From a virus, in IMG/VR virus record IMGVR_UViG_3300047287_000420, positions 20,286-84,285 of that record: a stretch of DNA of 64,000 nucleotides. The stretch is one strand, 5' to 3'. Shown here piece after piece: positions 1-64,000 of this stretch. The notes under the pieces are model-generated. The model searched no databases. It saw nothing but the letters and a program-made list of their open reading frames with translations, and was not told the origin of the DNA. Every line of letters begins with the position of its first letter. Position 1 is the stretch's first letter. Position numbers and translations under genes: made by a program.

Positions 1-467
1 TGCAACCTTTATAGATCTGGTGTGGCCTGACGCAATAGCCCGTCCTACCCAGCTCGGGCACAATTTAACTTTCTCAAACGCAGGGATGCTGTGTCCAGAG
101 TATCTGTCCCTCACACAGGTACGCTGGACAAAGCCCGTAGGAGTTCTTTCTACGGTCATCGTCTCTGCAGCCAAGCCCGCAAGCCTTTAATTTTGCAGGT
201 TTGGCACAATTTAATAGCTTTTGTGCGCATAATGTGCGCCATAACTGACTTTAATTTGAGGTCAGTTTCCCGATTTCACTCTTTAGTGGGGCCTGGTATT
301 ACCTACCGGGCTCTACTTAAAGGTGGGATTCTTTGTATTCGTGATCACATTTGATCATGGTGCAAAGTTTCGTTTCTGCGTTTGTGTGTGACGCTCTCAC
401 TGTGTGTTACGATGCACACTGAGGGCCTCTACCCTCACCTTTTAGTACAGTTTCACAGGTACATCGT
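1..467. other. Left-edge region without a confident gene
   Basis: No convincing coding sequence is visible here. An open frame at 91-354 starts with GTG and has a composition unlike the neighbouring genes, so it is not called, although its stop sits in the same TGATCATG box (352-359) found at several real starts. The stretch holds a 12-bp direct repeat, a doubled GTGCGC (223-228 and 234-239) around a CATAAT, and a possible -10 TACGAT at 408-413 ahead of the first gene. It is probably the control region for the left arm. Confidence 0.5.
57..214. repeat. Direct repeat GGCACAATTTAA, two copies
   Basis: The 12-mer GGCACAATTTAA occurs at 57-68 and again at 203-214, 146 bp apart, in the non-coding left edge. 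It could be a regulatory protein site or part of an origin; the sequence does not decide this. Confidence 0.6.
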
Positions 468-773
468 ATGACTGAACTGACAATTAAGACCAACAATCAG
501 CCACGCCCGCTGTTCAATCCCTGCGAACTTTCGCAGTCTCAGCGTGCCAAACTGCGCCACCAATTTGATTGGATGAGCGATGAAGAGTTTGACCACAACT
601 GTTCATTCTTTCTCTATCGCGGTTGGTATTACAACCTCTCTGACTTCCTGACTAACACTAACCCTGACGGTCCGTTTAAGGGTTGGCACGGTATCGCTAG
701 CGATTCTTACTTCAGCGGAACGCTAGTCAAACTGTGCGGCAACGATGTTGTCGTCGGTCGCTATTGCTGCTGA
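468..773 (+). CDS. Hypothetical protein, first gene of the left arm
   Basis: A 101-residue soluble protein, unrecognised. Aromatic residues cluster in the middle (FLYRGWYYNLSDF) and the C-terminus ends in two cysteines. The ATG follows a leader without a Shine-Dalgarno sequence. The gene heads a run of closely spaced plus-strand genes; 31 nt separate it from the next one. Confidence 0.75.
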   Translation: MTELTIKTNNQPRPLFNPCELSQSQRAKLRHQFDWMSDEEFDHNCSFFLYRGWYYNLSDFLTNTNPDGPFKGWHGIASDSYFSGTLVKLCGNDVVVGRYCC

Positions 774-804
774 TAACTGTAACTAACACCATCGCAATCT
801 GATC

Positions 805-1203
805 ATGACAACCACATTCACACAATCCAAACTCGAATGGAGTGCTTATTGGCAGTGGGATGGTGAGCCTGAGATCGGTGGAATCTACACTCAGGACGTT
901 AGTTTTTACACAGACGATAATTATAAGTTCACTGTGTCATTCCGTATCGGTGAGGGTAGGACTCTTGGCCTACTGTTCGCCGAGGTTATAACTGTTAATC
1001 CACAGTTTGAAACACAGACAATGCACTATTGTTTCGGTCAGTTCTACAGAAACTCTGGAGCTAAGGTGTTCACACAGTTTGCACTTGATCACTTTATGCA
1101 AACTGAAACGTGGTCTGCGTGCCCGTCGTTTAACTGCGTTGATTACATCAACGGCGACCCATACACCCTCTCGGGTGATGAAATTGTTAGCGACATTGAT
1201 TGA
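805..1203 (+). CDS. Hypothetical protein
   Basis: A 132-residue acidic, aromatic-rich protein of unknown function. Its ATG lies in a TGATCATG box (800-807) with no Shine-Dalgarno sequence. The stop codon TGA at 1201-1203 is itself the start of the next TGATCATG box, so it is tightly linked to the 53-residue gene that follows. Confidence 0.75.
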   Translation: MTTTFTQSKLEWSAYWQWDGEPEIGGIYTQDVSFYTDDNYKFTVSFRIGEGRTLGLLFAEVITVNPQFETQTMHYCFGQFYRNSGAKVFTQFALDHFMQTETWSACPSFNCVDYINGDPYTLSGDEIVSDID

Positions 1204-1205
1204 TC

Positions 1206-1367
1206 ATGCAACCGATCCCGCACTTTAACTTCGTTAGTCGTCGCGAGGTTGAGTTTACTCTCGCTGCGCTTAATCGACTCGCACAATCTGGCGAGATTGA
1301 TCCTATTGAGCAAGACGAGTTTTACAACTTCTTAGACGCTTTTCAAACATTCGCCCTGCAAGTCTGA
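1206..1367 (+). CDS. Hypothetical small protein (53 aa)
   Basis: A small gene filling the gap between two others: ATG at 1206 inside TGATCATG (1201-1208), stop TGA at 1365-1367. The product is 53 residues with a plausible helical core (REVEFTLAALNRLAQSGEID) and two Phe-rich turns. Spacing of 2 nt from the gene before and 5 nt to the gene after supports it. Function unknown. Confidence 0.65.
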   Translation: MQPIPHFNFVSRREVEFTLAALNRLAQSGEIDPIEQDEFYNFLDAFQTFALQV

Positions 1368-1372
1368 TCACA

Positions 1373-1684
1373 ATGGCTTACACAATCGACACAGTTGCTG
1401 CACGCGAACTAGAAGTGTACGCAGTCAACTTCTCATCTGCTCACTACAACACAGTGGGCAAGACTCTATCTAAGTTCTACAAGCAAGGTACATTCAGTCT
1501 CGACCGGGCTATTGCTTACATTGAGCGTTATTTACTTGTGCCAGCTGCTAAAGATTACAAACTCTGCTACGGCTCTATGTCTACATCGTGGAACTCTATG
1601 TTTCCCAAACCTGAGCGCCTTGTGGCTGCAGAATCTATCGCCCACAGCTTCGTTTCTGAGTTTCGTTTAGGTAACTTCTGGTGA
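1373..1684 (+). CDS. Hypothetical protein
   Basis: A 103-residue protein, unrecognised. The N-terminal half reads like two helices (DTVAARELEVYAVNFSSAHY, then KTLSKFYKQGTF). The start follows TGATCACA, a variant of the recurring start box. Its TGA overlaps the next ATG by one base. Confidence 0.75.
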   Translation: MAYTIDTVAARELEVYAVNFSSAHYNTVGKTLSKFYKQGTFSLDRAIAYIERYLLVPAAKDYKLCYGSMSTSWNSMFPKPERLVAAESIAHSFVSEFRLGNFW

Positions 1685-1908
1685 TGACTAACAACATCGA
1701 CGACACTTACATCATCATGGACGATCTCATCAACAAGCAATTCACCATACAGCGTGATGTTCTGGCTAGCTGGAATGAACTACACAAGATGAAGCTCAAG
1801 CACGAGGCTTTGTTATCCGAACTGCGCAACGTTCGTGAGCAGATTAAGTATGAATCAGAGCCTTCTCTGTTTGATCAAATGTTCGGCGAAGTAGAACCTA
1901 ACCGCTAA
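1684..1908 (+). CDS. Hypothetical coiled-coil protein
   Basis: A 74-residue protein with a long charged helix (LHKMKLKHEALLSELRNVRE) expected to form a coiled coil. ATG 1684 overlaps the previous TGA by one base; an in-frame GTG at 1681 is possible but less likely. The stop TAA lies in the loop of a small hairpin (CCGC-TAAC-GCGG) that opens the repeated leader described at 1902-1943. Confidence 0.7.
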   Translation: MTNNIDDTYIIMDDLINKQFTIQRDVLASWNELHKMKLKHEALLSELRNVREQIKYESEPSLFDQMFGEVEPNR

Positions 1909-1943
1909 CGCGGGCCAACTCACACAATACCAACAACATCACC
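1902..1943 (+). repeat. Hairpin plus CA-rich leader, copy 1
   Basis: CCGC-TAAC-GCGG followed by GGCCAACTCACACAAT and a C/A-rich run up to the ATG at 1944. The same arrangement is repeated at 3162-3204. No Shine-Dalgarno sequence is present, so the element may serve translation initiation or transcript processing. Confidence 0.6.
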
Positions 1944-2225
1944 ATGAAACTTTCCGTCTTTGATCTTCATCGTGGCTGCACAGAATACGTACAACTACCG
2001 TCAGGTAGGTGCGTTAATGTCCACGTTGCTCGCTTAGCTAACACCACAGAGGTTCACGTTCAAGCTAACAACGAACAGTGGCCGCAAGAATACAGCGACA
2101 CGTTTCTACATTGCAAGCGTTGTGTGAATGTGTTTCACAGTGCATCGAAGTCACTAACTCACGAAGACATTGAGTATCTACAGGATCGCTACTTCCGTCC
2201 CTACGAAGAACTTACCTTCGCCTGA
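1944..2225 (+). CDS. Hypothetical protein
   Basis: A 93-residue protein of unknown function, rich in valine and threonine in its first half and with two Cys near the middle (FLHCKRCVNVF), which might be a metal or disulfide pair. It follows the repeated hairpin/CA-rich leader and is 2 nt from the next gene. Confidence 0.75.
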   Translation: MKLSVFDLHRGCTEYVQLPSGRCVNVHVARLANTTEVHVQANNEQWPQEYSDTFLHCKRCVNVFHSASKSLTHEDIEYLQDRYFRPYEELTFA

Positions 2226-2227
2226 CT

Positions 2228-2428
2228 ATGTTTAAGCAACTCAAAGTAAATCTCACAATCTCCGCTGAACAACTCGAACTCTTGCACTTTCTTCTATGTA
2301 ACGACCGCATGAGAATCATGCGTGACAATCCAGACTCATTCAACAATCCTGGCTCTTATGCGGAACAGATCGAACAACTGTGGGCTTTAGTTACCCACAC
2401 TCGTGACAACAACCTAACCGCTGACTAA
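2228..2428 (+). CDS. Hypothetical small protein
   Basis: A 66-residue, probably all-helical protein of unknown function. It starts 2 nt after the previous stop and ends 2 nt before the next start, in keeping with an operon. No Shine-Dalgarno sequence is seen. Confidence 0.7.
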   Translation: MFKQLKVNLTISAEQLELLHFLLCNDRMRIMRDNPDSFNNPGSYAEQIEQLWALVTHTRDNNLTAD

Positions 2429-2430
2429 TC

Positions 2431-2628
2431 ATGCAACTTCAAGTAACTGAGATCGAGTTCGACTTCGATGATGAGGATCCTGTGACTGCTGAGTATGCAC
2501 AGTTTATGCACACTGAAACTATCGGCCAGATCTGGGAAGTCGACGACGAAGATGATCTCATCGAAGAGATAACTTGCGCTACAGGTTGGTGTATCAAGTC
2601 AATCAACTACCGTCACATTCTCACCTGA
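2431..2628 (+). CDS. Hypothetical acidic small protein
   Basis: A 65-residue strongly acidic protein (FDFDDEDP and VDDEDDLIEE). Such composition is sometimes seen in DNA-mimic or antirestriction proteins, but nothing here proves that. The start is in TAATCATG, a variant of the recurring start box. Confidence 0.7.
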   Translation: MQLQVTEIEFDFDDEDPVTAEYAQFMHTETIGQIWEVDDEDDLIEEITCATGWCIKSINYRHILT

Positions 2629-2630
2629 TC

Positions 2631-2798
2631 ATGTACTACATCCAACGCCGTTCAATCAACCACAACTACCTAGAAACTGTTGACGAGTTCGAGTCTCACA
2701 AAGAGGCTAAAGCCACGCTGCATGAGTATCAAATCTGTGATTACTCAGCCGACTACTACATCAGTTCACGTTGCTGTAAAGCATGGAGGGAATCGTGA
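2631..2798 (+). CDS. Conserved small cyanophage-type protein
   Basis: A 55-residue protein starting at the ATG of TGATCATG (2626-2633). The C-terminal part (SADYYISSRCCKAWRES) resembles from memory a small protein common in cyanophage genomes; no function is known to me. A longer in-frame reading upstream overlaps the previous gene and is not preferred. Confidence 0.75.
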   Translation: MYYIQRRSINHNYLETVDEFESHKEAKATLHEYQICDYSADYYISSRCCKAWRES

Positions 2799-2974
2799 CA
2801 CAGACACAGTTTGACAAACTCTACACAGCTATCTACGAAGCTTATGAGTTTGCAGCACTTAAAGATGAGTACATTCGGTCGACTTTAGGTGACGCGCTTG
2901 ATCACATGATCTTGCTCAAACAGCAGAAACTTATCTACCCAGACAATGAAACAATCAGCCAACCTAGTCCGTGA
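2783..2974 (+). CDS. Hypothetical small protein
   Basis: A 63-residue protein, unrecognised. Two starts compete: ATG at 2783, inside the previous gene, or GTG at 2795, which has a GGAGGG four bases upstream and overlaps the previous TGA as GTGA. The second would be one of few genes in this arm with a Shine-Dalgarno sequence and would give 59 residues. Confidence 0.65.
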   Translation: MEGIVTQTQFDKLYTAIYEAYEFAALKDEYIRSTLGDALDHMILLKQQKLIYPDNETISQPSP

Positions 2975-3161
2975 ACAAACTAGAGCAATAGATCTGTGGA
3001 CACTACTGCACGATGCTGAGCAACTTGTAGTTAATCACGAGTATCTCCACGCTCGTATGCACCAACGTCTACAAGATCTTATGAATGTCGTTGAGTCTTA
3101 TCAAGAAGCGATTGAGCTAAAGCTTGAGCAAGACAACATCGACAGCGACTACTTAGCTTAA
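2946..3161 (+). CDS. Hypothetical helical protein
   Basis: A 71-residue helical protein of unknown function, overlapping the previous gene by 29 nt in another frame. A heptad-like stretch (LVVNHEYLHARMHQRLQDLM) suggests a coiled coil. Its stop is directly followed by the second copy of the hairpin/CA-rich leader. Confidence 0.65.
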   Translation: MKQSANLVREQTRAIDLWTLLHDAEQLVVNHEYLHARMHQRLQDLMNVVESYQEAIELKLEQDNIDSDYLA

Positions 3162-3204
3162 CCCGCTAGCGCGGGGCCAACTCACACAATCACTTCAACA
3201 TCAC
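3162..3204 (+). repeat. Hairpin plus CA-rich leader, copy 2
   Basis: A perfect five-base-pair stem CCCGC-TAGC-GCGGG, then GGCCAACTCACACAAT and a C/A-rich run to the ATG at 3205. It matches the element at 1902-1943 in order, spacing and sequence, and again replaces a Shine-Dalgarno sequence. Confidence 0.6.
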
Positions 3205-3522
3205 ATGAAACGATTGCTTTTGTTGTTCCCTATGATGTTCATCAACCCAGTTAGTGCTCGCCCAGTTACTGCAACTGTTTACCACGAGTGGTATCACGCG
3301 AGAGAAACTTACTGCGGTCAAACTTACCAGCATTGGGGTATTTCAGCTGCTCACCCTTGGCTACCTTGCGGCACAAAGGTTCGCGTTCAGCACAAAGGCC
3401 GAAGCCTAACTGTACCGATCACAGATCGCTGTGAATGTAACTCGATCGACTTGTCGGCTGGCGCAGCCTATCGCCTAGGTGTACCGATTAATGGTATCGC
3501 AACAGTATCCATACACTACTAG
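3205..3522 (+). CDS. Exported RlpA-like double-psi beta-barrel protein
   Basis: A 105-residue protein with an N-terminal signal peptide (MKRLLLLFPMMFINPVSA). The mature part resembles the RlpA-like double-psi beta-barrel: LPCGTKVRV near residue 55, and the typical ITDRC..SIDLSAGAAYRLG near the C-terminus, including the conserved Asp of the catalytic region. RlpA proteins act on peptidoglycan as lytic transglycosylases or binders. Four cysteines could form disulfides in the periplasm. It is one of several exported wall proteins in this arm. The family call is fairly firm; activity is inferred. Confidence 0.8.
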   Translation: MKRLLLLFPMMFINPVSARPVTATVYHEWYHARETYCGQTYQHWGISAAHPWLPCGTKVRVQHKGRSLTVPITDRCECNSIDLSAGAAYRLGVPINGIATVSIHY

Positions 3523-3531
3523 CACAGTGCC

Positions 3532-3559
3532 TTGACTGTTCCGACAGGCATGGTATAGT
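3532..3559 (+). promoter_or_regulatory. Sigma70-type promoter
   Basis: TTGACT at 3532-3537, 16-bp spacer, TATAGT at 3554-3559, located in the 86-nt gap after the RlpA-like gene and about 50 nt before the ATG at 3609. It probably drives the second half of the left arm. Confidence 0.7.
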
Positions 3560-3608
3560 GTAGCGGCCTCTCGCTGCATCACATCTTCTACGGTCATCAT
3601 TTTTGATC

Positions 3609-3833
3609 ATGACAAATCACATTCCTTACGATCTTTACAACTTGAGCTGGCACTCTCTCGCGTATCACTCTCTCGCTCGCTTCAAGCAAATCGTGCGGAA
3701 CGATTGCACGATTCCTCCAGATGTAGTCGAGCAGATCGAAGACAACATCATCCCTGCCCTTGAGTATCTCGAAGGGTGGGAACCTACAGATGACATGATT
3801 CAAACCTACATCGACTCTCACGGGATGATCTGA
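3609..3833 (+). CDS. Hypothetical protein
   Basis: A 74-residue protein of unknown function, first gene after the promoter at 3532. ATG lies in a TGATCATG box (3604-3611). Its TGA overlaps the next ATG by one base. Confidence 0.7.
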   Translation: MTNHIPYDLYNLSWHSLAYHSLARFKQIVRNDCTIPPDVVEQIEDNIIPALEYLEGWEPTDDMIQTYIDSHGMI

Positions 3834-4036
3834 TGATTCAAATTGTCGTTGACGATGAGTATGGCGCACCGTTCGCCATTGATACCTTCCTAACCATTGA
3901 GGATGCTCGTCACGCTCTAAATGAGCTGGAGTGCTCTCTTGAAGACTGCATGACACCAGCGCGTGCGCATCGCCTTATACAGGCAATAGATCAACTTAAG
4001 ACATCCATTGCAGACCATGAAGATGGTGACGATTAA
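3833..4036 (+). CDS. Hypothetical protein
   Basis: A 67-residue acidic protein (many Asp and Glu, ending EDGDD). Translationally coupled to the gene before through TGATG. Unknown function. Confidence 0.7.
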   Translation: MIQIVVDDEYGAPFAIDTFLTIEDARHALNELECSLEDCMTPARAHRLIQAIDQLKTSIADHEDGDD

Positions 4037-4388
4037 CACGAACGAAGGCGCTTTCAAGATCCCTACTAAGTGGATGGGAGAAGCCTTGGCTGTCCACCGC
4101 CCAGTTGTCGGTTTCGGTGGCAAACTCAGCAAAGAGAAATGCACCTGGACAATCACTCACATTGAGTCAGGAATGACGGCCGGTAGGTATAACGGCCCTA
4201 TGAACGAAGCAATCAAGCTAGCTAAGGCATGGGATCTCACGTTCAGAGATGAACTACCTGGCCCCGAACCTGATGCGAAAGCTTGGGTACGCAAAGATCA
4301 ATGGCTAAACCAAATCCGGCAGTTCAGCCCAATCGCAGCACCCGATTCCTTTGAAGCTGTAGTCAACCATTACAACACTGAATCATGA
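4017..4388 (+). CDS. Hypothetical protein
   Basis: About 123 residues, starting at ATG 4017 (or ATG 4023) inside the end of the previous gene. The central part (KEKCTWTITHIESGMTAGRY) reads like a small beta-domain. Unrecognised. The stop overlaps the next start as ATGA. Confidence 0.7.
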   Translation: MKMVTINTNEGAFKIPTKWMGEALAVHRPVVGFGGKLSKEKCTWTITHIESGMTAGRYNGPMNEAIKLAKAWDLTFRDELPGPEPDAKAWVRKDQWLNQIRQFSPIAAPDSFEAVVNHYNTES

Positions 4389-4750
4389 GAACCATCGAAA
4401 AGAAGATGCTCAGCGCAATCATCGAGCGCAAGAACTTCAGCCTGGATAACACTCGCGTTGAGTGTATTAACTTTCCACATCCTGTGGATTCTGAAGATCG
4501 CATCATCGACCGCTGCAATGTCTACCTGCACAACAACCTCATCGCCACGGTGACTCCTGACGATGTAACAGTCAACAACTGTGGGTGGAGGACAAACACA
4601 ACTAAGTCTCGCCTGCACGTTATCTTGCGTGAGTTCTGCGGTGCTTGTGTGTCACAAACTAATTTCGAGTGGTTTCTGACTACACAGAACGAAGTGATCC
4701 CCATGGTCGACAAGCAGGATTACACTGTTAGCCGAGTTCCAATGCACTAA
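4385..4750 (+). CDS. Hypothetical protein
   Basis: A 121-residue protein of unknown function, coupled by ATGA to the gene before and by TAATG to the gene after. No motif recognised. Confidence 0.7.
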   Translation: MRTIEKKMLSAIIERKNFSLDNTRVECINFPHPVDSEDRIIDRCNVYLHNNLIATVTPDDVTVNNCGWRTNTTKSRLHVILREFCGACVSQTNFEWFLTTQNEVIPMVDKQDYTVSRVPMH

Positions 4751-5004
4751 TGCCTCTGCCTAACCTGCGAACCAACCAACGTAATCTCATACGTTTGGTA
4801 GCACAACACGAACACCGTTACCCCGATGAACCCTGCTACCTCGGCAAAGTCACAGCAAGTAGGCAAAACGTCTTTCTAAAAGCTGTTGCTTCACTGGAAG
4901 AACGGAAACTTGTAGAAATCGACCGCACAAGTAACAACTTCAGGGCCTGGACAATTAAGCTTCTAGTTCCTCTCGAAGATGTAATCCCTCAGTCCCTCAA
5001 CTAA
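4750..5004 (+). CDS. Hypothetical protein, possible winged helix
   Basis: An 84-residue basic protein. The order helix, helix, ASRQNVFLKAVASLEERKLV, then a strand with DRTSNNFRAW resembles a winged-helix DNA-binding fold, but this is only an impression from the sequence. Coupled to the previous gene through TAATG. Confidence 0.65.
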   Translation: MPLPNLRTNQRNLIRLVAQHEHRYPDEPCYLGKVTASRQNVFLKAVASLEERKLVEIDRTSNNFRAWTIKLLVPLEDVIPQSLN

Positions 5005-5006
5005 CC

Positions 5007-5285
5007 ATGAAACTCCTTACTTCCTTACTCCTTTCTTCTTTCGCTTCGTTCCTCATCGCCACGCCGGCTAAAGCTCAATGGGCGATGACTTGCACTCGTG
5101 ACTACAACAGCTCAGTAAATCTGCGGACACAACCATCAACACGAGCAACAGTTATTGCTTCGATCCCGAACGAAAGTTATCTCCGTGCACTGACTTGGGT
5201 ATGGGGCGGAGACAAACTGCGCTGGTGGAAGGTTGAGTACAACGGCCTCGTGGGTTGGATGCGTTCTGATTACCTATGCAGATAA
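5007..5285 (+). CDS. Exported SH3-like protein
   Basis: A 92-residue protein with a signal peptide (cleavage likely after ATPAKA, near residue 23). The mature part matches the bacterial SH3 domain pattern: VNLRTQPSTRATVIASIP near residues 36-54 and WWKVEYNGLVGWMRSDYL at the end. Such domains bind cell-wall peptides. It is one of a group of exported wall proteins in this arm. Confidence 0.8.
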   Translation: MKLLTSLLLSSFASFLIATPAKAQWAMTCTRDYNSSVNLRTQPSTRATVIASIPNESYLRALTWVWGGDKLRWWKVEYNGLVGWMRSDYLCR

Positions 5286-5310
5286 TTTCTACACACTACA
5301 AGGTTTAACA

Positions 5311-5646
5311 ATGACTCAAGAACACCCGATTACTCCGCCGCCTAAGCTGATACGCAAGTGGAACGAAGAAGCTGCCAACACGCCAATGGCAGATCAGCGG
5401 TACATCGCCACCCAAGCAGCTCGCTGGGGTGCTGATCAGGAGCTGGAGGCGTGCTGTGCAGACCTGCGAATGGTTCTTGGACCCGACCAAGCTGATTGGC
5501 TGCGCTCCGTGCGCCGCCCCAAGCCGCCGAGCTTGAAAGAGCAGGCGCTACTTCAGTTAGACACACTCAACGCAGATTTGTCTATGCACGGGATGGGTTG
5601 TGACCTATCTCAGATCCGCCGCGCTCTTGAATCTCTGCCTGAGTAA
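5311..5646 (+). CDS. Conserved picocyanobacterial/cyanophage hypothetical protein
   Basis: A 111-residue protein starting at ATG 5311 (the in-frame extension upstream lies inside the SH3 gene). The opening EHPITPPPKLIRKW and the segment ATQAARWGADQELEACC match, from memory, a family that is common in marine Synechococcus, Prochlorococcus and their phages. Function unknown. It is one of the better hints to the host group. Confidence 0.8.
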   Translation: MTQEHPITPPPKLIRKWNEEAANTPMADQRYIATQAARWGADQELEACCADLRMVLGPDQADWLRSVRRPKPPSLKEQALLQLDTLNADLSMHGMGCDLSQIRRALESLPE

Positions 5647-5651
5647 TTACC

Positions 5652-5867
5652 ATGGCCCATCAGATTGAACCCGTTGAATTTATCAAACCTGATTTTGCTT
5701 ACATTTATGCAAAAGTTGCTCGTCACGTGGCTGCGGCTTATGCCGTGTGCGGCTATGACGAAGATGTGGTGGCAAAAGAACTCGGGTTAGCGATGAAAGC
5801 CATTGAAACATTTGAGCACGCAAGCATGACTATTTACTCCGTTGTTCCAAGTTCTGAAGGCCAGTAG
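5652..5867 (+). CDS. Hypothetical protein
   Basis: A 71-residue helical protein of unknown function, 5 nt behind the previous gene. No motif recognised. Confidence 0.65.
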   Translation: MAHQIEPVEFIKPDFAYIYAKVARHVAAAYAVCGYDEDVVAKELGLAMKAIETFEHASMTIYSVVPSSEGQ

Positions 5868-5890
5868 TCAACTCCCCTAACGAGATCACT

Positions 5891-6289
5891 ATGTTTCGCA
5901 AATTAGGTTGGGTAGCAGTAGGCGTTGGTGCCTTCTTCGTGGCTTCGATCTGCGTAAGTCTCGGGGGCATGGTTGTATCAGCTTTGATACCTGGCCCTTC
6001 TAAAGACAAACCAGGGAAACTCGAAGCTGACCCACAGCAGGCGGCAAAATCTGAGTGGCTGCAGCAGCTCGAAGGTGGTGGCCCGACCGCTTCGAAAGAA
6101 GCTAAGGAAACACCAGAGGCAGAGGCACCGAAGGAACAACAACCAGCGCCCGAAACTGCTGTGTTTCAACAAGCTGACCCAACACCTGCTGCTGCCCCGC
6201 CAGCGCCTACAGTGGGTCCGGGCAACTTCGAATCACCTACCCCTTACCTACCTCCTCCGGCTACACAATCAGGCCCTGGGAACATGTAA
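5891..6289 (+). CDS. Membrane-anchored Pro/Ala-rich protein
   Basis: A 132-residue protein with one N-terminal membrane segment (residues about 7-33, LGWVAVGVGAFFVASICVSL) followed by a disordered tail rich in Pro, Ala, Glu and Gln. It lies directly before the L,D-transpeptidase gene (3 nt), so it may anchor or span the envelope with it. No closer family is recognised. Confidence 0.7.
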   Translation: MFRKLGWVAVGVGAFFVASICVSLGGMVVSALIPGPSKDKPGKLEADPQQAAKSEWLQQLEGGGPTASKEAKETPEAEAPKEQQPAPETAVFQQADPTPAAAPPAPTVGPGNFESPTPYLPPPATQSGPGNM

Positions 6290-6292
6290 CTA

Positions 6293-7036
6293 ATGAAACT
6301 CAAGATGTACGCTTTAGTTGGATCACTTAGTGGCGTTGTTCTAGCGCTCGGCTTTCACCAAGGGCAACAGTTTTTCAAATCAAGAGAAGAAGTTAGCGAG
6401 TATCACCAGCAGATGCTGCTCGCAATGGAACAACCTTTAGAGTTGGGCAGCGATCCGGCTCGAACTTATCCCGATGGTGGGCTACCTCTGGACGCTACAC
6501 CTGAACCAGGTTACCCAGACGAACCAGGATCTCTACGCCCGTCCATACAGTTCACACATCAACCTCCACCACTTCCTCCGCTATCTAACACACCGTTCCT
6601 CGTACTTAAAAAATCATCGCAGTCGATCAAGTCAACTAAGGATCCTATTTGGACACTCCAGCTGATCAGTAAGGATGGAACTGTCCTAGATAGCCTGCAG
6701 GCTGTGACGGGTAGAGCGTCCCGACAAGCAGTTAATCGTCACATCGCTGGCACAAAGGCCCCTCTGCCTGTCGGAACTTACCGGATTGATCGAGCAGGAA
6801 TCGAACGCGGACCCTTCAGCGATCCCGAATTAGGTCGCGGCTATTGGGTGCCGATCACTCCTCTGTTCGCCACAGGGCGATCCGAGCTTGGCTTTCACGT
6901 TGATCCTTCCTGGGGCAAACTCAACGGAGAGTCAGGCACTAGCGGTTGTATCGGTCTTGAGAACGTCGACGCAACTGTAAAGCTCGTGACGTGGATCAAG
7001 CACTTCAACGTATCCAAACTCATTGTTCAATCGTGA
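6293..7036 (+). CDS. L,D-transpeptidase (YkuD-fold)
   Basis: A 247-residue protein with an N-terminal membrane or signal segment (LVGSLSGVVLALGF), a proline-rich linker to about residue 100, and a C-terminal YkuD-type catalytic domain. The catalytic pair is visible: His202 in GFHVDPSWG and Cys219 in GTSGCIGLEN, the family's H-x(n)-S-x-GC pattern. L,D-transpeptidases form or exchange peptidoglycan cross-links in the periplasm. In a phage this could alter the host wall or resist rival lysins. The preceding gene encodes a membrane-anchored protein and the following one a small membrane protein, suggesting an envelope unit. Confidence 0.85.
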   Translation: MKLKMYALVGSLSGVVLALGFHQGQQFFKSREEVSEYHQQMLLAMEQPLELGSDPARTYPDGGLPLDATPEPGYPDEPGSLRPSIQFTHQPPPLPPLSNTPFLVLKKSSQSIKSTKDPIWTLQLISKDGTVLDSLQAVTGRASRQAVNRHIAGTKAPLPVGTYRIDRAGIERGPFSDPELGRGYWVPITPLFATGRSELGFHVDPSWGKLNGESGTSGCIGLENVDATVKLVTWIKHFNVSKLIVQS

Positions 7037-7194
7037 TGCGCACCACTTACCAGAAACTGCAGATCCTCGCCCTGATCTTCTCTGCTTCAATTCTGTTGAG
7101 TGCTGTGATGCGAGGAGGGACAGTGGCGAAAACGGATTCGATGCAATGCCCAGTTGCCCCCAACGGCAAACTCTATTACGGACCTGGTTGCTGA
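7036..7194 (+). CDS. Small membrane or exported protein
   Basis: A 52-residue protein with a hydrophobic N-terminal segment (LQILALIFSASILLSAVM) and a short tail ending PNGKLYYGPGC. ATG 7036 overlaps the L,D-transpeptidase stop by one base. Function unknown; part of the envelope gene group. Confidence 0.65.
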   Translation: MRTTYQKLQILALIFSASILLSAVMRGGTVAKTDSMQCPVAPNGKLYYGPGC

Positions 7195-7237
7195 TGAAGA
7201 TTCAACCTTAAACTCAACCCGAAACCTCCGGCTGCTT

Positions 7238-7408
7238 GTGACTTCCCCAATCACCATCGTTCTTCATTCTCAGATCAGCAGCAAACACATCACCTACACA
7301 AACATCAGCCCTCAAACATTGCTCTCTGTGATCAAGGGCAGCAAGAGCAAGCCGGCTCGTGAGTTAGCAAACCGACTCATCCCAATCTTGGAAGACCTAT
7401 CCAAGTAG
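7238..7408 (+). CDS. Hypothetical small protein
   Basis: A 56-residue reading from GTG 7238. The C-terminal half (SKPARELANRLIPILEDLSK) is a convincing amphipathic helix. The start is uncertain: a longer frame with a TTG at 7154 overlaps the previous gene. Confidence 0.45.
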   Translation: MTSPITIVLHSQISSKHITYTNISPQTLLSVIKGSKSKPARELANRLIPILEDLSK

Positions 7409-7431
7409 ACTTCTGACGCACATCCCTCAGC

Positions 7432-7554
7432 ATGAAGCTCCTCACTAACCTCATCCTGATCTCAATCAGTCTTGTTTCTTTTAGCTCTGTGGCTGCCCAC
7501 GCGCATCACACCGGGCAACACACCGAAGTCAACCAAGAACAATGTCAGAAGTAA
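7432..7554 (+). CDS. Small exported His-rich protein
   Basis: A 40-residue protein: signal peptide (about residues 1-23, ending SVAAHA) and a mature tail of under 20 residues beginning with several histidines (HAHHTGQH). It overlaps the next ATG at 7542. The mature peptide might bind metal, but this is only composition. Confidence 0.55.
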   Translation: MKLLTNLILISISLVSFSSVAAHAHHTGQHTEVNQEQCQK

Positions 7555-7739
7555 GCTTCACGCTCAAGGACATTCTCACCCTCCGGCGTGCTCTGAATGC
7601 TTTGGTTGTAAGGCAGGAACTTAACTTGCTGTCTGCCTCTGAGTCGATGAAAGAAGAGATCACAGCGACCTTGCTGGATCTGCACAACTTGGACATCAAA
7701 TTACTACAGTTAAAACCTGAATGCTCTCGCTCGCAATAG
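7542..7739 (+). CDS. Hypothetical helical protein
   Basis: A 65-residue protein made of two likely helices. It overlaps the small exported gene by 13 nt and the MarR-like gene by 19 nt. Unrecognised. Confidence 0.65.
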   Translation: MSEVSFTLKDILTLRRALNALVVRQELNLLSASESMKEEITATLLDLHNLDIKLLQLKPECSRSQ

Positions 7740-8035
7740 AACCCTTTGCTCGGTACAATCCGCGTGAAGTATCCTGTACAACACTACTTATCTTTCTTGC
7801 CGTAGGGGAGTCTCAAGAGGGGCTCCTTCAGACGGACATAGCCCGGAAGCTGGACATCCCAAAGTCAAGCGTTAGTAGAAATTGCAGCATCCTGGATTCA
7901 CAAACTCAAAAGGGTGAACCTGGTATGGGCCTCATCAGCAGGGAGCCCTGGCACGCAGATCAAAGAATCAAGTTTGTGAAACTAACAGAGAAGGGTCGCG
8001 CACTCTTTGATGAAATTCACAGCAAACTGAGTTAG
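7721..8035 (+). CDS. MarR-like winged-helix regulator
   Basis: A 104-residue protein. A helix-turn-helix is readable in QTDIARKLDIPKSSVSRNCS (about residues 37-56), followed by a wing ending in FVKLTEKGRALFDEIHSKL, the usual C-terminal signature of MarR/PadR-type DNA-binding domains. A likely transcription regulator of the phage programme. It sits 25 nt before the dCTP deaminase gene. Confidence 0.75.
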   Translation: MLSLAIEPFARYNPREVSCTTLLIFLAVGESQEGLLQTDIARKLDIPKSSVSRNCSILDSQTQKGEPGMGLISREPWHADQRIKFVKLTEKGRALFDEIHSKLS

Positions 8036-8060
8036 TCTCTCTGTCAGCTTATTGCTTCTT

Positions 8061-8576
8061 ATGGTGCTTCCGGACTGGCGGATCACAGCTCTCTGCCAAG
8101 GTGGAATGATCGAACCGTTCGATCCCACGATGGTCAACCCGGCCAGTCTGGACATAACTCTCGGAACAAACATCTTCGTAGAGGTTGAAGACGGAGGTCT
8201 GCTACCTAAAGACATTTCAGATCACACAAGATCTAATCCGTACCTACTGCTTCCTAACGAGTTCATCCTGGCTCAAAGCGCGGAAGTCTTCAACATCCCA
8301 GACTTTATCTGTGCTCAGTTTGCGCTTAAGTCATCCCTCGCCCGTGCAGGATTAGAGCACCTGATGGCGGGCTACATCGACCCAGGCTTCAACAACTCTG
8401 TGCTAACGCTCGAGTTCAAGAACGCTAAAAGGTTTAGTGCTTTCCCTCTGTGGCCTGGTATGCGGTGCGGTCAGATCATCTTTACTGAAATGTCTGACAC
8501 GCCTCAGGTTAGCTACAGATACACAGGCAGATACAATCACGATGCCAAGGTAGCCAGATCGAAGGGTCTCCTCTGA
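8061..8576 (+). CDS. dcd: dCTP deaminase
   Basis: 171 residues from ATG 8061; upstream TTG 8052 is less likely. The trimeric dCTP deaminase/dUTPase signature is clear: ALKSSLARAGLEHL (substrate loop) followed by GYIDPGFNNSVLTLEFKN, where the Glu of the LEF segment aligns with the catalytic Glu. The enzyme makes dUTP, or dUMP in bifunctional forms, from dCTP. With the phage ThyX at 26.3 kb it would feed dTMP synthesis. The start PDWRITALCQGGMIEPFDP is typical for the family. Confidence 0.9.
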   Translation: MVLPDWRITALCQGGMIEPFDPTMVNPASLDITLGTNIFVEVEDGGLLPKDISDHTRSNPYLLLPNEFILAQSAEVFNIPDFICAQFALKSSLARAGLEHLMAGYIDPGFNNSVLTLEFKNAKRFSAFPLWPGMRCGQIIFTEMSDTPQVSYRYTGRYNHDAKVARSKGLL

Positions 8577-8581
8577 TCTAA

Positions 8582-8606
8582 ACGGATCTCTGCAGGGAGA
8601 TCCCGT
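8582..8606 (+). terminator. Hairpin after dcd, possible transcript end
   Basis: ACGGATCTC-TGCAGG-GAGATCCCGT forms a 9-bp stem with one bulged base, 5 nt after the dcd stop. There is no T-tract, so it may be a processing or stabilising hairpin instead of a true terminator. Confidence 0.45.
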
Positions 8607-8745
8607 AAGACTCAGATGAGAAAGATAAAAGTATTTAAGTATGTCCAGGTTTGTTGATAATCTTTTTATAGAAAAAGAAATTTAACTATGAAAAGTTACA
8701 CATAGTACCCCGCCAAGCGTGTACAGATAAATTTCTGCGCAAGGG

Positions 8746-8774
8746 TTGACACGGTAAGCTGAGTGATGTACATT
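8746..8774 (+). promoter_or_regulatory. Sigma70-type promoter
   Basis: TTGACA at 8746-8751, 17-bp spacer, TACATT at 8769-8774, in the 255-nt gap between dcd and the next gene, about 57 nt before the ATG at 8832. This likely opens the transcription unit of the MoxR/VWA cluster. The remaining part of the gap shows only the hairpin at 8582 and an A/T-rich stretch. Confidence 0.75.
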
Positions 8775-8831
8775 GCTCTGCATGGGCGGCACCGGCCCTA
8801 AACGTGGTGCGCCTCCTTCGAATCACATCAA

Positions 8832-9257
8832 ATGACTAAGGTCACTACACAATCCCTGGTCGAACAGGGGCGCATCAGTGCAGAGCGTTACGATGCGTGC
8901 GACAACGCCCTGGCCGAGCTGAACGGAAGTTTCGGGACAGAGTACGAAGCTGCTCGGAGCAACCTCACAACCATGCTCTGCCACGCAGATCACTTCGGGT
9001 TGGATCTGTCCGTCTTCAAGGGCGACGACTCTCTGTTTAAGTTTCCTGAGTTCCGTACGAACATCGTTGTACGTATCGACCGGAGCCCCTCGCCTCACAT
9101 CAAACTCGACAAGATCAACGACAAGATCGCAGACCTGGAGCGCAAGCTGAAGCTGGCGAAGATCGAACGCGACAGCTTGATTAAACAACTCAACTTGACC
9201 GGGGCAGTCGATCTGGTCACTGACAAAATCACCGCAGTCTTCCGTCGTCTTAAGTGA
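8832..9257 (+). CDS. Hypothetical protein with C-terminal coiled coil
   Basis: A 141-residue protein. Residues about 90-122 (DKINDKIADLERKLKLAKIE) form a clear coiled coil; the N-terminal part is unrecognised. It is the first gene after the promoter at 8746 and leads the cluster that holds the AAA+ ATPase and VWA protein, to which it is joined by the TGATCATG junction at 9255. Confidence 0.75.
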   Translation: MTKVTTQSLVEQGRISAERYDACDNALAELNGSFGTEYEAARSNLTTMLCHADHFGLDLSVFKGDDSLFKFPEFRTNIVVRIDRSPSPHIKLDKINDKIADLERKLKLAKIERDSLIKQLNLTGAVDLVTDKITAVFRRLK

Positions 9258-9259
9258 TC

Positions 9260-10471
9260 ATGAATAACGAAAAGATCTTCCTGATTCACTGCTCTGTAAG
9301 TGCCTCTGTTCGACAGAGCACTCAGATAAAGATGGCAGACCTGCAACTGCCTGGTGCTGTTATCGACGTACTCGAGAAACAACAATCAGTCTCGGTGCGT
9401 CCTACGCTCTCTGGGAGATTGAAGGAGTTCCTTAATCTTCTGAGGATCGAACAACGTAAGTTGTACGACGAGTGCACAATCCACAATGGTGACGTTCACT
9501 TCCTTCACGAGGACTACTTTGAAGAAGCTATGGAGCGGATCGCCAAGATTCGTTCTGACGCTGCGAAGTACAACGAACAGCTGAACGAACTTTGGCTGGA
9601 AGAATACACTCGCTGGTCGAACACAGTCGAAGGCTTTCTCGAGCCGTTGTTCCGTGATGACCCCGAAGGTTTCAAGCTAGCTAAAGAAGCTTACTTAACT
9701 ATCTTTCCTACCAAGCAGGAGTTCGAGAATCCAATCAGAGTCTTTGTGGTCGGACCAAACCCGATCAGCATGGTTGTCGCCGAAAACAAAGAGGAGCACG
9801 CCATTGCCACAGCGATTCAGGAAGCCGCTCTGTTCAACACAAACGAAGTTCTTGAAGCTGCCCGTGAGGGTGCTGCTGATCGGGCACTGGCTAAAGCAGC
9901 CGAACTTCTCGATGACTTAGACGTTCGAGTCTCTTCTAAGGTTGGTGAGCGCCAAACCGGCGGAGCTCGGCGGCGCGGTTCGTGGCAGATCACAGCGGAA
10001 ACTCTGCAGCTGATCACTAGACACTGCCCAGGTTTCGAAGATCTATTCAAACTTTCGGAGGATTTACTCGATGTAGGTGTAAGGCTTCAGAGTGATTCTG
10101 CAAAGGTAAAGAACCAAGCCTTTAAAGATTATGCGGATCTGAAGGGCAAGATTCGTAATGAACTCGAAGCAATCGTCAGCTCTCGAAACTCCAGCGACGG
10201 ACTTGAGTCCTTGAAGAAATCGCTGGCTCTTTCTAATACCTATCGTGACCTACTCACGAAGATAAACACAGCAGAAACACAAGAGCAATTAGATGAGCTC
10301 CACCAGGAACTCCAAGTAGAAAAAGATGTCTATCAACAGCGAGCTAAGCATCTACAAACTCTGTTCGACCAACGAACTGAGCTAGTGAAAGCTCAATCAG
10401 CAAACCTGGATGATCTGATCAACGAGGTAAAAACCATTGAAGCAGAAACCACCGATGAACTTGACTTCTAA
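9260..10471 (+). CDS. Unknown 403-aa protein of the MoxR/VWA cluster
   Basis: ATG 9260 lies in TGATCATG (9255-9262). The protein is helical and charged, with a short Gly/Arg turn (QTGGARRRGSWQ) near residue 235 and coiled-coil stretches from about residue 300 to the end. The size, helical build and position ahead of a MoxR-type ATPase and a VWA protein recall the DUF3150-type proteins found with such pairs in phages and plasmids, but I cannot confirm that family by eye. It may be the substrate or scaffold of the ATPase. Confidence 0.75.
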   Translation: MNNEKIFLIHCSVSASVRQSTQIKMADLQLPGAVIDVLEKQQSVSVRPTLSGRLKEFLNLLRIEQRKLYDECTIHNGDVHFLHEDYFEEAMERIAKIRSDAAKYNEQLNELWLEEYTRWSNTVEGFLEPLFRDDPEGFKLAKEAYLTIFPTKQEFENPIRVFVVGPNPISMVVAENKEEHAIATAIQEAALFNTNEVLEAAREGAADRALAKAAELLDDLDVRVSSKVGERQTGGARRRGSWQITAETLQLITRHCPGFEDLFKLSEDLLDVGVRLQSDSAKVKNQAFKDYADLKGKIRNELEAIVSSRNSSDGLESLKKSLALSNTYRDLLTKINTAETQEQLDELHQELQVEKDVYQQRAKHLQTLFDQRTELVKAQSANLDDLINEVKTIEAETTDELDF

Positions 10472-10595
10472 TCTGGATCAAAAAGCAATCGTTCTGCTGC
10501 TAGCAACGAAAAGCCTGAGTGGACCTTACCGCGACACGCGTAAGAAAAACTTCTTCAAGACTCTCGCCAAGACCCTTTACAAAATCTTCGACTGA
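10455..10595 (+). CDS. Small basic protein (46 aa) inside the MoxR/VWA cluster
   Basis: ATG 10455 lies 17 nt inside the end of the 403-aa gene in another frame; the stop TGA at 10593-10595 overlaps the ATPase ATG by one base. The product is 46 residues: a hydrophobic stretch (QKAIVLLLATKSLSG) and a basic tail (DTRKKNFFKTLAKTLYKIFD). Coupling on both sides argues that it is real. Confidence 0.65.
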   Translation: MNLTSNLDQKAIVLLLATKSLSGPYRDTRKKNFFKTLAKTLYKIFD

Positions 10596-11779
10596 TGAAC
10601 GACACTCTCTTTGCAAACCTCCAAGGCTTCCGCTCTTCGCTTAACACCAGCTTCCTGGAACGCGAAGACATTGTTGACGGACTTCTGGCTTCGCTTATCA
10701 CTAAACAAAATTGCTTCTTGTTTGGATTGCCTGGTACGGGTAAATCCGAATTGGTGCGAGCTGTTTCGAACGGATTCAAAGGATCTCAGTTCTTTGGTTA
10801 CCTGCTCTCGCCCACAACGGACCCGAGTGAACTGTTCGGCCCGGTGGCAGTTTCGAAGCTCCTAAAAGACGAGTATGTACGTGATGTCTCTGGATACTTA
10901 CCCAGTGCCAACATTGCATTCTTAGATGAGCTGTTCCGTGGCAGCTCTGCTGTACTTAACTCTCTCCTGACTATCCTCAACGAGCGTATCTTCAACAACG
11001 GTCGCGAAGTAATCGAAACTCCGATTCAATCAATCGTTGCTGCTACGAACAGTTTCCCTCAAGAGGAATCTCTTCAAGCCTTCTGTGATCGATTCTTGTT
11101 TAGACCGACAGTAGATCTTCTCAAAAAACCCACATCGAAGCGCACGCTTGACGCATGGGCCCTCGGTCTCAAGGACAGACCGACCGTTAAGTCAGATCTA
11201 ACTTTCGAAGATCTTCAACAGTTACAACAGGAGGTTGTATCAATCAAAGCTAGCGATGAGTTTCTTGATTCCTTCTCGCAAGTAATTGACCTTCTGGCCA
11301 CGCGGGGAATCACGATCAGCGACCGCCGCCGAGTTCAGATTCTTAAGTTCTTGCGTGGTTGGGCACTTGTGCAGGGAGATGAAGAACTCTATCCAGAGCA
11401 CCTGCACAGATCCTTAGTGCACATTGTGTACCAAACACAAGACGATGTACAAGTAATTAAGGAAGTTCTAGAGCAAGCAGTACCTACAGCAGAACGTCTC
11501 CTGGAAAGCATTAAGCGTGCTCACAGCGGGATCCTGACGGAATACCACGCGGTTCATTCGCAGGAATCTAAAAGCGTAGAGGATCTGAATCGGCTGGTAG
11601 GGAAGCTGCGAAAGATGCACCGTGATCTGGATACACTCTCTAACAAACTAGACAACATCTTAGAATCAGGTCAGTATCGAATCAGTGCAGGTGCTAGACA
11701 AACTGCTACCAAGCTCGCTCAAGCAATCGAATCCTCCTCTCAATCTGTAGCTACATCCATTTCGAACCTCTCCTCATGA
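10595..11779 (+). CDS. MoxR-family AAA+ ATPase
   Basis: 394 residues. Walker A GLPGTGKS at 44-51, Walker B IAFLDE at 107-112, sensor 1 Asn152 in AATNSF, and an arginine finger in DRFLFRP near 165-171: the order and spacing of the MoxR/RavA branch. The region from about 280 is helical and coiled-coil. MoxR ATPases work as chaperones with VWA-domain partners to mature or remodel a target protein complex. The VWA partner follows directly, sharing ATGA (11776-11779), so co-translation is expected. The target in the phage is unknown. Confidence 0.9.
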   Translation: MNDTLFANLQGFRSSLNTSFLEREDIVDGLLASLITKQNCFLFGLPGTGKSELVRAVSNGFKGSQFFGYLLSPTTDPSELFGPVAVSKLLKDEYVRDVSGYLPSANIAFLDELFRGSSAVLNSLLTILNERIFNNGREVIETPIQSIVAATNSFPQEESLQAFCDRFLFRPTVDLLKKPTSKRTLDAWALGLKDRPTVKSDLTFEDLQQLQQEVVSIKASDEFLDSFSQVIDLLATRGITISDRRRVQILKFLRGWALVQGDEELYPEHLHRSLVHIVYQTQDDVQVIKEVLEQAVPTAERLLESIKRAHSGILTEYHAVHSQESKSVEDLNRLVGKLRKMHRDLDTLSNKLDNILESGQYRISAGARQTATKLAQAIESSSQSVATSISNLSS

Positions 11780-13317
11780 AAACAAACACCGAGTTCCTCC
11801 GCCTGATAAACAACGAACCTTTGGTTCTTGCTGTTTCTCCGCTGTCGGACTTTCTGTGGGATGACTTTGTTCGGGACACTCGGCCAATCGTTAAGTATCT
11901 GGAGGATCGGTACAACATCAAACAGCTCTCTCGTTTCGGGAAAGAGTTATTCGACTTCCTGTACAACGGCGGTCAATGCACTACGGTCATCACTCTGGAT
12001 GAAGCTGAAACGTACTTTCGTGCGAAACAGAACGGCCAGAACCCAGAGTTCCCAAAGGGCTACAAGCCTGAATCAGCTTTTTGGGTGAACCTGTTCATTC
12101 AAGTGTGTGAGTCACCGGCATGGCCACGGCTGATGGGTCTTTCGGTCGGCGACCAGTTCACTGCAGGAAACAATGCTGTTAATGTACTCAATGAGCTGAG
12201 TGAAGTAATCGAATCTCAAATCGAACAGGGGATTCTTGACGTCGCATTACTGGCAGACGCAGGCAAAGAGCTGCAGGATATCCGTGAGCAGTTCATGGCC
12301 GCTAAAAAAGAAGGGGACAACGCAAAGGCAGCTCAACTTCGCCAGAAAGGAAAGGAGCTAGGTCAGCAGCTCGAAGAGTCTGTCCAACGAGCAGGTGAAG
12401 CTCTCCAGCCACAAGTGGATAAAGCGATTGATAAAGCGCACCAAAGCGCTAAGGACACTCAGGAAGCAATGAGCCAGCTTGCTGGTTCCGAAGCAGGGAA
12501 GGGCGTGGCGCTGAACGACCTGGAGCAGAAGCGCAAGCTTGCACGGAGGCTTAGTGCAAACCCCGGCCTCAAGCAACTAGTTCGGAAGTTAGGTGCTCTG
12601 CGTCAAGCTTGGGCGGATCGGAAGCGTGCACGTAAAGCACAGACAAAATACAGTGACATCGTTGGAGCGAAATTCTCTGATGAAGTCATCAAAGCGTACC
12701 CAGCTGAGATTGCGCTGGCTGCCACAGAGCAAGGGCGGGCCTTGTTTGCTCTCAAGTACAGCCAAAAGACTCTGCTCACTAAGGACTACGAAGCAAAGAT
12801 CAAAGAGCTCGATAAAGGTCCTGTTGTTATGTACATCGACATCAGCGGATCGATGGCAGGTGAGTCAGAGCTCTGGTCGAAAGCTATGGCTTACGTCATC
12901 GCAGAGGAATGCTTGAAGCAAAACAGGGCAACACACATTCACCTATTCGACACGGTGGTTCAGAAAAGTATTCATCTGGAGAAAGACAGAGCCGACAACG
13001 AAAAACTTCTGAACTTTGTTCTTAGTTGGACAACGAAAGGCGGAACTTCGTTCTGCTCGGTGATCGACCACGCGCTGACAAAGATCAATTTCGTTGAGAA
13101 AGCAGACATTTTGATGATTACAGATGGGAACGCCGAGGTATCTGATTCCTTCGTGCGGCGCCTAAATGCGTTCAAACAAGAGCACGGTGTTCAGTGGAAC
13201 AGCTTCTGCATAGGCAGACAAGCCCGTGTGCTCAAAGAGTTCAGTGATAATGTGCACACTGTAGATCCTCTAGATGACCCAAGCAGTGCCGAACTGTTTC
13301 AAGACGCGATGCGATAA
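11776..13317 (+). CDS. VWA (MIDAS) protein, partner of the MoxR ATPase
   Basis: 513 residues. The C-terminal third is a von Willebrand A domain: VVMYIDISGSMAGESELW around residue 355 gives the DxSxS metal site, TKGGTSF supplies the conserved Thr near 425, and MITDGNAE the Asp near 450. The N-terminal part is helical with a long charged coiled coil (about 150-240). The layout resembles CoxE/ViaA/CobT-like partners of MoxR ATPases. Start overlaps the ATPase stop by four bases. Confidence 0.88.
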   Translation: MKTNTEFLRLINNEPLVLAVSPLSDFLWDDFVRDTRPIVKYLEDRYNIKQLSRFGKELFDFLYNGGQCTTVITLDEAETYFRAKQNGQNPEFPKGYKPESAFWVNLFIQVCESPAWPRLMGLSVGDQFTAGNNAVNVLNELSEVIESQIEQGILDVALLADAGKELQDIREQFMAAKKEGDNAKAAQLRQKGKELGQQLEESVQRAGEALQPQVDKAIDKAHQSAKDTQEAMSQLAGSEAGKGVALNDLEQKRKLARRLSANPGLKQLVRKLGALRQAWADRKRARKAQTKYSDIVGAKFSDEVIKAYPAEIALAATEQGRALFALKYSQKTLLTKDYEAKIKELDKGPVVMYIDISGSMAGESELWSKAMAYVIAEECLKQNRATHIHLFDTVVQKSIHLEKDRADNEKLLNFVLSWTTKGGTSFCSVIDHALTKINFVEKADILMITDGNAEVSDSFVRRLNAFKQEHGVQWNSFCIGRQARVLKEFSDNVHTVDPLDDPSSAELFQDAMR

Positions 13318-13348
13318 AACACAGCCCAGATAAACCAGGTTTAAATTA

Positions 13349-13367
13349 GGGGACAAGCGCTGTCTCC
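13349..13367 (+). promoter_or_regulatory. Hairpin at the start of the next gene
   Basis: GGGGACA-AGCGC-TGTCTCC forms a seven-pair stem (one G-T pair) that ends three bases before the GTG at 13371. A second palindrome, AAACC-A-GGTTT, sits at 13332-13342. Together they fill the 53-nt gap after the VWA gene and may control translation or serve as an operator. Confidence 0.45.
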
Positions 13368-13370
13368 TAA

Positions 13371-13799
13371 GTGAACCGACAAGCTGAAGCAGCCGCTATT
13401 AAAAGATTAGAAGCAGAGTATTCTCCTGCCACGGAGAGATTTGAGCTCGAGGATTGGGTAGCTCAACAATTATTCGATACGTACCATAACTTAACTGAGA
13501 ACCAGTCGGCATTATTTAGGTTCCGAGAAGCAGTTATTATCTATGTCCCAACAACAGAACTATTCAACATAACGAGATTGGTAGATAAAGATATAACAGA
13601 ACACTGTATTCTGCTGAGCAGCTTTTTACATAAGAATTACGGTGTACGCAAACTTAGCAACAAAGCAGAGGTAGAGATGGCTCTGATGCTGAGCGAGCAT
13701 GACTTTGAGTTGATGTCGATGCAGATAGTGACGGATATGCTGCACTGGTACGACCTTATGACACTAGCGAACGAAGTGCTGACGAGTAAACCGCATTAA
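13371..13799 (+). CDS. Hypothetical protein
   Basis: 142 residues, starting with GTG directly after an in-frame TAA, so no earlier start is possible. Mostly helical with an acidic pI. No motif recognised. No Shine-Dalgarno sequence; a hairpin lies immediately upstream. Confidence 0.65.
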   Translation: MNRQAEAAAIKRLEAEYSPATERFELEDWVAQQLFDTYHNLTENQSALFRFREAVIIYVPTTELFNITRLVDKDITEHCILLSSFLHKNYGVRKLSNKAEVEMALMLSEHDFELMSMQIVTDMLHWYDLMTLANEVLTSKPH

Positions 13800-13880
13800 C
13801 TAAAACCTTAAGATAATCTGAAGTATTCGGCTGGGTGTGCATTGGAAAGATAGGCTTCTCTCGTTCCATTTTTTCATTAC

Positions 13881-14693
13881 ATGAACTTCAAGTTCAAAAT
13901 CGGTGAAACCAGCCTGGACAACAGCGAAGCTCGTGCTCTCTTGAGTGCAGCAGGCCGTGATAGCGCAATTGTCGTAGACATTGCCGAGCACATCGATCCA
14001 ACAATGATCGACGCCAAAAAGCTGTTCTCGATCAGCGTGGAAACCAAAAACCCCACGCTTGCTTCCTTGGCAGCACGCTTTGCTATTGAAGGCGTCGAGA
14101 CTCCTAAGAAGCGTACGTATACGCGTACGGACGCAAACCGGATCTCAAGGATTGAAGTTAAAGAGACCTTCAGCCAGCCGGCTCAAGCAATCGACGCTCT
14201 TTGTCAGATGAAGAGCTTGAAAGCAATCGGAGCTGCCATGATTCTCGATGGTGTTTCGGATGGCAACAGCCGCACCCTGCGGCAAATCGCCACCAGCTGC
14301 GTTAACGGGATGGCCTACCGGGGATCTGTGAGCCCGGACTCGCAGTGCTTCATGGGCTTCGTAAAGGATGGAGACGGACACTACCGCACTCTGAACCAGG
14401 GACCGAACATCCCTCGGTCTGCCTGCTACCACGCCTCTCCGATGTATAACGCGGTCCGTGACGGGGCAGCTCTGCTGAAGGAGTGGGGGCTCATCGAAAT
14501 GAGCGAACACATTGAGTTCGGCAGCAAGGATAAAGATCTGGATGAAAACAGCCGTCAGCTGCGCCGGACTGTTTATGCTGTGACTCCAACGGCGATGGGG
14601 CAGAAGGTGGCGCACGAATGGGGCGACATCTCAGATTTCATCAGCCACCAGTGGAGCAGCCGCATCCGCGAAAGAAGGGTCTACGCTGCTTAA
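13881..14693 (+). CDS. Hypothetical protein of the replication module
   Basis: 270 residues. Contains a basic linker (TPKKRTYTRTDANR near residue 75) and a C-terminal part that reads like a winged helix (ALLKEWGLIEM ... RRTVYAVTPTAMGQKVAHEW). It may bind DNA. The gene has an 81-nt untranslated leader and is followed by a strong terminator, so it may be a separate transcription unit just ahead of the polymerase. Confidence 0.75.
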   Translation: MNFKFKIGETSLDNSEARALLSAAGRDSAIVVDIAEHIDPTMIDAKKLFSISVETKNPTLASLAARFAIEGVETPKKRTYTRTDANRISRIEVKETFSQPAQAIDALCQMKSLKAIGAAMILDGVSDGNSRTLRQIATSCVNGMAYRGSVSPDSQCFMGFVKDGDGHYRTLNQGPNIPRSACYHASPMYNAVRDGAALLKEWGLIEMSEHIEFGSKDKDLDENSRQLRRTVYAVTPTAMGQKVAHEWGDISDFISHQWSSRIRERRVYAA

Positions 14694-14719
14694 AGCTTCA
14701 TCCAACAACCACAAAAACG

Positions 14720-14742
14720 GGGCGTCGAAAGGCGCCCTTTTT
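14720..14742 (+). terminator. Rho-independent terminator
   Basis: GGGCGTC-GAAA-GGCGCCC, a seven-pair stem with a GAAA tetraloop, followed by TTTTT. It lies 27 nt after the stop at 14693 and 8 nt before the polymerase ATG. Confidence 0.85.
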
Positions 14743-14749
14743 AAGTCAC

Positions 14750-16639
14750 ATGCAGATCCGTTACATCACAAGCAACAGCGAGTACCAGAAAGCTCTTGGG
14801 GAACTGCAGCTGATCCCCAAGGTATGCCTGGATTTGGAAACAACCGGCTTGGACTCACACGTGGCTAAAGCTCGGTTGCTTCAGCTGTGTACGACAGAGA
14901 ATATCGAAAGAACGGTGTACGTTCTTGATCTCTTCAAAATCACTGATACCAGTGGGCTGAAGGAATTTATTGAAAGCCGGGAGATGATTCTCGGCCACAA
15001 CTTAAATTTCGATTTTCAGTTTCTGCTGTCTCTCGGCATCGACTATCAAGGAAAGGTATTCGATACTTATGTAGCTGAGCGTTGTTTGCGGGCTGGTTTT
15101 AAGGAAAAGAAAGTTAGCCCGAAACTTCAGAAGCCATATTTCGATGACGTTAGCTGCTCACTGAAGGCTGTTGTTGAGAGACGACTCGAGATTGAAATTA
15201 GTAAAGAACAACAGGTTTCTGACTGGAGCAAACCTGATTTAGACATAGAGCAACTCGAATACGCAGCAAAGGACGTTGATCTCCTCCCCACGATCGCTGC
15301 GGATCAACTTAAAGAGCTAGCAGAAGAAGCTCTGCTCGATGTCTACTCGCTGGAATCTAAGTGCGTACGCCCCGTGGCACTGATGTGTCACAAAGGATTC
15401 AACGTAGATGTTACTAAGTTAGTAGCCCTAAAGCATACGATTGAGAAAAAGCTAGATGAAGTTACTCTAGAATTCTGCACTAAGCTTGACGACGCACTAC
15501 CAGAGGATCTAAAGCTACCCAGGAGAACCGATGGATCACTGGCAATTGGAAAAAACCTACGCAAAGAGTTCAACCCCGGATCCGGTGTCCAATGCACAAA
15601 GTGTTTCGAAGCACTTGGCATTGCACTTCCAACAAATCCAGGAACAGGAAAGAGCACTCTTAATCAGATCCAGCTCGCGGAATTTGATTCGGATGACCCG
15701 CTCCTAAACCTCTACCGAAAGCGCACAAAAATCGAAACTCAACTCGAACACGCAGAAAAACTAATCGCAAATATCAACCCTATAACACACAGAATTCACT
15801 CAGGTTATAACCAGTACGGAGCAAACTCCGGAAGATTCACTTCAAGCGGAGCTAAGAAAACAGCGGCCAAGAAAGTTAAAAGTCAGTTTGCGATCAACGC
15901 TCAACAGATTCCGAGAGACAAAGAGTTTCGGGAATGTTTCGTAGCCACGCCTGGTTACAAGCTGATCATCTGTGACTTCAGTCAGATTGAGTTACGCCTC
16001 GGTGCGGAGCTGATCGGAATCCCTCAGATGATTGAGGCATTTAAACAAGGTCATGATCTCCATACAGTTACCGCTAGTTTGATCTACAACATACCTCTAG
16101 AAGAAGTTCAGAAGAACCAGCGACAAGAAGGTAAAACGCTTAACTTTGCGTTGCTATACGGTATGGGCTTCCGTAAGTACAAAACATACGCAGCTCAAAG
16201 CGGGAAGATCATTTCCCTGTCTGAGGCAAAAGTAGCTCACACAGCGTTCCACAACGCATACCCACGCCTAAGGCAGTGGCACCGAGAGCGTGCTGCCATG
16301 GTCGAAGATGGGTGGACTTTCGTAAGAACTCCGTTAGGTCGCAGGCGTCTGCTTTCTTACTCAGATGCAACCATGACTGCCTGTGCCAATACGCTTATAC
16401 AAGGTGCCGGTGCTGATATCCTTAAGCTGTCGTTAGCCAAGCTCAACCCTTATCTGTGCGATGAAGCTTACTTAGTTGCCTGTGTCCACGATGAAATCGT
16501 TCTAGAGGCTGCAGAAACAAAAGTTGAGTACTACAAGGAAGTACTTGAGCGCTGTATGAAAGAAGCCGCTGAAACGATTTTAAAAGAGGTACCAGCTAAA
16601 GCAGACGCTAGCTACGGAGACACCTGGTCTGAAAAATGA
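14750..16639 (+). CDS. Family A DNA polymerase with 3'-5' exonuclease
   Basis: 629 residues from ATG 14750; an in-frame extension upstream runs through the previous gene and the terminator and is rejected. Exonuclease motifs of the DEDD type: CLDLETTGLD near residue 26, LGHNLNFDFQFLL near 84, and EYAAKDVDLL near 165. Polymerase motifs: A in DFSQIELRLG near 407, B in KTLNFALLYG near 461, and C in CVHDEIVLE near 579. There is no 5'-3' exonuclease domain. The residue at the E. coli Phe762 position is Phe. It is the likely replicative polymerase. Confidence 0.95.
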   Translation: MQIRYITSNSEYQKALGELQLIPKVCLDLETTGLDSHVAKARLLQLCTTENIERTVYVLDLFKITDTSGLKEFIESREMILGHNLNFDFQFLLSLGIDYQGKVFDTYVAERCLRAGFKEKKVSPKLQKPYFDDVSCSLKAVVERRLEIEISKEQQVSDWSKPDLDIEQLEYAAKDVDLLPTIAADQLKELAEEALLDVYSLESKCVRPVALMCHKGFNVDVTKLVALKHTIEKKLDEVTLEFCTKLDDALPEDLKLPRRTDGSLAIGKNLRKEFNPGSGVQCTKCFEALGIALPTNPGTGKSTLNQIQLAEFDSDDPLLNLYRKRTKIETQLEHAEKLIANINPITHRIHSGYNQYGANSGRFTSSGAKKTAAKKVKSQFAINAQQIPRDKEFRECFVATPGYKLIICDFSQIELRLGAELIGIPQMIEAFKQGHDLHTVTASLIYNIPLEEVQKNQRQEGKTLNFALLYGMGFRKYKTYAAQSGKIISLSEAKVAHTAFHNAYPRLRQWHRERAAMVEDGWTFVRTPLGRRRLLSYSDATMTACANTLIQGAGADILKLSLAKLNPYLCDEAYLVACVHDEIVLEAAETKVEYYKEVLERCMKEAAETILKEVPAKADASYGDTWSEK

Positions 16640-17532
16640 GTAACACCAAAAAGCGCGAACGTCCCCTCTCACCAAGCAAGCTCAAAATTGGTGATCGAGT
16701 CACATTAGGTATCAAGAACATCACTTGCTACAGTGAGTTCTCTGATCAAAAGCTTAAGGACAAGATCGCTGGCTACGTGAACAACACGCGGCTAGGAACA
16801 GTGAAAGAAGTATTTGTCAAAACAAACAAAAGAGGAGACAGGAGGCATTTCGCTTCGATCCTATGGGATGGAATGAAATCGACCACTGAACACGAACAGA
16901 ATCGCTTGAAAGTCCACGAGGCTTCTGTCGTCGCACAAGAACTAGAGAAGCCAATCAAAGTAGATGTAGCCCCCAAGCAAAGTACAAAGAAGTCGACAAC
17001 TTCTGTGACTATCTTTAACTTGCAAGTGGTTGAGGATAAAGAAGTATTCACCGCAAAAACGGAAAACGGTTACGTCGGTTGTGCCCGTACAACTAACGGA
17101 ATCTGCTTCACGTCTGATGTTTTTTCGAGTGCACTAGAGGCAGCTAACAAAGCACGAAACCTCAAGAGGCTACTGGAAAACCCGACAGAGCAAGATTGTA
17201 AAGAAACCAAAAAAAAGACAAAAGAAACTACAAAATGTGTAGTCAAGAAAACTAATAAAAAGGTAACCTTAAGGTCGAGACTGTACACACTCGACGAGAC
17301 CAAGGCGATGCCGCTCCTGCGTTTCCAAGAAGTGTGGGTAATTATTAAAGACTCGATGTATGTAAGTGAGTGCTTAGATAAGGAAAGGCGCAATTTAGTA
17401 AGTTACACATCAAATAAAGAGAAAGCTATGTACTTCACATGTCACGAAAAAGCTAAAATGACTATGCGTGTTCTGAAGGGTACGGTAGGTCCAGGGTTTG
17501 ACCTCAAGAGGTTCTTTATAGAAAATAAGTAG
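16636..17532 (+). CDS. Hypothetical lysine-rich protein
   Basis: 298 residues, coupled to the polymerase through ATGA. A basic N-terminus, a possible small beta-barrel (KIGDRVTLGIKNITCY and GTVKEVFVKTNKRGDRRHFA), and a lysine/threonine-rich linker around 190-215. Unrecognised. Position suggests a replication accessory role. Its codon use looks more A-rich than its neighbours. Confidence 0.7.
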   Translation: MSNTKKRERPLSPSKLKIGDRVTLGIKNITCYSEFSDQKLKDKIAGYVNNTRLGTVKEVFVKTNKRGDRRHFASILWDGMKSTTEHEQNRLKVHEASVVAQELEKPIKVDVAPKQSTKKSTTSVTIFNLQVVEDKEVFTAKTENGYVGCARTTNGICFTSDVFSSALEAANKARNLKRLLENPTEQDCKETKKKTKETTKCVVKKTNKKVTLRSRLYTLDETKAMPLLRFQEVWVIIKDSMYVSECLDKERRNLVSYTSNKEKAMYFTCHEKAKMTMRVLKGTVGPGFDLKRFFIENK

Positions 17533-17537
17533 AATCT

Positions 17538-17629
17538 AAGGACTGAGGACTCCGTAGATGGCAACCAGATACGCAGGTGATTACTTCGGAATTTCCCTGG
17601 GTAATTCCGGAGGTGCCTCCTCAGTCCTT
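17538..17629 (+). promoter_or_regulatory. Nested inverted repeats across a start codon
   Basis: AAGGACTGAGGA at 17538-17549 is perfectly complementary to TCCTCAGTCCTT at 17618-17629. Inside the loop, CGGAATT (17587-17593) pairs with AATTCCG (17603-17609). The ATG at 17558 lies within the outer loop, so folding could control translation of that gene or mark a processing site. Confidence 0.55.
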
Positions 17630-17821
17630 TTGGATTACTACCCAGAGCTTCGAAACCCAGCAAAGAAGACTGAGGTGACTCCCACGGCGCCTAGGTCTGT
17701 GGGTGGGACAGAGGCCGCAAAGGTATTTACTGGTTTTAAAACCTTTGAAGAGAAGCAGGGACCCAAGGCAGCAGCCCCTGTATTTACAGGTTTCAAAACG
17801 ATCGAGAAGCCAAAGCGGTGA
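17558..17821 (+). CDS. Hypothetical protein with repeated VFTGFKT motif
   Basis: 87 residues. The C-terminal half carries an imperfect repeat: KVFTGFKTFEEKQGPKAA and PVFTGFKTIEKPKR. The 5' part of the gene is inside a nested inverted repeat. Unrecognised; the repeat might be a short peptide that docks onto a partner protein. Confidence 0.6.
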   Translation: MATRYAGDYFGISLGNSGGASSVLLDYYPELRNPAKKTEVTPTAPRSVGGTEAAKVFTGFKTFEEKQGPKAAAPVFTGFKTIEKPKR

Positions 17822-17870
17822 CGCCGAGCGTCTGAACGCTTACGCTTGAGTAGTTATCGGAAAGAGGATA

Positions 17871-18005
17871 GTGAAACTTTTTAAAAAGCTGTTGGAAGGT
17901 CGGTTCGGCAGATGGCTGAATCTTTATCCGATCTTCGCAGCTAACGAGGAGGACCGCAGGCGTATCTTAGAGGCGGCCGACTTCCAGCCAAACGATGTCT
18001 ACTAG
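17871..18005 (+). CDS. Small basic protein (44 aa)
   Basis: GTG 17871 preceded by AAAGAGGATA, a modest Shine-Dalgarno sequence. The product is 44 residues with a basic amphipathic start (KLFKKLLEGRFGRWLNLYP) and an acidic second half. It overlaps the next gene by 11 nt. Function unknown. Confidence 0.55.
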   Translation: MKLFKKLLEGRFGRWLNLYPIFAANEEDRRRILEAADFQPNDVY

Positions 18006-18552
18006 CTATTGCTTGGTACTAGGTAAGGCAGATAGCACTTTAGAGATAGCTTTAGCTGCGAACGACGCTGGCCACGCGCAGGCACAATCCTCCGATATAG
18101 CCAGAGCTCTGCAGGCAGATACATTTGCCCTGACATACAAGAGCGTAAAAGAAAGCAAGTTGTCCTATTTATTCAGGCGGCTGGCTACGAGCGATTTCAA
18201 GCACGAGGAGTGCGATGAGTGGTGGGGCAAGTTTTGCAACAAGTCTCCAGTCATCTATGCCCTGAAACAGAAATATTACGTGCGTCCACTGATCTTAGAT
18301 TACTTGGAAATAAATAAAGATGGTTGTGTAAAACCGTCATGCTCAAACTCATTGTGTGTAAACCCTTACCACAATTCTTACAAAAAAATGAAGGCCTCAA
18401 AACTGGGGGACGCGGACGTGAATTTGGTACTAGCCTTCTCCAGCCAGGGCGTCCCTGCTAGGGAAATCGCCAAGGCGCTCAACGTACATCGCTCAACGAT
18501 TTACCGGACGTTAAACCGTGAACATCTTCACACTCGGGCTCCGCGTCACTGA
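17995..18552 (+). CDS. Zinc-binding, HNH-derived protein with C-terminal HTH
   Basis: 185 residues. Near residue 115-125 the segment GCVKPSCSNSLCVNPYHN has the Cys/Asn/Cys/NPxH frame of HNH homing endonucleases, but the first catalytic His is replaced (KPSC instead of the usual HxC). The C-terminus is a resolvase-type helix-turn-helix (PAREIAKALNVHRSTIYRTL). I infer a sequence-specific DNA-binding protein, perhaps a regulator derived from an HNH enzyme. A relative with the same two parts is at 42953-43642. Confidence 0.75.
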   Translation: MSTSYCLVLGKADSTLEIALAANDAGHAQAQSSDIARALQADTFALTYKSVKESKLSYLFRRLATSDFKHEECDEWWGKFCNKSPVIYALKQKYYVRPLILDYLEINKDGCVKPSCSNSLCVNPYHNSYKKMKASKLGDADVNLVLAFSSQGVPAREIAKALNVHRSTIYRTLNREHLHTRAPRH

Positions 18553-19165
18553 TGGCGCCGACACCGACGAAAACAAAATCACACACGTACTCGCCGAGTC
18601 CCTTCCTTCCAGCGACAAGCGGGTAGCCACAAAGGTCCAGCTTTCAATGAAAGAGGACCATTACGTCGGCAAGATCCTCAAAACTCTCGAAGAAAATCAA
18701 ACGATTCTTGCAATCGGGCCAACCAAGACAACACCGGATGGGGTGCTGCAGATGCAGCCCATGCTGGTTGTCACAGATAAAAACTGGGATGACCTGCTGG
18801 CAGTGAACCTGTTCATCTCCACAGGTGGTCTCGGTCCTGCGACTGAAGAAACTCAGCTCGGGGACAACACAGTTACTAACCGTTCGCTGGCCTGGCAAGA
18901 CGAAAAAGGTGAAACCGCTTGGTTCAAGCTGACAGCTTGGGACAGCCTCTCAACTCAACTTGCCGAACTTGCGCCGGGCACACCGACTATTGCTGTGGGT
19001 CGCGTAAGTACTTCCGAAAAGGAAGATCGCAAGTATCTTAATTACGGTGTAGAGAAAATTCTCTACCTGCCTCGCAGCAAGAAAGCTGCTCCCGCCAAAG
19101 CGGCAGACCCTGATAAAGGTCGCGTCTCTACGGCTGCTCTCGGATCACTGGACTTCTCTCTCTGA
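18518..19165 (+). CDS. Single-stranded DNA-binding-like protein (OB fold)
   Basis: 215 residues from GTG 18518, overlapping the zinc/HTH gene by 35 nt. Residues about 115-185 follow the SSB pattern: TVTNRSLAWQDEKGETAWFK, then LTAWDSLSTQLAELAPGTPT and a closing strand YLNYGVEKILYL. The C-terminus ends in GSLDFSL, like the acidic-hydrophobic tip through which SSBs contact partners. It would coat ssDNA during replication. Confidence 0.75.
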   Translation: MNIFTLGLRVTDGADTDENKITHVLAESLPSSDKRVATKVQLSMKEDHYVGKILKTLEENQTILAIGPTKTTPDGVLQMQPMLVVTDKNWDDLLAVNLFISTGGLGPATEETQLGDNTVTNRSLAWQDEKGETAWFKLTAWDSLSTQLAELAPGTPTIAVGRVSTSEKEDRKYLNYGVEKILYLPRSKKAAPAKAADPDKGRVSTAALGSLDFSL

Positions 19166-19174
19166 TTAACAATC

Positions 19175-20005
19175 ATGGTTTTTATTGCTGGCAAATTTTC
19201 GGCTGATGAAATTCTCTGCCAAATTCCGCCCCACACGCTCCGAATCGATCTTCAAGCACGCCGTTGGAAATCCGATACTGACCCTGATGCGGCCATCACG
19301 GACTCCAACGACAACGGTATACCGATTGAATTCATCCTTCTTGGGTTCACGCCGTATTTCGGCAACCTCGGTATGCGGTCGCACGAAGAGTTTATTCGTA
19401 TTAGTTACATTGGTGTCACACCTTCTCATCGTCTGCTTCCTCCACGCTGCGTATGCACTAGCATCGTCAGCGGTAAATCGAGTCAAAAGAACTTTATCTC
19501 CTACTTCCAGACGCTCTATAACAATCGGATTAACGTTGGTGAGGTAATCACATCGACTAAATTCGTTCAGAAGTCCTTCAATGAGAGGGACCCAATGACG
19601 GGGGCCGATGGAGCCAAGATCAACTACAACGCACTGGAATTCAAAGATCGGCCTGCGCAAACCGACGAAGAGCGCAAGCTCATCGAGGATATTGCAGCGT
19701 GGCTTGATGCTGGCTCAGGAGATCTGGTGGCATCTGCACTACGTTCTTCTATCCCCGGTTCGAATCTGGTTGAGCTTCCTCTGGGAGAAGACCACGCGGC
19801 GATTAAGGAAGCCTTCATAGAGGCGAACCCCAAACGTCTCGAGGGAACAGCGCCTGCGGGTCTTGCGGCTCTGCCAGCTGGTGCAGGTACACCAGGAGCC
19901 AAGCCTGAAGCCGCCGAACCACCGGCTCCCAAAAAGGCAACCGCCAAAAAGGAGCTGACAGAAGAGCAGAAAGCAGCTCTCCAAGCAGCAGGTCTGGACT
20001 TCTAA
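19175..20005 (+). CDS. Hypothetical replication-associated protein with LDF tip
   Basis: 276 residues. N-terminal globular part of unknown family, then a Pro/Ala/Lys-rich linker (about 225-262) and a C-terminal tip EEQKAALQAAGLDF that resembles the ending of the SSB-like protein just upstream. The shared ending suggests that both proteins meet a common partner. Followed by a terminator. Confidence 0.75.
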   Translation: MVFIAGKFSADEILCQIPPHTLRIDLQARRWKSDTDPDAAITDSNDNGIPIEFILLGFTPYFGNLGMRSHEEFIRISYIGVTPSHRLLPPRCVCTSIVSGKSSQKNFISYFQTLYNNRINVGEVITSTKFVQKSFNERDPMTGADGAKINYNALEFKDRPAQTDEERKLIEDIAAWLDAGSGDLVASALRSSIPGSNLVELPLGEDHAAIKEAFIEANPKRLEGTAPAGLAALPAGAGTPGAKPEAAEPPAPKKATAKKELTEEQKAALQAAGLDF

Positions 20006-20034
20006 TGAATTAGTCGTCAAAAGACACCACAAAG

Positions 20035-20061
20035 GGACGCTGCAATAGCGTCCTTTTTTTT
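20035..20061 (+). terminator. Rho-independent terminator
   Basis: GGACGCT-GCAAT-AGCGTCC, a perfect seven-pair stem, followed by eight T. It closes the plus-strand unit. It also lies just beyond the 3' end of the minus-strand nblA-like gene, with CACAAA and TTTGTG flanks that extend the stem, so it may work on both strands. Confidence 0.9.
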
Positions 20062-20065
20062 GTGA

Positions 20066-20299
20066 TCACATGTCTATGAGGTCGCCAAACGATGGTAAAT
20101 AAACACCGTACGCAACACAGTAATCTATGATCTTCTCGAGCAGCTTGCCGCGAATTAGGTAGTTTGCATATACAATCTCAAGAACCTCGCGAGCTTCCTG
20201 CGGGTTCAGCTTTTCAAACCCATCTAGAAACGCACGGTGCGTAAAACTCTGCTCAAGAGTCAAGTGTGATTTAAGTTTATCCAGCAACCCTTTCGACAT
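20066..20299 (-). CDS. nblA: NblA-like phycobilisome degradation protein
   Basis: 77 residues from ATG 20299. The core matches NblA without gaps as I recall the family: LTLEQSFTHRAF corresponds to the usual L-T/S-LEQ-x-F-x4-F, followed at the right distance by EAREVLEIVYANYLIRGKLL where NblA has its second helix with the conserved Leu and Tyr/Arg positions. NblA is an adaptor that brings Clp protease to phycobilisomes. The protein is longer at both ends than host NblA (about 60). It is the only minus-strand gene in the first 26 kb and starts head-to-head with the next gene, sharing CATG. Confidence 0.75.
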   Translation of the reverse strand: MSKGLLDKLKSHLTLEQSFTHRAFLDGFEKLNPQEAREVLEIVYANYLIRGKLLEKIIDYCVAYGVYLPSFGDLIDM

Positions 20300-20834
20300 G
20301 TCCAACTTCTACACCGTTCCTCGTTATATCTTTGATCCTATCGGGAACAGCAATCTGATCGAAGGTGTGGTTTTACTGCCTTGCGACTTCAGTGGGCAGC
20401 TCGAAAAGCAGATCAGAAAGAAAGGAATAACAGATATCAAGTCAAACGATAACGAAGAGAACCTAGTCGATCTCGACTGGTGGGCTACACACAAAAACAG
20501 TGTGGACTGGACGATAGCAATTACGCAAGGTATGAAAGACTACACAAAGTGGATAACAGAGTGTGGACTTCAGATCTCTAGAAAAGGTGTGTGCATCTTA
20601 GATCGTTTAACGTTCTTGGAGCCCACACGGGCACGAGAAGATTTCTTACAAGATTCATCTCTCACAAACATTAAGATCTTGAGTCCCCGGCCTTCATTTC
20701 GTGCCGATGGTACAACTGCAAAAGATCCTGTGACTTCTGCGTGGTTTGTTTTTCAGAAAGCAGGAGCAGCTGCTGTCAATACACAAATAGATTTCGAAGT
20801 AGGCTGGCACCGCCCTCAAGATTTAAAGCTGTGA
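20298..20834 (+). CDS. Methyltransferase-like protein without the catalytic motif
   Basis: 178 residues. The order of parts follows phage adenine-methyltransferase-like proteins: a motif I region (GVVLLPCDFSG near residue 24), a VDW strand, then ILDRLTFLEPTRAREDFL and the late ILSPRPSFRADGTT and SAWFVF. Where active members have NPPF/Y after VDW, this one reads AITQGMKD. It is therefore likely a pseudoenzyme or has another activity. Its ATG overlaps the start of the nblA-like gene on the other strand. Confidence 0.7.
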   Translation: MSNFYTVPRYIFDPIGNSNLIEGVVLLPCDFSGQLEKQIRKKGITDIKSNDNEENLVDLDWWATHKNSVDWTIAITQGMKDYTKWITECGLQISRKGVCILDRLTFLEPTRAREDFLQDSSLTNIKILSPRPSFRADGTTAKDPVTSAWFVFQKAGAAAVNTQIDFEVGWHRPQDLKL

Positions 20835-21151
20835 GCAAGCGTCTGTACAAGCAGCTCGATCATTTAATTGAACTTCAAAAAGAACAGAACATCTTATTAG
20901 ATAAGATCAGTGCGTTGCTTGTGGGTCAGCAGCTTTTAACCGAGTGTGTTGATTACCAGGGCAATGCACGCACCGCAGAAGAGTGTGCAGACATCACTAT
21001 AGAAAGTTTCTCTGCGGCACTTTGCTTAATGTCTGAGCTCGAGCAGCGCAATAGGGACTATCAGTATCAAAAACAAGAATTCTTCCTCGGTGGTGACGAC
21101 GAGGACGATGAAGATGAAGACGAAGGAACTATGATCTCAAGTTCATTCTAA
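20831..21151 (+). CDS. Hypothetical acidic-tailed protein
   Basis: 106 residues from GTG 20831, which overlaps the previous TGA as GTGA. An N-terminal coiled-coil helix (KQLDHLIELQKEQNILLDKI) and a very acidic C-terminal run (DDEDDEDEDEG). Function unknown. Confidence 0.65.
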   Translation: MSKRLYKQLDHLIELQKEQNILLDKISALLVGQQLLTECVDYQGNARTAEECADITIESFSAALCLMSELEQRNRDYQYQKQEFFLGGDDEDDEDEDEGTMISSSF

Positions 21152-21177
21152 GCTGAGAAAGAATTGACACCTTTATT

Positions 21178-21957
21178 GTGTCCGATACACGCGTAACGGT
21201 TAATGGTTTAAGGCACTACGTTTGTAACGGCGTTCCCAAACCTCTACCTTCAGTCACTTCTATTCTCAGCGCTACTCAGACAGAAGCCACGCGGGCAAAG
21301 CTGGCTCACTGGAATGCGTTAAATCCAGGAGCTGCTGATGCAGCTGCTACTAGAGGAACTTGGATTCACAACAGCGTAGAAGATTATTTGAGGGGTCTCC
21401 GAGTAATACCGTCAGAGCAATACAAACCATATTGGGACGGAGTACCAGAACTCTTAGATGACCTTTTAGAAGGTGGTCGAGTGCTGTGGTCTGAGAAACC
21501 TTTTAATCAGCCACGCTGGGCTAGATATGTTGGTGACGACGGTGTCGGTCGTATCCACTATTACGATGAAAAAACAGGGCACGGGTATGCCGGCTGTTGC
21601 GACTTGATCTACATGAACGCAAACGCTGAGATTGTCCTCGCCGACTTCAAGACGAGTAACGGACCTTACTCAGCTAGATTCCCGAACAAAAATCAGAACA
21701 TCGACGAGAGAACTCGAAAGGCTTTGATCTCTGGAGTATTTAAAACAAAGAAGACCAGACTGCAGCTAGCAGCTTATAAAGCAGCCGCAGAAGCTTGCTT
21801 AGGAATTAAAATAAGTAAAACACAAATTATTGTCACTACGGCGATCAAAGAATTCAACACTCAGATATTTACATTTGGAGGCGAAGAAATAGAAAAAGAC
21901 GAAGAAAGTTGGTTCCAAGTTGTCAAACAATACTACGAACTAAACCCGGCAGCGTAG
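21178..21957 (+). CDS. PD-(D/E)XK exonuclease, RecB/Cas4-like
   Basis: 259 residues from GTG 21178. The nuclease core shows G-CCDLIY (Asp about residue 142), VLADFKTS (Asp and Lys about 156-158), and the RecB motif RLQLAAYKAA near 200. The N-terminal part (PSVTSILSATQ) is typical for phage members of this family. It may resect or process DNA ends in replication and recombination. A TTGACA at 21164-21169 precedes it but no good -10 is seen. Confidence 0.85.
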   Translation: MSDTRVTVNGLRHYVCNGVPKPLPSVTSILSATQTEATRAKLAHWNALNPGAADAAATRGTWIHNSVEDYLRGLRVIPSEQYKPYWDGVPELLDDLLEGGRVLWSEKPFNQPRWARYVGDDGVGRIHYYDEKTGHGYAGCCDLIYMNANAEIVLADFKTSNGPYSARFPNKNQNIDERTRKALISGVFKTKKTRLQLAAYKAAAEACLGIKISKTQIIVTTAIKEFNTQIFTFGGEEIEKDEESWFQVVKQYYELNPAA

Positions 21958-22059
21958 AATCAATCGCACCGGAAGGCAGGCGGGCTCTGGGTTCTTCAGC
22001 ATTTCTTCGGTTCCAAAAGCCCCAAACCAGGTCATACTAGAAGCGCTCAGCGACAACCC

Positions 22060-24831
22060 ATGAAGTTCATTTGCTCTGTAAACCTCGGGGTGGTCCCTCA
22101 CCTCCATCCCGAGCTGGGCAAGATCGCTGATGGTGGCAACTTCTCTGCGTTCAACTCGAACTGGGATGCCTGCGAGCTCACCACGGATGAGCTGGCTTCT
22201 GTCTTGGGTCAGCAAGCGGGCCTGTGTGCCTGGCATTTGCAGGACGGTAAACGACAGAGAAACTCAACTGGCGTTATAAAAGCTGGACTGATCATTGTCG
22301 ATATTGATAACCAAGCAGACCATAAAGATCAGGACGGTAACAAAGTACAAAAGCAAGAGCTAACTGTTGAGCAAGCTCTTGAACTTGATATCTGTAAAAA
22401 ATATCTAACGCTCGGGTATTATTCGCCGTCCACGCGGGAAGACTGGCCTCGCTTCCGATTGGTTTTTGGGTTAGAAACTACGGTCATCAATCCAAGTTTC
22501 TACCAGTGGTTCTGTAAGCAGATATATTCTCAGATTCCTGGTTCCGACGTTCGAGCAACAACGGTACCGAATCTTTTTTACGGACCAAAAAATAAAGAAG
22601 CTATCTTTGCAACGCCTGGTAAATACATTCCCAAGGAAAAAATCTCGGAAGCCATCAGGGCATTTGCGGCACTGCCTCCAGATGAAACTGATCTAGGTGG
22701 GGATCCCTCTGAGTTTTTAAATAAGGTAACCATCCGAGAAAACGGGATGGATCTGGAGAGGCTCGTGTCAAACACGGTCCGGTCCGTGCTGGAAGGAGAG
22801 GAGGTCGGAGATCGCAGCTCCACCATGGCTGCTGTTTTCAAGGAACTTTTAGGGTGGTCGAACTGGTGTGAGTCAAATAAAATCGCTTTATGCGTTTCAC
22901 CCTTGACAGTGGCGCATCGTGCGTTCTATAACATATATGGTTACCCGCACGACATCGATGGCAAGTTCGATCGAATCCTCAACTCCATCCGGAATCCAGA
23001 GGAATTACTACCTGCCGTAGCCCTGGCGTCGGAGCTTGGAGAGCTCGGCACTTGGAAAAAGATCAGGCGTATCAGCCGATCTGTTTTTGATACACACGCT
23101 TCTGATGAAGTCAAAGAAGCACTAGCTCAAGCAAAACGAGAAGCAGCTGTAAACGCTGTGCTCGATATGTCTGAGTTTGATCTCAGTACACCTGAGGTAA
23201 CAACATCAAAATCAACAACAAAAACTAAACAGAAAACTGAAGACATGAACACTCCTTCCACGCCCACGCAGCTTGTAAACCTTCAAGGTGGGACTAAAAA
23301 CAGAGAATTCTCTGAGAACGATGTTGCTGACATCATCGTCACCAACCAGGGAGATCAATTTATATACGACAGCTATTTAGATCAGTTCTATCATTACGAT
23401 GAAGATCAAGACATCTGGTATCACCAGGATGAGCAGCACATTAAGCGCAGAATCGTAAAAGCTCTTGATTCGTTCGTGACTGCTGGTGTGCTCTCAAAGT
23501 ACAACGCGGCCATGATCAACAGCGTGTTCTCGATCCTGAAAGCCAAGCTGCTCCGTTCAGCTGATGGAGGTCGTCGCAGTATCTGGACAAAAGCCCGTGG
23601 CTACATTCCTTTCCGAAACGGTGTACTAGATACAACGACTCTGGAGTTTGAAGAAGGTCGGCATAAAGAGCTTTATCTGCGTCACAAACTACCCTATGAG
23701 TACGATGCTAAAGCTCAGTGTCCTGAGTTTATGCGCTGGATCACTTCTGCGCTGGATAAAGGGCAAGAAGTTTTAATCCAGGCTTTCGCGCGAGCACTCC
23801 TGACTGGCTACACAGCTGGTGAGAGATTCCTGCATTTGGTTGGCCCTGGCGGTACAGGCAAGTCAACGATGCAGCAGCTCATGGTGGCTCTCGCTGGTTT
23901 CCACGGCACTCACACGTCGAGCTTGGAGGTCATTGAAACTAATAAATTTGAAAGCTACAACCTGATCGGAAAGAAGCTTCTGCTCCTGACTGATGAATCC
24001 AACTACAACCGGCGGATGGACGTCCTCAAGAAGCTGACGTCAGCTTCGGACACACTGCGTGCAGAAAGAAAGTATGGAAAAGAAATCATCAGCTTTAAAC
24101 CTGAATGTTTAGTCTGTATCGCAAGTAACGAGCACATCACATCAAACGATTCGAGTAGCGGCCTGGAGCGTCGGCGCTTAACAATCGTTATGGATAAGGT
24201 CGTAGATCCCAGTCTGCGTAAAGAACTTATCAGCGTCTTCGACGATCGCATCGAAGGGGCCTTTGTTCCGGAGATGAGCGGCATTGTCACGTGGGCTTTA
24301 TCAATGCCTTACGCAACGATGAAGGATGTTCTGGCGAATCCCACGAAGCACGTTCCGTCGCTCAATAAAACAAACATCGAAGCACTCCTCTTCAACAATC
24401 AGTTTGTTGCGTGGCTGCACGATTGCTGCCTGTACGCACCCAACAGCATCGCCCCTGTGGGACAAGGTGCACGGAAGCCAAACACTGATGAAGCGGAAAA
24501 GGGTATGTATGTAGCTAATGCTTACGGTGCTCTCTATCCGAGCTATGCCAACTTCTGCAAATCATGTGGCTACAAGCCCGCCGCAAAACATCGTTTTGTT
24601 GAACGGACTAAAGAAGCTATGACGAACATTCTGAAAATACCAAACGTAAAAGTAGTGTTAAATGACGGCATTCCTGGTATAAAGGGGCTTCGGATCAAAG
24701 CTTTTGACTTACAATCCGATCGCGCAGCTAAAGGACCTGATCGACTGCCCTCACCCGTGGAGTTCGCTCAGGACATGAACAGCACTCGTTGGGACACAGC
24801 TTTCCAAAAACATGACCCGGTCAAACCCTAA
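22060..24831 (+). CDS. Primase-helicase fusion (AEP-like primase and SF3 helicase)
   Basis: 923 residues. The N-terminal half resembles phage/plasmid primases: GLIIVDIDNQ near residue 78 carries a D-x-D metal site, and YSPSTREDWPRFRLVF follows near 130. The C-terminal half is a D5-type superfamily 3 helicase: Walker A HLVGPGGTGKSTMQQL near 594, Walker B LLLLTDES near 645, sensor region VCIASNEHITSND near 685, then LERRRLTIVMDK. A threonine-rich linker separates the halves near 390. It would open and prime the replication fork for the phage polymerase. Confidence 0.92.
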   Translation: MKFICSVNLGVVPHLHPELGKIADGGNFSAFNSNWDACELTTDELASVLGQQAGLCAWHLQDGKRQRNSTGVIKAGLIIVDIDNQADHKDQDGNKVQKQELTVEQALELDICKKYLTLGYYSPSTREDWPRFRLVFGLETTVINPSFYQWFCKQIYSQIPGSDVRATTVPNLFYGPKNKEAIFATPGKYIPKEKISEAIRAFAALPPDETDLGGDPSEFLNKVTIRENGMDLERLVSNTVRSVLEGEEVGDRSSTMAAVFKELLGWSNWCESNKIALCVSPLTVAHRAFYNIYGYPHDIDGKFDRILNSIRNPEELLPAVALASELGELGTWKKIRRISRSVFDTHASDEVKEALAQAKREAAVNAVLDMSEFDLSTPEVTTSKSTTKTKQKTEDMNTPSTPTQLVNLQGGTKNREFSENDVADIIVTNQGDQFIYDSYLDQFYHYDEDQDIWYHQDEQHIKRRIVKALDSFVTAGVLSKYNAAMINSVFSILKAKLLRSADGGRRSIWTKARGYIPFRNGVLDTTTLEFEEGRHKELYLRHKLPYEYDAKAQCPEFMRWITSALDKGQEVLIQAFARALLTGYTAGERFLHLVGPGGTGKSTMQQLMVALAGFHGTHTSSLEVIETNKFESYNLIGKKLLLLTDESNYNRRMDVLKKLTSASDTLRAERKYGKEIISFKPECLVCIASNEHITSNDSSSGLERRRLTIVMDKVVDPSLRKELISVFDDRIEGAFVPEMSGIVTWALSMPYATMKDVLANPTKHVPSLNKTNIEALLFNNQFVAWLHDCCLYAPNSIAPVGQGARKPNTDEAEKGMYVANAYGALYPSYANFCKSCGYKPAAKHRFVERTKEAMTNILKIPNVKVVLNDGIPGIKGLRIKAFDLQSDRAAKGPDRLPSPVEFAQDMNSTRWDTAFQKHDPVKP

Positions 24832-25381
24832 TCTGGCGATCGCCCTGGCTGCTACTGCTGCAGTTGGGATTACCACAGCGATCACGGCTCCTCAGTTTGT
24901 CGGAGCTTCTCTGGCTTTTGCTGGTGGTTTAATCGGCGGTGCTGGGCTGGGGCGCGAACGTGTGCTCCGCAAGCAACGTACTGACGAAGTTGCAACACGA
25001 GTGACGTCTTGCTTCACTGCCTTGTACGAAGCAAATCGAGGGGTCGTTGATCCTGCTCAGCTTGGACTTCTCGCAAACATCCCTGGAGATCGAGCTCACG
25101 CATTCTTGAACGATCTGGCTGAAACCACGAACGGTCAAAAAATTACAGTACGGCAGGGTGGCGGCGTTATCTTTGCTTTCCCGCATTCCCAATCAGCACT
25201 CGATGAGCTGACTGCGAATGCCCGGAAGTGGGCAGAGGCACAAACACAACAGCTGGCTGCGGAGTTAAACCAACACAAACAAGCTCTGCAGTACATGCAA
25301 CTTCAACAGGCAGCGGCAACAGCTCCTAAGTCTCCAGCTCCCATTAGTGAAATAAGTCCTTGGGAGAATGTAAATCCTTAA
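24812..25381 (+). CDS. Membrane protein with C-terminal coiled coil
   Basis: 189 residues, overlapping the helicase gene by 20 nt. Two hydrophobic stretches at about residues 7-27 and 28-50 (FVGASLAFAGGLIGGAGLG) suggest a membrane hairpin. A middle segment (LGLLANIPGDRAHAFLNDLA) could be a winged helix, and the end is Gln/Ala-rich coiled coil. It might tether the replication complex to the membrane; that is a guess. Confidence 0.7.
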   Translation: MTRSNPNLAIALAATAAVGITTAITAPQFVGASLAFAGGLIGGAGLGRERVLRKQRTDEVATRVTSCFTALYEANRGVVDPAQLGLLANIPGDRAHAFLNDLAETTNGQKITVRQGGGVIFAFPHSQSALDELTANARKWAEAQTQQLAAELNQHKQALQYMQLQQAAATAPKSPAPISEISPWENVNP

Positions 25382-25482
25382 AACCACTAACATTTTTGTG
25401 CAGAGCGGATCTGACAAACACATTTTTTTGAAAACAAACTTGTTTTTAGACATACCCTTAGCTCTACACACTTCTCTTTCTC

Positions 25483-25737
25483 ATGACTGACTCTCGCTAC
25501 CCGTACACATACTCTTGCGATTTCATCAGAAGCCTTGGCCCCGTCTCAACTGGCGGAGTTGTCTTGAGCCGCTCCGACGCTTCGCAGATCCGCCAAGGCA
25601 TTGCCAAGGCTTTGGGCATTGAAGACGACGAGTTAGCACGCAAACTGGCTGATGCGCAGCTTGAGAACCAATCCGACCCTGCAGAAGCGAAGCGCCAGGC
25701 AGAGCGTCTTCTTCTTGCTTGCGGGTACACCCAGTAG
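25483..25737 (+). CDS. Conserved cyanophage-type hypothetical protein
   Basis: 84 residues. The opening DSRYPYTYSCDFIRSLGP and the segment LSRSDASQIRQGIAKALGI resemble, from memory, small proteins of marine Synechococcus phages. Function unknown. The 101-nt gap before it is A/T-rich with the weak hairpin AAAACA-AACT-TGTTTT but no clear promoter. Confidence 0.75.
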   Translation: MTDSRYPYTYSCDFIRSLGPVSTGGVVLSRSDASQIRQGIAKALGIEDDELARKLADAQLENQSDPAEAKRQAERLLLACGYTQ

Positions 25738-25751
25738 TCAACATCACTTCT

Positions 25752-25949
25752 ATGACCGAACTTTCACCCGCCGCTGAAGCCGTCCTCGATGCGGCGTTGC
25801 CTCACGTGGTTCACCGCTACTCCGTCGCCGCCGCCCTGCGTGCTGCTGCGGATCAAGGAGAGATTTTATTTGATGCGTATGACAGCCCGGTCCAGGCTGT
25901 GACTGTCGATGATCTCCTGGCCATCGCTGACGAGCTTGAAGCCCAGTAG
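25752..25949 (+). CDS. Conserved picocyanobacterial-type small protein
   Basis: 65 residues from ATG 25752. The pattern LSPAAEAVLDAAL ... AAALRAAADQ ... LLAIADELEA is one I associate with many small open reading frames in marine picocyanobacteria. It is paralogous in layout to the gene at 26104. Function unknown. Confidence 0.7.
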   Translation: MTELSPAAEAVLDAALPHVVHRYSVAAALRAAADQGEILFDAYDSPVQAVTVDDLLAIADELEAQ

Positions 25950-26015
25950 TCCGATCAACTAACCATTTTGTTGGTGTCACCAAAAAGGTCCCCTGCTACA
26001 CTCAATCTCGATAGA

Positions 26016-26060
26016 GCCTGAGCCCCTGTTCCGTCCTTATGAGGCGGTTCACGCTCAGGC
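26016..26060 (+). ncRNA. Structured leader RNA element
   Basis: GCCTGAGC (26016-26023) and GCTCAGGC (26053-26060) form a perfect eight-pair stem. Inside, CCG-T-CCT and AGG-CGG (26031-26047) form a second stem with a TATG loop. The element lies in the 154-nt gap before the gene at 26104, about 15 nt after a TACACT that could be a -10. It may be a leader that controls the next gene or a small RNA. Confidence 0.5.
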
Positions 26061-26103
26061 CATCAACAATCTCAATGTTTACCGTTTATAAAGAACTCAA
26101 CTA

Positions 26104-26349
26104 ATGGCAAAAGGACTTTCAGCTGACGCATACGCTGTAATCAAAAAAGCTCATGAAGTTGATTGGTGCAATAAAAAGGCTATAGCTGCTGTCCTCCGAG
26201 AAGTGGCTTACAGGCTGAGCTTCGGCCACGCCACAGGTGACGGAATCATCTGCGAAGACGATCTGCGAGCCTTGGCTAATGAACTTGATTCTTACGAAGA
26301 GCTAATTGACGTAACCCCAGTAAACAAAGCTACTGAGGAAGATACCTAA
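26104..26349 (+). CDS. Small protein paralogous to the gene at 25752
   Basis: 81 residues. LSADAYAVIKKAH, AIAAVLREVAYRL and EDDLRALANELDS follow the same order as in the gene at 25752, suggesting duplication. It has a long, structured leader. Its last 20 nt overlap the 3' end of thyX on the other strand. Confidence 0.7.
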   Translation: MAKGLSADAYAVIKKAHEVDWCNKKAIAAVLREVAYRLSFGHATGDGIICEDDLRALANELDSYEELIDVTPVNKATEEDT

Positions 26350-27028
26350 GGAAATCCCAACCCTTAAGGGATGGATCTTCGGACGCCCTAACTGCTTTCA
26401 CAACAGTAGGAAGCTCGCGGGCAAGGCGGTAACCAATCGATCTAGCAATCTGGCGGTGCTCAGCCTGAGTATCATCCTTGCCGCGTAAACCAACATAATG
26501 CAGGAAACTACGCACAGTGCCACTCATGTGCATACGAGTGGGTGTGTACAAGGGCAAAACATTCCTTGCGCACTCACGGGCCACGCCGGCATCGAGCATC
26601 TCCTTATACAGCCCCTGGATCTGATTATCGACGATCTCAAGTCGCTCCCAGAACGACTCGCACATATAAACCGGCAGCCGGTCCACGCTGCTCTGACGGT
26701 TCTTAGAAGCTTGGAACCTCAGCTCAAACTGAAAGGGTTTCTCTTCTAAATCGAGTGTTTCGTTAGGCTCACAGTAACGCTGAGACAGTTCTTGAAATAC
26801 AAAGCTCCTGTGCCTCAAGACTTGAGGTGAGATAGCTCGAGTTGTACTGATCTCAAAGCTGGCCGAAGCTTGCTCGAATACACTATGATGTCCATGTTTG
26901 ATACAGTATACTAAAAGTTTTTCATACTCTTCACGATCAGGGTTTTTTGTGGAAACTCTAGCGTGTCGCGCAATTACTCGTTCTGCTTCTGGAGTTATCC
27001 AATCTAATTGAGCAGTATGGAGTTGCAT
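26330..27028 (-). CDS. thyX: Flavin-dependent thymidylate synthase
   Basis: 232 residues. The ThyX signature RHRSFVFQELSQRY at residues 72-85 fits RHR-x7-S, and GHHSVFEQASASFEI just before it is typical. ThyX makes dTMP from dUMP using reduced FAD and methylenetetrahydrofolate. With the dCTP deaminase at 8.1 kb it completes a phage route to dTMP. It is the last gene of the minus-strand block and converges with the small plus-strand gene. Confidence 0.93.
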   Translation of the reverse strand: MQLHTAQLDWITPEAERVIARHARVSTKNPDREEYEKLLVYCIKHGHHSVFEQASASFEISTTRAISPQVLRHRSFVFQELSQRYCEPNETLDLEEKPFQFELRFQASKNRQSSVDRLPVYMCESFWERLEIVDNQIQGLYKEMLDAGVARECARNVLPLYTPTRMHMSGTVRSFLHYVGLRGKDDTQAEHRQIARSIGYRLARELPTVVKAVRASEDPSLKGWDFLRYLPQ

Positions 27029-27053
27029 GAGTTGTTTGTACAGATGTGTGGGT

Positions 27054-27629
27054 CTATTGTAGTGCGTCTATATCGATCCAGTTAGCATCCCAAGCGTCTT
27101 CGGAAAAATATTGAAGCACACCTGCCCACCGGGCTTCGGCCGCTTCCCGAAGAGTCAAATATGTCCCTAAATGATATGTAATACGATTTACTTTTATAGT
27201 AACTTTGTACCTCTTCTCTCTTTTATTCCAATACACACCGCGCACACCAGTCTTATTATTTTTATTGTGTTTTCTATTTTGCATTTGTATACCTTTTGTA
27301 GAAACTCTTAAATTGTCTAGCGCGTTATATAACGAGTTAACGTTTATGTGATCTATCTCAAGAGGGTATGAATCAATTTTATTAGACATAAAATAAATAA
27401 CTCGTGCGACATTTAATCTTTTATTGTCTGCGGTTACGTACCACTTAGCATGTCCGTGGGCGTTAGTACTTATAGACCCAGCCCAATCCCCTGCTTTTAT
27501 TCGATTACTTGTACTAACTCTCCATTTCAAGCCTGATTCTTTATCAACTTTCAAAAGGCAAGGTCGAGAAACTTTAAAAAGCTCGTGACATCTCTCGTAA
27601 CTAATGCCTAGAGGCTTGATACCTGCCAT
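27054..27629 (-). CDS. HNH homing endonuclease with AP2 domain
   Basis: 191 residues. An HNH_3-type core (YPLEIDHINVNSLYNALDNL near residues 91-110) is followed by an AP2/ERF-type DNA-binding domain (TGVRGVYWNKREKRYKVTI near 127-146, then HLGTYLTLREAAEARW). This pairing is typical of free-standing phage homing endonucleases. The gene is visibly more A/T-rich than its neighbours, a sign of transfer, and lies just upstream of thyX. Confidence 0.88.
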   Translation of the reverse strand: MAGIKPLGISYERCHELFKVSRPCLLKVDKESGLKWRVSTSNRIKAGDWAGSISTNAHGHAKWYVTADNKRLNVARVIYFMSNKIDSYPLEIDHINVNSLYNALDNLRVSTKGIQMQNRKHNKNNKTGVRGVYWNKREKRYKVTIKVNRITYHLGTYLTLREAAEARWAGVLQYFSEDAWDANWIDIDALQ

Positions 27630-27659
27630 CTAAAGCCTGCAAGAAGCAGTTCGACTATA

Positions 27660-27800
27660 TCAGCTCTTAGGAAAAGCCTGTTGATACCTGAGACGAGCAG
27701 TAATCTCGCTCGGGTTCGATACCATTCGAGCGAGGTCAGCAGGTCCCAAACCGAGACGCATCCCAGCCATGCGAACCTTATCAGCATCCTGGTGCATCAT
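27660..27800 (-). CDS. Hypothetical small protein (46 aa)
   Basis: 46 residues from ATG 27800, which overlaps the stop of the gene before it as ATGA. Reads MMHQDADKVRMAGMRLGLGP, then PADLARMVSNPSEI. Coupling and sensible composition support it. Function unknown, perhaps a virion peptide. Confidence 0.6.
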   Translation of the reverse strand: MMHQDADKVRMAGMRLGLGPADLARMVSNPSEITARLRYQQAFPKS

Positions 27801-28312
27801 TTTTTAATTTTGACAGGGAGCTGAAGAGGTAAGGTTCCTGCTGTGTTGAGATTCTGCGGGATCATCGCCATCGTCGGATCCATCGCATTCAGGAAGTTCT
27901 GCTGCGGAACCGTCGTCAGAATCTTCAACTTATTACGCATCTCAGGGTTCAAGGTGTTCTGGGTTTTCACCAGGTATTCACCCTTGCTCATATCAGCAGG
28001 CCGCTCCGGGATCACTAAGTTATCCCTGTGGTTGTAACCAGCAGGCCCTGTCAACTGCTGGCTAGGAACGATATTGCTGGCCTGGACATCTGTAGGTCCC
28101 ACGGGCTCCCGTGCGTACTCTCCAATATCGTGCTGATACTGAGAATATACTCGGTTGATGTTGTCTAAACCGGTTGCCCGGTTCAGCTCAATCATCTCAG
28201 GAGTGTTCTGATACAGCGAGGGGTTACCTGTAGCCAAGCTACCGAGTGGTTTCACTCGAGCAGCCATAGGGCCTAAGCCACCGGGGCGCTGTAAGAAGTT
28301 TTGGCCGTTCAT
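27797..28312 (-). CDS. Hypothetical protein, probably virion-associated
   Basis: 171 residues, rich in Pro, Asn and Gln, with no membrane segment and little regular structure expected. Composition resembles minor virion proteins elsewhere in this block. Unrecognised. Confidence 0.65.
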   Translation of the reverse strand: MNGQNFLQRPGGLGPMAARVKPLGSLATGNPSLYQNTPEMIELNRATGLDNINRVYSQYQHDIGEYAREPVGPTDVQASNIVPSQQLTGPAGYNHRDNLVIPERPADMSKGEYLVKTQNTLNPEMRNKLKILTTVPQQNFLNAMDPTMAMIPQNLNTAGTLPLQLPVKIKK

Positions 28313-28326
28313 AGTTTTATCTTAGC

Positions 28327-28560
28327 TCAATCAGGTTTCCTAGATCTATTTCTCGAAGCGTCCATTACCCTTAAGTTAGAGGGCGAATTGTTGTGCGGGT
28401 TCCGATCTTTATGGTCGACATCTTTACCATCACCTTTATGGACCCGACCTTCGCGTTCCATAAAGCGCCGCGCTTTATTTCTAGCTGCACGGCGCTTCTT
28501 TACTTTCTCGGTACCATCGTAGTTACGGTACTCTTCCTTATAGTCTCTCTTATACGCCAT
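28327..28560 (-). CDS. Small HNH-type phage protein
   Basis: 77 residues, very basic. KDVDHKDRNPHNNSPSNLRV near residues 47-66 matches the small HNH proteins found in many phages (DH then N and a second HN). The N-terminal half is charged helix. It could be a nicking endonuclease or packaging helper; residues needed for metal binding look partly present. Confidence 0.75.
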   Translation of the reverse strand: MAYKRDYKEEYRNYDGTEKVKKRRAARNKARRFMEREGRVHKGDGKDVDHKDRNPHNNSPSNLRVMDASRNRSRKPD

Positions 28561-28575
28561 CAGCTGACTAAGTTT

Positions 28576-28815
28576 TTACAATTCTAAGCCAGCACGGAAC
28601 AACTCAGCTACTTCCATGCCCCGCATGGTAACCAGGTGCCGAGCAAACTCAGCCAAATCGGACTGAAAACGCTGGAAGAGCCCGGAGTACAGACCGTTAT
28701 TACAGCCATAGAACTCATAAAGCGCATCTAAGAAATCTGCCTTGCTTTGCTCATCAGTAACACTCCAGTTATCCAGAATCTTCTGATAATCGAACTCAGC
28801 GCCGACAGAAACCAT
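28576..28815 (-). CDS. Hypothetical protein
   Basis: 79 residues, helical, acidic. Lies directly downstream of the endolysin gene in the direction of transcription (29 nt). Unrecognised. Confidence 0.65.
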   Translation of the reverse strand: MVSVGAEFDYQKILDNWSVTDEQSKADFLDALYEFYGCNNGLYSGLFQRFQSDLAEFARHLVTMRGMEVAELFRAGLEL

Positions 28816-28844
28816 GGCTCGAGGGAGAGAGTACGAAGTCTACC

Positions 28845-30080
28845 TCAGCTAGCCAGGATTACCCAGCCACTCTTAGGCCCTTCGACAAGGAATCGAGGTC
28901 CCAAGTTTTTCTTGGAATACAAGCGGTACTTCCCATCAGTAGAAACGTAAGACCCACCAATCAGATCGAGATCGCCGAAAGGATCATGCACCCAGAGTTT
29001 CTGGCGGTCTGCGGTGATGCCCACGCAGCAGATCCAGTGGCCGCCTCCAACAGGATTGGAGACCGGACCTTTGTGGAGGATGCCCATCGGAACAGGGATG
29101 CCTCGCTTGAGTTGTTGCTCGACGGTATCCCAGCTCGCATTCTGGACAAACTTAGCGTCGACACCAAAGTGCTTCAGAGTGTCCAGCTGAGCTGTAGCCG
29201 ATGTGGTATCACCGTACTTATACACCTCATTAATGTACTCATCGTCAGTCTCAATTGCGTCAGGATCGAGAGCCGCCAGGAGCATCGCACAACTGCTAGA
29301 GAAGCAGGTGCGCATGGGATCTTTCTTGTTATCTCGTTGAGAGAAGTAGGGAACAACTAGTTTGATCTCACCGTCTGTCTTAGGTGGTGTCTCCTGCGTC
29401 TCTAAGTCGTTAATAATCTTCCAGTGATCCGGGAAGAACCACCATTCAACTTCCGGTTGCTTTTCTAAAAGCACTCGTTGGTGGGCCTCGCCGGCATACA
29501 TCCTGATTTCAGTCCACTGCCACGCGCTGCCCTTAGGGACAAAAAGCTTCTCCTCAGCCTTCAGGGTGCTGGAGTCAACAGGGTGACGCTTGAGCCAAGT
29601 ATCACGCTTCGCAAGGAGAGACTTAGCCAAGAGAGGATGCTTCACCTTCTCTAAGAATAACTTTTTCTCCTCTTCCCGGCGCCTAACCAGGCCAGGGACA
29701 GCTTCATCACTGCCGGCTTTGACCCATCTGGCGAATTCACCTGCTACGACCTTGCGATCAGCTCCATGATTAAGCAGACGCAGCATTGTGCTGTTGACGA
29801 ACGCTGTCGGCCCGACATTAAACGTAAAAGAAACTAGTGCATCATATTCATTCTGATTAAGTTTTACGCTTACAAAACTACTGACTGTCTGCTGCGCACT
29901 CTCGGTGTCGGCCCACAGCAGACGCTCAGCTTCCTCTTCGGTGATGCGCATTCCTGGTTGCACATCAGAACCAGTATGCCCATAGCCGATAGTCAATACA
30001 CCGGCAGGACAGACATAGGCTGTCAGCCGAATACCTTCAAACTTTTTGATTAAATCTATCCCCTTCTGCGAAATACGCAT
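28845..30080 (-). CDS. Two-domain endolysin: GH24 lysozyme plus C39-like peptidase
   Basis: 411 residues. Residues 1-145 are a phage lysozyme of family GH24: E15, C24 and T30 give the E-x8-(D/C)-x5-T pattern in KKFEGIRLTAYVCPAGVLT. Residues about 155-225 look like a linker or wall-binding domain of a cyanobacterial type. Residues 240-411 resemble C39-like cysteine peptidases, with Cys264 in TCFSSSCAM, His348 in GGGHWICC and Asp366 in HDPFGD. It could cut both glycan and peptide parts of the wall. No signal peptide, so a holin is expected. Confidence 0.85.
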   Translation of the reverse strand: MRISQKGIDLIKKFEGIRLTAYVCPAGVLTIGYGHTGSDVQPGMRITEEEAERLLWADTESAQQTVSSFVSVKLNQNEYDALVSFTFNVGPTAFVNSTMLRLLNHGADRKVVAGEFARWVKAGSDEAVPGLVRRREEEKKLFLEKVKHPLLAKSLLAKRDTWLKRHPVDSSTLKAEEKLFVPKGSAWQWTEIRMYAGEAHQRVLLEKQPEVEWWFFPDHWKIINDLETQETPPKTDGEIKLVVPYFSQRDNKKDPMRTCFSSSCAMLLAALDPDAIETDDEYINEVYKYGDTTSATAQLDTLKHFGVDAKFVQNASWDTVEQQLKRGIPVPMGILHKGPVSNPVGGGHWICCVGITADRQKLWVHDPFGDLDLIGGSYVSTDGKYRLYSKKNLGPRFLVEGPKSGWVILAS

Positions 30081-30142
30081 TTGTCAAAATCTGCCTGTAT
30101 TTACTCTGGCAGAGTTTGACAATATGCGGCGTGAAATTTTAA

Positions 30143-30541
30143 TTAAGCGGCTGTAATTGTAACCCGGTACTCAGTCTCACTACGACCGGTACGGAACACA
30201 TAGAGAGTAGCGGTGTCGCCGTTGGTGACGCTATAAGTGAAGCTAGAGCTGCTGCGACGGGTGATCTTAGGGGCCTCAGCTGTGCCTGCCACGGTGCCGT
30301 CAGCTTTATAGACTTCCACTTTTTTCACAGCAAAAGCTTCAGCATCTAAGGTGATAGTCGCGGTGCCAGAGGTACCGAAAGTCAGGCTAAAAACGTCTGC
30401 CAGACCTAAGCCGCCATCACCAGCAAAAGAGCGGTAGTTGCCGATGGTGACGTTATTACCGTTCAGAGTGCGAAACTGGCCAAAACGAGTAATCCCTTCA
30501 GGGGCGACTCCCGTCTCACGATTGAAGGTAACTTCGGCCAT
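30143..30541 (-). CDS. Beta-rich virion protein
   Basis: 132 residues, rich in Thr, Gly and Val with alternating strands (TATITLDAEAFAVKKVEVYK). Looks like an immunoglobulin-like or decoration domain of a virion protein. Divergent from the plus-strand gene at 30581 across 39 nt. Confidence 0.65.
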   Translation of the reverse strand: MAEVTFNRETGVAPEGITRFGQFRTLNGNNVTIGNYRSFAGDGGLGLADVFSLTFGTSGTATITLDAEAFAVKKVEVYKADGTVAGTAEAPKITRRSSSSFTYSVTNGDTATLYVFRTGRSETEYRVTITAA

Positions 30542-30580
30542 GGCTAAATTGGAGACACCTCGATATAAAGATTCTAAGGT

Positions 30581-30928
30581 ATGTATAACAAAGTAAACGC
30601 ACTTATCTACGAGCTGATTACCTTCTTATGTAGGTTTTATCCACTAAAACAAAAACCTTGGATCAGACGAATACTGGATTACTGCCGCCCAGATTGGGCT
30701 GCTTTTAGAGCTGAAGTTGCGATTAAAGAAGTCGACAAGCAAGTAGAAGCGCTCCACGAAGCGTGGGATAAGGAAGAAAAAGAAAAACAGAAGCCTATCT
30801 ACACCGAACTTCCGCCAGACGGAACTAAGGCGCAAGAGCTCTTAGGTGGTGAGATGCGACTCAGCGCCCCTTGGACTGTTGAGACTTCTGATAAGACTGA
30901 GCCTTCTTCTTCGCACGAACGCAATTAG
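30581..30928 (+). CDS. Hypothetical plus-strand protein
   Basis: 115 residues, Trp/Arg-rich start and a charged coiled coil (VDKQVEALHEAWDKEEKEKQ). It is alone on this strand inside the minus block. Its last 68 nt overlap the small minus gene 30861-31001. Unrecognised; reality is likely but not certain. Confidence 0.55.
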   Translation: MYNKVNALIYELITFLCRFYPLKQKPWIRRILDYCRPDWAAFRAEVAIKEVDKQVEALHEAWDKEEKEKQKPIYTELPPDGTKAQELLGGEMRLSAPWTVETSDKTEPSSSHERN

Positions 30929-31001
30929 GTACGTTCCGGCCGTCCTTCTTTTTGTAGCCTTCCTGAACGTAACCGTCCCAACAGGGTCCTTGCTTAACCA
31001 T
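30861..31001 (-). CDS. Small conserved phage protein (46 aa)
   Basis: 46 residues from ATG 31001. GPCWDGYVQEGYKKKDGR followed by NVPNCV is a pattern I recognise from many phage genomes, where it occurs as a small basic protein or a tail of a larger one. It overlaps the previous gene stop by 8 nt. Function unknown. Confidence 0.65.
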   Translation of the reverse strand: MVKQGPCWDGYVQEGYKKKDGRNVPNCVRAKKKAQSYQKSQQSKGR

Positions 31002-31209
31002 TGTTCTTAGATTGCTTGTAGGCACGAGCTTTTCGACCAGCCCGCTTGGCCGCTTCCGTGTTTGCGACCTGAGTGTTCACGGGCTTGCCACGGGTGGCTT
31101 GTTTTTTCTTCTCGTCGGTCGCACGACGCTCTTCCGGGGACAGCGACGCCCAAGCTGCCCGAGGTAAATACCGCTCAGTACGGCCTTTTTCGCGTGCTAG
31201 GTCAGCCAT
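30994..31209 (-). CDS. Small basic phage protein
   Basis: 71 residues, strongly basic and Ala-rich (TEAAKRAGRKARAYKQSKNN). Belongs to a row of four or five small basic genes. Probably binds nucleic acid or is packed in the capsid, judging by charge only. Confidence 0.7.
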   Translation of the reverse strand: MADLAREKGRTERYLPRAAWASLSPEERRATDEKKKQATRGKPVNTQVANTEAAKRAGRKARAYKQSKNNG

Positions 31210-31637
31210 TACTGGATCGGGCCTCCATAAAGCCAGGCGTCACAGCTTCGTTTAGCTGCGCACTTGAACTTGAAAAGCTGGCAGTAACCTAAGTCGGCTA
31301 ACTCCAGAACATCACGCGGATCCGCTGCGTTTGTTTCGTTTATACCTTTAAGTATGCACTGTTGGATTTGTGGCGACTGATCAAACGCCGCGCAGTTACC
31401 GCAGAGGGCCGACTTTGCGTGCTCGATATCTGTATTCCACAGGTCAGCTTTGTGCTCCCAGAAACCAGGATCCGGATAATCTGGGTTCAGAGGCCCGTAA
31501 GCAAACTTATCAATAGTCCAGTTACGATTTTCTGTGTTCTCCTCAACGTCTAACGTTGCCGTAGGGCAGCTGGGAGACTTTGAAGTAATTTCTTTTTCAA
31601 GAAATACCTGAGAGCGAATAGGAGTACTTGGTTCCAT
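31209..31637 (-). CDS. Conserved Cys-rich phage protein
   Basis: 142 residues. Six or more cysteines: CGNCAAFDQSP near residue 78, QCIL, then YCQLFKFKCAAKRSCDAWL near 118-136, after a YGPLNPDYPDPGFWEHKADL motif. This layout matches, from memory, a family found in several marine phages; the cysteines could hold a metal or Fe-S cluster. Function unknown. Confidence 0.75.
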   Translation of the reverse strand: MEPSTPIRSQVFLEKEITSKSPSCPTATLDVEENTENRNWTIDKFAYGPLNPDYPDPGFWEHKADLWNTDIEHAKSALCGNCAAFDQSPQIQQCILKGINETNAADPRDVLELADLGYCQLFKFKCAAKRSCDAWLYGGPIQ

Positions 31638-31867
31638 CAGGACTCACCGCCTTTTTCGTACTCTTCCCGAGTCTGCCAATCTTCCTTAGACCATTTGCTC
31701 AGGCGGTTTTCAGAAGACTTTTTGCCCTCGTAACGCCCACCGGACTCCTTGTAGTACTTCGTTGCCAATTGCATGGCACGTGCAGAATGGCCGCCAAGCT
31801 TTTTCCGTGCTTTAGCTTTGGCTCTGGCCCACTTTTCGGGATCTTTTTTCTGAGCTACTTCAGCCAT
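31637..31867 (-). CDS. Small basic phage protein, DUF5872-like
   Basis: 76 residues. KARKKLGGHSARAMQLATKY followed by YKESGGRYEGKK and KWSKEDWQT fits what I recall of the DUF5872 family. Coupled at both ends by one-base overlaps. Function unknown. Confidence 0.75.
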   Translation of the reverse strand: MAEVAQKKDPEKWARAKAKARKKLGGHSARAMQLATKYYKESGGRYEGKKSSENRLSKWSKEDWQTREEYEKGGES

Positions 31868-32127
31868 CAGTCCCGACCTTCCGTATTACGTTCAAACTTA
31901 CGGCCGGCTTTACGCTCTTCTTTATATTTTTTGGCCCGCGTTTTGGCACGCGTAGCTTTAGACATCTCGCCGCGCCGATCACCTTTTTTAGTCGCCTCCT
32001 GGGTGCCTTCTTTCAGGTCGCCGGAGCGCTGAAGTTGCTTGGTTGCGATTGCATAAGCCGAAGATTCCGACATCTTCGGATTTTCTTTCATAATCGACTT
32101 GACTGCGTCGTCGAGTATGGCGGGCAT
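31867..32127 (-). CDS. Small basic conserved phage protein
   Basis: 86 residues. An N-terminal helix domain with SESSAYAIATKQLQRSG, then a very basic tail (RAKTRAKKYKEERKAGRKF). Similar proteins occur in many tailed phages near structural or packaging genes. Function unknown. Confidence 0.72.
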   Translation of the reverse strand: MPAILDDAVKSIMKENPKMSESSAYAIATKQLQRSGDLKEGTQEATKKGDRRGEMSKATRAKTRAKKYKEERKAGRKFERNTEGRD

Positions 32128-32171
32128 AGATATATAAATGCTCTTAGAATTCTACTAGCTGGATTAGAACC

Positions 32172-32351
32172 ATGATTAATCATCTTACGGAAAACTGGAC
32201 CGAAATCGTAGGTGTTTTGGCCGCTCTGCACATGCTGGCGCTAGCCATCGTCAACGTCACTCCGACGCCAAAAGACGATGAACTCTATGGCAAACTGTAT
32301 AAGGTTATCGAAGTAATTGCTGGTATCATTACCAAGCTGGCTAAAAAATAA
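32172..32351 (+). CDS. Small membrane protein, candidate holin
   Basis: 59 residues from ATG 32172. One membrane segment (EIVGVLAALHMLALAIVNVT), then TPTPKDDELYGKLYKVIEVI and a basic end TKLAKK. This sequence pattern occurs in small phage membrane proteins near lysis genes, so a holin role is plausible. It lies alone on the plus strand, back-to-back with minus-strand genes, about 2 kb from the endolysin. Confidence 0.65.
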   Translation: MINHLTENWTEIVGVLAALHMLALAIVNVTPTPKDDELYGKLYKVIEVIAGIITKLAKK

Positions 32352-32717
32352 TTAGGCGGCCACGGGGCTCGGTTCCCAGTAAACAGGCACTAACGAAAAA
32401 GGAGCGTCTTCTTGTTGGTTGACCCAACACAGAATACGCTCCTCTCTTTCTGGTGTCCAGAAGTACTGAGACCTGTACCAGGTGCACCAGTCTTCTGAAC
32501 TTTTAAGGATGTTGCAATCGCCGCAGGCTGCGATGAGGTTTTTTCTAGTGGTAGCTCCCCCACGGGCTTTTGGCACAACGTGATCTAACGTTGTCGGATT
32601 TTCTTTACCGCAATAAGCGCAACAGCCCCAATCCTCAAATATTTGCTTTCGAAATCTCTTTTTGGCAAACCGCTTCTGTAAACAAGAAAGGTCAAAAAGA
32701 AGATCCCGTTCGCTCAC
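32352..32717 (-). CDS. HNH endonuclease
   Basis: 121 residues. Classic HNH with zinc ribbon: CAYCGKEN near residue 34, TLDHVVPKARGG near 43-54, NLIAACGDCN near 60. The tail is Trp-rich. May be a packaging-associated or homing nuclease. Ends directly against the candidate holin gene (convergent). Confidence 0.85.
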   Translation of the reverse strand: MSERDLLFDLSCLQKRFAKKRFRKQIFEDWGCCAYCGKENPTTLDHVVPKARGGATTRKNLIAACGDCNILKSSEDWCTWYRSQYFWTPEREERILCWVNQQEDAPFSLVPVYWEPSPVAA

Positions 32718-32828
32718 AAGTGTGAGTGCGGCTACACTTATTCTACCGAAATAATCGTAATTTACAGCTCGGCACTATCCACATCTATTAAAAAACAATC
32801 TGTGAGTTTGTAGTGCTTCCTTTAAAGT

Positions 32829-33356
32829 TTAAATAATCAAGTTTGTACCGGTCTCGCCAGAAGGAGCTGGTTGCGCGGGAGGCCATTGGGGCCAGTAGCT
32901 GTAGTCTGTTGTAGATCCACCGGATGGAGTTGCGTAAGTTATGTAATTAGCAAGTTGGTCCGTGGTTTGAGTATTTCGAATTTCTAAAACTTTTGTTTCG
33001 CAGTAAACACGGATCTCCTGGCGCCAACTTTTAAGTCCACTCGGTACTGGAGTTCCGTTATCTGTTTCCCGGATAACAGTCCAATCGGACGGAACTAAAA
33101 TAGTATTAGCAGTATAACGAGTTTGATCAACCCAACCAGATACTAAAACTCCATGATCTTTGGGGATTAGAGTACCGCTTGCGGTATAACCCCAATAAAA
33201 CCGTTGATCGTAATACGGAGGATCTGGTACTTCAGTAATTCCAATCGCTTCGCGCTCCTCGACAGAGGAAAGACGCAGCCAGTTAGCTGGGTACTGAATA
33301 CCGTTATGAGTAAAAGCCTGATCAGGAGACAGAGGCTTACCGTCTAACAGAAACAT
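32829..33356 (-). CDS. Virion or fibre-associated protein
   Basis: 175 residues. The opening FLLDGKPLSPDQAFTHNGIQ, then YPANWLRLSSVEEREAIGI and YDQRFYWG resemble proteins I know from cyanophage structural regions. Lies directly downstream of a fibre gene. Exact role unknown. Confidence 0.75.
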   Translation of the reverse strand: MFLLDGKPLSPDQAFTHNGIQYPANWLRLSSVEEREAIGITEVPDPPYYDQRFYWGYTASGTLIPKDHGVLVSGWVDQTRYTANTILVPSDWTVIRETDNGTPVPSGLKSWRQEIRVYCETKVLEIRNTQTTDQLANYITYATPSGGSTTDYSYWPQWPPAQPAPSGETGTNLII

Positions 33357-33439
33357 AACTCAGCCTTTTTTGTAATTATAGCCTACAACAATAAGTTGAC
33401 TGGTGCTAACCTCTGCCCACGCTGTAATCGTGTTAACTA

Positions 33440-35761
33440 CTAGCGGGCGCGGGCGTATTGGAAGGGGTTTTCTGCGAAGGCAGCGTATAAATACGTATTG
33501 GACGCCCCATTGACCAAAATATTACTGGATCTGATCTTAAATCCATTCGAAAGAATATCAGTGCCATACGCTGCGTTGTCATCTTCGCCCAGATTTAAGT
33601 TGGGGAACAACGCACGAGAAGCAACATTGAAAGAAGAGCGTTGCGTATCCAAAACTAGCCAGTTGTTTGTGTTACTGGCGGTGTAGTTTTTGATCATTAT
33701 CCATCTTGGCCTGAATCCTGTATAAACAAACGCGCCATCGGTGGTGCCAGTGCCAGTGTAACTGCCAAATGCGCTGTACCCAGCTACTGGGGCAAAGCAG
33801 TAGGCGACAAAAGTTCCGCCCGAGCCATTCACGTCTCCTTCAGAACCAAGGGTAAAAACTGTTGAACTCGGTGCTGTATCGTTAAACTGGCCCGCAGACC
33901 TAAAAGCTGCAGTAGCTGTAAAGAAAATTCCATTAAGCCACGTTAGGCTGGTGTGTCCTATGTACCAGTTTGTTGATGTGCTTCTCCGTTTGATAATGAT
34001 CATGCCATTGCTGAGGCCGACTAAGCCGCCGTGCCCCACAGTTGCTCCAGCGGAACCTGTCCCCGTATAAGTAACAATCGAAAAGCCTGCACTAGTATTA
34101 GCCCTCACTTGCGAGCTGATCGTGCCGCTAGTGTTGGTGACTGTTGATGAGCCGGCGTCCCAGCACCATCCTGCAAAGGTGCCGTTGTTTACATTGTAAG
34201 ATGAGTTACCTCCTAATGAAAATCCATCACTCGTAAAGGCGGTCAATCCGTTGACCTCGGTAGTCTCTAGATCAAGTTTGTTGGGTCTGAGTTCTTTTGT
34301 GGCACCGCGAACTACATCAGTCATTAAGTGGTCGTAGGTGCTGCTGCGCGATTTAATCCAAACTAGATCCGGCGAGAATCCCAGTCCAGAAATCGTCCTC
34401 GCTGCACCGGTGCCGGTGTAGAGCGTCACATCCATCACCGTGTTACCTTTGGCAATCGTCGGCGTTGGCAGGTTGGTGTCGCACAGAGCCTTGAAGCCGC
34501 TGGGGGCGGTGTAGGCGAAGGGGCGTTGGCCGAAGTTGACCCAAGCCGAGCTGCCGCCAGAACTCAGCGCGGGGAAGTAATCATTAGCTGGAATGCCAGA
34601 GAAGGTATAAACAGACGCACCGTTTTTGTATATGGTTGCTGTACCAGAGTCCGCGTTAAAAGCAACGCCAACAACATCGCCAGCAGCGTATGTAACGGTA
34701 GAGCCCGACGCAGTAATACCCGCGCTAGAACGACGCCCTCCTGTGGTGTCTAAGCCAAAATAGGCAGTGCCGCCTGATCCGATGTAGTCTTTACCCCAAT
34801 CGCTTGTAACAAAGCCAGTGGTTATCCCGTAAGAGATAAATGAGTCTATTGACGCTTCAAAATACCATTTGCCTGTCCGTACTCCGAACGTGGCAAAAGT
34901 TCCGTAGTTGGTACCGGCACTTGCTAGCGATAAGTTGAGATTGCCATTGCTAAGGTTTGCGTTCGAGTCTCTGTTTAGTGGATTAAGCGTGCAGTAGTTC
35001 CCCCTCACCTCCCCACCAGCGCCTGAATCACCGCCATAAGAAGTTGGGCTATCTACCAGGGAATCGTTGCCTACACCAGCGGTGACGCTGAGGTTATTGG
35101 GCGTCCAGTTATTGCCGTTACCACTGGTGTCTTTACCTAGCGTGGTGGCGGTGTTGCTGCTGTTATCCGCAAACTTGAGCTGGAAGCCGTTGTTGCCGTA
35201 GCTGCCGTTGTATGCCTTGGGCACCCACTGGCCGGTGGTGGCGTTGGTTTCAGCGAAGCTCGACGGGGTTAGGGCTTGGCCATCGATGAAGTGGATGTCA
35301 GCAAGATAGCCATTGAAGAACTGAGCAGAATTGCCGCCAATGCGATGCACGGCCGCCGAATTGATTGAAGTATTTGTAAAAGTACCACTAGCGACGCTTA
35401 CATTGTTGACGTAAATTGTATGCAATGTGCCGCTTTGCGTAAAAACAATATGATACCAAGCGCTAAAATCGCGAAAAACAGCATCTGTAAGCAACTGCTG
35501 AGTCCCTGAAACAGTCATGCTCAGGAACTCGCTATTGAAGCGCCAGCAGTTAGAAGAATCGACGCCAAATATGTGCTGTGCTCCAGAAGCAGATGTTCGC
35601 TTGCACCAGAATGAAAAGGTGTAAGTGCCTTGGGATGTCGGGGTGCTGAACGTGCGACTTAAGCTAGTCGAATCCGCCGAGTTAAACCGCAACGACCGGC
35701 TGATCTGATACCCTGTATCTGCCGCAGAACCTAAAAGAAGCTCAGAACCAATAATACTCAT
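33440..35761 (-). CDS. Large fibre protein with LamG-like and SPRY-like parts
   Basis: 773 residues. The N-terminal 210 residues form a concanavalin/LamG-type fold (GTYTFSFWCKRTSASGAQHI, then NGYLADIHFIDGQALTP). A middle part (TGKWYFEASIDSF, SAWVNFGQRPF) resembles SPRY-type receptor-binding domains, and the end repeats Gly/Thr-rich strands with WIMIKNYTASNTNNWLVLD. Likely a receptor-binding tail or capsid fibre. Start overlaps the previous gene by 4 nt. Confidence 0.8.
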   Translation of the reverse strand: MSIIGSELLLGSAADTGYQISRSLRFNSADSTSLSRTFSTPTSQGTYTFSFWCKRTSASGAQHIFGVDSSNCWRFNSEFLSMTVSGTQQLLTDAVFRDFSAWYHIVFTQSGTLHTIYVNNVSVASGTFTNTSINSAAVHRIGGNSAQFFNGYLADIHFIDGQALTPSSFAETNATTGQWVPKAYNGSYGNNGFQLKFADNSSNTATTLGKDTSGNGNNWTPNNLSVTAGVGNDSLVDSPTSYGGDSGAGGEVRGNYCTLNPLNRDSNANLSNGNLNLSLASAGTNYGTFATFGVRTGKWYFEASIDSFISYGITTGFVTSDWGKDYIGSGGTAYFGLDTTGGRRSSAGITASGSTVTYAAGDVVGVAFNADSGTATIYKNGASVYTFSGIPANDYFPALSSGGSSAWVNFGQRPFAYTAPSGFKALCDTNLPTPTIAKGNTVMDVTLYTGTGAARTISGLGFSPDLVWIKSRSSTYDHLMTDVVRGATKELRPNKLDLETTEVNGLTAFTSDGFSLGGNSSYNVNNGTFAGWCWDAGSSTVTNTSGTISSQVRANTSAGFSIVTYTGTGSAGATVGHGGLVGLSNGMIIIKRRSTSTNWYIGHTSLTWLNGIFFTATAAFRSAGQFNDTAPSSTVFTLGSEGDVNGSGGTFVAYCFAPVAGYSAFGSYTGTGTTDGAFVYTGFRPRWIMIKNYTASNTNNWLVLDTQRSSFNVASRALFPNLNLGEDDNAAYGTDILSNGFKIRSSNILVNGASNTYLYAAFAENPFQYARAR

Positions 35762-36855
35762 GATAAGTTACTAATAAAGGCAGCAGCAATATTAGACGAG
35801 GTGCGAGTTGCGTATGCAATTACGTCAACACCAGAAACAGTGGTGGTTAAAGTTGGGGGTGTTCCGTCTTTAAAGTCCCACTCAGATGCGTAGCTGGCTG
35901 TGCGGCTACCAACGGAATCTTGTTGAATATAGATTACACCAGACTGACCCTCTTTTAAATCAGAGGGAGTATTTAAAGTCGAAGTTCCTCCAAGAATCAT
36001 CGAAAAGTTATTGGCTGCCGAGAAATCAAGGGTTACCGTCCCACTAACGAGACCCAGACCACTAACCACGCCGCGCTGGGCTCGCTGGAAAAGCTGTACT
36101 TTTTCTAATGTTGCTTCGGTTTGCCAATTGATCGGATGGTTTGTATAAACCTCTACCCCAGATGTAACAGTGTTATATCGAAGGATGCCTAAATTTCCAG
36201 CAGGTCGTTGACTATTGTCTCCCTGAGGTATGTCAACCCCTCTAGATGATGTAAAACTGGCGACACCGCTAGCGTCGACTTTAAAGACTTGAACACCGCC
36301 AGCTGTAAGTGCTAGTTCATCAGTAGCACTAAGATATAGACCTGTATTAGTGTCGCCCACGCCGATGCCTGGCGACGCGGCAGAACCAGCAACAAATACA
36401 ATCTGTCCAGTTGCCGTATCTCCGCTTCGAATTAAACGAGTATCGGCCGAAGATAAAGCTGCATTACCGGAAGATAAAGCAGTCGAAGCAAGCGATAAAG
36501 CTGAATTACCACTTGCAAGTGCGGTTTGTGCAGTTGTCTGAGCAGACGCCGCATTAGTAAGAGCTGCGTTCCCCGAAGCCAACGCCGCCGTACCGACAGT
36601 TAAAGCAGCATTACCCGATGCCTGAGCTCTCCCGTCTATACCAAGTTGGGCAGAATCTCCAGTTTGAACCCAAATTAAACCGCTGGGATTAACAGCTAAC
36701 TCAACATCTAAACGAATATTTGTACTTACATCACCGCCGCCGGCTAAACCGCTTCCTGCAGTTACAACACCAGCCGAGACTCCAATAACGGAATCACCAT
36801 CAGGTAACTCAGAAGTTAAACCACTGACTAAAACTAGCGGCCGACGCTGAGCCAT
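35758..36855 (-). CDS. Fibre protein with Ala/Ser heptads and shared tip
   Basis: 365 residues. Residues about 75-145 are a repeated ASGNAALxxA coiled-coil rod. The C-terminal 95 residues (NNFSMILGGTSTLNTPSDL, then EGQSGVIYIQQDSVGSRT) are homologous to the end of the collagen-like fibre at 39949-41466, so the two share a tip module. Confidence 0.8.
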   Translation of the reverse strand: MAQRRPLVLVSGLTSELPDGDSVIGVSAGVVTAGSGLAGGGDVSTNIRLDVELAVNPSGLIWVQTGDSAQLGIDGRAQASGNAALTVGTAALASGNAALTNAASAQTTAQTALASGNSALSLASTALSSGNAALSSADTRLIRSGDTATGQIVFVAGSAASPGIGVGDTNTGLYLSATDELALTAGGVQVFKVDASGVASFTSSRGVDIPQGDNSQRPAGNLGILRYNTVTSGVEVYTNHPINWQTEATLEKVQLFQRAQRGVVSGLGLVSGTVTLDFSAANNFSMILGGTSTLNTPSDLKEGQSGVIYIQQDSVGSRTASYASEWDFKDGTPPTLTTTVSGVDVIAYATRTSSNIAAAFISNLS

Positions 36856-36883
36856 GATTTAAAACCTCTTTAGTAAGTATAAC

Positions 36884-37387
36884 TCAGGGTACGAGAATGA
36901 CGGGCGCTGATATTTCAATTTGAAGTTCAGTCGCACTTACAGCTGTACCTAGAATTACAAGTGCACCATACCCACTTGCTGCAACAACTGTACCAGAGCT
37001 AGTGGCGTAACGAGTTAACTTACCTTTGTACTTCGAAAGATAATAAGTATCGCCAGGTACTAAAGAAGATTCGCCAATAATATTTGCTGACGACACCGTA
37101 GCAGTATCATCAAGAATTATACCGACAGTTGCGTTCTGCGAGGCAGAAGTAGCAGTAAGTCCCACTGCATTATATTCAGCGGCAGAAGCACCAGAAGCAG
37201 CAGTCGCGGGTACAGCCCACGTGCCGCTCACAAAAACAACGTCACCCTGCGCCAGATCTTGCGCAGCCAACAAGTTCTGTGTGCTACTTAAAGTGGTCGA
37301 AACACTAGACCCATTAAGCAACCAAACTTCAGTACCGTTCGGGGTATACGAGGTGTAGCGCCGATTAAATAACGATCTGTCCGTCAT
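36884..37387 (-). CDS. Virion protein, paralogue of the next gene
   Basis: 167 residues, beta-rich. QDLAQGDVVFVSGTW, GDTYYLSKYKGKLTRY and LGTAVSATELQIEISAPVI match in order with the gene at 37437-37826, suggesting a duplicated decoration or fibre-base domain of DUF2190 style. Unproven. Confidence 0.7.
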   Translation of the reverse strand: MTDRSLFNRRYTSYTPNGTEVWLLNGSSVSTTLSSTQNLLAAQDLAQGDVVFVSGTWAVPATAASGASAAEYNAVGLTATSASQNATVGIILDDTATVSSANIIGESSLVPGDTYYLSKYKGKLTRYATSSGTVVAASGYGALVILGTAVSATELQIEISAPVILVP

Positions 37388-37436
37388 GCGCCGACACGAA
37401 CTAATACTGCTCTAACAATATTAGACGATTAAATTA

Positions 37437-37826
37437 CTACAGACCGGAGGCGCTGACAAAAAGAGGATTACTTACTTCAACTTCAAGCCCCGAGCTGCTA
37501 ACAGCGCGGCCGACGCGTGTTAAGTAAGCACCGACAAGCGAGCTACCAGCTAAAGAAGTAATCCAGCTGGGATACTGAGTGATCGAACCGGACGTTAAAG
37601 AGAGATATTGGTACTCACCAGGAGTAAACCCGCTAAATGTTGTAGAAACACTATCGGGGTTTACTCGAATAAGGGAGCCGACAGAGCCTGAATCAAGAGC
37701 GATGCCGGCCACAGTGGCCTGAGGTGCAGTTAAAGCACTTGCTTTATAAACCAAACCATTAGAGCTGACGTAGACAGCGTTATTAGCAGAGATTGTTTCT
37801 CCAGCTACAAAAGAAAGAAGCGCCAC
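37437..37826 (-). CDS. Virion protein, paralogue of the previous gene
   Basis: 129 residues. GETISANNAVYVSSNGLVYK, GEYQYLSLTSGSITQY and VGRAVSSSGLEVEVSNPLFV parallel the gene at 36884-37387. Looks like a small beta-barrel capsid decoration protein. Confidence 0.7.
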   Translation of the reverse strand: MALLSFVAGETISANNAVYVSSNGLVYKASALTAPQATVAGIALDSGSVGSLIRVNPDSVSTTFSGFTPGEYQYLSLTSGSITQYPSWITSLAGSSLVGAYLTRVGRAVSSSGLEVEVSNPLFVSASGL

Positions 37827-37852
37827 TACGCACCTTAACAGTTAGTGTAATT

Positions 37853-37978
37853 TTACTTCCCTTGGCCTCTGTAGCGTTTCTTCCCCCGTCGTTCTGGACG
37901 GGAGTTAATTCCGTGTCCAATCGATGTTGTCTTAGGCTTGGACTCAATTTTGTTAAGTACGCCTTTTGGTTTAGCCAT
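37853..37978 (-). CDS. Small basic phage protein (41 aa)
   Basis: 41 residues from ATG 37978. KTTSIGHGINSRPERRGKKR then YRGQGK is a pattern seen in small basic phage proteins next to structural genes. It fills the gap between two virion genes. Function unknown. Confidence 0.65.
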   Translation of the reverse strand: MAKPKGVLNKIESKPKTTSIGHGINSRPERRGKKRYRGQGK

Positions 37979-38025
37979 AAAAAAGAATTTGATCAGGCAC
38001 GACTATAGGAGATAAAACCCTCAAG

Positions 38026-38826
38026 TCAAGAAACGTTGTTCATTGTCACAATAACAGAAGGAATACCAGGAATTGAAGGCGATACAGAACCACTAGCAGC
38101 CACTAACTTTACATTAGTATCAGAAGAGTACCAGTATATTTGGGCGTATTCATTTGTGTTCATGCTTAAGAAAAAGTTCCACGCGGCAACTTGGCGCTCA
38201 GAAGAACCCTCTACAACAACTGTTGTGTTACTCCAAGGCACATCAGTTCCATTCTTGCGTAACCAAATATCAACAGTTGCTTTATTAGCACTAGATTTTT
38301 CTAATTGCGTAGAGAACTGTATGTCATATACCCCTGAGTTGGCGACACGGAGCATCGAGCCAGAAACAACTGTGATTCCACGCGAATCGGCGATGTTGTT
38401 ATACGTAAAAGCGTTGCCACTCACAGAGGCATTCGTCTGAGTTGTGGTGTCAAAAGCATTAAGTAGATAGGTTTGATAAACAGCGCCGCTAGGACCAGTG
38501 GCTCCTGTCGAACCTATAACTCCGGTGGGACCTGTAACCCCTAATGGGCCGGTAGGGCCGATTGGACCGGTCGCACCAACAAAACCAGAAGCAACAATGT
38601 TTGACGCTATACCGCTGACAGCAACAGTAAAACCTGGAAGTTTTTCAAGAGAATTCTGAATTCCGCTAAGTGAGATTTGTTTGGGTTGTGCAAGTGCTTG
38701 AACTTCTTCAAGATCAAGCACAAGGAATACATCATCAGTTGTTACTTCACGAGTCTCATTAAGATCTACGAGCGACTGAGACAGACGATTAAAGTCCAGA
38801 GCTTTATTAAGATTCTTCCTAACCAT
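38026..38826 (-). CDS. Fibre protein: short collagen-like part plus C1q-like head
   Basis: 266 residues. A helical start, about 13 Gly-x-y triplets ([20 protein letters not shown] near residue 85), and a C-terminal jelly-roll of C1q/TNF type ([28 protein letters not shown]). Likely a trimeric fibre. The glycosyltransferase gene lies directly upstream on the same strand. Confidence 0.8.
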
Positions 38827-38833
38827 TTTTCGG

Positions 38834-39919
38834 TTAACTATTACTTCTAAGTGTATACCAACCCTGTTCGTGAAGATTAGTTAAATCAGTAAACACACGG
38901 TTGTACTTATCGCCGCAGGCTTCAAGACTGTACTTTTCTCTAGCAGTCTCGGAAATAACCTTGCGATCTAGCGAGTCTGCTTTATCAACAGCATCAAGCC
39001 AATCTTGAAGAGTCCGGCACCTAAATCCTGTAACACCATCAATAACCGTTTCAGTAAAAGCCCCGTAATCAACCGAGATTAAAGGAGTACCGCAAAGCAT
39101 AGCTTCGACTCCACTGCCCCCAAACGGCTCCGTGAAGACAGTTGGCATTAAAGCAGCCCGAGCGTTCTTTAAAAACTCAGATCGTTTCTTACCGCTTATA
39201 GGGCCACCATAATGAATATTCGGATGAGTCCAAGGTGTCGGATCGCCTTGTCCGTGAAGGATTATCGGCCACGGGGATCTCTGAGCGATTTCGTAAATGG
39301 TGTCCAAGCCTTTTAAGGAAGTTATACGACCTAGAAAAGCTAAATAACTACCCGGTTCATAAGATGCTTCCCAGTCATCTACATCAAAATAGTTTGGAAT
39401 AACCCACTCATAATTCTTTCCTCCTCGGTTTTCCTTACCTTGATGGACGTGCATCCAAGCGTAAGATTCATAGATATGAAAAGCATCAGACATCGTTGTT
39501 GGGTACCCGATGCCAGTTTCTACATGTTGATGATTAGGGAAAATCTCTAACAAACGACTATGGGCGTGACCAAAGGGATGGCAAATAATATCCTTTGGTT
39601 TTAAACGACTCTGTAATCGAGGTATTAGCTTACTTTCAAACAACTGATGGCCTTCACTACCAACCACGGCGACATCGCCGTAAAACTCTGATTTTCGACG
39701 GGAACCGTAAAGAGATTCAAACTCAGACTCATCTAAAATTTGAACATGCTCACAGGCTTCAGATTCACTACCGTAATTACTATATTCGATGACATCATAT
39801 CCTTGCGCTTTAAGCATTTTAGAAAAGCGCAAGACTTTTCCAGTAAAAGCACAATGTGAAAACTCTTGAGTAACTTTAGTGTGAAATAAACCTATTAAAT
39901 GAAGTGTAGGTTTGTTCAA
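38834..39919 (-). CDS. Family 4-type glycosyltransferase
   Basis: 361 residues, GT-B fold. The donor-binding half shows FLGRITSLKGLDTIYEIA near residue 193, then the E-x7-E loop FTEPFGGSGVEAMLCGTPLI near 262-281. It lies between two collagen-like fibre genes, so fibre glycosylation is an attractive idea; modification of host surface sugars is an alternative. Confidence 0.85.
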   Translation of the reverse strand: MNKPTLHLIGLFHTKVTQEFSHCAFTGKVLRFSKMLKAQGYDVIEYSNYGSESEACEHVQILDESEFESLYGSRRKSEFYGDVAVVGSEGHQLFESKLIPRLQSRLKPKDIICHPFGHAHSRLLEIFPNHQHVETGIGYPTTMSDAFHIYESYAWMHVHQGKENRGGKNYEWVIPNYFDVDDWEASYEPGSYLAFLGRITSLKGLDTIYEIAQRSPWPIILHGQGDPTPWTHPNIHYGGPISGKKRSEFLKNARAALMPTVFTEPFGGSGVEAMLCGTPLISVDYGAFTETVIDGVTGFRCRTLQDWLDAVDKADSLDRKVISETAREKYSLEACGDKYNRVFTDLTNLHEQGWYTLRSNS

Positions 39920-39948
39920 CGGTAGGACTAAGGCACTATGTTGAGATC

Positions 39949-41466
39949 TTACTGCATGTCATTCAACATTCGGCAAGCAAGCCTTGTCGATGACTGAACG
40001 TAGTAACAAAGAACATCAACTTTTCCGACGCCGACAGACAGAGTTGGTGCGGTTCCTCCGGGGAAATCGTAATAAGAAGCGTAAGCAAGCGTGCCACCAG
40101 TCGAGCCCTGGGTAATAACAATCACCCCAGCTTGACCTTCTACAACGTTTGTCGGATTTCCTAAAGTTCTATTGCCGTTGATAGTGAGAGTAAAATTATT
40201 CCGAGTATTTAAATCTACTGAAACCGTTGCAGCGTCAGTAAGTGCTGTTGGCGTAATTCTATTAGCGCCTGTAAAACTCTGTGTGTTAGCAAGAATAGCT
40301 GCACCGGAAGGCTGAGGTCCTGTTGGGCCTGTTGCGCCTTGTGTACCCGTTACGCCTTGGGGTCCAGTAGCGCCGGTCGTACCTACTCCCGTAGCGCCAG
40401 TGACTCCCACGGCGCCTTGAACGCCGGTAGCTCCTGTTACACCAACAACACCAGTAGCGCCAGTTACGCCAACAACACCTGTTGCTCCAGTAACCCCCAC
40501 AGCGCCTTGAGGACCAGTGGCACCTGTTACACCGACAACACCTTGGACACCTGTTGCTCCGGTAACTCCCACGGCGCCTTGAGGACCAGTGGCACCTGTT
40601 TCACCTACGGCTCCTGTGGCACCAGATACACCAACAATTCCCTGAGGACCGGTTGGTCCCGTAATGCCTTGCGGGCCAGTAGCTCCTGTTTCCCCGACAG
40701 CACCTTGAACACCGGTAGCTCCCGTTACACCGACAACGCCGGTGGCCCCGCTAATCCCAACAACGCCGGTCGCGCCTGTGTCCCCGGTTGGTCCTTGAGC
40801 GCCAGTGGCACCAGTTACTCCAATTGGGCCGGTTTCTCCAATAGGTCCAGTAGCTCCAGTAACGCCTACAACACCAGTTGCTCCACTAACACCAACAACA
40901 CCAGTAGCTCCCGTGACACCAACTGGGCCGGTAACGCCAGTAGACCCAACCGGACCCGTAGCTCCAGTGGCCCCTCCAGGATCACCTTGAGGTCCCGTAG
41001 CTCCGGTAGTACCTGCAGGCCCTGTGGCTCCTGTTATGCCACGGGGGCCTGTGGCTCCAATGTTTCCTTGCGGTCCTGTAGCTCCTGAGATACCAATAGG
41101 ACCCGTCGCTCCGGTGGGTCCCTCTACACCTGTCGGGCCGGTCGCACCGCCGGGGCTACCCTGAGGACCGGTTGCGCCGGTTGTACCTACTCCAGTTGCT
41201 CCGGTAGCGCCAACAGAACCAGAGGCACCTGTAGCACCAGTCGCGCCGGCGGCGCCTGTCGCACCGGAGGGGCCGCCAGAAGGACCAGTAGGTCCCTGAG
41301 GACCTGTAGCACCGGTTGCCCCAGACCCTGCAATTGTTACAACAGAGCCAGAAAGATTTTTAGTCTGTAAACCACCTGTTGAGGTGTTGATAACTATCTG
41401 ACCTACTTCTATTTCGCTAGCGTCTACACCAGAGGGACTTGTGTTGAAATAAACTTTATTTGCCAT
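39949..41466 (-). CDS. Collagen-like fibre protein
   Basis: 505 residues. A 50-residue start domain, then about 340 residues of Gly-x-y triplets built from [15 protein letters not shown] units, then a 95-residue tip ([31 protein letters not shown]) shared with the fibre at 35758-36855. Expected to form a trimeric, stiff fibre for host contact. Confidence 0.88.
40300..41320 (-). repeat. Tandem Gly-x-y coding repeats
   Basis: Degenerate tandem repeats of 9, 18 and 27 nt that encode GATGPxG-type collagen triplets of the fibre gene. They create a long open mirror frame on the plus strand that should not be taken for a gene. Copy number is likely to vary by recombination. Confidence 0.85.
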
Positions 41467-41469
41467 TGC

Positions 41470-42300
41470 TTAAATAGCCCCTCCACTAATTGTAATGTCT
41501 GCCCAAGAAGTTCCGTTCCATACTTTAATTTGCTCAGAAGTTGAATTAAACCAACCTGCACCAGGAACTGAAGGCGCAGGAGCTGAAGGTCCGTAAGCAA
41601 AACTTCTCGTGCTTCCTGTTTCGTACCAACCACTAGAAGTGGCATCGTAAACAAACAAATTACCCATAAGGGTATTGAACCAAAGAGAACCATCGCGAGG
41701 TGGGGCATTAAGCCCAGTTCCAGAAGGAGGAACTTCGCCTTTAACGGCAATTGCTTCGCTATTGGTTTGCAGCCAGCCTGAGGCTTCTGCATAAACAAGT
41801 AATCTTCCTTCAGCTGTATCGAACCACAAGGCTCCGTTAGTTTCAACAGGAGCGTTGTCTTGTACGTATACAGCTGATTGAACACCACTAATTGTGGCGG
41901 TTGAGTTTATTTCTAAACGACCATTTGATAAGTAATCAAAGTTGATATTAGATCCGGCTACAAGCGCACCAGATACAATAGCACCGTAGTTAGCATTTAC
42001 AATACTATAAATGCCACTTGACGTAAGGTATATACCAGACCCACCTACAACATTAGAACCTCCGCCTCCACCTTGGATTCCGCTCATCGAAGCGTTGAGA
42101 TCCTCGAGTGCTCGGACAACACCCTCAAAGTTATAAGGATATCCGTAAGGGCATCGAGTGTATGTAGAGGTTCCCACGACGCCGCTTACAGTTAAAAGGA
42201 TCTCATCAATGACGGTGACGATACCCTCGAAGTTCTCGCTATGAAGAGCACGAGGGAGCGTACCGTGAAGTGGACAGGCGGGTACGTTAGTTTCAGTCAT
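41470..42300 (-). CDS. Fibre or baseplate protein with LWFNT repeats
   Basis: 276 residues. Three imperfect repeats: GALWFDTAEGRLLVYAEASG, GSLWFNTLMGNLFVYDATSS and GAGWFNSTSEQIKVWNGTSW, a motif frequent in cyanophage fibre proteins. Precedes the collagen-like fibre by 3 nt. Confidence 0.75.
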   Translation of the reverse strand: MTETNVPACPLHGTLPRALHSENFEGIVTVIDEILLTVSGVVGTSTYTRCPYGYPYNFEGVVRALEDLNASMSGIQGGGGGSNVVGGSGIYLTSSGIYSIVNANYGAIVSGALVAGSNINFDYLSNGRLEINSTATISGVQSAVYVQDNAPVETNGALWFDTAEGRLLVYAEASGWLQTNSEAIAVKGEVPPSGTGLNAPPRDGSLWFNTLMGNLFVYDATSSGWYETGSTRSFAYGPSAPAPSVPGAGWFNSTSEQIKVWNGTSWADITISGGAI

Positions 42301-42353
42301 CTAAAAACGTAATCCCTCCCGTATTCTCCAGTTTAACCGAGAGAGATTAAATT

Positions 42354-42521
42354 CTACGTCTTTGTGCTACTGCGAGAAACTTTAAATACGAGCTCGCCGT
42401 TTCGCTCATGCACAGCAAAACTCTCCGCAAGTTTCCAGGCGGGAATACCGAGCACAGTAGCTCTATGGCGCAGGCCTTCCCAAGTAATCTCTTCTACGGG
42501 CTGGACGGTAGTTTTCGACAC
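42354..42521 (-). CDS. Hypothetical small protein (55 aa)
   Basis: 55 residues from GTG 42521, with AGAGG seven bases upstream and an in-frame TAG before it, so the start is well fixed. Reads EEITWEGLRHRATVLGIPAW then KLAESFAVHERNGELVFKVS. It is the first gene of the leftward fibre block. Function unknown. Confidence 0.65.
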   Translation of the reverse strand: MSKTTVQPVEEITWEGLRHRATVLGIPAWKLAESFAVHERNGELVFKVSRSSTKT

Positions 42522-42952
42522 AAAGCACCTCTACGTTTCACAAAGTCTATATCTTTTTAAAGATATATCAAACCCACGGGCTGGCCGGTTGTTTTTGAAC
42601 GCTGTCCTAAAAAAAATTCTCCTCAAAACTTTTTGTGGAAGTCGGCGTTCTCAACGAAACTGGATCGTTACTGTAGGAGATAAATTATTTGAATTAAATT
42701 TAGATAAACGTACTTAGTTAGTTTCTTGTAAAACTACTCAGGAAACATTAAGGAGACGTCTCAATAAAGATAAAAAGCTGTGTCTCAGCCCAGTCTCGTA
42801 TTGGAATACCTTAAAAAAGAAAGTATTAATCCTATGGGGTTCTGCACTAGCTATCCTTCTGTGCGCTCTATGGGTTCTGTAAGCTCCATAGTCTTTTAAC
42901 AGTCCCTGAAGCACCCTCGGTGCTACGATGCGCCCAAGATGCGACCCTTGGC
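42522..42952. other. Divergent control region between minus and plus gene blocks
   Basis: 431 nt, A/T-rich in its left half, without a gene I can defend. It holds an inverted repeat CTATGG-(12 nt)-CCATAG at 42868-42891, with a similar CTATGGGGTTCTG at 42832, which could be operators for the plus-strand genes. One plus frame ending at 42870-42872 would encode a basic peptide with a membrane segment (VLILWGSALAILLCALWVL) but has no normal start codon. Confidence 0.5.
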
Positions 42953-43642
42953 ATGGCTTTAAACCTGCGGGCAGTTGCGTTACTAGGTCTTTTAGATCTG
43001 GACGACACGGACTCGCCAACCCCCACCGGGGCTCCTGAGACAATCGAGAGACTCGGTCACTGGCACATCGAGCACTACGCAAACGTCTCGGCCTGGCGCT
43101 GTCTCTGCGGTAGATCTGAGCCCTTGCTGGTCCCTGCGGCGTTCCGTAAGCGCGTCCGTCTACCTCATGACCTTGTTCAGGCTTGCGAGGTGTGCAGGCT
43201 TGAGCTGGCCAGTACCTCTAGTCGAGCTGGTCGCCTTCACGCTTGGCTCGAGCGGCACCGCCCGCTGATCGACAGAGTCGAGCACTTGGAGTATCCGGAG
43301 GATCGGGGCTTCACTTACAGTGAGGATGACGGCCAGTGCACGCGTACTAGGCGGTTTATCTACGAAGCATTCTTTAAGACAAAACTAAGATCAAGTGACT
43401 ACGTGCGCTCCAGGTGCTCTAATCCATTCTGTATAAACCCATACCACCTATGTACCACACCGAGCCCGAATCAAAAAGCTACCCCTCAGATCGAAAAGCT
43501 GATTCACCACCTTCAAGAGCTGGGTATTTCGGCGAAGATCACGCAAAAGGTTTTACAAGAGAAGCACGGAACGAAATTATCGCTTTCCACAATCCAAGGC
43601 ATCAGGGCCGCGTCCAAGCAATTACTCGCCACAGCGGCTTGA
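42953..43642 (+). CDS. Zinc-binding, HNH-derived protein with C-terminal HTH, second copy
   Basis: 229 residues from ATG 42953. An N-terminal Cys cluster (AWRCLCGRSEP, then ACEVCRLELA near residues 46-90), then YVRSRCSNPFCINPYHLC near 156 in the HNH style with the first His replaced, and a C-terminal helix-turn-helix-like region (KITQKVLQEKHGTKLSLSTI). It shares the order of its last two parts with the gene at 17995. Likely a DNA-binding regulator, first gene of a plus-strand operon. Confidence 0.75.
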   Translation: MALNLRAVALLGLLDLDDTDSPTPTGAPETIERLGHWHIEHYANVSAWRCLCGRSEPLLVPAAFRKRVRLPHDLVQACEVCRLELASTSSRAGRLHAWLERHRPLIDRVEHLEYPEDRGFTYSEDDGQCTRTRRFIYEAFFKTKLRSSDYVRSRCSNPFCINPYHLCTTPSPNQKATPQIEKLIHHLQELGISAKITQKVLQEKHGTKLSLSTIQGIRAASKQLLATAA

Positions 43643-43851
43643 TTCTCGATTTACAGCAGATTATGCCTGCTAGTATTTCGGAGATTGCCGAAGTAGTCGG
43701 TCAATCGACGAGCACAGTTCGCAATCACTTGAGGCAGTTAATTCAACTAGACCTCGTAATTAAAACTTCTTTCGAGCAACACTCACTTTATTGTTTAAAT
43801 GGTTGTTACAACGTACACATCGCCCGCATACTCACAGAGCTCTTCGACTGA
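43639..43851 (+). CDS. Winged-helix DNA-binding protein
   Basis: 70 residues from TTG 43639, which overlaps the previous TGA as TTGA; ATG 43663 is the alternative. ISEIAEVVGQSTSTVRNHLR is a clear helix-turn-helix followed by a short wing, as in ArsR-type regulators. Probably a small repressor working with the zinc/HTH protein before it. Confidence 0.65.
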   Translation: MILDLQQIMPASISEIAEVVGQSTSTVRNHLRQLIQLDLVIKTSFEQHSLYCLNGCYNVHIARILTELFD

Positions 43852-44254
43852 GCTAAAGCGGCCTTGTCTCTGGGACGAAGAAGTCCGTATTGAGAATCTT
43901 CCAGGCTGGATTTATACAGATAACCAGCCGCCTGCCAGTTTTAAAGACTGTCAAGCGAAGATCAGCTCACTTGAGTACACGATCAAGGACATCGAGCTTC
44001 AGATTGAAATTCGAGAACTTGAACTTAAAACAGGATCTAGTCGCCACAGCAACGCTTTTGATTTCGAGCGCTGGAAAGTTGGTGCTCTCAAAGCTAAACA
44101 AACCCATTATTACCTGCTAAACGCATATAGTTACTGGTTGATCAAGAACACGCCTAATGTGGTTGACACCACTTCTAAGCTTGATAAACTGATCGCACTT
44201 CTCATCGAGGACCCAGCCGACTTCGAGACAAAAGCCTCAGCACTCTTAGACTAA
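43799..44254 (+). CDS. Hypothetical coiled-coil protein
   Basis: 151 residues, overlapping the winged-helix gene by 53 nt. A coiled coil in the middle (AKISSLEYTIKDIELQIEIR). Unrecognised. Confidence 0.65.
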   Translation: MVVTTYTSPAYSQSSSTELKRPCLWDEEVRIENLPGWIYTDNQPPASFKDCQAKISSLEYTIKDIELQIEIRELELKTGSSRHSNAFDFERWKVGALKAKQTHYYLLNAYSYWLIKNTPNVVDTTSKLDKLIALLIEDPADFETKASALLD

Positions 44255-44344
44255 ACAGACCACTGCGTAACAAAGGCCGTAGTGGTTCGAGGGGTGCTGT
44301 GTTCGTTTTAGCCTTTTCCGACCAGCAGTAATTCGCTCTGGTTG

Positions 44345-44376
44345 CCTGGCGCCAGGTGATCAAGAGGAGCCCCTCT
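44345..44376. promoter_or_regulatory. Palindrome and hairpin before an operon
   Basis: CCTGGCGCCAGG at 44345-44356 is a perfect 12-bp palindrome; AGAGG-AGCC-CCTCT follows at 44363-44376, just before the ATG at 44386. The 131-nt gap around it has no gene. An operator or start-masking hairpin is plausible. Confidence 0.45.
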
Positions 44377-44385
44377 CTTATTTAC

Positions 44386-44709
44386 ATGGATCAAACTCTT
44401 AAAGAAATCAAAACGATTCGAGAAGCACTCACCAGCATCGACATCTCACTACAGTTGTTGGTTTCTCAAAAAGAAGGGAAAACAACAAGTGCATTTGTAA
44501 GCAAAAAGACGATAAGCCAACGACTCAACATCCCTTCAGTAGCTATAGATAAATTGATACACCAGGGAATTGTCTCAGGAGGATCCTCCGGACTTGTGGA
44601 GGGTAAGCACTATTGCAAAGTAGACCCTACTGAGCGAAACTCTTCTAAGTTTCTGTATGATCCACACGCGGTTATGGAAGCCGCATGGAAGAACTTCACC
44701 AATGTCTGA
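44386..44709 (+). CDS. Hypothetical protein with HTH-like part
   Basis: 107 residues from ATG 44386. N-terminal coiled coil (LKEIKTIREALTSIDISLQL) and then TISQRLNIPSVAIDKLIHQG, which looks like an excisionase-type helix-turn-helix. Probably DNA-binding. Confidence 0.65.
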   Translation: MDQTLKEIKTIREALTSIDISLQLLVSQKEGKTTSAFVSKKTISQRLNIPSVAIDKLIHQGIVSGGSSGLVEGKHYCKVDPTERNSSKFLYDPHAVMEAAWKNFTNV

Positions 44710-45121
44710 CCTTTCTCGCGGCGCAACTGCCTTAATCAAAAACCTCTTCGGAGGTAATGAAACAGAGCGCATGATCAGTGCAGGCGTAGTCCGCACGATC
44801 CTTTCTGATATCACACGACTTTACTTTGAAAATCGAGCAGCAAGAGGTGAAGGCATTCTGGTATTCAATCCAGAAGATCCGGAGAACTCGAAGTACCTAA
44901 CCAAAAATGAACTTGAGAACGATCTTGCAGTAGCGCAAGAGGGTATGGACGAAAAAGCGGAAGCTTTATTCGCAAAAGTAATTCAAGTAATCGAGAAAGA
45001 GTCAGAGTCAGATCTTGCTCTGGTAGCGATGGTTCAATCGAACGAGATTGCAATCCACTTGATTGACCCAATCGAAGCCAACAAAAAGATCGATGAGTTT
45101 TCAAACAGTCTCATTCTCTGA
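44702..45121 (+). CDS. Hypothetical protein
   Basis: 139 residues from ATG 44702, overlapping the previous gene by 8 nt. Helical and acidic. Unrecognised. Confidence 0.65.
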   Translation: MSDLSRGATALIKNLFGGNETERMISAGVVRTILSDITRLYFENRAARGEGILVFNPEDPENSKYLTKNELENDLAVAQEGMDEKAEALFAKVIQVIEKESESDLALVAMVQSNEIAIHLIDPIEANKKIDEFSNSLIL

Positions 45122-45680
45122 TGATGATTATGTCTCACCTTCAGACTTAACAGCAACCACGGCTGCTTTTTTCGGCGGTTCGATTGAACTAGATCCAGCT
45201 TCAAGTGAAGTTGCTAACTCAGTGATTCAAGCTGAGCGTTATTTCACTTGGCGTGAAAACGGTTTAATCCAACCGTGGAAAGCTAAGAACGTTTATCTGT
45301 TTCCTCCAAGAAGTACCTTGGCTGGAGACGAACAACCAAAGAACACGCGGCTCTTTCAAAAGAACTACAGGTTCAAGAAATCAGCTCAACGGATCTGGTT
45401 GGAACTCTGTTATCGGAAGTGGCTTCACAACGAATTTGAACAAGCCATAGTCTTTTTAACTTCTTCTGAAGTTGCTCTTCTAGTTGCGCAAAAGATAAAC
45501 TTTGACTTTCCTCTGTGCGTTTTAGCTAGTAAACCTAAGTTACTTAAGGAGAAAGATTTAGAACCAATAAAAACTAAAGTTCTTGGTTTTGTTTATTACT
45601 TACCACCTAGATCAAACTACGAACAAAGTATACAGACTTTCTCTGAATACTTTAGTACGCTTGGGAGGGTGTATATCTGA
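45093..45680 (+). CDS. Dam-like methyltransferase homologue with altered motif IV
   Basis: 195 residues from ATG 45093. IELDPASSEVANSVIQAERY, FTWRENGLIQPW and NVYLFPPRSTL follow the phage N6-adenine methyltransferase order (LDPAS...AN...yyt..dGL...W...NPPY), but the catalytic NPPY is LFPPRS here. Asn and Tyr are both lost, so normal amino-methylation is doubtful. From memory, similar FPPR/YPPR proteins occur in cyanophages. It ends the plus-strand operon. Confidence 0.75.
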   Translation: MSFQTVSFSDDDYVSPSDLTATTAAFFGGSIELDPASSEVANSVIQAERYFTWRENGLIQPWKAKNVYLFPPRSTLAGDEQPKNTRLFQKNYRFKKSAQRIWLELCYRKWLHNEFEQAIVFLTSSEVALLVAQKINFDFPLCVLASKPKLLKEKDLEPIKTKVLGFVYYLPPRSNYEQSIQTFSEYFSTLGRVYI

Positions 45681-45933
45681 TTGGATCTTTCGTATCCCAG
45701 GAATCATCTGGGCCGAATTGATCTTTCTCACCAAACCCTAAACCTACGCCACGCGCAGACTGTAGTCTTTGCCGGGCTTTCGTTTCTTGCTGTCGAGTTC
45801 TATCACGAAGCTCTACGCCAAATAACTCTCCAGCAAATCGATGAAAAGAAGGGTCACGATCGACGTGGTGTTGACGACGCCGACCGTAACTCTCTGCTCG
45901 CTTCTCTATACCTAGCTTTGCGATGCTTCGCAT
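45652..45933 (-). CDS. Hypothetical virion-block protein
   Basis: 93 residues, very basic and Gln/Arg-rich (RTRQQETKARQRLQSARG). One base overlaps the gene before it. Its 3' end overlaps the methyltransferase-like gene by 29 nt (convergent). Unrecognised. Confidence 0.6.
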   Translation of the reverse strand: MRSIAKLGIEKRAESYGRRRQHHVDRDPSFHRFAGELFGVELRDRTRQQETKARQRLQSARGVGLGFGEKDQFGPDDSWDTKDPIRYTPSQAY

Positions 45934-46667
45934 CAGCCAAGGCTGCCGTAGTTCATCAAACCAGACACATCGCCACTTGTGTTGTAGTAGCGGCCAATGG
46001 CATCAGCTGTATTACGAGACCCGTAAATAAACTGTTGAGTTTGAGGATCTTGGTAATCGTACATTGCTTTGTACTTACCTTTAATCTGATTGCTGGTGGG
46101 GTCAACCCAATCAGCAACATCTCGAATAGAACCAACATTCATCGAAACCACCGGGGGGTCGAGCGCTAACTTTTCGTAACCGCCTAAACGACCAGCTAAA
46201 GAATATTGATTTTGAATATTCTGAACACGATCGTTTAATCGATTGTATTCACTAGAGATATCGGGAGAGATACCAAGATCAGCCCGACCCTGAGTTGCGA
46301 CATTAGCTACGGTGTCCGCAAAAGCGTCGTAGTACTTATTTAAAGCTTCTTCACCAGTCATCCCGGTAAGTTCGGGATAAATGTTTTCGATGCGCCGATT
46401 GATTTTTTTTGTAGTTCGACGTTGTTCTTGTTTAAGTGTTTTTGTGGCTTCTTTTATGTAATCTTCAATAGATCCAGCGGTACCGCCGCCGAACAAACCA
46501 CCGAGGCTTCCGGCGAGCCGAGTTAAATTGTCTAAATTGAAAACGTTTTCATTACTACCAATAGGAGCCCCTGAAAACCCAATCTTTCCTTCTCCAGGAG
46601 CGGAAGAAATCGGCTCCGAAACATTCTGCCAAGAAGTATTCGGAAAATCAGCAGCAGTGGCGGCCAT
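45933..46667 (-). CDS. Putative internal virion protein
   Basis: 244 residues. A Gly-rich segment (LTRLAGSLGGLFGGGTAG near residue 48) and then helical coil (IEDYIKEATKTLKQEQRRTT). Position between the virion lysozyme and the fibre block suggests an internal or tail protein. Confidence 0.7.
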   Translation of the reverse strand: MAATAADFPNTSWQNVSEPISSAPGEGKIGFSGAPIGSNENVFNLDNLTRLAGSLGGLFGGGTAGSIEDYIKEATKTLKQEQRRTTKKINRRIENIYPELTGMTGEEALNKYYDAFADTVANVATQGRADLGISPDISSEYNRLNDRVQNIQNQYSLAGRLGGYEKLALDPPVVSMNVGSIRDVADWVDPTSNQIKGKYKAMYDYQDPQTQQFIYGSRNTADAIGRYYNTSGDVSGLMNYGSLG

Positions 46668-46687
46668 GTTTGTTCTCGGTGGGTAAA

Positions 46688-46969
46688 TCAGGAGATAGTA
46701 GATTTGCCGGGTTTAAAGGCATCGACTGCCTGCCGAATAAGAATCCCTAGTAAGTCTCTGGTCTGATCCGTGTATGACGGACGGCTGCTATAACCACCGG
46801 GGGTTCCGGGGGTTCTTCCTAACCCACCTAAAATACCTTTACCAAGACCACTTAAGAAGTCCGAACCAAACTGACCCAGACTATATCCGCTGTTGGGACC
46901 GGTATTAACAGCCATCCCGACAGGGGTTTGACTAACCGGTACGTCAATCCCAGCAGCAAAGGGATTCAT
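46688..46969 (-). CDS. Hypothetical Gly-rich virion-block protein
   Basis: 93 residues with a Gly-rich core (FLSGLGKGILGGLGRTPGTP) that may be membrane-active. Lies between the virion lysozyme and the internal protein. Unrecognised. Confidence 0.65.
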   Translation of the reverse strand: MNPFAAGIDVPVSQTPVGMAVNTGPNSGYSLGQFGSDFLSGLGKGILGGLGRTPGTPGGYSSRPSYTDQTRDLLGILIRQAVDAFKPGKSTIS

Positions 46970-47001
46970 AGGTAACGCACTAACCTCTATTGATTATACG
47001 T

Positions 47002-47826
47002 TTAAATAACAGAGGAAGGAGCACTAAAAGCACCTAAAGCTTGAGCTAGAAGTTCGGCCTTAGCTACCTCCGCCGCTGCTACGTTACTTTGGAGATTTCT
47101 CGCCAAATCCTGCTCAACTGCCTGTTGATACTGTTCAGTGTTTTGACGCCCTTTATACGCATCTAGTATTATTCCAAGCTCTTGCTGCGCTGGGCTGACG
47201 GAGCTCTCAGAATAATCCGGCATTTCCGGAGTAGGTAAAGCGGAGCGCTGGCCGAACCCACGGCCGCCCATCACTCCCATCATGTCGATAAATTTGTTTA
47301 GTAAACCTATCCCTAGTCCAGAACTTTTAGCAGCTGCATCCTGCTGAGATGTGGGTTTAGCTGCGGCGGCTGCAGTAGCTCCTTGCTTTTCAGCAAACTG
47401 ACGCAGAGACTCAAAACTTTTTACCGGCTGCCCATAAGCACTTTTGCCTTGCAACGTGGGCAAAGAAGCCCAAGTTCCCGATAACTTAGCAACAGTCTCT
47501 TTAGTGATCGGGTCACGATCAGGGTTTACTCCCTTTGATCGAATAAGCGCTAGTGCAGCAATATCTTGAGATCTCGGCCCAAAATCTTTAAGTCCCTGCT
47601 GCTTGGCTACACCAGCCCAGGTATCAGGCATAAACTGATAAGCACCAGCCGCTGCACTGGAGTACTTACCGCCGTGAACCACTTGGTTCGGATGACGGCT
47701 TAGATCCTTGATTGGTTTATATCCAAACGTAATATCGTAACGTGGCGCAGAACCTCCCCAAGTACCCTCAGCGTAAGAAAGCAGATTTAGCCAACGACGC
47801 GCGTTAGGGCTTATAGGATCACTCAT
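47002..47826 (-). CDS. Virion-associated peptidoglycan lytic enzyme, GH104-like
   Basis: 274 residues. Residues 1-150 match lambda-R-type lytic transglycosylases: LLSYAEGTWG (catalytic Glu about residue 19), YDITFGYKP, and SSAAAGAYQFMPDTWAGVAK near 57-76. A linker rich in Ala/Gln and a helical tail follow. It sits among internal virion genes and probably opens the wall during DNA entry. Confidence 0.83.
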   Translation of the reverse strand: MSDPISPNARRWLNLLSYAEGTWGGSAPRYDITFGYKPIKDLSRHPNQVVHGGKYSSAAAGAYQFMPDTWAGVAKQQGLKDFGPRSQDIAALALIRSKGVNPDRDPITKETVAKLSGTWASLPTLQGKSAYGQPVKSFESLRQFAEKQGATAAAAAKPTSQQDAAAKSSGLGIGLLNKFIDMMGVMGGRGFGQRSALPTPEMPDYSESSVSPAQQELGIILDAYKGRQNTEQYQQAVEQDLARNLQSNVAAAEVAKAELLAQALGAFSAPSSVI

Positions 47827-48052
47827 CCTCTTCTTCGTCGAATATATCTATATTAGTGTCAATAGCCACGCCGATTTCCTCCATAACTGATTTAAAAGCC
47901 CGTTCGCGACATACAAATCTAAAAATTGTTTTCCATAAATACTGATCTCGATCTTCTCCTTTGAGAGCGTGGGCGGCGTTCTTTAGCCGTGTCAGGGTGA
48001 AGTCGTCTTCTAAAGTCAGGCCGACGTGAAGCTGCCCTTTCTCGTCTCTCAC
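47819..48052 (-). CDS. Hypothetical acidic protein
   Basis: 77 residues ending in an acidic tail (IDIFDEEEDE). Overlaps the lytic enzyme gene by 8 nt. Unrecognised. Confidence 0.65.
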   Translation of the reverse strand: MRDEKGQLHVGLTLEDDFTLTRLKNAAHALKGEDRDQYLWKTIFRFVCRERAFKSVMEEIGVAIDTNIDIFDEEEDE

Positions 48053-48106
48053 CGCCCGAAGTGCATCTAACCTCAGTTTAAATCAAATCATAATTTTGCT
48101 TAAGGC

Positions 48107-48355
48107 TCACCAACTCTTGCAGGCCCAATAACGAGCTTTCAGCTTACTGCCAGGGTTATCGCAGTTATGGCGTGCTCTAAAGTTTTCACGACGTTCTGGA
48201 ATGTGTTTTTTGATCGTCATGTTAGGATCTCCAAACCGAACGAGACGAACCTCATCACCTTCCTTGGCGGCCACGGCGAACTTCTTGCCTCCGTCTGAGT
48301 CCCGGCGAGGCTGGTTGTACCCCTTGAAAATCTCGCCAGCGATGCGGATCGCCAT
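48107..48355 (-). CDS. Conserved small phage protein
   Basis: 82 residues. GGKKFAVAAKEGDEVRLVRF, GDPNMTIKKHIPERRENFRA and ARYWACKSW form a pattern I recognise from many marine phages (a DUF6321-like protein). Function unknown; often near structural genes. Two Cys and His could bind metal. Confidence 0.78.
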   Translation of the reverse strand: MAIRIAGEIFKGYNQPRRDSDGGKKFAVAAKEGDEVRLVRFGDPNMTIKKHIPERRENFRARHNCDNPGSKLKARYWACKSW

Positions 48356-48490
48356 AGCCCTGGTCTAGTGCGTCTCCTCAGTCTACTGGGTTCAAACATA
48401 AAATTAACCTTAAGCTCAGAATCACAGATTCACTTCATGAAGATTCCTGCTAACCTTTTCGCGTTGTCTTCATTCACAACGCCACATTAA

Positions 48491-48742
48491 ATGGAATCCG
48501 CAAGGCTCTTGACAATCGCCCAGACCGCTGAGCTGCTGAACTGCTCTGCAGGCTTTGTACGTAAGCGTATCTCTCTGACTGAATCCAACCAGCCCGGAGG
48601 CTGGCCCAAGGGCATCTTCGTCAACCTGCAGCCCAACGGAGCCAAGTCCCTCTATCGCATCAATAAGGATGCACTTGAGGCTTACCTGAGTTCTAACGAA
48701 GAAGAGGCTAAAGTAGAAGAAAGCGCTGCTTGCGCTGTCTGA
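48491..48742 (+). CDS. Excisionase/MerR-type HTH protein
   Basis: 83 residues. LLTIAQTAELLNCSAGFVRK followed by RISLTE and YRINKDALEAYL is the HTH_17 layout. It starts a two-gene plus-strand island with the Dps-like gene (9 nt apart), which it might regulate. Confidence 0.75.
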   Translation: MESARLLTIAQTAELLNCSAGFVRKRISLTESNQPGGWPKGIFVNLQPNGAKSLYRINKDALEAYLSSNEEEAKVEESAACAV

Positions 48743-48751
48743 TAGGTAGCC

Positions 48752-49291
48752 ATGAACTCCTCCTTAGCAAACATTTTCCAAAGCGCAGCTCAGGCTCCGA
48801 CTCAAGAAATTGTTAAGGAGGAGCTCATTCTTACAAAGGAGGCCACGCCTGATAACCTCGCTTATCAGATGGTCTCCTTTGCCTCCTATTTATATCAATT
48901 AAACGTCCAAGCTCATCTGTTGCACCTGAACGTAGAGTGCTCTAACTTCTTAGCCGTTCATGAGTTCTTAAAAGGACAATACGAACAGCACATTGGAGAC
49001 TTCGATACTCTGGCCGAGTTAGTCCGCAGCATGGACTATCTGATGCCAATGTGTCAGTGCGGCCTGTTCGACGCTTATAAAAAGTTCCCGTCTGTGAAGA
49101 CCTACGATGCACGCGAAGGTCTCACTCTGTACACCAAGAATCTTGAAGCTGGAGCGATGCTCGCTAAAGATCTTGTCGAAGCAGCACGCGAAACCGGAGC
49201 TCCTGACGTTGAAAATTATGCTGCGGACACCTGTGGCCGGTTATTTAAAGGAGCTTGGATGTTAAAAGCCACGCTGCGTGGATCTATGTGA
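48752..49291 (+). CDS. Dps-like ferritin
   Basis: 179 residues. The Dps signature region is readable: AHLLHLNVECSNFLAVHEFL (residues about 54-73) and YEQHIGDFDTLAELVRSM (about 77-94) keep the ferroxidase-site residues His, His, Asp and Glu in the usual order and spacing. The four-helix length agrees with Dps; the N-terminal tail is about 35 residues longer. Dps oxidises iron with peroxide and can bind DNA. In a phage it could shield DNA or manage iron during infection. Ends overlapping a minus-strand fibre gene by 8 nt. Confidence 0.75.
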   Translation: MNSSLANIFQSAAQAPTQEIVKEELILTKEATPDNLAYQMVSFASYLYQLNVQAHLLHLNVECSNFLAVHEFLKGQYEQHIGDFDTLAELVRSMDYLMPMCQCGLFDAYKKFPSVKTYDAREGLTLYTKNLEAGAMLAKDLVEAARETGAPDVENYAADTCGRLFKGAWMLKATLRGSM

Positions 49292-49778
49292 GGATCCAGC
49301 CGCCATTAGCGGAAACATAAAGGCCGCTCGCACCCGAATTTAAATAAACAGTCAATCCGTCAGAAGCTGGCGGAAGAGCAGCAACAACTGCAATTCCGCT
49401 GGCTGTGACTGCAGAATTTGCTCTATTTGCGGTAGTAGCTGTCGTAGCACTTGTTGCTGAGTCAGCAAAGCCAGCACCAACTTTTTGCCAAGCACTTCCT
49501 GTCCATACCCTTAAGTAATAGCTTGAGGTAGAAGAATCAGTCCAAGTTTCTCCGACTGAATTCCCGACAGAGCCTACAGGGGCAGAATTAGGTGCAGTTG
49601 TGCCGTAGTGATTCGATCCAAACTTACGAATAGCCCCAGCCGAATCTTTGAAGTAAAGACCAGGATCAGAGGCACCAAAGCTCATAGCCGTCTCTCCGGC
49701 TTGAACTGTTGAAGTATTGGGCCTGTCGGAAGAGTTACCGCTGCGCTTAGTGAGAATAATTACCGGCGTGGAAGCCAT
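49284..49778 (-). CDS. Tail fibre-like protein
   Basis: 164 residues. The start PVIILTKRSGNSSDRPNTST then AGETAMSFGASDPGLYFKD is typical of cyanophage fibre attachment regions, and SATSATTATTANRANSAVTA is a short Ala/Thr heptad rod. Probably attaches to the protein encoded just upstream. Confidence 0.78.
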   Translation of the reverse strand: MASTPVIILTKRSGNSSDRPNTSTVQAGETAMSFGASDPGLYFKDSAGAIRKFGSNHYGTTAPNSAPVGSVGNSVGETWTDSSTSSYYLRVWTGSAWQKVGAGFADSATSATTATTANRANSAVTASGIAVVAALPPASDGLTVYLNSGASGLYVSANGGWILT

Positions 49779-49779
49779 C

Positions 49780-51324
49780 TTAGTAAGTTCCTCCGTTGAT
49801 CAATGAAGGATAAGACGGGTAAGGAATTAGTGCGCCATTAGCGTACTGACCTCCGTCATAAATTAAGACGGCACCGCTTACAAGCACACCGTTGTTATAA
49901 GTTCCGCCATCTAACTTTGGAGTTACACCTGGATCCGGTGGCGCAAAAGGATCATACTGATCGATGTTGAACATCTCAAATCCACTCGCCGTCATAGCGC
50001 TGGATGTACCGGACGCTAACGTATCAAAGTTAAGCGTCTTCACCATAGTTGGGTGCATATCCGGATACATCATGTGCACCGGAACCGTATCCCGCGAAGG
50101 AGAGTATTTCTCCCACCAACGAAGATGCTGCTGACGTTTATCGAAAGTAGTTTGCTTAGCTAGGTTAATTTCAAACTCATCTCGATACCTATCATCCATT
50201 GGCTCATCGGTGGGCTGAGCCAACCACGCGGGAGGGAACATATCAGAACCAAACCTGTTCTGCATGTCCCAGAATGTTGCATAGATGTGCTTACACCATC
50301 TCGGAGCAAAATAAATTAAATTAGGGTCGGAATAAACTTTGCTGCTATCTGTGTAAGTAGGAAGATTCAACAGCTGCTTGACATACAGAAAACCAAAGTC
50401 ACGGGTGAAGCCAGGAAAATCCCTGCTATTAGACTCCCGAGAACTTAAGAAATCTTCACCTGCGTCATACTGACCCGGTTTGGCATCTTGAGGCAGTGTG
50501 TATGGATACTTTCGCTTTAAGTTGTATTCATAAAGGTTGAAGTCTTCACGAGCTAAGTAATCTGGGCAGTTGCACCCAAATCGCATCTCAGTTGTGAAGT
50601 AATCTCCTGGAGTAGGTAAAGAAGCAGGCGCAGCTAACGTCTCGTTATCGATAACAGACCAACTGTTATCTGTATCGAGAGAGATAAAAATACTATTGAA
50701 TACTGGAGCGAAGCTAGGAGTAAGCGGCGTAGTTCCGTTGCCCACGCCAGTGACTACATAATTGTTGTAGGTTGTTTTCTCCGCACCAGTTGAATCAAAG
50801 CGATCAGAAAGTATTTCGCCTGTAAAGAACGAAATCGGAGGGCCGAAATTACTAGACAGCTGAACGGCGTAGGTCGTACCGCTTGTCTGTGTTACTGATT
50901 TGATCGAGTAACCGAAATCAAGAAAGTTAAACGAATCGCGTGGGCGGACAGCAACCATCCGCATGGCCATATCCTGGCTCATGGATGGGTACATGTAACA
51001 AACACCGGGAAGCGCAGCGCCGATCCCCACGGTGCCTGTTGTCCAATATCTGAACGAATAGTTGAGACCAACGTACGCCTGGTTTGCATACATGTACAGT
51101 TCATATCCTCTACGCCAGCGCGTCCACATAGACGCGTAGTTGTAGTCGTAAAGGATACTGAAGTCTTTTAAGTTAAAGTCAGGTCTAAATTTTCTTTTAA
51201 AAGGCATCGGCGTTGCGAGCTGATGCCTTGAGCTAGCGCCTTCGACAGCTTTAAACCCAAAGTTCGATTTCTTTGGCCGGTGATTGTGCCAGCCAAAATC
51301 ATCCGAGCCTTTGTGTTTAGCCAC
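49780..51324 (-). CDS. Large virion protein with a SWIM-like Cys/His pattern
   Basis: 514 residues from GTG 51324. FGCNCPDYLAREDFNLYEY near residue 252 and RWCKHIYATFWDM near 345 give C-x-C-x(n)-C-x-H, the SWIM zinc-finger pattern. The remaining sequence is rich in Tyr, Phe and Pro as in structural proteins. Unrecognised otherwise; placed between head and fibre genes. Confidence 0.75.
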   Translation of the reverse strand: MAKHKGSDDFGWHNHRPKKSNFGFKAVEGASSRHQLATPMPFKRKFRPDFNLKDFSILYDYNYASMWTRWRRGYELYMYANQAYVGLNYSFRYWTTGTVGIGAALPGVCYMYPSMSQDMAMRMVAVRPRDSFNFLDFGYSIKSVTQTSGTTYAVQLSSNFGPPISFFTGEILSDRFDSTGAEKTTYNNYVVTGVGNGTTPLTPSFAPVFNSIFISLDTDNSWSVIDNETLAAPASLPTPGDYFTTEMRFGCNCPDYLAREDFNLYEYNLKRKYPYTLPQDAKPGQYDAGEDFLSSRESNSRDFPGFTRDFGFLYVKQLLNLPTYTDSSKVYSDPNLIYFAPRWCKHIYATFWDMQNRFGSDMFPPAWLAQPTDEPMDDRYRDEFEINLAKQTTFDKRQQHLRWWEKYSPSRDTVPVHMMYPDMHPTMVKTLNFDTLASGTSSAMTASGFEMFNIDQYDPFAPPDPGVTPKLDGGTYNNGVLVSGAVLIYDGGQYANGALIPYPSYPSLINGGTY

Positions 51325-51327
51325 GAA

Positions 51328-51885
51328 TTAATAGAATCCGCCTTGCGCCATGATACAAACGCCAGACGTACTCAAACCACCAGACACAGCAGCGGGGCCG
51401 TTGCCTAAATAACCTACGCAAAGAATGTATCCTTTTTCGAGATACATAGCTTCAGACTTACCGCGTTCAATGGGATACACGGTTGTCGTATCGCCGACCT
51501 GAGGCGTGGGAGCCACAGTGGCGGGGAGTTCGACTCGCTGAATCAAACCATCAGTAGAACCAGAAAGACCGACCTGGAACTTACCAACTAACAGCGGGGT
51601 CGAAGTTGAGGGAGCTGCCTGGTTAGGTGCATAAACATACACACCGAAAGCAGCAGTGCGGACACCGCTTCGATCAGGGTAACCTTCAGACGAAACAACA
51701 AAAATATCTTCGACAAGAGCACCATCCTCAGAAGGAAGGTCACCCACACGCACAAGCTGAACCAGCTGGCTGAAATCTGGGTTACTGGGAGAAGTAACTA
51801 CAGGTGTGCTGCTGTTGATCCGGGCACCCCTAAAAAAGGGGCGATCAACCATTAAGGGTTGTTTGTTAGTTGAAGTCGAGGCCAT
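51328..51885 (-). CDS. Virion structural protein
   Basis: 185 residues, beta-rich, with a moderate Shine-Dalgarno (GGAG nine bases upstream). KYILCVGYLGNG-like strands near the end. It precedes the 514-aa protein by 3 nt. Unrecognised. Confidence 0.7.
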   Translation of the reverse strand: MASTSTNKQPLMVDRPFFRGARINSSTPVVTSPSNPDFSQLVQLVRVGDLPSEDGALVEDIFVVSSEGYPDRSGVRTAAFGVYVYAPNQAAPSTSTPLLVGKFQVGLSGSTDGLIQRVELPATVAPTPQVGDTTTVYPIERGKSEAMYLEKGYILCVGYLGNGPAAVSGGLSTSGVCIMAQGGFY

Positions 51886-51906
51886 TGGGTGCGCTCCGTG
51901 AGCTTA

Positions 51907-52413
51907 TTACTTAGGTTGAGGCGCCCCTGGGGCAGGAGCCTGTGAGGGGAGTCTATCTTGGGGTTTAATAGACTCAAAACCTCCAGTTTTCAAAGCTTCA
52001 AGAGCTTCTTTCCAAGAAATATCGCCTTTCTCAACACCAGCAAGAATTAAACGTTGACGCAAATCAGATTCACGAGCACTCTCGCGCTCCATACGAGCAC
52101 GCTCTTCAGATTGTTCGTTACGAGCCCGCATATCTTCCAGCACTTGGAAGATGAAGCGATCACCGGCCATCCGAGGATCATCAACACCACGGCCCGGTAA
52201 AGGGTAGCCTTGATAGCCTTGCTTAAAGGCGACGGCTGCCTCAACGATAGGGGCAAGTTTGCCAGCGATATCGTTTAAGCGGCCAAGGAAGCCGAGGTTC
52301 GAGTCGGCTTGCACCGGCTCGGAACTCATCGACACACCATAAGCACGAGCGTCGCGAGGATCTGCTTCGCCAGAGTAGTCATAACTCCGAGGAGCCATTA
52401 AAGGTGCAGCCAT
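51907..52413 (-). CDS. Hypothetical virion-block protein
   Basis: 168 residues. Pro-rich ends and a helical, Arg/Glu-rich middle (MRARNEQSEERARMERESAR). Unrecognised. Confidence 0.68.
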   Translation of the reverse strand: MAAPLMAPRSYDYSGEADPRDARAYGVSMSSEPVQADSNLGFLGRLNDIAGKLAPIVEAAVAFKQGYQGYPLPGRGVDDPRMAGDRFIFQVLEDMRARNEQSEERARMERESARESDLRQRLILAGVEKGDISWKEALEALKTGGFESIKPQDRLPSQAPAPGAPQPK

Positions 52414-52455
52414 ACGCTTACCTAAATCGACGCAGATCCTGCAGTTATTTTACTA

Positions 52456-54216
52456 TCAATAGCCGGCGTACATTGCTGCACGCGGTGCTTGAGTACGGAT
52501 AAAATCCTGCACCCGCTGAAGATTGGGTTGGACGTTAGGCGTTGTTGCATACTTCAAGGCTTGAGCTTCTTGAGTTCCCTTAAGAGCGGCGTCTGCTGTA
52601 GCTTCAGCATTGCCCACAGCGTTTGCGGCTGTCTCCGAACCCATAGGGGTCGTCACAACAGTGGTCGTAATGGATTCAGAGCTTTGCTGATTAGCTGCTG
52701 GGTTAACCAGTTGACGACGCTGATATTCGTAAGCTAGTGCAGGGTTTGCTTGCGCCCAGCTAGCCAGTTGACTGCCGACAGCAGAAGACTGACCGCCCAT
52801 GTAGCGCATGAGTTCCCGACGCTTATCAGCGGAGCCGGCGTAAGCCTGACGCGCAGCGTAGTAATCCTCAATGCTCTTATAACGCTCAGGGCTCATGGGC
52901 TCTGTGGCGCGTTGGACTGCGGCAGCAGCTGGGGCATTCTGAGCAAGAGCAGCGCGAATAGCGCTTTCACGCTCAAGGCCACCGCTAGTGATCACGGGGG
53001 CGGGAGCCGTGGGGTCGATGTTGCCAGGAGCAGGAGGGTTCGGAGGTGCTACAGCAGGAGCTCCCTCTCCAAGAGGAGTTCCGTCTGACTCAGTAAATAG
53101 GGGTGCGCTCACCGAGGGAGGTAGCGGCAGCTCAGGAGGTGCACCAGCAGTCGTCTCGCCAGTGCGATTCCCACCCATCGACATGCCTGCGATACCGGCA
53201 CCGAAGAGACCTAAACCGGCTGCACCTGTGGCAGCACGGAATGCAGGATTATTAAGAAGAGCACCGAGATCAACAAGCTCAGCACCGCTCGCGGCGTTAC
53301 GAGCAAAAGCCATGGCGGCTGCCGGATCCACGGGGGCGGGACCTGCATCAGGGCCAAATGCAGGACGGGGAGCAACAGGACCTAAGTCAGCCGCTTCGCG
53401 GATCATTGAAGTGCCGATACGCTCTTGCACTTCCTTAGGAAGTTGACGGATGAGTTCTGGACGCATCCGGAACCCACCGCTCCAAATATCAGGAACGTTA
53501 TCCAGGAAAAAAGAACCTTGAACTCCTGCAGCTTCCGAAGGCCCCTGCATAGGTGCGCGACCAGGACCTTGCAGCGCAGGAGGATTAAAAACTTCTAAGT
53601 TTGCCTGCGAAGCAACAGGACCACCGCGATAAGGTTGGCCACCAATTGGAGTGCCTTCTGGGCGAAGGGCTCCTTTAGCCGTGGTGAACTCAGTAGTCGA
53701 ACGTGCCCCAGACGGGAAACGAAGATCAAGCTGACCTTGAACAGGAGTACCCGTCATCGAAGGCCCTTGCATCGGAGCACGTTGAGCTCCCTGCATTGTG
53801 GGCTGGCTGATCAGATCTTCAGTGAACTGAGTGCGAGTAGTAGGAGCAGCTGCAGGAGCCTGAGTCCTTACAAGCTCGCCGCCGCGAGTGCGCGGACCTT
53901 GGAAAGGCTGAGTGACAAGAGTATTGGTTGGACGTGCCCCCACAGGTACTGCGGGATTGTTTGCACCAGGACCGAAAGCGGGCTTAGGTGCTTGGCCTAG
54001 CTGGCGGGAAGTTTTAACTTCTAAAGTCCCAAGCAGCCCCGGACCAGGTTGGCTGGGAACTGAAGCGCCCATCTTACGGAGAGCGTTAGTGGTGTTTTCT
54101 ACCAACACCCGATCACCAGTTTGCAAAACCATCGGCAGAACCCGCTCTGCAAGATCCTGAGCAGATTGAATGCCAAGCTTCTTGGCAAATCCGAACGCCT
54201 TCCCGAATAAGGACAT
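52456..54216 (-). CDS. Large Pro/Ala/Gly-rich internal protein
   Basis: 586 residues with low-complexity Pro/Ala/Gly stretches, one hydrophobic segment (TGAAGLGLFGAGIAGMSMGG near residue 330), and repeated GPxxAPMQGPS units (about residues 145 and 220). The make-up fits an ejected internal protein or a connector. No homologue recognised. Confidence 0.72.
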   Translation of the reverse strand: MSLFGKAFGFAKKLGIQSAQDLAERVLPMVLQTGDRVLVENTTNALRKMGASVPSQPGPGLLGTLEVKTSRQLGQAPKPAFGPGANNPAVPVGARPTNTLVTQPFQGPRTRGGELVRTQAPAAAPTTRTQFTEDLISQPTMQGAQRAPMQGPSMTGTPVQGQLDLRFPSGARSTTEFTTAKGALRPEGTPIGGQPYRGGPVASQANLEVFNPPALQGPGRAPMQGPSEAAGVQGSFFLDNVPDIWSGGFRMRPELIRQLPKEVQERIGTSMIREAADLGPVAPRPAFGPDAGPAPVDPAAAMAFARNAASGAELVDLGALLNNPAFRAATGAAGLGLFGAGIAGMSMGGNRTGETTAGAPPELPLPPSVSAPLFTESDGTPLGEGAPAVAPPNPPAPGNIDPTAPAPVITSGGLERESAIRAALAQNAPAAAAVQRATEPMSPERYKSIEDYYAARQAYAGSADKRRELMRYMGGQSSAVGSQLASWAQANPALAYEYQRRQLVNPAANQQSSESITTTVVTTPMGSETAANAVGNAEATADAALKGTQEAQALKYATTPNVQPNLQRVQDFIRTQAPRAAMYAGY

Positions 54217-54259
54217 AATTTAAAACGCCCGCTAGAACTGATGATTCTTAAGTCACAGT

Positions 54260-54880
54260 TTAGCGCCAATTAGCATAAAAGTAGAGTCGGTCCGAACGCG
54301 AAACATCCGGGGGACCAGGGATAGCTTGTATAAACTCACCGCCGCTTCTTTCGAAACGATAACGAGCTGCCACAGGATCGCGATAGTTCGGCACGTAGAG
54401 CATGTGAGCTAAGCGATCACACTCAAACTGATAATTCTCTCTCCAGATACGTGCTGTTTCCCTCTTATCCTGAATGCTGATAGAACGAGACACGTCACCA
54501 AGAATTGTTTCTTGACGACTCGTAGCCCGCCCCGTGGCCAGCTCAGTTAAGCGCTCGGCTTCCTCGCAACGCTCAACCTGTTGAACAATCTTGTCAAAGT
54601 AAAACTCACTAGGGACGCTATTGCAAGCTTCTAATAACCTTGCGTAGTCTCCAGCAGGTACAGTTGCAATATTGTAACCTAAGTGATACGCAACACGACT
54701 AAAGTTAAAGTCGTCTAACGCGTATCCAAATACTTGTGCAGGGTTTCTAGTTAGCTGATTAACAGCCGAGTAGATTACTTCTCGTTTAGTGGCGTCAGTA
54801 GTTGTCGCCTGAAAAACAACACCCTGCTGAGCTAGATAAGACTGAATCTGCTCTAACTCATTCTGGCTCAGCTGCGCCAC
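54260..54880 (-). CDS. Virion protein, possible tail or connector component
   Basis: 206 residues, helical with a C-terminal strand region (RYRFERSGGEFIQAIPG). Size and place between capsid genes and large internal protein suggest a connector or tail-tube component; no motif confirms it. Confidence 0.7.
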   Translation of the reverse strand: MAQLSQNELEQIQSYLAQQGVVFQATTTDATKREVIYSAVNQLTRNPAQVFGYALDDFNFSRVAYHLGYNIATVPAGDYARLLEACNSVPSEFYFDKIVQQVERCEEAERLTELATGRATSRQETILGDVSRSISIQDKRETARIWRENYQFECDRLAHMLYVPNYRDPVAARYRFERSGGEFIQAIPGPPDVSRSDRLYFYANWR

Positions 54881-54902
54881 AACTAGAAACCCTTACATTT
54901 TT

Positions 54903-55358
54903 CTATTCTACGTACACAACGCCAGTAGCAAAAACTTCAGACCATTCGACCCTTTTAATGCTTTCTAATTGCTCAAGCTTAGTAAAACGTTCCCCAGGCA
55001 AAGACTGACGAAGTTCAACAATCTCTTTGGCTGTTTTCAAGCCAACGCCAGGCAGACATTGGGTTAAACCTTCAGGAGTCAGGTTATTAAGGTTGATGCG
55101 ATTATCAACCGGAGGTAAAGGCTTAACTACAGCTACCTCTTCGCCATCCTTCTTGACTGTGCGGCGGCCACGGCGTGTTTGAACTGTATTACCAGCCGGT
55201 TTGGGGTCTAGATCTTCTTTAAATTCATCAACTTGATCCTTGTGAGCGAAAAAAACTTTACCAGTGGTGCTGGAGCGCACCATGAAGTACTCGCCGTCAT
55301 CATGAGTAGAGATTACGTCGATCTTCACCCCACTGGGCTTATAAACTTTGGCGGACAT
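54903..55358 (-). CDS. Helix-hairpin-helix protein
   Basis: 151 residues. NNLTPEGLTQCLPGVGLKTA followed by KEIVELRQSLPGERFTKLEQ (residues about 91-130) is a double helix-hairpin-helix of ComEA type that binds DNA without sequence preference. The N-terminal part is a small beta domain. It may be a virion-linked DNA-binding protein. Confidence 0.78.
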   Translation of the reverse strand: MSAKVYKPSGVKIDVISTHDDGEYFMVRSSTTGKVFFAHKDQVDEFKEDLDPKPAGNTVQTRRGRRTVKKDGEEVAVVKPLPPVDNRINLNNLTPEGLTQCLPGVGLKTAKEIVELRQSLPGERFTKLEQLESIKRVEWSEVFATGVVYVE

Positions 55359-55401
55359 CTGAAAAAGTCAGTATGTGAGCAGTAGTTTAGAGCAGATTAG
55401 C

Positions 55402-55665
55402 TCACTCCTCACGCATACGCTTCAGGTCTTTTTCGAAATTACCCAAAAACTCAGCTCGTTTCTCCCAGGTATCTCCTCCTACGCACCCCTTTTTAGGATT
55501 AATGCACTGAGGGTCAGACACACGGTTACAAACCAGCCCCGCAAGGTCTAGTTCATTACCTTTATAACCAGTCTTCCAGTGGTGTACGCCGTTAAGCCAC
55601 GTGGCGCCACATCTAGAGCACTCTCTACGCTCTAATTTAAGGTCTGAAAGCTCCCGATCGTCCAT
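55402..55665 (-). CDS. Small zinc-finger-like protein
   Basis: 87 residues. ECSRCGATWLNGVHHWKTG (residues about 15-33), then LVCNRVSDPQCINPKKGC near 44-61 provide two or three Cys pairs and adjacent His, probably a zinc-bound HNH-like or finger fold. Unrecognised. Confidence 0.68.
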   Translation of the reverse strand: MDDRELSDLKLERRECSRCGATWLNGVHHWKTGYKGNELDLAGLVCNRVSDPQCINPKKGCVGGDTWEKRAEFLGNFEKDLKRMREE

Positions 55666-55756
55666 AAATCTGGATAAATACGGTGTGCTTTATTAACTCT
55701 GACAGCGGAATGAACTGAATACTGTAAAAACTTAATTAAGAACAGGAAATAAAGAC

Positions 55757-55782
55757 AAAAAAAACCCCTTCCGAAGAAGGGG
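55757..55782 (-). terminator. Rho-independent terminator after the capsid genes
   Basis: On the minus strand: CCCCTTC-TTCG-GAAGGGG, a perfect seven-pair stem with the very stable TTCG tetraloop, followed by eight T. It lies 26 nt after the stop of the 292-aa structural gene. Confidence 0.92.
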
Positions 55783-55807
55783 CCCCTGGTTTCGCGATCT
55801 GACTGTA

Positions 55808-56686
55808 TCAGGTCGGGGAAGTCGAGGTGTAAATCTGAGATTCGACAACACCTGCAGGCTGCAGAGCCAGATCAGAACGCTCGGGCGGCTGATCAGGAAC
55901 AATCCAGCACACTTCGCAGATGGCAAGAGCTTTGTTCTTGCCGGACAGCTTGCCAGCACCAGCACGGGGATCGTAGATACCCGAACCTTGAGCCAGACCA
56001 GAAGCGGCAACGCCGCCCAGGTTGGTGGTGGTGAACAGCTTCCACTGAGTATCAGCAGTCAGAGCAGACAGGCTGCTCGAGTTGATGATGTTGGTGGAGG
56101 CCACACTGCCGTTGGCGATGCGGCTGTCGGAACCAGTAACGGAAGTACCGAACTGGCCGGACACAACAGTGGTGGTGTTGCGGAGACCTTGACCCACAGC
56201 GGGGATCAGGGTCAGCTGAGGTGCGGCAGCGCCGCCGGCAACGCCGGAGCTCACCACATCGCCACCGTCCACACGCAGAGAAGTGCGGTACACGAAAGCA
56301 CCAGAAGGCACGGTGATGCCATCGGTGATGTCGGCCCGGACATCCTTGTGGAAATCGGGGGAAGGGATGATGATGTTGGCGTTCAGGAAGGGCTGGTTAG
56401 CCCCGTTCTGACCGGAACCATAAGGCTGGGTGTAGTAATCCAGCTGGTTATTGGTACCGAGAGCCTGATAGCTCAGGTCAACGTAACCGATGGCTTGCTG
56501 AGCAATCCAACCGGGACGGAACACCACGCCCACAGGGCCACCAACGGGTTGGTTGGTGTAGCTCGTTTGAACGCCATTGGCGTTCTCGAACTGCATGGTC
56601 TTTTCTTCGTGCCAGTAACGAAGAACGTTGGTGTAGTTGCCGGGATAAATCTTGGCAACCGAGATCTGGTTAGGGTTGATCGTCAT
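55808..56686 (-). CDS. Abundant virion protein following the capsid gene
   Basis: 292 residues. It has a strong Shine-Dalgarno (AGGAGG nine bases before ATG) and its own terminator, both signs of high expression. Alternating strands and Gly/Ser/Thr-rich composition suggest a capsid decoration or second capsid protein. It follows the major capsid gene by 14 nt. Confidence 0.78.
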   Translation of the reverse strand: MTINPNQISVAKIYPGNYTNVLRYWHEEKTMQFENANGVQTSYTNQPVGGPVGVVFRPGWIAQQAIGYVDLSYQALGTNNQLDYYTQPYGSGQNGANQPFLNANIIIPSPDFHKDVRADITDGITVPSGAFVYRTSLRVDGGDVVSSGVAGGAAAPQLTLIPAVGQGLRNTTTVVSGQFGTSVTGSDSRIANGSVASTNIINSSSLSALTADTQWKLFTTTNLGGVAASGLAQGSGIYDPRAGAGKLSGKNKALAICEVCWIVPDQPPERSDLALQPAGVVESQIYTSTSPT

Positions 56687-56700
56687 TGTTAGTTACCTCC

Positions 56701-57816
56701 TCAAGCGTCGAAAGAGTAACCAACGGTGACGAAGTCAGCGTTCAGAAGTTCGAAACCTGCGTACAGGCTCCAAATCATCATGATGAAGCGGCTGAAGTCG
56801 TCGTTGTTGTTGAGGAGCACCTGGGCGTTGTTGCCACCGATGCCAACACCAACGGCCTGCGGACCAAAGAAGATACCAACGGCTGCGTTGTAAGCCTTGG
56901 CAACCGATGCGATGGTCGCGTTCTGGGTTTGAGTAGGCATGTTGGTGCTTTCGAAGAAGCGCACGCCTTCAAACACAAAGCCCGTGGGCATGATCGGCTC
57001 GCCAGCCACGAAGGTGGCTTGGCCGAAGCCTTGACCCATGTACAGGGCAGCGTTGGGCTGCATCCCGGACATGAGGGGGTTGATTTGACCGTTGCCAGGA
57101 TAACGAGCAACCTCGCGGAAGTCGCTGTTCTGACGAAGGTGCATCAGGAAGGTCGGATCGCAAACGCAGCGATAGAAACCATCCTGGAAGGTAGGAGTGT
57201 TCCGCTTACGCAGGCTCTTCACCACGCGAAGCAGGTCATCCTTAACGTCGAACTTAGCTTGCTCGGCGTTGGTATAGGTCAGAGCACCAGTGGCAAGGTC
57301 ACCAGGGAAGTAGTAACCGCCTTGGGTGTCAGAAGACTGACCCTTAGAAACAGCCTTCAGGAGTTCGTTGATGAACACCCGGTCGCGCCAACGACGATAG
57401 TCGTCGAGCAGCGTCAGGCTACCAATGGATTGGTGGAAGGTGGTGAGATTGCCGGTATCAAGAAGCAGACGCTGAGCAGTGATCAGCGTTTCACGTGCAA
57501 TCTTGAAAGTGCTGGGCTGAGTGGGATCACTCGGGTCAGCAGGACCGGTGTACTCGCGAAGCGTCACGAGCACCTTATCCTTCACGATATTGCGGCTGTT
57601 AGCAGTACCGATGGTCTGCTCAGCAGTACGCTCGCGAGATTCTTTGGAGCCGGGGTTACCGAAGAAGCGGTAACGGTCAAGCTGCACAGTCTGGCCGGGT
57701 TGCTTCGAAAAATCGTGAACAACCACAGGCTCCGCAGCCATCTCAACGATGTATGCGGGGTGAGGACGGTACAGTTCAGCACCAAGAATCTTCGGGAAGT
57801 CATTATCGATGAACAT
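56701..57816 (-). CDS. Major capsid protein, HK97 fold (inferred)
   Basis: 371 residues. The N-terminal part (EPVVVHDFSKQPGQTVQLDR, RYRFFG) and the region FYRCVCDPTFLMHLRQNSDF then FFESTNMPTQ read like the P22/N4-type HK97 capsid family. It follows the portal and scaffold genes in the expected order. Mostly G/C-balanced codons, in keeping with high expression. Confidence 0.82.
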   Translation of the reverse strand: MFIDNDFPKILGAELYRPHPAYIVEMAAEPVVVHDFSKQPGQTVQLDRYRFFGNPGSKESRERTAEQTIGTANSRNIVKDKVLVTLREYTGPADPSDPTQPSTFKIARETLITAQRLLLDTGNLTTFHQSIGSLTLLDDYRRWRDRVFINELLKAVSKGQSSDTQGGYYFPGDLATGALTYTNAEQAKFDVKDDLLRVVKSLRKRNTPTFQDGFYRCVCDPTFLMHLRQNSDFREVARYPGNGQINPLMSGMQPNAALYMGQGFGQATFVAGEPIMPTGFVFEGVRFFESTNMPTQTQNATIASVAKAYNAAVGIFFGPQAVGVGIGGNNAQVLLNNNDDFSRFIMMIWSLYAGFELLNADFVTVGYSFDA

Positions 57817-57855
57817 CGATAATATCCAGAAGAAACTACAAAGTTAATCTTAAAA

Positions 57856-57899
57856 CCCTAGGAACGAGATAAGTAAAAACTTTGTCGCGTTCCTAGCGG
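57856..57899 (-). terminator. Long stem-loop before the capsid gene
   Basis: AAAACC-CTAGGAACG pairs with CGTTCCTAG-CGGTTTT, about 15 pairs with one bulge and a 21-nt loop. On the minus strand it ends in GGGTTTTAA. It lies between the 267-aa gene and the capsid gene and may be a weak terminator, a processing site or a capsid mRNA stabiliser. Confidence 0.6.
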
Positions 57900-57900
57900 T

Positions 57901-58704
57901 TTAGATTTTAGTGCCGGGGCTGAATGTGCGCACCATATTACGCACACCTTCACCAAGCACACCATATACAGATCCGTAATTCGGAGCGTAACGCAACGAT
58001 TTACCTCTGTAACTATTACGAGCCGGCGAACCCATCTGGCCAGGGACGCCCGTATACCTTGTTTCGGTAAGGGACTGGCAGTAGACGGGATAGTGATAAA
58101 CCCAGGCAGCACGAGACCCGGAGGTGTCGTTCGTGGGGTTTGTCAGAGTAGGTGACTGATTTGTGGGATGGGTAACCCCACCACCGGTGATGCCACCGCC
58201 ATCAATCGTGTTGTCGTTTGAGCTAGGTGTCTGGAACGGGCTATAAAGCTGGTTGTCCGGTATCTGTTCGCCGTACCAAGTGTGCGTGCCAAAGTTCCTG
58301 AGACCTGGCCGTGGCCCGAAAGCAGTTTGAACAGTCGCGTTAGCAGTGCTGTATAGACCTTGTGCTCTGAAACCAACGTAAGTATCTAAAAGCCCAGAAG
58401 CGTGAGGAAGCGTATTTTCGTAGTTTGTCCAATAACCAGATACGGCAGGCGGAACGGCTCTCCACTCAGTAGTGAAGTAACCGCTCAAGTTCGGAGGACC
58501 TACAGGAATACGCCCAAAGTCGGCTCCCTGATCATCAACTCCGTACCAAGTCTGAGTGAAACCTAGAGGCGTAACATATCCACTAGATACAACCAGATAA
58601 GTATCGGTTAAATCAAGATTATCACCCGTACGTTGCGGACCAGATTGAATAGGGTGGTACAGATTTTTGTCGTACTTCCAATTCGTCTGCGGCGTATACA
58701 CCAT
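57901..58704 (-). CDS. Virion protein upstream of the capsid gene
   Basis: 267 residues, Tyr/Asn/Pro-rich (KYDKNLYHPIQSGPQRTGDN at the start). A Shine-Dalgarno GGAGTG lies seven bases before the ATG. Unrecognised; perhaps a minor capsid or spike protein. Confidence 0.68.
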   Translation of the reverse strand: MVYTPQTNWKYDKNLYHPIQSGPQRTGDNLDLTDTYLVVSSGYVTPLGFTQTWYGVDDQGADFGRIPVGPPNLSGYFTTEWRAVPPAVSGYWTNYENTLPHASGLLDTYVGFRAQGLYSTANATVQTAFGPRPGLRNFGTHTWYGEQIPDNQLYSPFQTPSSNDNTIDGGGITGGGVTHPTNQSPTLTNPTNDTSGSRAAWVYHYPVYCQSLTETRYTGVPGQMGSPARNSYRGKSLRYAPNYGSVYGVLGEGVRNMVRTFSPGTKI

Positions 58705-58768
58705 GATGACACTCCGAATAATTTAATTTTACTTGGTCTAAAATATTTAAGAGCTTTTAACAGGGCGA

Positions 58769-59107
58769 ATGTCCTCGCAGATAGAGAGAGCCCTGACGAT
58801 GTTTTTTGAGGATCCTGAAGCTTCTATAGCCTGTTTCTCAGGATCAATTACAGAAAGTTTGACGCACCCACGCGGAATTAAAAAAGTAATTCCTTACTTA
58901 ATCAAAGCTTCCATCGTCGGCTGGATGCTCGCTACGTTTGTAAGTCCAGCAATCGAGGAGCGATTCAAACTAACGAAGAACGAGTCAATCGCTACTTCTT
59001 TCATAATTGGATACGCCGGCATTCGGATACTGGCCGCTGCCGAACGTCTCGCAGAGAAAGAATTAGAAAGACGCGTAGGTACTAATAAAGACGACGAGAT
59101 CAGCTAA
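58769..59107 (+). CDS. Membrane protein, candidate holin
   Basis: 112 residues with two membrane segments at about residues 44-62 (YLIKASIVGWMLATFVSPAI) and 74-93 (SIATSFIIGYAGIRILAAA), then a charged tail (ERLAEKELERRVG). This layout suits a two-segment holin. It stands alone on the plus strand inside the head gene block. Confidence 0.62.
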   Translation: MSSQIERALTMFFEDPEASIACFSGSITESLTHPRGIKKVIPYLIKASIVGWMLATFVSPAIEERFKLTKNESIATSFIIGYAGIRILAAAERLAEKELERRVGTNKDDEIS

Positions 59108-59237
59108 TAACTATTGATTCATCAAAAATTTCAGACTTTTCAGCGGCAGGTGCGGATTCTTGCTCGACCGGCGTGGAAACTTCTTCTTTCTTTTGCTCGA
59201 CAGGAGTTTTCCGGCGGCGATCTGTAAGCGTATGCAC
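59100..59237 (-). CDS. Small charged protein (45 aa)
   Basis: 45 residues from GTG 59237: basic start (LTDRRRKTPVEQKKEE) and acidic end. It lies between the scaffold terminator and the holin-like gene, overlapping the latter by 8 nt on the other strand. Modest support. Confidence 0.45.
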   Translation of the reverse strand: MHTLTDRRRKTPVEQKKEEVSTPVEQESAPAAEKSEIFDESIVIS

Positions 59238-59269
59238 GGCAGTAAACCTTTTGTTTAAAGAATAGCAAG

Positions 59270-59293
59270 AAAAAAGCCCTCATTTCTGAGGGC
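59270..59293 (-). terminator. Rho-independent terminator after the scaffold gene
   Basis: On the minus strand: GCCCTCA-GAAA-TGAGGGC, a seven-pair stem with a GAAA loop, followed by six T. It lies 29 nt after the scaffold stop codon. Confidence 0.9.
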
Positions 59294-59321
59294 TTATCAA
59301 GACCTTGGCTTTCTCAGTCTA

Positions 59322-60245
59322 TCAAGCAGGATCCATGAAGAGGAGCTTGCTGCGAAGTGCTTCAGGACCCATTTGGCTCAGGTAACGCCAAGCGTTCTCA
59401 GGGCTGCGGTTCATGACTTCGCTGAACTGATTCCACTGTTGCTCAGGCTGTGTACCAGCAGTGGAACCGCCGGCACCTGCAGGAGGAGCGGGCATGTCAT
59501 AGCGGGGTTGATAAGCCTCAGCTTGCTGGTAACCGTAGGAGTTATCACCGTCGATATCCACGGGGACAACTTCAGTGAAATAACGATCAGTGTAGTTAGC
59601 CAGGTGATCAGGATCAGTCAGGATGGTTTGCATCGCATCGTGGCGAGCAGTAAGAACATCCAGCTGCTGAGCCTGCTCTACCAGGAGATCCTCAAGAGAA
59701 CAAGCGTACTGATTGAGGATGCCAGGAGCTTCGATACCGAAGTGACTAACGACCTCGGCGGTTACGGGGCTTACGCTCGTTTGCGGGGCCGTAGAAGTTT
59801 GCGAGGAAGTTTGGGTCGGAGAGGCGCTGGTAGGCCAGGTCTGCGCTGCCTGCTGTTCCTGGTAAGCCCAGGGTTGGGCCTGTAAATTCTGACTGCTCAG
59901 TTGAGTAGCCAGTTGCTGAGTTGCCTGGTAAGGCGACTGTTGAACCTGGCTGGGGGACTGAGAGTTCACCTGCGATAGCACCCGCTCCAGGGTACCCATC
60001 GCCGCTTCCCAGGGATTGCTGGGGGAGGATTGCGACGTTAACTGGTTGTACTGGCTGTTGATAGAAGGGTCCGTAGCCGGTGCCACCTGCGACGGCGGTT
60101 GGGCTGTAGGAACCGAAGCTACCGCCGGGGTAGAGGTTTGCGCCACCCACTGCGGGTAGGCGGTTGAGCCCTGGTCCGAAGTTACCGCCGGGGCTACCGC
60201 CGGGGAGACCGGGCTCGGGATCGAAGCTTGGATCTGCTGGCTCAT
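59322..60245 (-). CDS. Scaffold-like protein overlapping the portal gene
   Basis: 307 residues if started at ATG 60245. The first 166 residues are Gln/Ser/Pro-rich and are encoded in a second frame across the last 500 nt of the portal gene. Within them, NPWEAAMGTLERVLSQV near residue 77 looks like a real helix. From about residue 167 (HFGIEAPGILNQYACSLEDL, then QTILTDPDHLANYTDRYF) the sequence resembles cyanophage scaffold proteins, and the place between portal and capsid fits. An alternative start at ATG 59999 would shorten the overlap to 254 nt. No Shine-Dalgarno sequence at either. Confidence 0.75.
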   Translation of the reverse strand: MSQQIQASIPSPVSPAVAPAVTSDQGSTAYPQWVAQTSTPAVASVPTAQPPSQVAPATDPSINSQYNQLTSQSSPSNPWEAAMGTLERVLSQVNSQSPSQVQQSPYQATQQLATQLSSQNLQAQPWAYQEQQAAQTWPTSASPTQTSSQTSTAPQTSVSPVTAEVVSHFGIEAPGILNQYACSLEDLLVEQAQQLDVLTARHDAMQTILTDPDHLANYTDRYFTEVVPVDIDGDNSYGYQQAEAYQPRYDMPAPPAGAGGSTAGTQPEQQWNQFSEVMNRSPENAWRYLSQMGPEALRSKLLFMDPA

Positions 60246-61971
60246 AGCTACCCGAGTAAGTTAGTTCTTCCGCGAGGTGGTCGAATGTCCTGTAAAGGAG
60301 CGGAGTTATGTTCAGTCTAGGATCAGCCGCAAGTGGCTGATTAGGCGCAAGTGGATGCGGCGACTGCAACATCTGGCTTAATAATACCAGAAATTGTTGC
60401 ATTGCTGATTGTGTCTGTTGCACCATGCGGAAGGGGAAACCCTTCAACATTTCAGCTCGCTCAGAGTCAGTTTTCTCAGGAAAAAGGAATTTAAGAGCTT
60501 CGATGCTGTCCACACCAAGCTCTTGTAAGTTACGTACAACGATGGACTTCTGGTTTATATCGTAAGCGGTATCTTCATAGACATCGCCCTGATATCGGTA
60601 CGTAACAGTCCGATCCCCGTCTTCAGGAAGCCCGATAACTCCGGGCGGAACCTTATTTTCCTGGAGAGCTAACTGAATAGTCTGAGTAACTTTCGCCTCA
60701 AACTTAGCTAACGCGTTTTGATATTTCTCAATATTTTCTTCGGTTTGTTCCTTAGGCGGCTTGGGCTCTTTTAAGCCAGCAGCTGCAATAAAGGACTCAC
60801 GGAAAATAACTTCCTGGTGATAGATCATCATCTCTAAGAGACGATTGAATCCATACGTAAGGAAACTTTTGTTCTTCCGAAGAGCCGTGGCTTGAGCCCG
60901 ACCCATCAAGCCTTTAATTTCCGTGGCGGTAGCACCAGCAGAAATCGAAATTTCATCCACACCGCCTAAGGCTGTGCGGATTTCTTCGCGTAAAAGAAGG
61001 GCGTACCGGTTCATATCCCCGTTAACGGGGTCCGGCGTCATGTAACCGACTCGGTCAGACGGCTCAACGTTGGCAATAATGCGCGGAACACGCAAACCAC
61101 CGCCCATGCTCGAGCCAAAAGGCTCACTTACTCGAGTCGAGGGGCTGTCGACACCAGCAAAACCACTCTGACTGCTGATTGTGGGCCGGAAAGTGCTCTG
61201 AGCATCGCTAGCTTCGACCAGATCACTCCGTGGACGCGAACTAATCAGCGTTGGGTTGCCAAAAAACTCAATATTTTTGGCGATATTGCGCGTCAGCTCG
61301 TCATGTAAGCAAATTTGCTCCATAAAAGGGTCAAATTCGCCTTCACCTTCGGTACCACTGGCGTTCGGCTTGTTTAAAACCTCAACAGCGGGAATAAAAC
61401 CGAGCGTATTGGGTCTTTTTTTGGCTGGAGTAAGAACAGCACCGGGCTCTAGATCGAAACTCAGTTCGGTGTCGGTCTCAACCTCACTAATTTCATCCGC
61501 AGTAATAGTCAAGCGCACGTAGCGCTTGTTCTGTCCGTAAGAATTACTAGGTAAACCTAAGTTTGCATTCTTTACCTTATAGCTATAGACGATAATGACT
61601 TCTTCTACGTTACCGTTAACGTCATGATACACACGATATTGATTTTTATTAAAGAAATAAATCTGATATTTAAGCTTTGGATCTGGACGGAAGTAGAAAA
61701 GACCGCAACCGTCGATTAAAAAGTTGCGAATAATCGCAGGAAAACGAATATCTAACTTATTTAAAGCAATTATGTCTTCTAAAAATCGTGTACGACTTTT
61801 AAAAGTATCTTGATCACAATAAAAAGCCAGACCCTTCTTAATCATCAGAAGAGTCATTTGCTGAAGATGGCTTAAGACAACCATCGTCGAAGCTTGATTG
61901 CTTCGATCCTGAGTGCGCGAGGCCTCTAAGATTTCAGTAAATCTTTTTCGTGTTTCGGTCGAGCTGGCCAT
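59746..61971 (-). CDS. Portal protein
   Basis: 741 residues. The body (FLIDGCGLFYFRPDPKLKYQ near residue 85, GATATEIKGLMGRAQATALR near 340, then FLTYGFNRLLEMMIYHQEV) is typical of cyanophage portal proteins. The last 165 residues are Gly/Pro/Gln-rich and coincide exactly with the two-frame overlap with the scaffold gene; they end in NERKPRNRRGR. The portal forms the DNA entry ring of the capsid. Confidence 0.85.
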   Translation of the reverse strand: MASSTETRKRFTEILEASRTQDRSNQASTMVVLSHLQQMTLLMIKKGLAFYCDQDTFKSRTRFLEDIIALNKLDIRFPAIIRNFLIDGCGLFYFRPDPKLKYQIYFFNKNQYRVYHDVNGNVEEVIIVYSYKVKNANLGLPSNSYGQNKRYVRLTITADEISEVETDTELSFDLEPGAVLTPAKKRPNTLGFIPAVEVLNKPNASGTEGEGEFDPFMEQICLHDELTRNIAKNIEFFGNPTLISSRPRSDLVEASDAQSTFRPTISSQSGFAGVDSPSTRVSEPFGSSMGGGLRVPRIIANVEPSDRVGYMTPDPVNGDMNRYALLLREEIRTALGGVDEISISAGATATEIKGLMGRAQATALRKNKSFLTYGFNRLLEMMIYHQEVIFRESFIAAAGLKEPKPPKEQTEENIEKYQNALAKFEAKVTQTIQLALQENKVPPGVIGLPEDGDRTVTYRYQGDVYEDTAYDINQKSIVVRNLQELGVDSIEALKFLFPEKTDSERAEMLKGFPFRMVQQTQSAMQQFLVLLSQMLQSPHPLAPNQPLAADPRLNITPLLYRTFDHLAEELTYSGSYEPADPSFDPEPGLPGGSPGGNFGPGLNRLPAVGGANLYPGGSFGSYSPTAVAGGTGYGPFYQQPVQPVNVAILPQQSLGSGDGYPGAGAIAGELSVPQPGSTVALPGNSATGYSTEQSEFTGPTLGLPGTAGSADLAYQRLSDPNFLANFYGPANERKPRNRRGR

Positions 61972-62003
61972 TTATACGCACGAATGAGGAGACCCAAAAA
62001 GGA

Positions 62004-62162
62004 TCAGTTACGGAAAGTGCTTTCCTTAGCTTTACGAGCTTTAGCCACGGCTCGCTTACGCGTGGCAGAAGAACCAGAAATTTCTTGACCACTAGGAGCT
62101 TTTTTGGCCTCCCGGTCGGCTGCGAACTTCTTCAGAAGCTCCGCAGGCATATTATTCGCCAT
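62004..62162 (-). CDS. Small basic protein (52 aa)
   Basis: 52 residues from ATG 62162: MPAELLKKFAADREAKKAPS then ATRKRAVAKARKAK. It lies between the glycosyltransferase, which it overlaps by 11 nt, and the portal gene, 32 nt away. Likely virion-linked; function unknown. Confidence 0.65.
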   Translation of the reverse strand: MANNMPAELLKKFAADREAKKAPSGQEISGSSATRKRAVAKARKAKESTFRN

Positions 62163-62967
62163 CTGGGAGAAGGTACTTTTTGACTCTTTCCAGTTTAACC
62201 GCTTCCTCGGGTAAATCTCCGATGGAATAATAGGTAATCAAATGATCCTCACGACCCAACATATCTGTACTGCCTTCATTAGGTTCAAACTCATCGCACA
62301 TTTTCTGAACTTCTGGCTTATCCCAGATGTAATATTCAGCTATAGAGCGCAATTTTGTACGACGCTTATCTGAATCTCCCATCCAGCTCAGGTGCCAACC
62401 TGCGTCACGCGTACCAAAATACAAATTATCTTGGCTGGCACGCATAGAAGACAAAGTGCCTAGCTCTTTTAACTGCTTAACAGTACTCACAACGCCACAG
62501 CGCCAGTCAAATAACTCTCCCTCGGGAGACACAAGCTGTCGATCTGCGCGTCCATAGTGCATCGACATGCTCAGTCGCACTATTTTATCCGTGTTATTTC
62601 GTACAGTTTCCAGTAATTTTGGGAATCGCTTGGGGTTAGCTATCTCGTCGCAGTCAGAGCAAATAAAAACTGTGTCGTCAGGCATCATGTGAAGCCCGAC
62701 GCCTAAAGCATCTCGTTGACCTCGTTCGCGAATCCAAGGATCTGGAGCCTCCTCATACGACGGAAGCTCAACGTGAAGAACCTGAATCTTGTCCTCGTTA
62801 AGACCGAGTTCGCGGATGGTGTCTAAACACGTAAAAGGTTTTTCCTCGCCACGATGCGTTCGATTTGCATCGGTAATTAAAAAACCGTCAACATGATCCT
62901 CTAGTGTCTTGATGCGTAACTCAAGAATTTCCCGCTCGTTAAAGTACGGAAACGCGTCGATGAGCAC
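62152..62967 (-). CDS. Family 17-type glycosyltransferase
   Basis: 271 residues. LIDAFPYFNEREILELRIKT, GFLITDANRTHRGEEKPF and FICSDCDEIANPKRFP match GT17 (beta-1,4-N-acetylglucosaminyltransferase-like) proteins, with the SDxDE metal motif near residue 103. It lies in the head gene block and may glycosylate virion proteins or host sugars. Confidence 0.85.
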   Translation of the reverse strand: MLIDAFPYFNEREILELRIKTLEDHVDGFLITDANRTHRGEEKPFTCLDTIRELGLNEDKIQVLHVELPSYEEAPDPWIRERGQRDALGVGLHMMPDDTVFICSDCDEIANPKRFPKLLETVRNNTDKIVRLSMSMHYGRADRQLVSPEGELFDWRCGVVSTVKQLKELGTLSSMRASQDNLYFGTRDAGWHLSWMGDSDKRRTKLRSIAEYYIWDKPEVQKMCDEFEPNEGSTDMLGREDHLITYYSIGDLPEEAVKLERVKKYLLPDGE

Positions 62968-62997
62968 TAGAGTCTAATGAGCTAGCAATATGGTAGC

Positions 62998-63291
62998 TCA
63001 ATCTCGTTCTTGCAGGTACTTTGCGACTTTGTGTTTAGCCCGCATTAACGAGCTGCCGTTATTTTGCTCCAGAATGCTCCCACCGTCAGGCTCCATTCCG
63101 GTGTACTGATCGTTGGGAGGAGCAGGTGCTTCCGGCGCGGGCGAGTAGTTGTAATCAGTCTCCTCATCATTCAAGATTTGAGCAAATGCGCTCGAGGAGG
63201 GTGCGTTTGCTTGCCGCTGTGCATCAGCAGCTTGCATGTTCATTTGGTATGCCTTAGCAAAACCAAAACCAGCTCTTGCGTAAGGATCCAT
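62998..63291 (-). CDS. Hypothetical virion-block protein
   Basis: 97 residues, Gln/Ala-rich start and Pro-rich middle (SPAPEAPAPPNDQ), basic C-terminus. One base overlaps the gene before it. Unrecognised. Confidence 0.68.
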   Translation of the reverse strand: MDPYARAGFGFAKAYQMNMQAADAQRQANAPSSSAFAQILNDEETDYNYSPAPEAPAPPNDQYTGMEPDGGSILEQNNGSSLMRAKHKVAKYLQERD

Positions 63292-63575
63292 TAGTAAAGA
63301 ACGAAAACGCCTTGAACACTACCGCTAATCATAGCAGTACAAGCAATAGGTATTAAAGTATTACCTTCTAAGTTAACCGCAGTAGACTGCTGTCCAGGAG
63401 CATCAGATAGTTCAACAGTCAAATAATCTTTAGAGTTTTGGGATTTGGCTTCGATAAAGATAGCCCGACAAGTGGCAAAGTTTTTCCGACCTAAAGCTGG
63501 TGCCCAACCAAATCCACTCGCATAAGGCAAAGCAGCAGACTGGCTGTATACAGATCCGAAAGCGCGGATATCCAT
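63291..63575 (-). CDS. Small beta-rich virion protein
   Basis: 94 residues with alternating strands (KDYLTVELSDAPGQQSTAVN) typical of small virion decoration proteins. Unrecognised. Confidence 0.68.
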   Translation of the reverse strand: MDIRAFGSVYSQSAALPYASGFGWAPALGRKNFATCRAIFIEAKSQNSKDYLTVELSDAPGQQSTAVNLEGNTLIPIACTAMISGSVQGVFVLY

Positions 63576-63599
63576 TCGAAAAGATGATTTTGTTCTAGT

Positions 63600-63890
63600 T
63601 TAACGCGGCTCCTGGTTTTTCTCTAAGTAACCAATCAACCTATCTAAATACCACCGGGCTTTTTTCAGGTCTTCTAAACCGTTTTTATGTCGCTCGCGAG
63701 AGACATACTTCAGTACGTTTAACTTATAACCACCTCGTATCTCTTCATCTGTCAGACACGACTCCATGTAGTCGATGGTCTCGATAGTTCCGTGGGTGTA
63801 GTGATGAGGGTGGTTAACGGGATCAGGAGTGGGGCCCACGGTTGAAAGCTGTGGGCCTCCTTCCAGATTCTCGAAACTGCTTAACTGCAT
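63600..63890 (-). CDS. DUF3310 protein (SaV-like)
   Basis: 96 residues. VNHPHHYTHGTIETIDYMES near residue 25 and LNVLKYVSRERHKNGLEDLK near 57, then ARWYLDRLI are the DUF3310 signature, common in phages and once linked to nucleotide kinases. Function not settled. Confidence 0.88.
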   Translation of the reverse strand: MQLSSFENLEGGPQLSTVGPTPDPVNHPHHYTHGTIETIDYMESCLTDEEIRGGYKLNVLKYVSRERHKNGLEDLKKARWYLDRLIGYLEKNQEPR

Positions 63891-63949
63891 TCTTGGGTTA
63901 GACCTGGAGATACAGCAGTTTACGGTGCGTTATCGGTAGAAGTCGATTA

Positions 63950-64000
63950 CTACTTCCGGCCGCCGCCACGGTTGCCGCCACCGCCGCCGCCGCCACCGCC
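63950..64000 (-). CDS. C-terminus of a Gly-rich protein, cut by the window edge
   Basis: The last 16 codons are a run of glycines followed by NRGGGRK and two stops (TAG, TAA). Such an ending is typical of cyanobacterial RRM RNA-binding proteins and of some SSBs. Only the tail is visible, so the family is inferred. Confidence 0.5.
   Translation of the reverse strand, partial: GGGGGGGGGNRGGGRK

Follow-up and report, generated by a model that had tools for sequence, protein, structure and literature searches.

What a Dps-like ferritin does for a phage is the question raised by a gene at 48752..49291 (+) of the window, by which we mean the whole 64,000-base stretch of DNA analysed here, part of a viral record of 84,285 bases. 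The encoded protein of 179 aa is a true Dps-type miniferritin by family, fold and ligand conservation, and phage Dps as such is already known from the annotation of Synechococcus phage S-EIV1, from Lactobacillus phages and from gut phages. As far as the literature searched shows, the new elements are the near-core status of the gene, its pairing with a helix-turn-helix (HTH) gene, a hallmark of the viral iron site, and a subclade that lacks this site yet remains constrained; literature on Dps and cyanophage, where searched, yielded no description of this family.

Identity and iron centre of the phage Dps

The preliminary description had recognized a Dps-like ferritin in a phage, and the ORF coordinates are exact and the assignment was borne out by profile, fold and structure matches. 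The protein scores 31.2 bits against PF00210, above the curated cut-off of 24.5, and matches phrog_3636 ('DNA binding protein', E=5e-19); its closest solved-structure relatives in a sequence search are Dps proteins, and it shares 46% identity, over 83% of the query, with the 'DNA-binding ferritin-like protein' of S-EIV1 (AHV82153.1, KJ410740). AlphaFold2, run on an alignment of 36 viral sequences, predicts a four-helix bundle with a short BC helix (mean pLDDT 80.8), in which helices at residues 33-60, 66-93, 102-106 (short), 120-148 and 151-176 reproduce the Dps layout and residues 1-30 are predicted at low confidence. The Foldseek matches listed for this model in the PDB are Dps or Dps-like proteins, with probability 1.00 and an rmsd of mostly ~2 Å. 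The protein falls below the cut-offs of the NCBIfam Dps equivalog NF006975 (21.9 vs 114) and the cyanobacterial DpsA model NF052461 (19.7 vs 300), which places it within the Dps superfamily and outside both equivalogs. Chance is excluded: we obtained ~76 distinct relatives of the protein, and the pairwise dN/dS of the viral Dps, 0.01-0.08 in the tested pairs, indicates strong purifying selection.

An alignment that took in cyanobacterial, proteobacterial and E. coli Dps confirmed that the four ferroxidase ligands are in place, with H58, H70, D85 and E89 corresponding to E. coli H51, H63, D78 and E82; H55 was rejected as the first ligand, which the alignment puts at H58. All four are kept in 75 of 77 distinct viral sequences, and the window Dps also has equivalents of all three residues of the core metal site of Listeria Dps (His31, Asp58 and Glu62; PMC8389677). 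Fold and ligands are shared with cellular Dps, including E. coli Dps, Helicobacter NAP, Campylobacter 3kwo and cyanobacterial Dps, but the surroundings of the site are not. Where E. coli has D67, the usual fifth acidic residue four residues past the second His, the window Dps has K74; the 77 viral sequences have Lys (66), Gly (7), Gln (2), Arg (1) or Asn (1) there and never Asp or Glu, whereas a cellular sample of 34 rows, which includes two bacterioferritins besides Dps, has Glu (21), Asp (5), Met (4), Asn (3) or Gln (1), and is acidic in 26/34. An acid at this position is not strictly defining for Dps, since some cellular Dps lack it. Cellular Dps have a Trp after the first ligand, for which the viral copies have Leu or Phe. 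H80, D95 and C101 vary little or not at all among viral copies, unlike among cellular ones, and the R92-C101 region (RSMDYLMPMC) is invariant across the viral family and differs in cellular Dps. By sequence comparison, the viral iron centre is a variant of the cellular Dps centre that retains its four ligands. K74 probably alters the second iron site, so that turnover may differ from that of E. coli Dps.

Distribution, descent and host

A scan of IMG/VR for relatives returned 163 related stretches, from which 80 loci were kept. The HTH gene lies directly upstream of Dps, amid the same surrounding virion genes, in 60 of the 80, an S-EIV1-type arrangement is found in 19, and the remaining one is cut off. 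To avoid selecting on Dps itself, the core-gene test picked loci by a gene of the virion block (54260-54880, minus strand); among the 32 contigs in which the whole slot is visible, Dps is present in 31 and the HTH gene in all 32. The gene used for this selection encodes a 206-aa protein (phrog_29158) that retains ~90% identity across the lineage, far above its neighbours. Contig L395 carries a clean deletion of Dps (15839-16119) in which almost nothing separates the HTH gene from the tail gene; its 82-kb record contains no Dps elsewhere. Retention of the HTH gene in this Dps-less phage indicates that it probably has a role beyond Dps.

In an unrooted tree, all viral Dps fall on one side of a very long, fully supported branch (100/100). 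No viral-clade Dps was found in 292 cyanobacterial genomes, in which the best match to the viral Dps profile reached 50.8 bits, compared with 238-306 bits for viral records; on this score and the separate viral clade, recent capture from a cyanobacterial host was rejected for the sampled genomes. A search of 84,980 species genomes with two conserved peptide patterns, a limited test, likewise turned up no Dps of the viral type. We read Dps as a gene that is vertically inherited and nearly core in the phages related to S-EIV1.

S-EIV1 is the only cultured relative that we found, and its portal and major capsid protein are 43 and 69% identical, respectively, to those of the window. Its Dps belongs to the same viral clade, with the RSMDY motif and Lys or Gly for the acidic fifth position, but adjoins a sulfate adenylyltransferase gene rather than an HTH gene. 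In the S-EIV1 lineage, Dps sits elsewhere in the genome, upstream of the primase region, and the N-terminal tail is basic where that of the window lineage is acidic. Dps is also encoded by Lactobacillus phages (PMC6669764) and by gut 'Gratiaviridae' phages (PMC8008677), for which the authors propose a role in oxidative stress tolerance; the gut phages carrying Dps include Bacteroides phages. These belong to different phage groups and hosts, and their Dps went undetected by tblastn from either query. As a separate observation, the S-EIV1 counterpart of the window major capsid protein (~69% identical) is a 383-aa ORF (L084:30860-32011, equal to KJ410740 60859-62010, plus strand), over most of which KJ410740 annotates a minus-strand hypothetical protein, AHV82227.1; the major head protein gene of S-EIV1 seems to have been missed in that annotation.

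The photosynthetic host assumed in the preliminary description gains some support from this kinship, as S-EIV1 infects freshwater Synechococcus, with a reported latent period of >7 days (PMC8790148), and from a small, distantly NblA-like gene at 47819..48052 (-). PF04485 is matched by 11 of 18 relatives of the NblA-like protein (best E=5e-4), the window copy itself scoring 15.9 bits against a cut-off of 25, and its best PDB match is NblA 1ojh (E=0.19). On the other side, no psbA or hli was found in the phage, and 400 genomes of one picocyanobacterial family yielded no host match, a negative that carries little information. At the DNA level, the one similarity to a cultured phage was a stretch of 87 bases shared with a Roseobacter phage. 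A cyanobacterial host is likely on indirect evidence, S-EIV1 kinship and the NblA-like neighbour pointing to one that bears phycobilisomes, and it is possible that this neighbour serves as a phycobilisome-degradation adaptor. In the window lineage, the NblA-like protein (LTLEDEF...RERAYK) is conserved next to HTH and Dps at most loci.

The HTH-Dps unit and its surroundings

Dps is the second gene of a pair whose first member, at 48491..48742 (+), encodes an excisionase-family HTH protein of 83 aa. The plus-strand island that the two genes were said to form within the minus-strand virion block is real and is conserved in relatives, with 9 nt between HTH end and Dps start in the window, a gap that in most relatives measures 1-13 nt. 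The label 'excisionase-like' holds at the family level: the window protein scores 26.8 against HTH_17 (cut-off 27.0) and 26.8 against TIGR01764 (cut-off 28.8), and HTH_17 is matched in 16/16 relatives. A true excisionase was rejected, as the 84-kb record, which is possibly incomplete, contains no match to a tyrosine integrase (PF00589); because an excisionase-family HTH protein occurs here without such an integrase in the record, it is more probably a regulator.

Upstream of the HTH gene lies an extended -10-like, promoter-like element, TGCTAACCT-N5-CGTTG (48448..48466, plus strand), which has a single exact copy in the window, every other match having 3 mismatches. Of 42 distinct regions, 29 have a TGCTAAYCT-like motif upstream of HTH, in most cases at a constant distance, compared with 1.45% of random stretches; the regions are related to one another, so that this count still includes kinship. 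An HTH regulon acting through the promoter element was rejected, as the window holds no second good copy. The element is overlapped by a perfect inverted repeat, GCGTTG-N10-CAACGC (48461..48482), a candidate operator with one exact match in the window that is retained in near relatives and degenerate in distant ones. With up to 2 mismatches, the repeat has nine near-matches in the window versus 2.6 expected, several of them within the virion block, and these near-palindromes may represent coding bias or operator-like sites.

On its other side, Dps overlaps tail-to-tail by 8 bp (49284..49291) with a convergent minor tail protein-like gene (49284..49778, minus strand; phrog_356, E=8e-19) that holds the same position in relatives, and no conventional terminator was found downstream of Dps. 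The divergent neighbour at 48107..48355 (-) encodes 82 aa (phrog_7595) and resembles, over a short stretch of DNA, a gene for an 'HVA1 family protein' in Roseobacter phage CRP-901. Elsewhere in the window, we observed a T4-type phage lysozyme fused to a C39-like cysteine peptidase domain (28845-30080, minus strand) and a MoxR-type AAA ATPase (bpMoxR) followed directly by a 513-aa protein (10595-13317, plus strand).

Possible functions of the phage Dps

From what is directly established, namely family, fold, ligand conservation, the two-gene arrangement and purifying selection, we infer a cage together with its activity, regulation, timing and benefit. The explanation that we favour, with confidence slightly better than even, is that a vertically inherited, near-core Dps is made in the infected cell as a cage detoxifying Fe(II) and peroxide. 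The HTH protein would regulate the HTH-Dps unit from the unit's own promoter, Dps would assemble inside the infected cell as a cage of 12 subunits, and Fe(II) would be bound at H58/D85/E89 and oxidised with peroxide or oxygen. Over a long infection, this would limit the Fenton damage suffered by phage DNA during replication and by the photosynthetic apparatus. Protection against peroxide and iron, as suggested in the preliminary description, agrees with the retention of all four ligands in 75 of 77 sequences and is weakened by a site unlike that of cellular Dps, with Lys for Asp/Glu and Leu for Trp. Also against the favoured explanation are the occurrence of Phe as well as Leu for Trp, the single Dps loss, and a subclade in which the iron site itself has been dismantled.

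In this site-less subclade (L055-L058 and L094; five contigs with two distinct proteins), H58, H70 and D85 are replaced by S, S and N. Structure prediction still gives the four-helix fold (pLDDT 81), and the two proteins, which differ at 29 nucleotides (dN 0.016, dS 0.235), have a dN/dS of 0.067, a value for selection in this subclade that comes from a single sequence pair. Since selection persists although three ligands are lost, part of the subclade's function is independent of the ferroxidase centre. It is conceivable, though we consider it unlikely, that the main role of the viral Dps does not involve iron oxidation and that the cage or dimer is structural, for example binding a partner from phage or host through RSMDYLMPMC, with the iron site secondary; the invariance of this R92-C101 segment in the viral family, where cellular Dps vary, fits such a role, but the four ligands kept in nearly all viral sequences are hard to explain if unused. 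Equally doubtful is the corresponding proposal that the viral cage has a phage-specific, non-ferroxidase function (partner binding or particle-related), for which iron chemistry, because the site-less subclade remains constrained, would be dispensable though retained in most lineages.

Packing of Dps in the virion, or a helper role in capsid or tail assembly, seems distinctly improbable. The gene is located among virion genes, and fold matches in a viral library (BFVD) include long uncultured-phage proteins that carry the entry name 'Prohead protease' (A0A6J7WPK9, A0A6J7XDU5 and A0A6J7WIS1), which suggests that a Dps domain may be fused to a capsid-assembly protease in some other phages. Gene position is nevertheless weak evidence for virion incorporation, because Dps is on the strand opposite to the virion genes and has its own conserved promoter-like element, and Dps of the S-EIV1 lineage lies away from this block, near the primase region. 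We give little credence to a nucleoid-compacting role in which Dps binds DNA, whether to shield that of the phage or to condense that of the host. Tails of the S-EIV1 lineage are basic (KPKAPxKSK, with a net charge that is usually +1 to +3), like those of DNA-binding Dps, but those of the window lineage are acidic (net -2 to -8, pI near 5), and residues 1-32 of the window Dps carry a net charge of -2 rather than a basic tail. Tail-mediated DNA binding is therefore unlikely in the window lineage, and the earlier suggestion of DNA protection, insofar as it implies binding, is unsupported there; on this point the two lineages may diverge. A role in withholding or storing iron for the phage, controlling the iron freed at lysis, is very improbable: it would follow from any ferritin activity, nothing specific to it was found, and we noticed no further iron gene nearby.

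Phage Dps has usually been regarded as a sporadic auxiliary gene, and here it appears as a near-core, vertically inherited gene with a conserved probable regulator in a widespread S-EIV1-related group. Phages with the site-less protein or the natural deletion offer ready comparisons by which iron oxidation can be told apart from other roles, and the near-core Dps makes this group well suited to testing how phages cope with iron and reactive oxygen in cells that are presumably photosynthetic.
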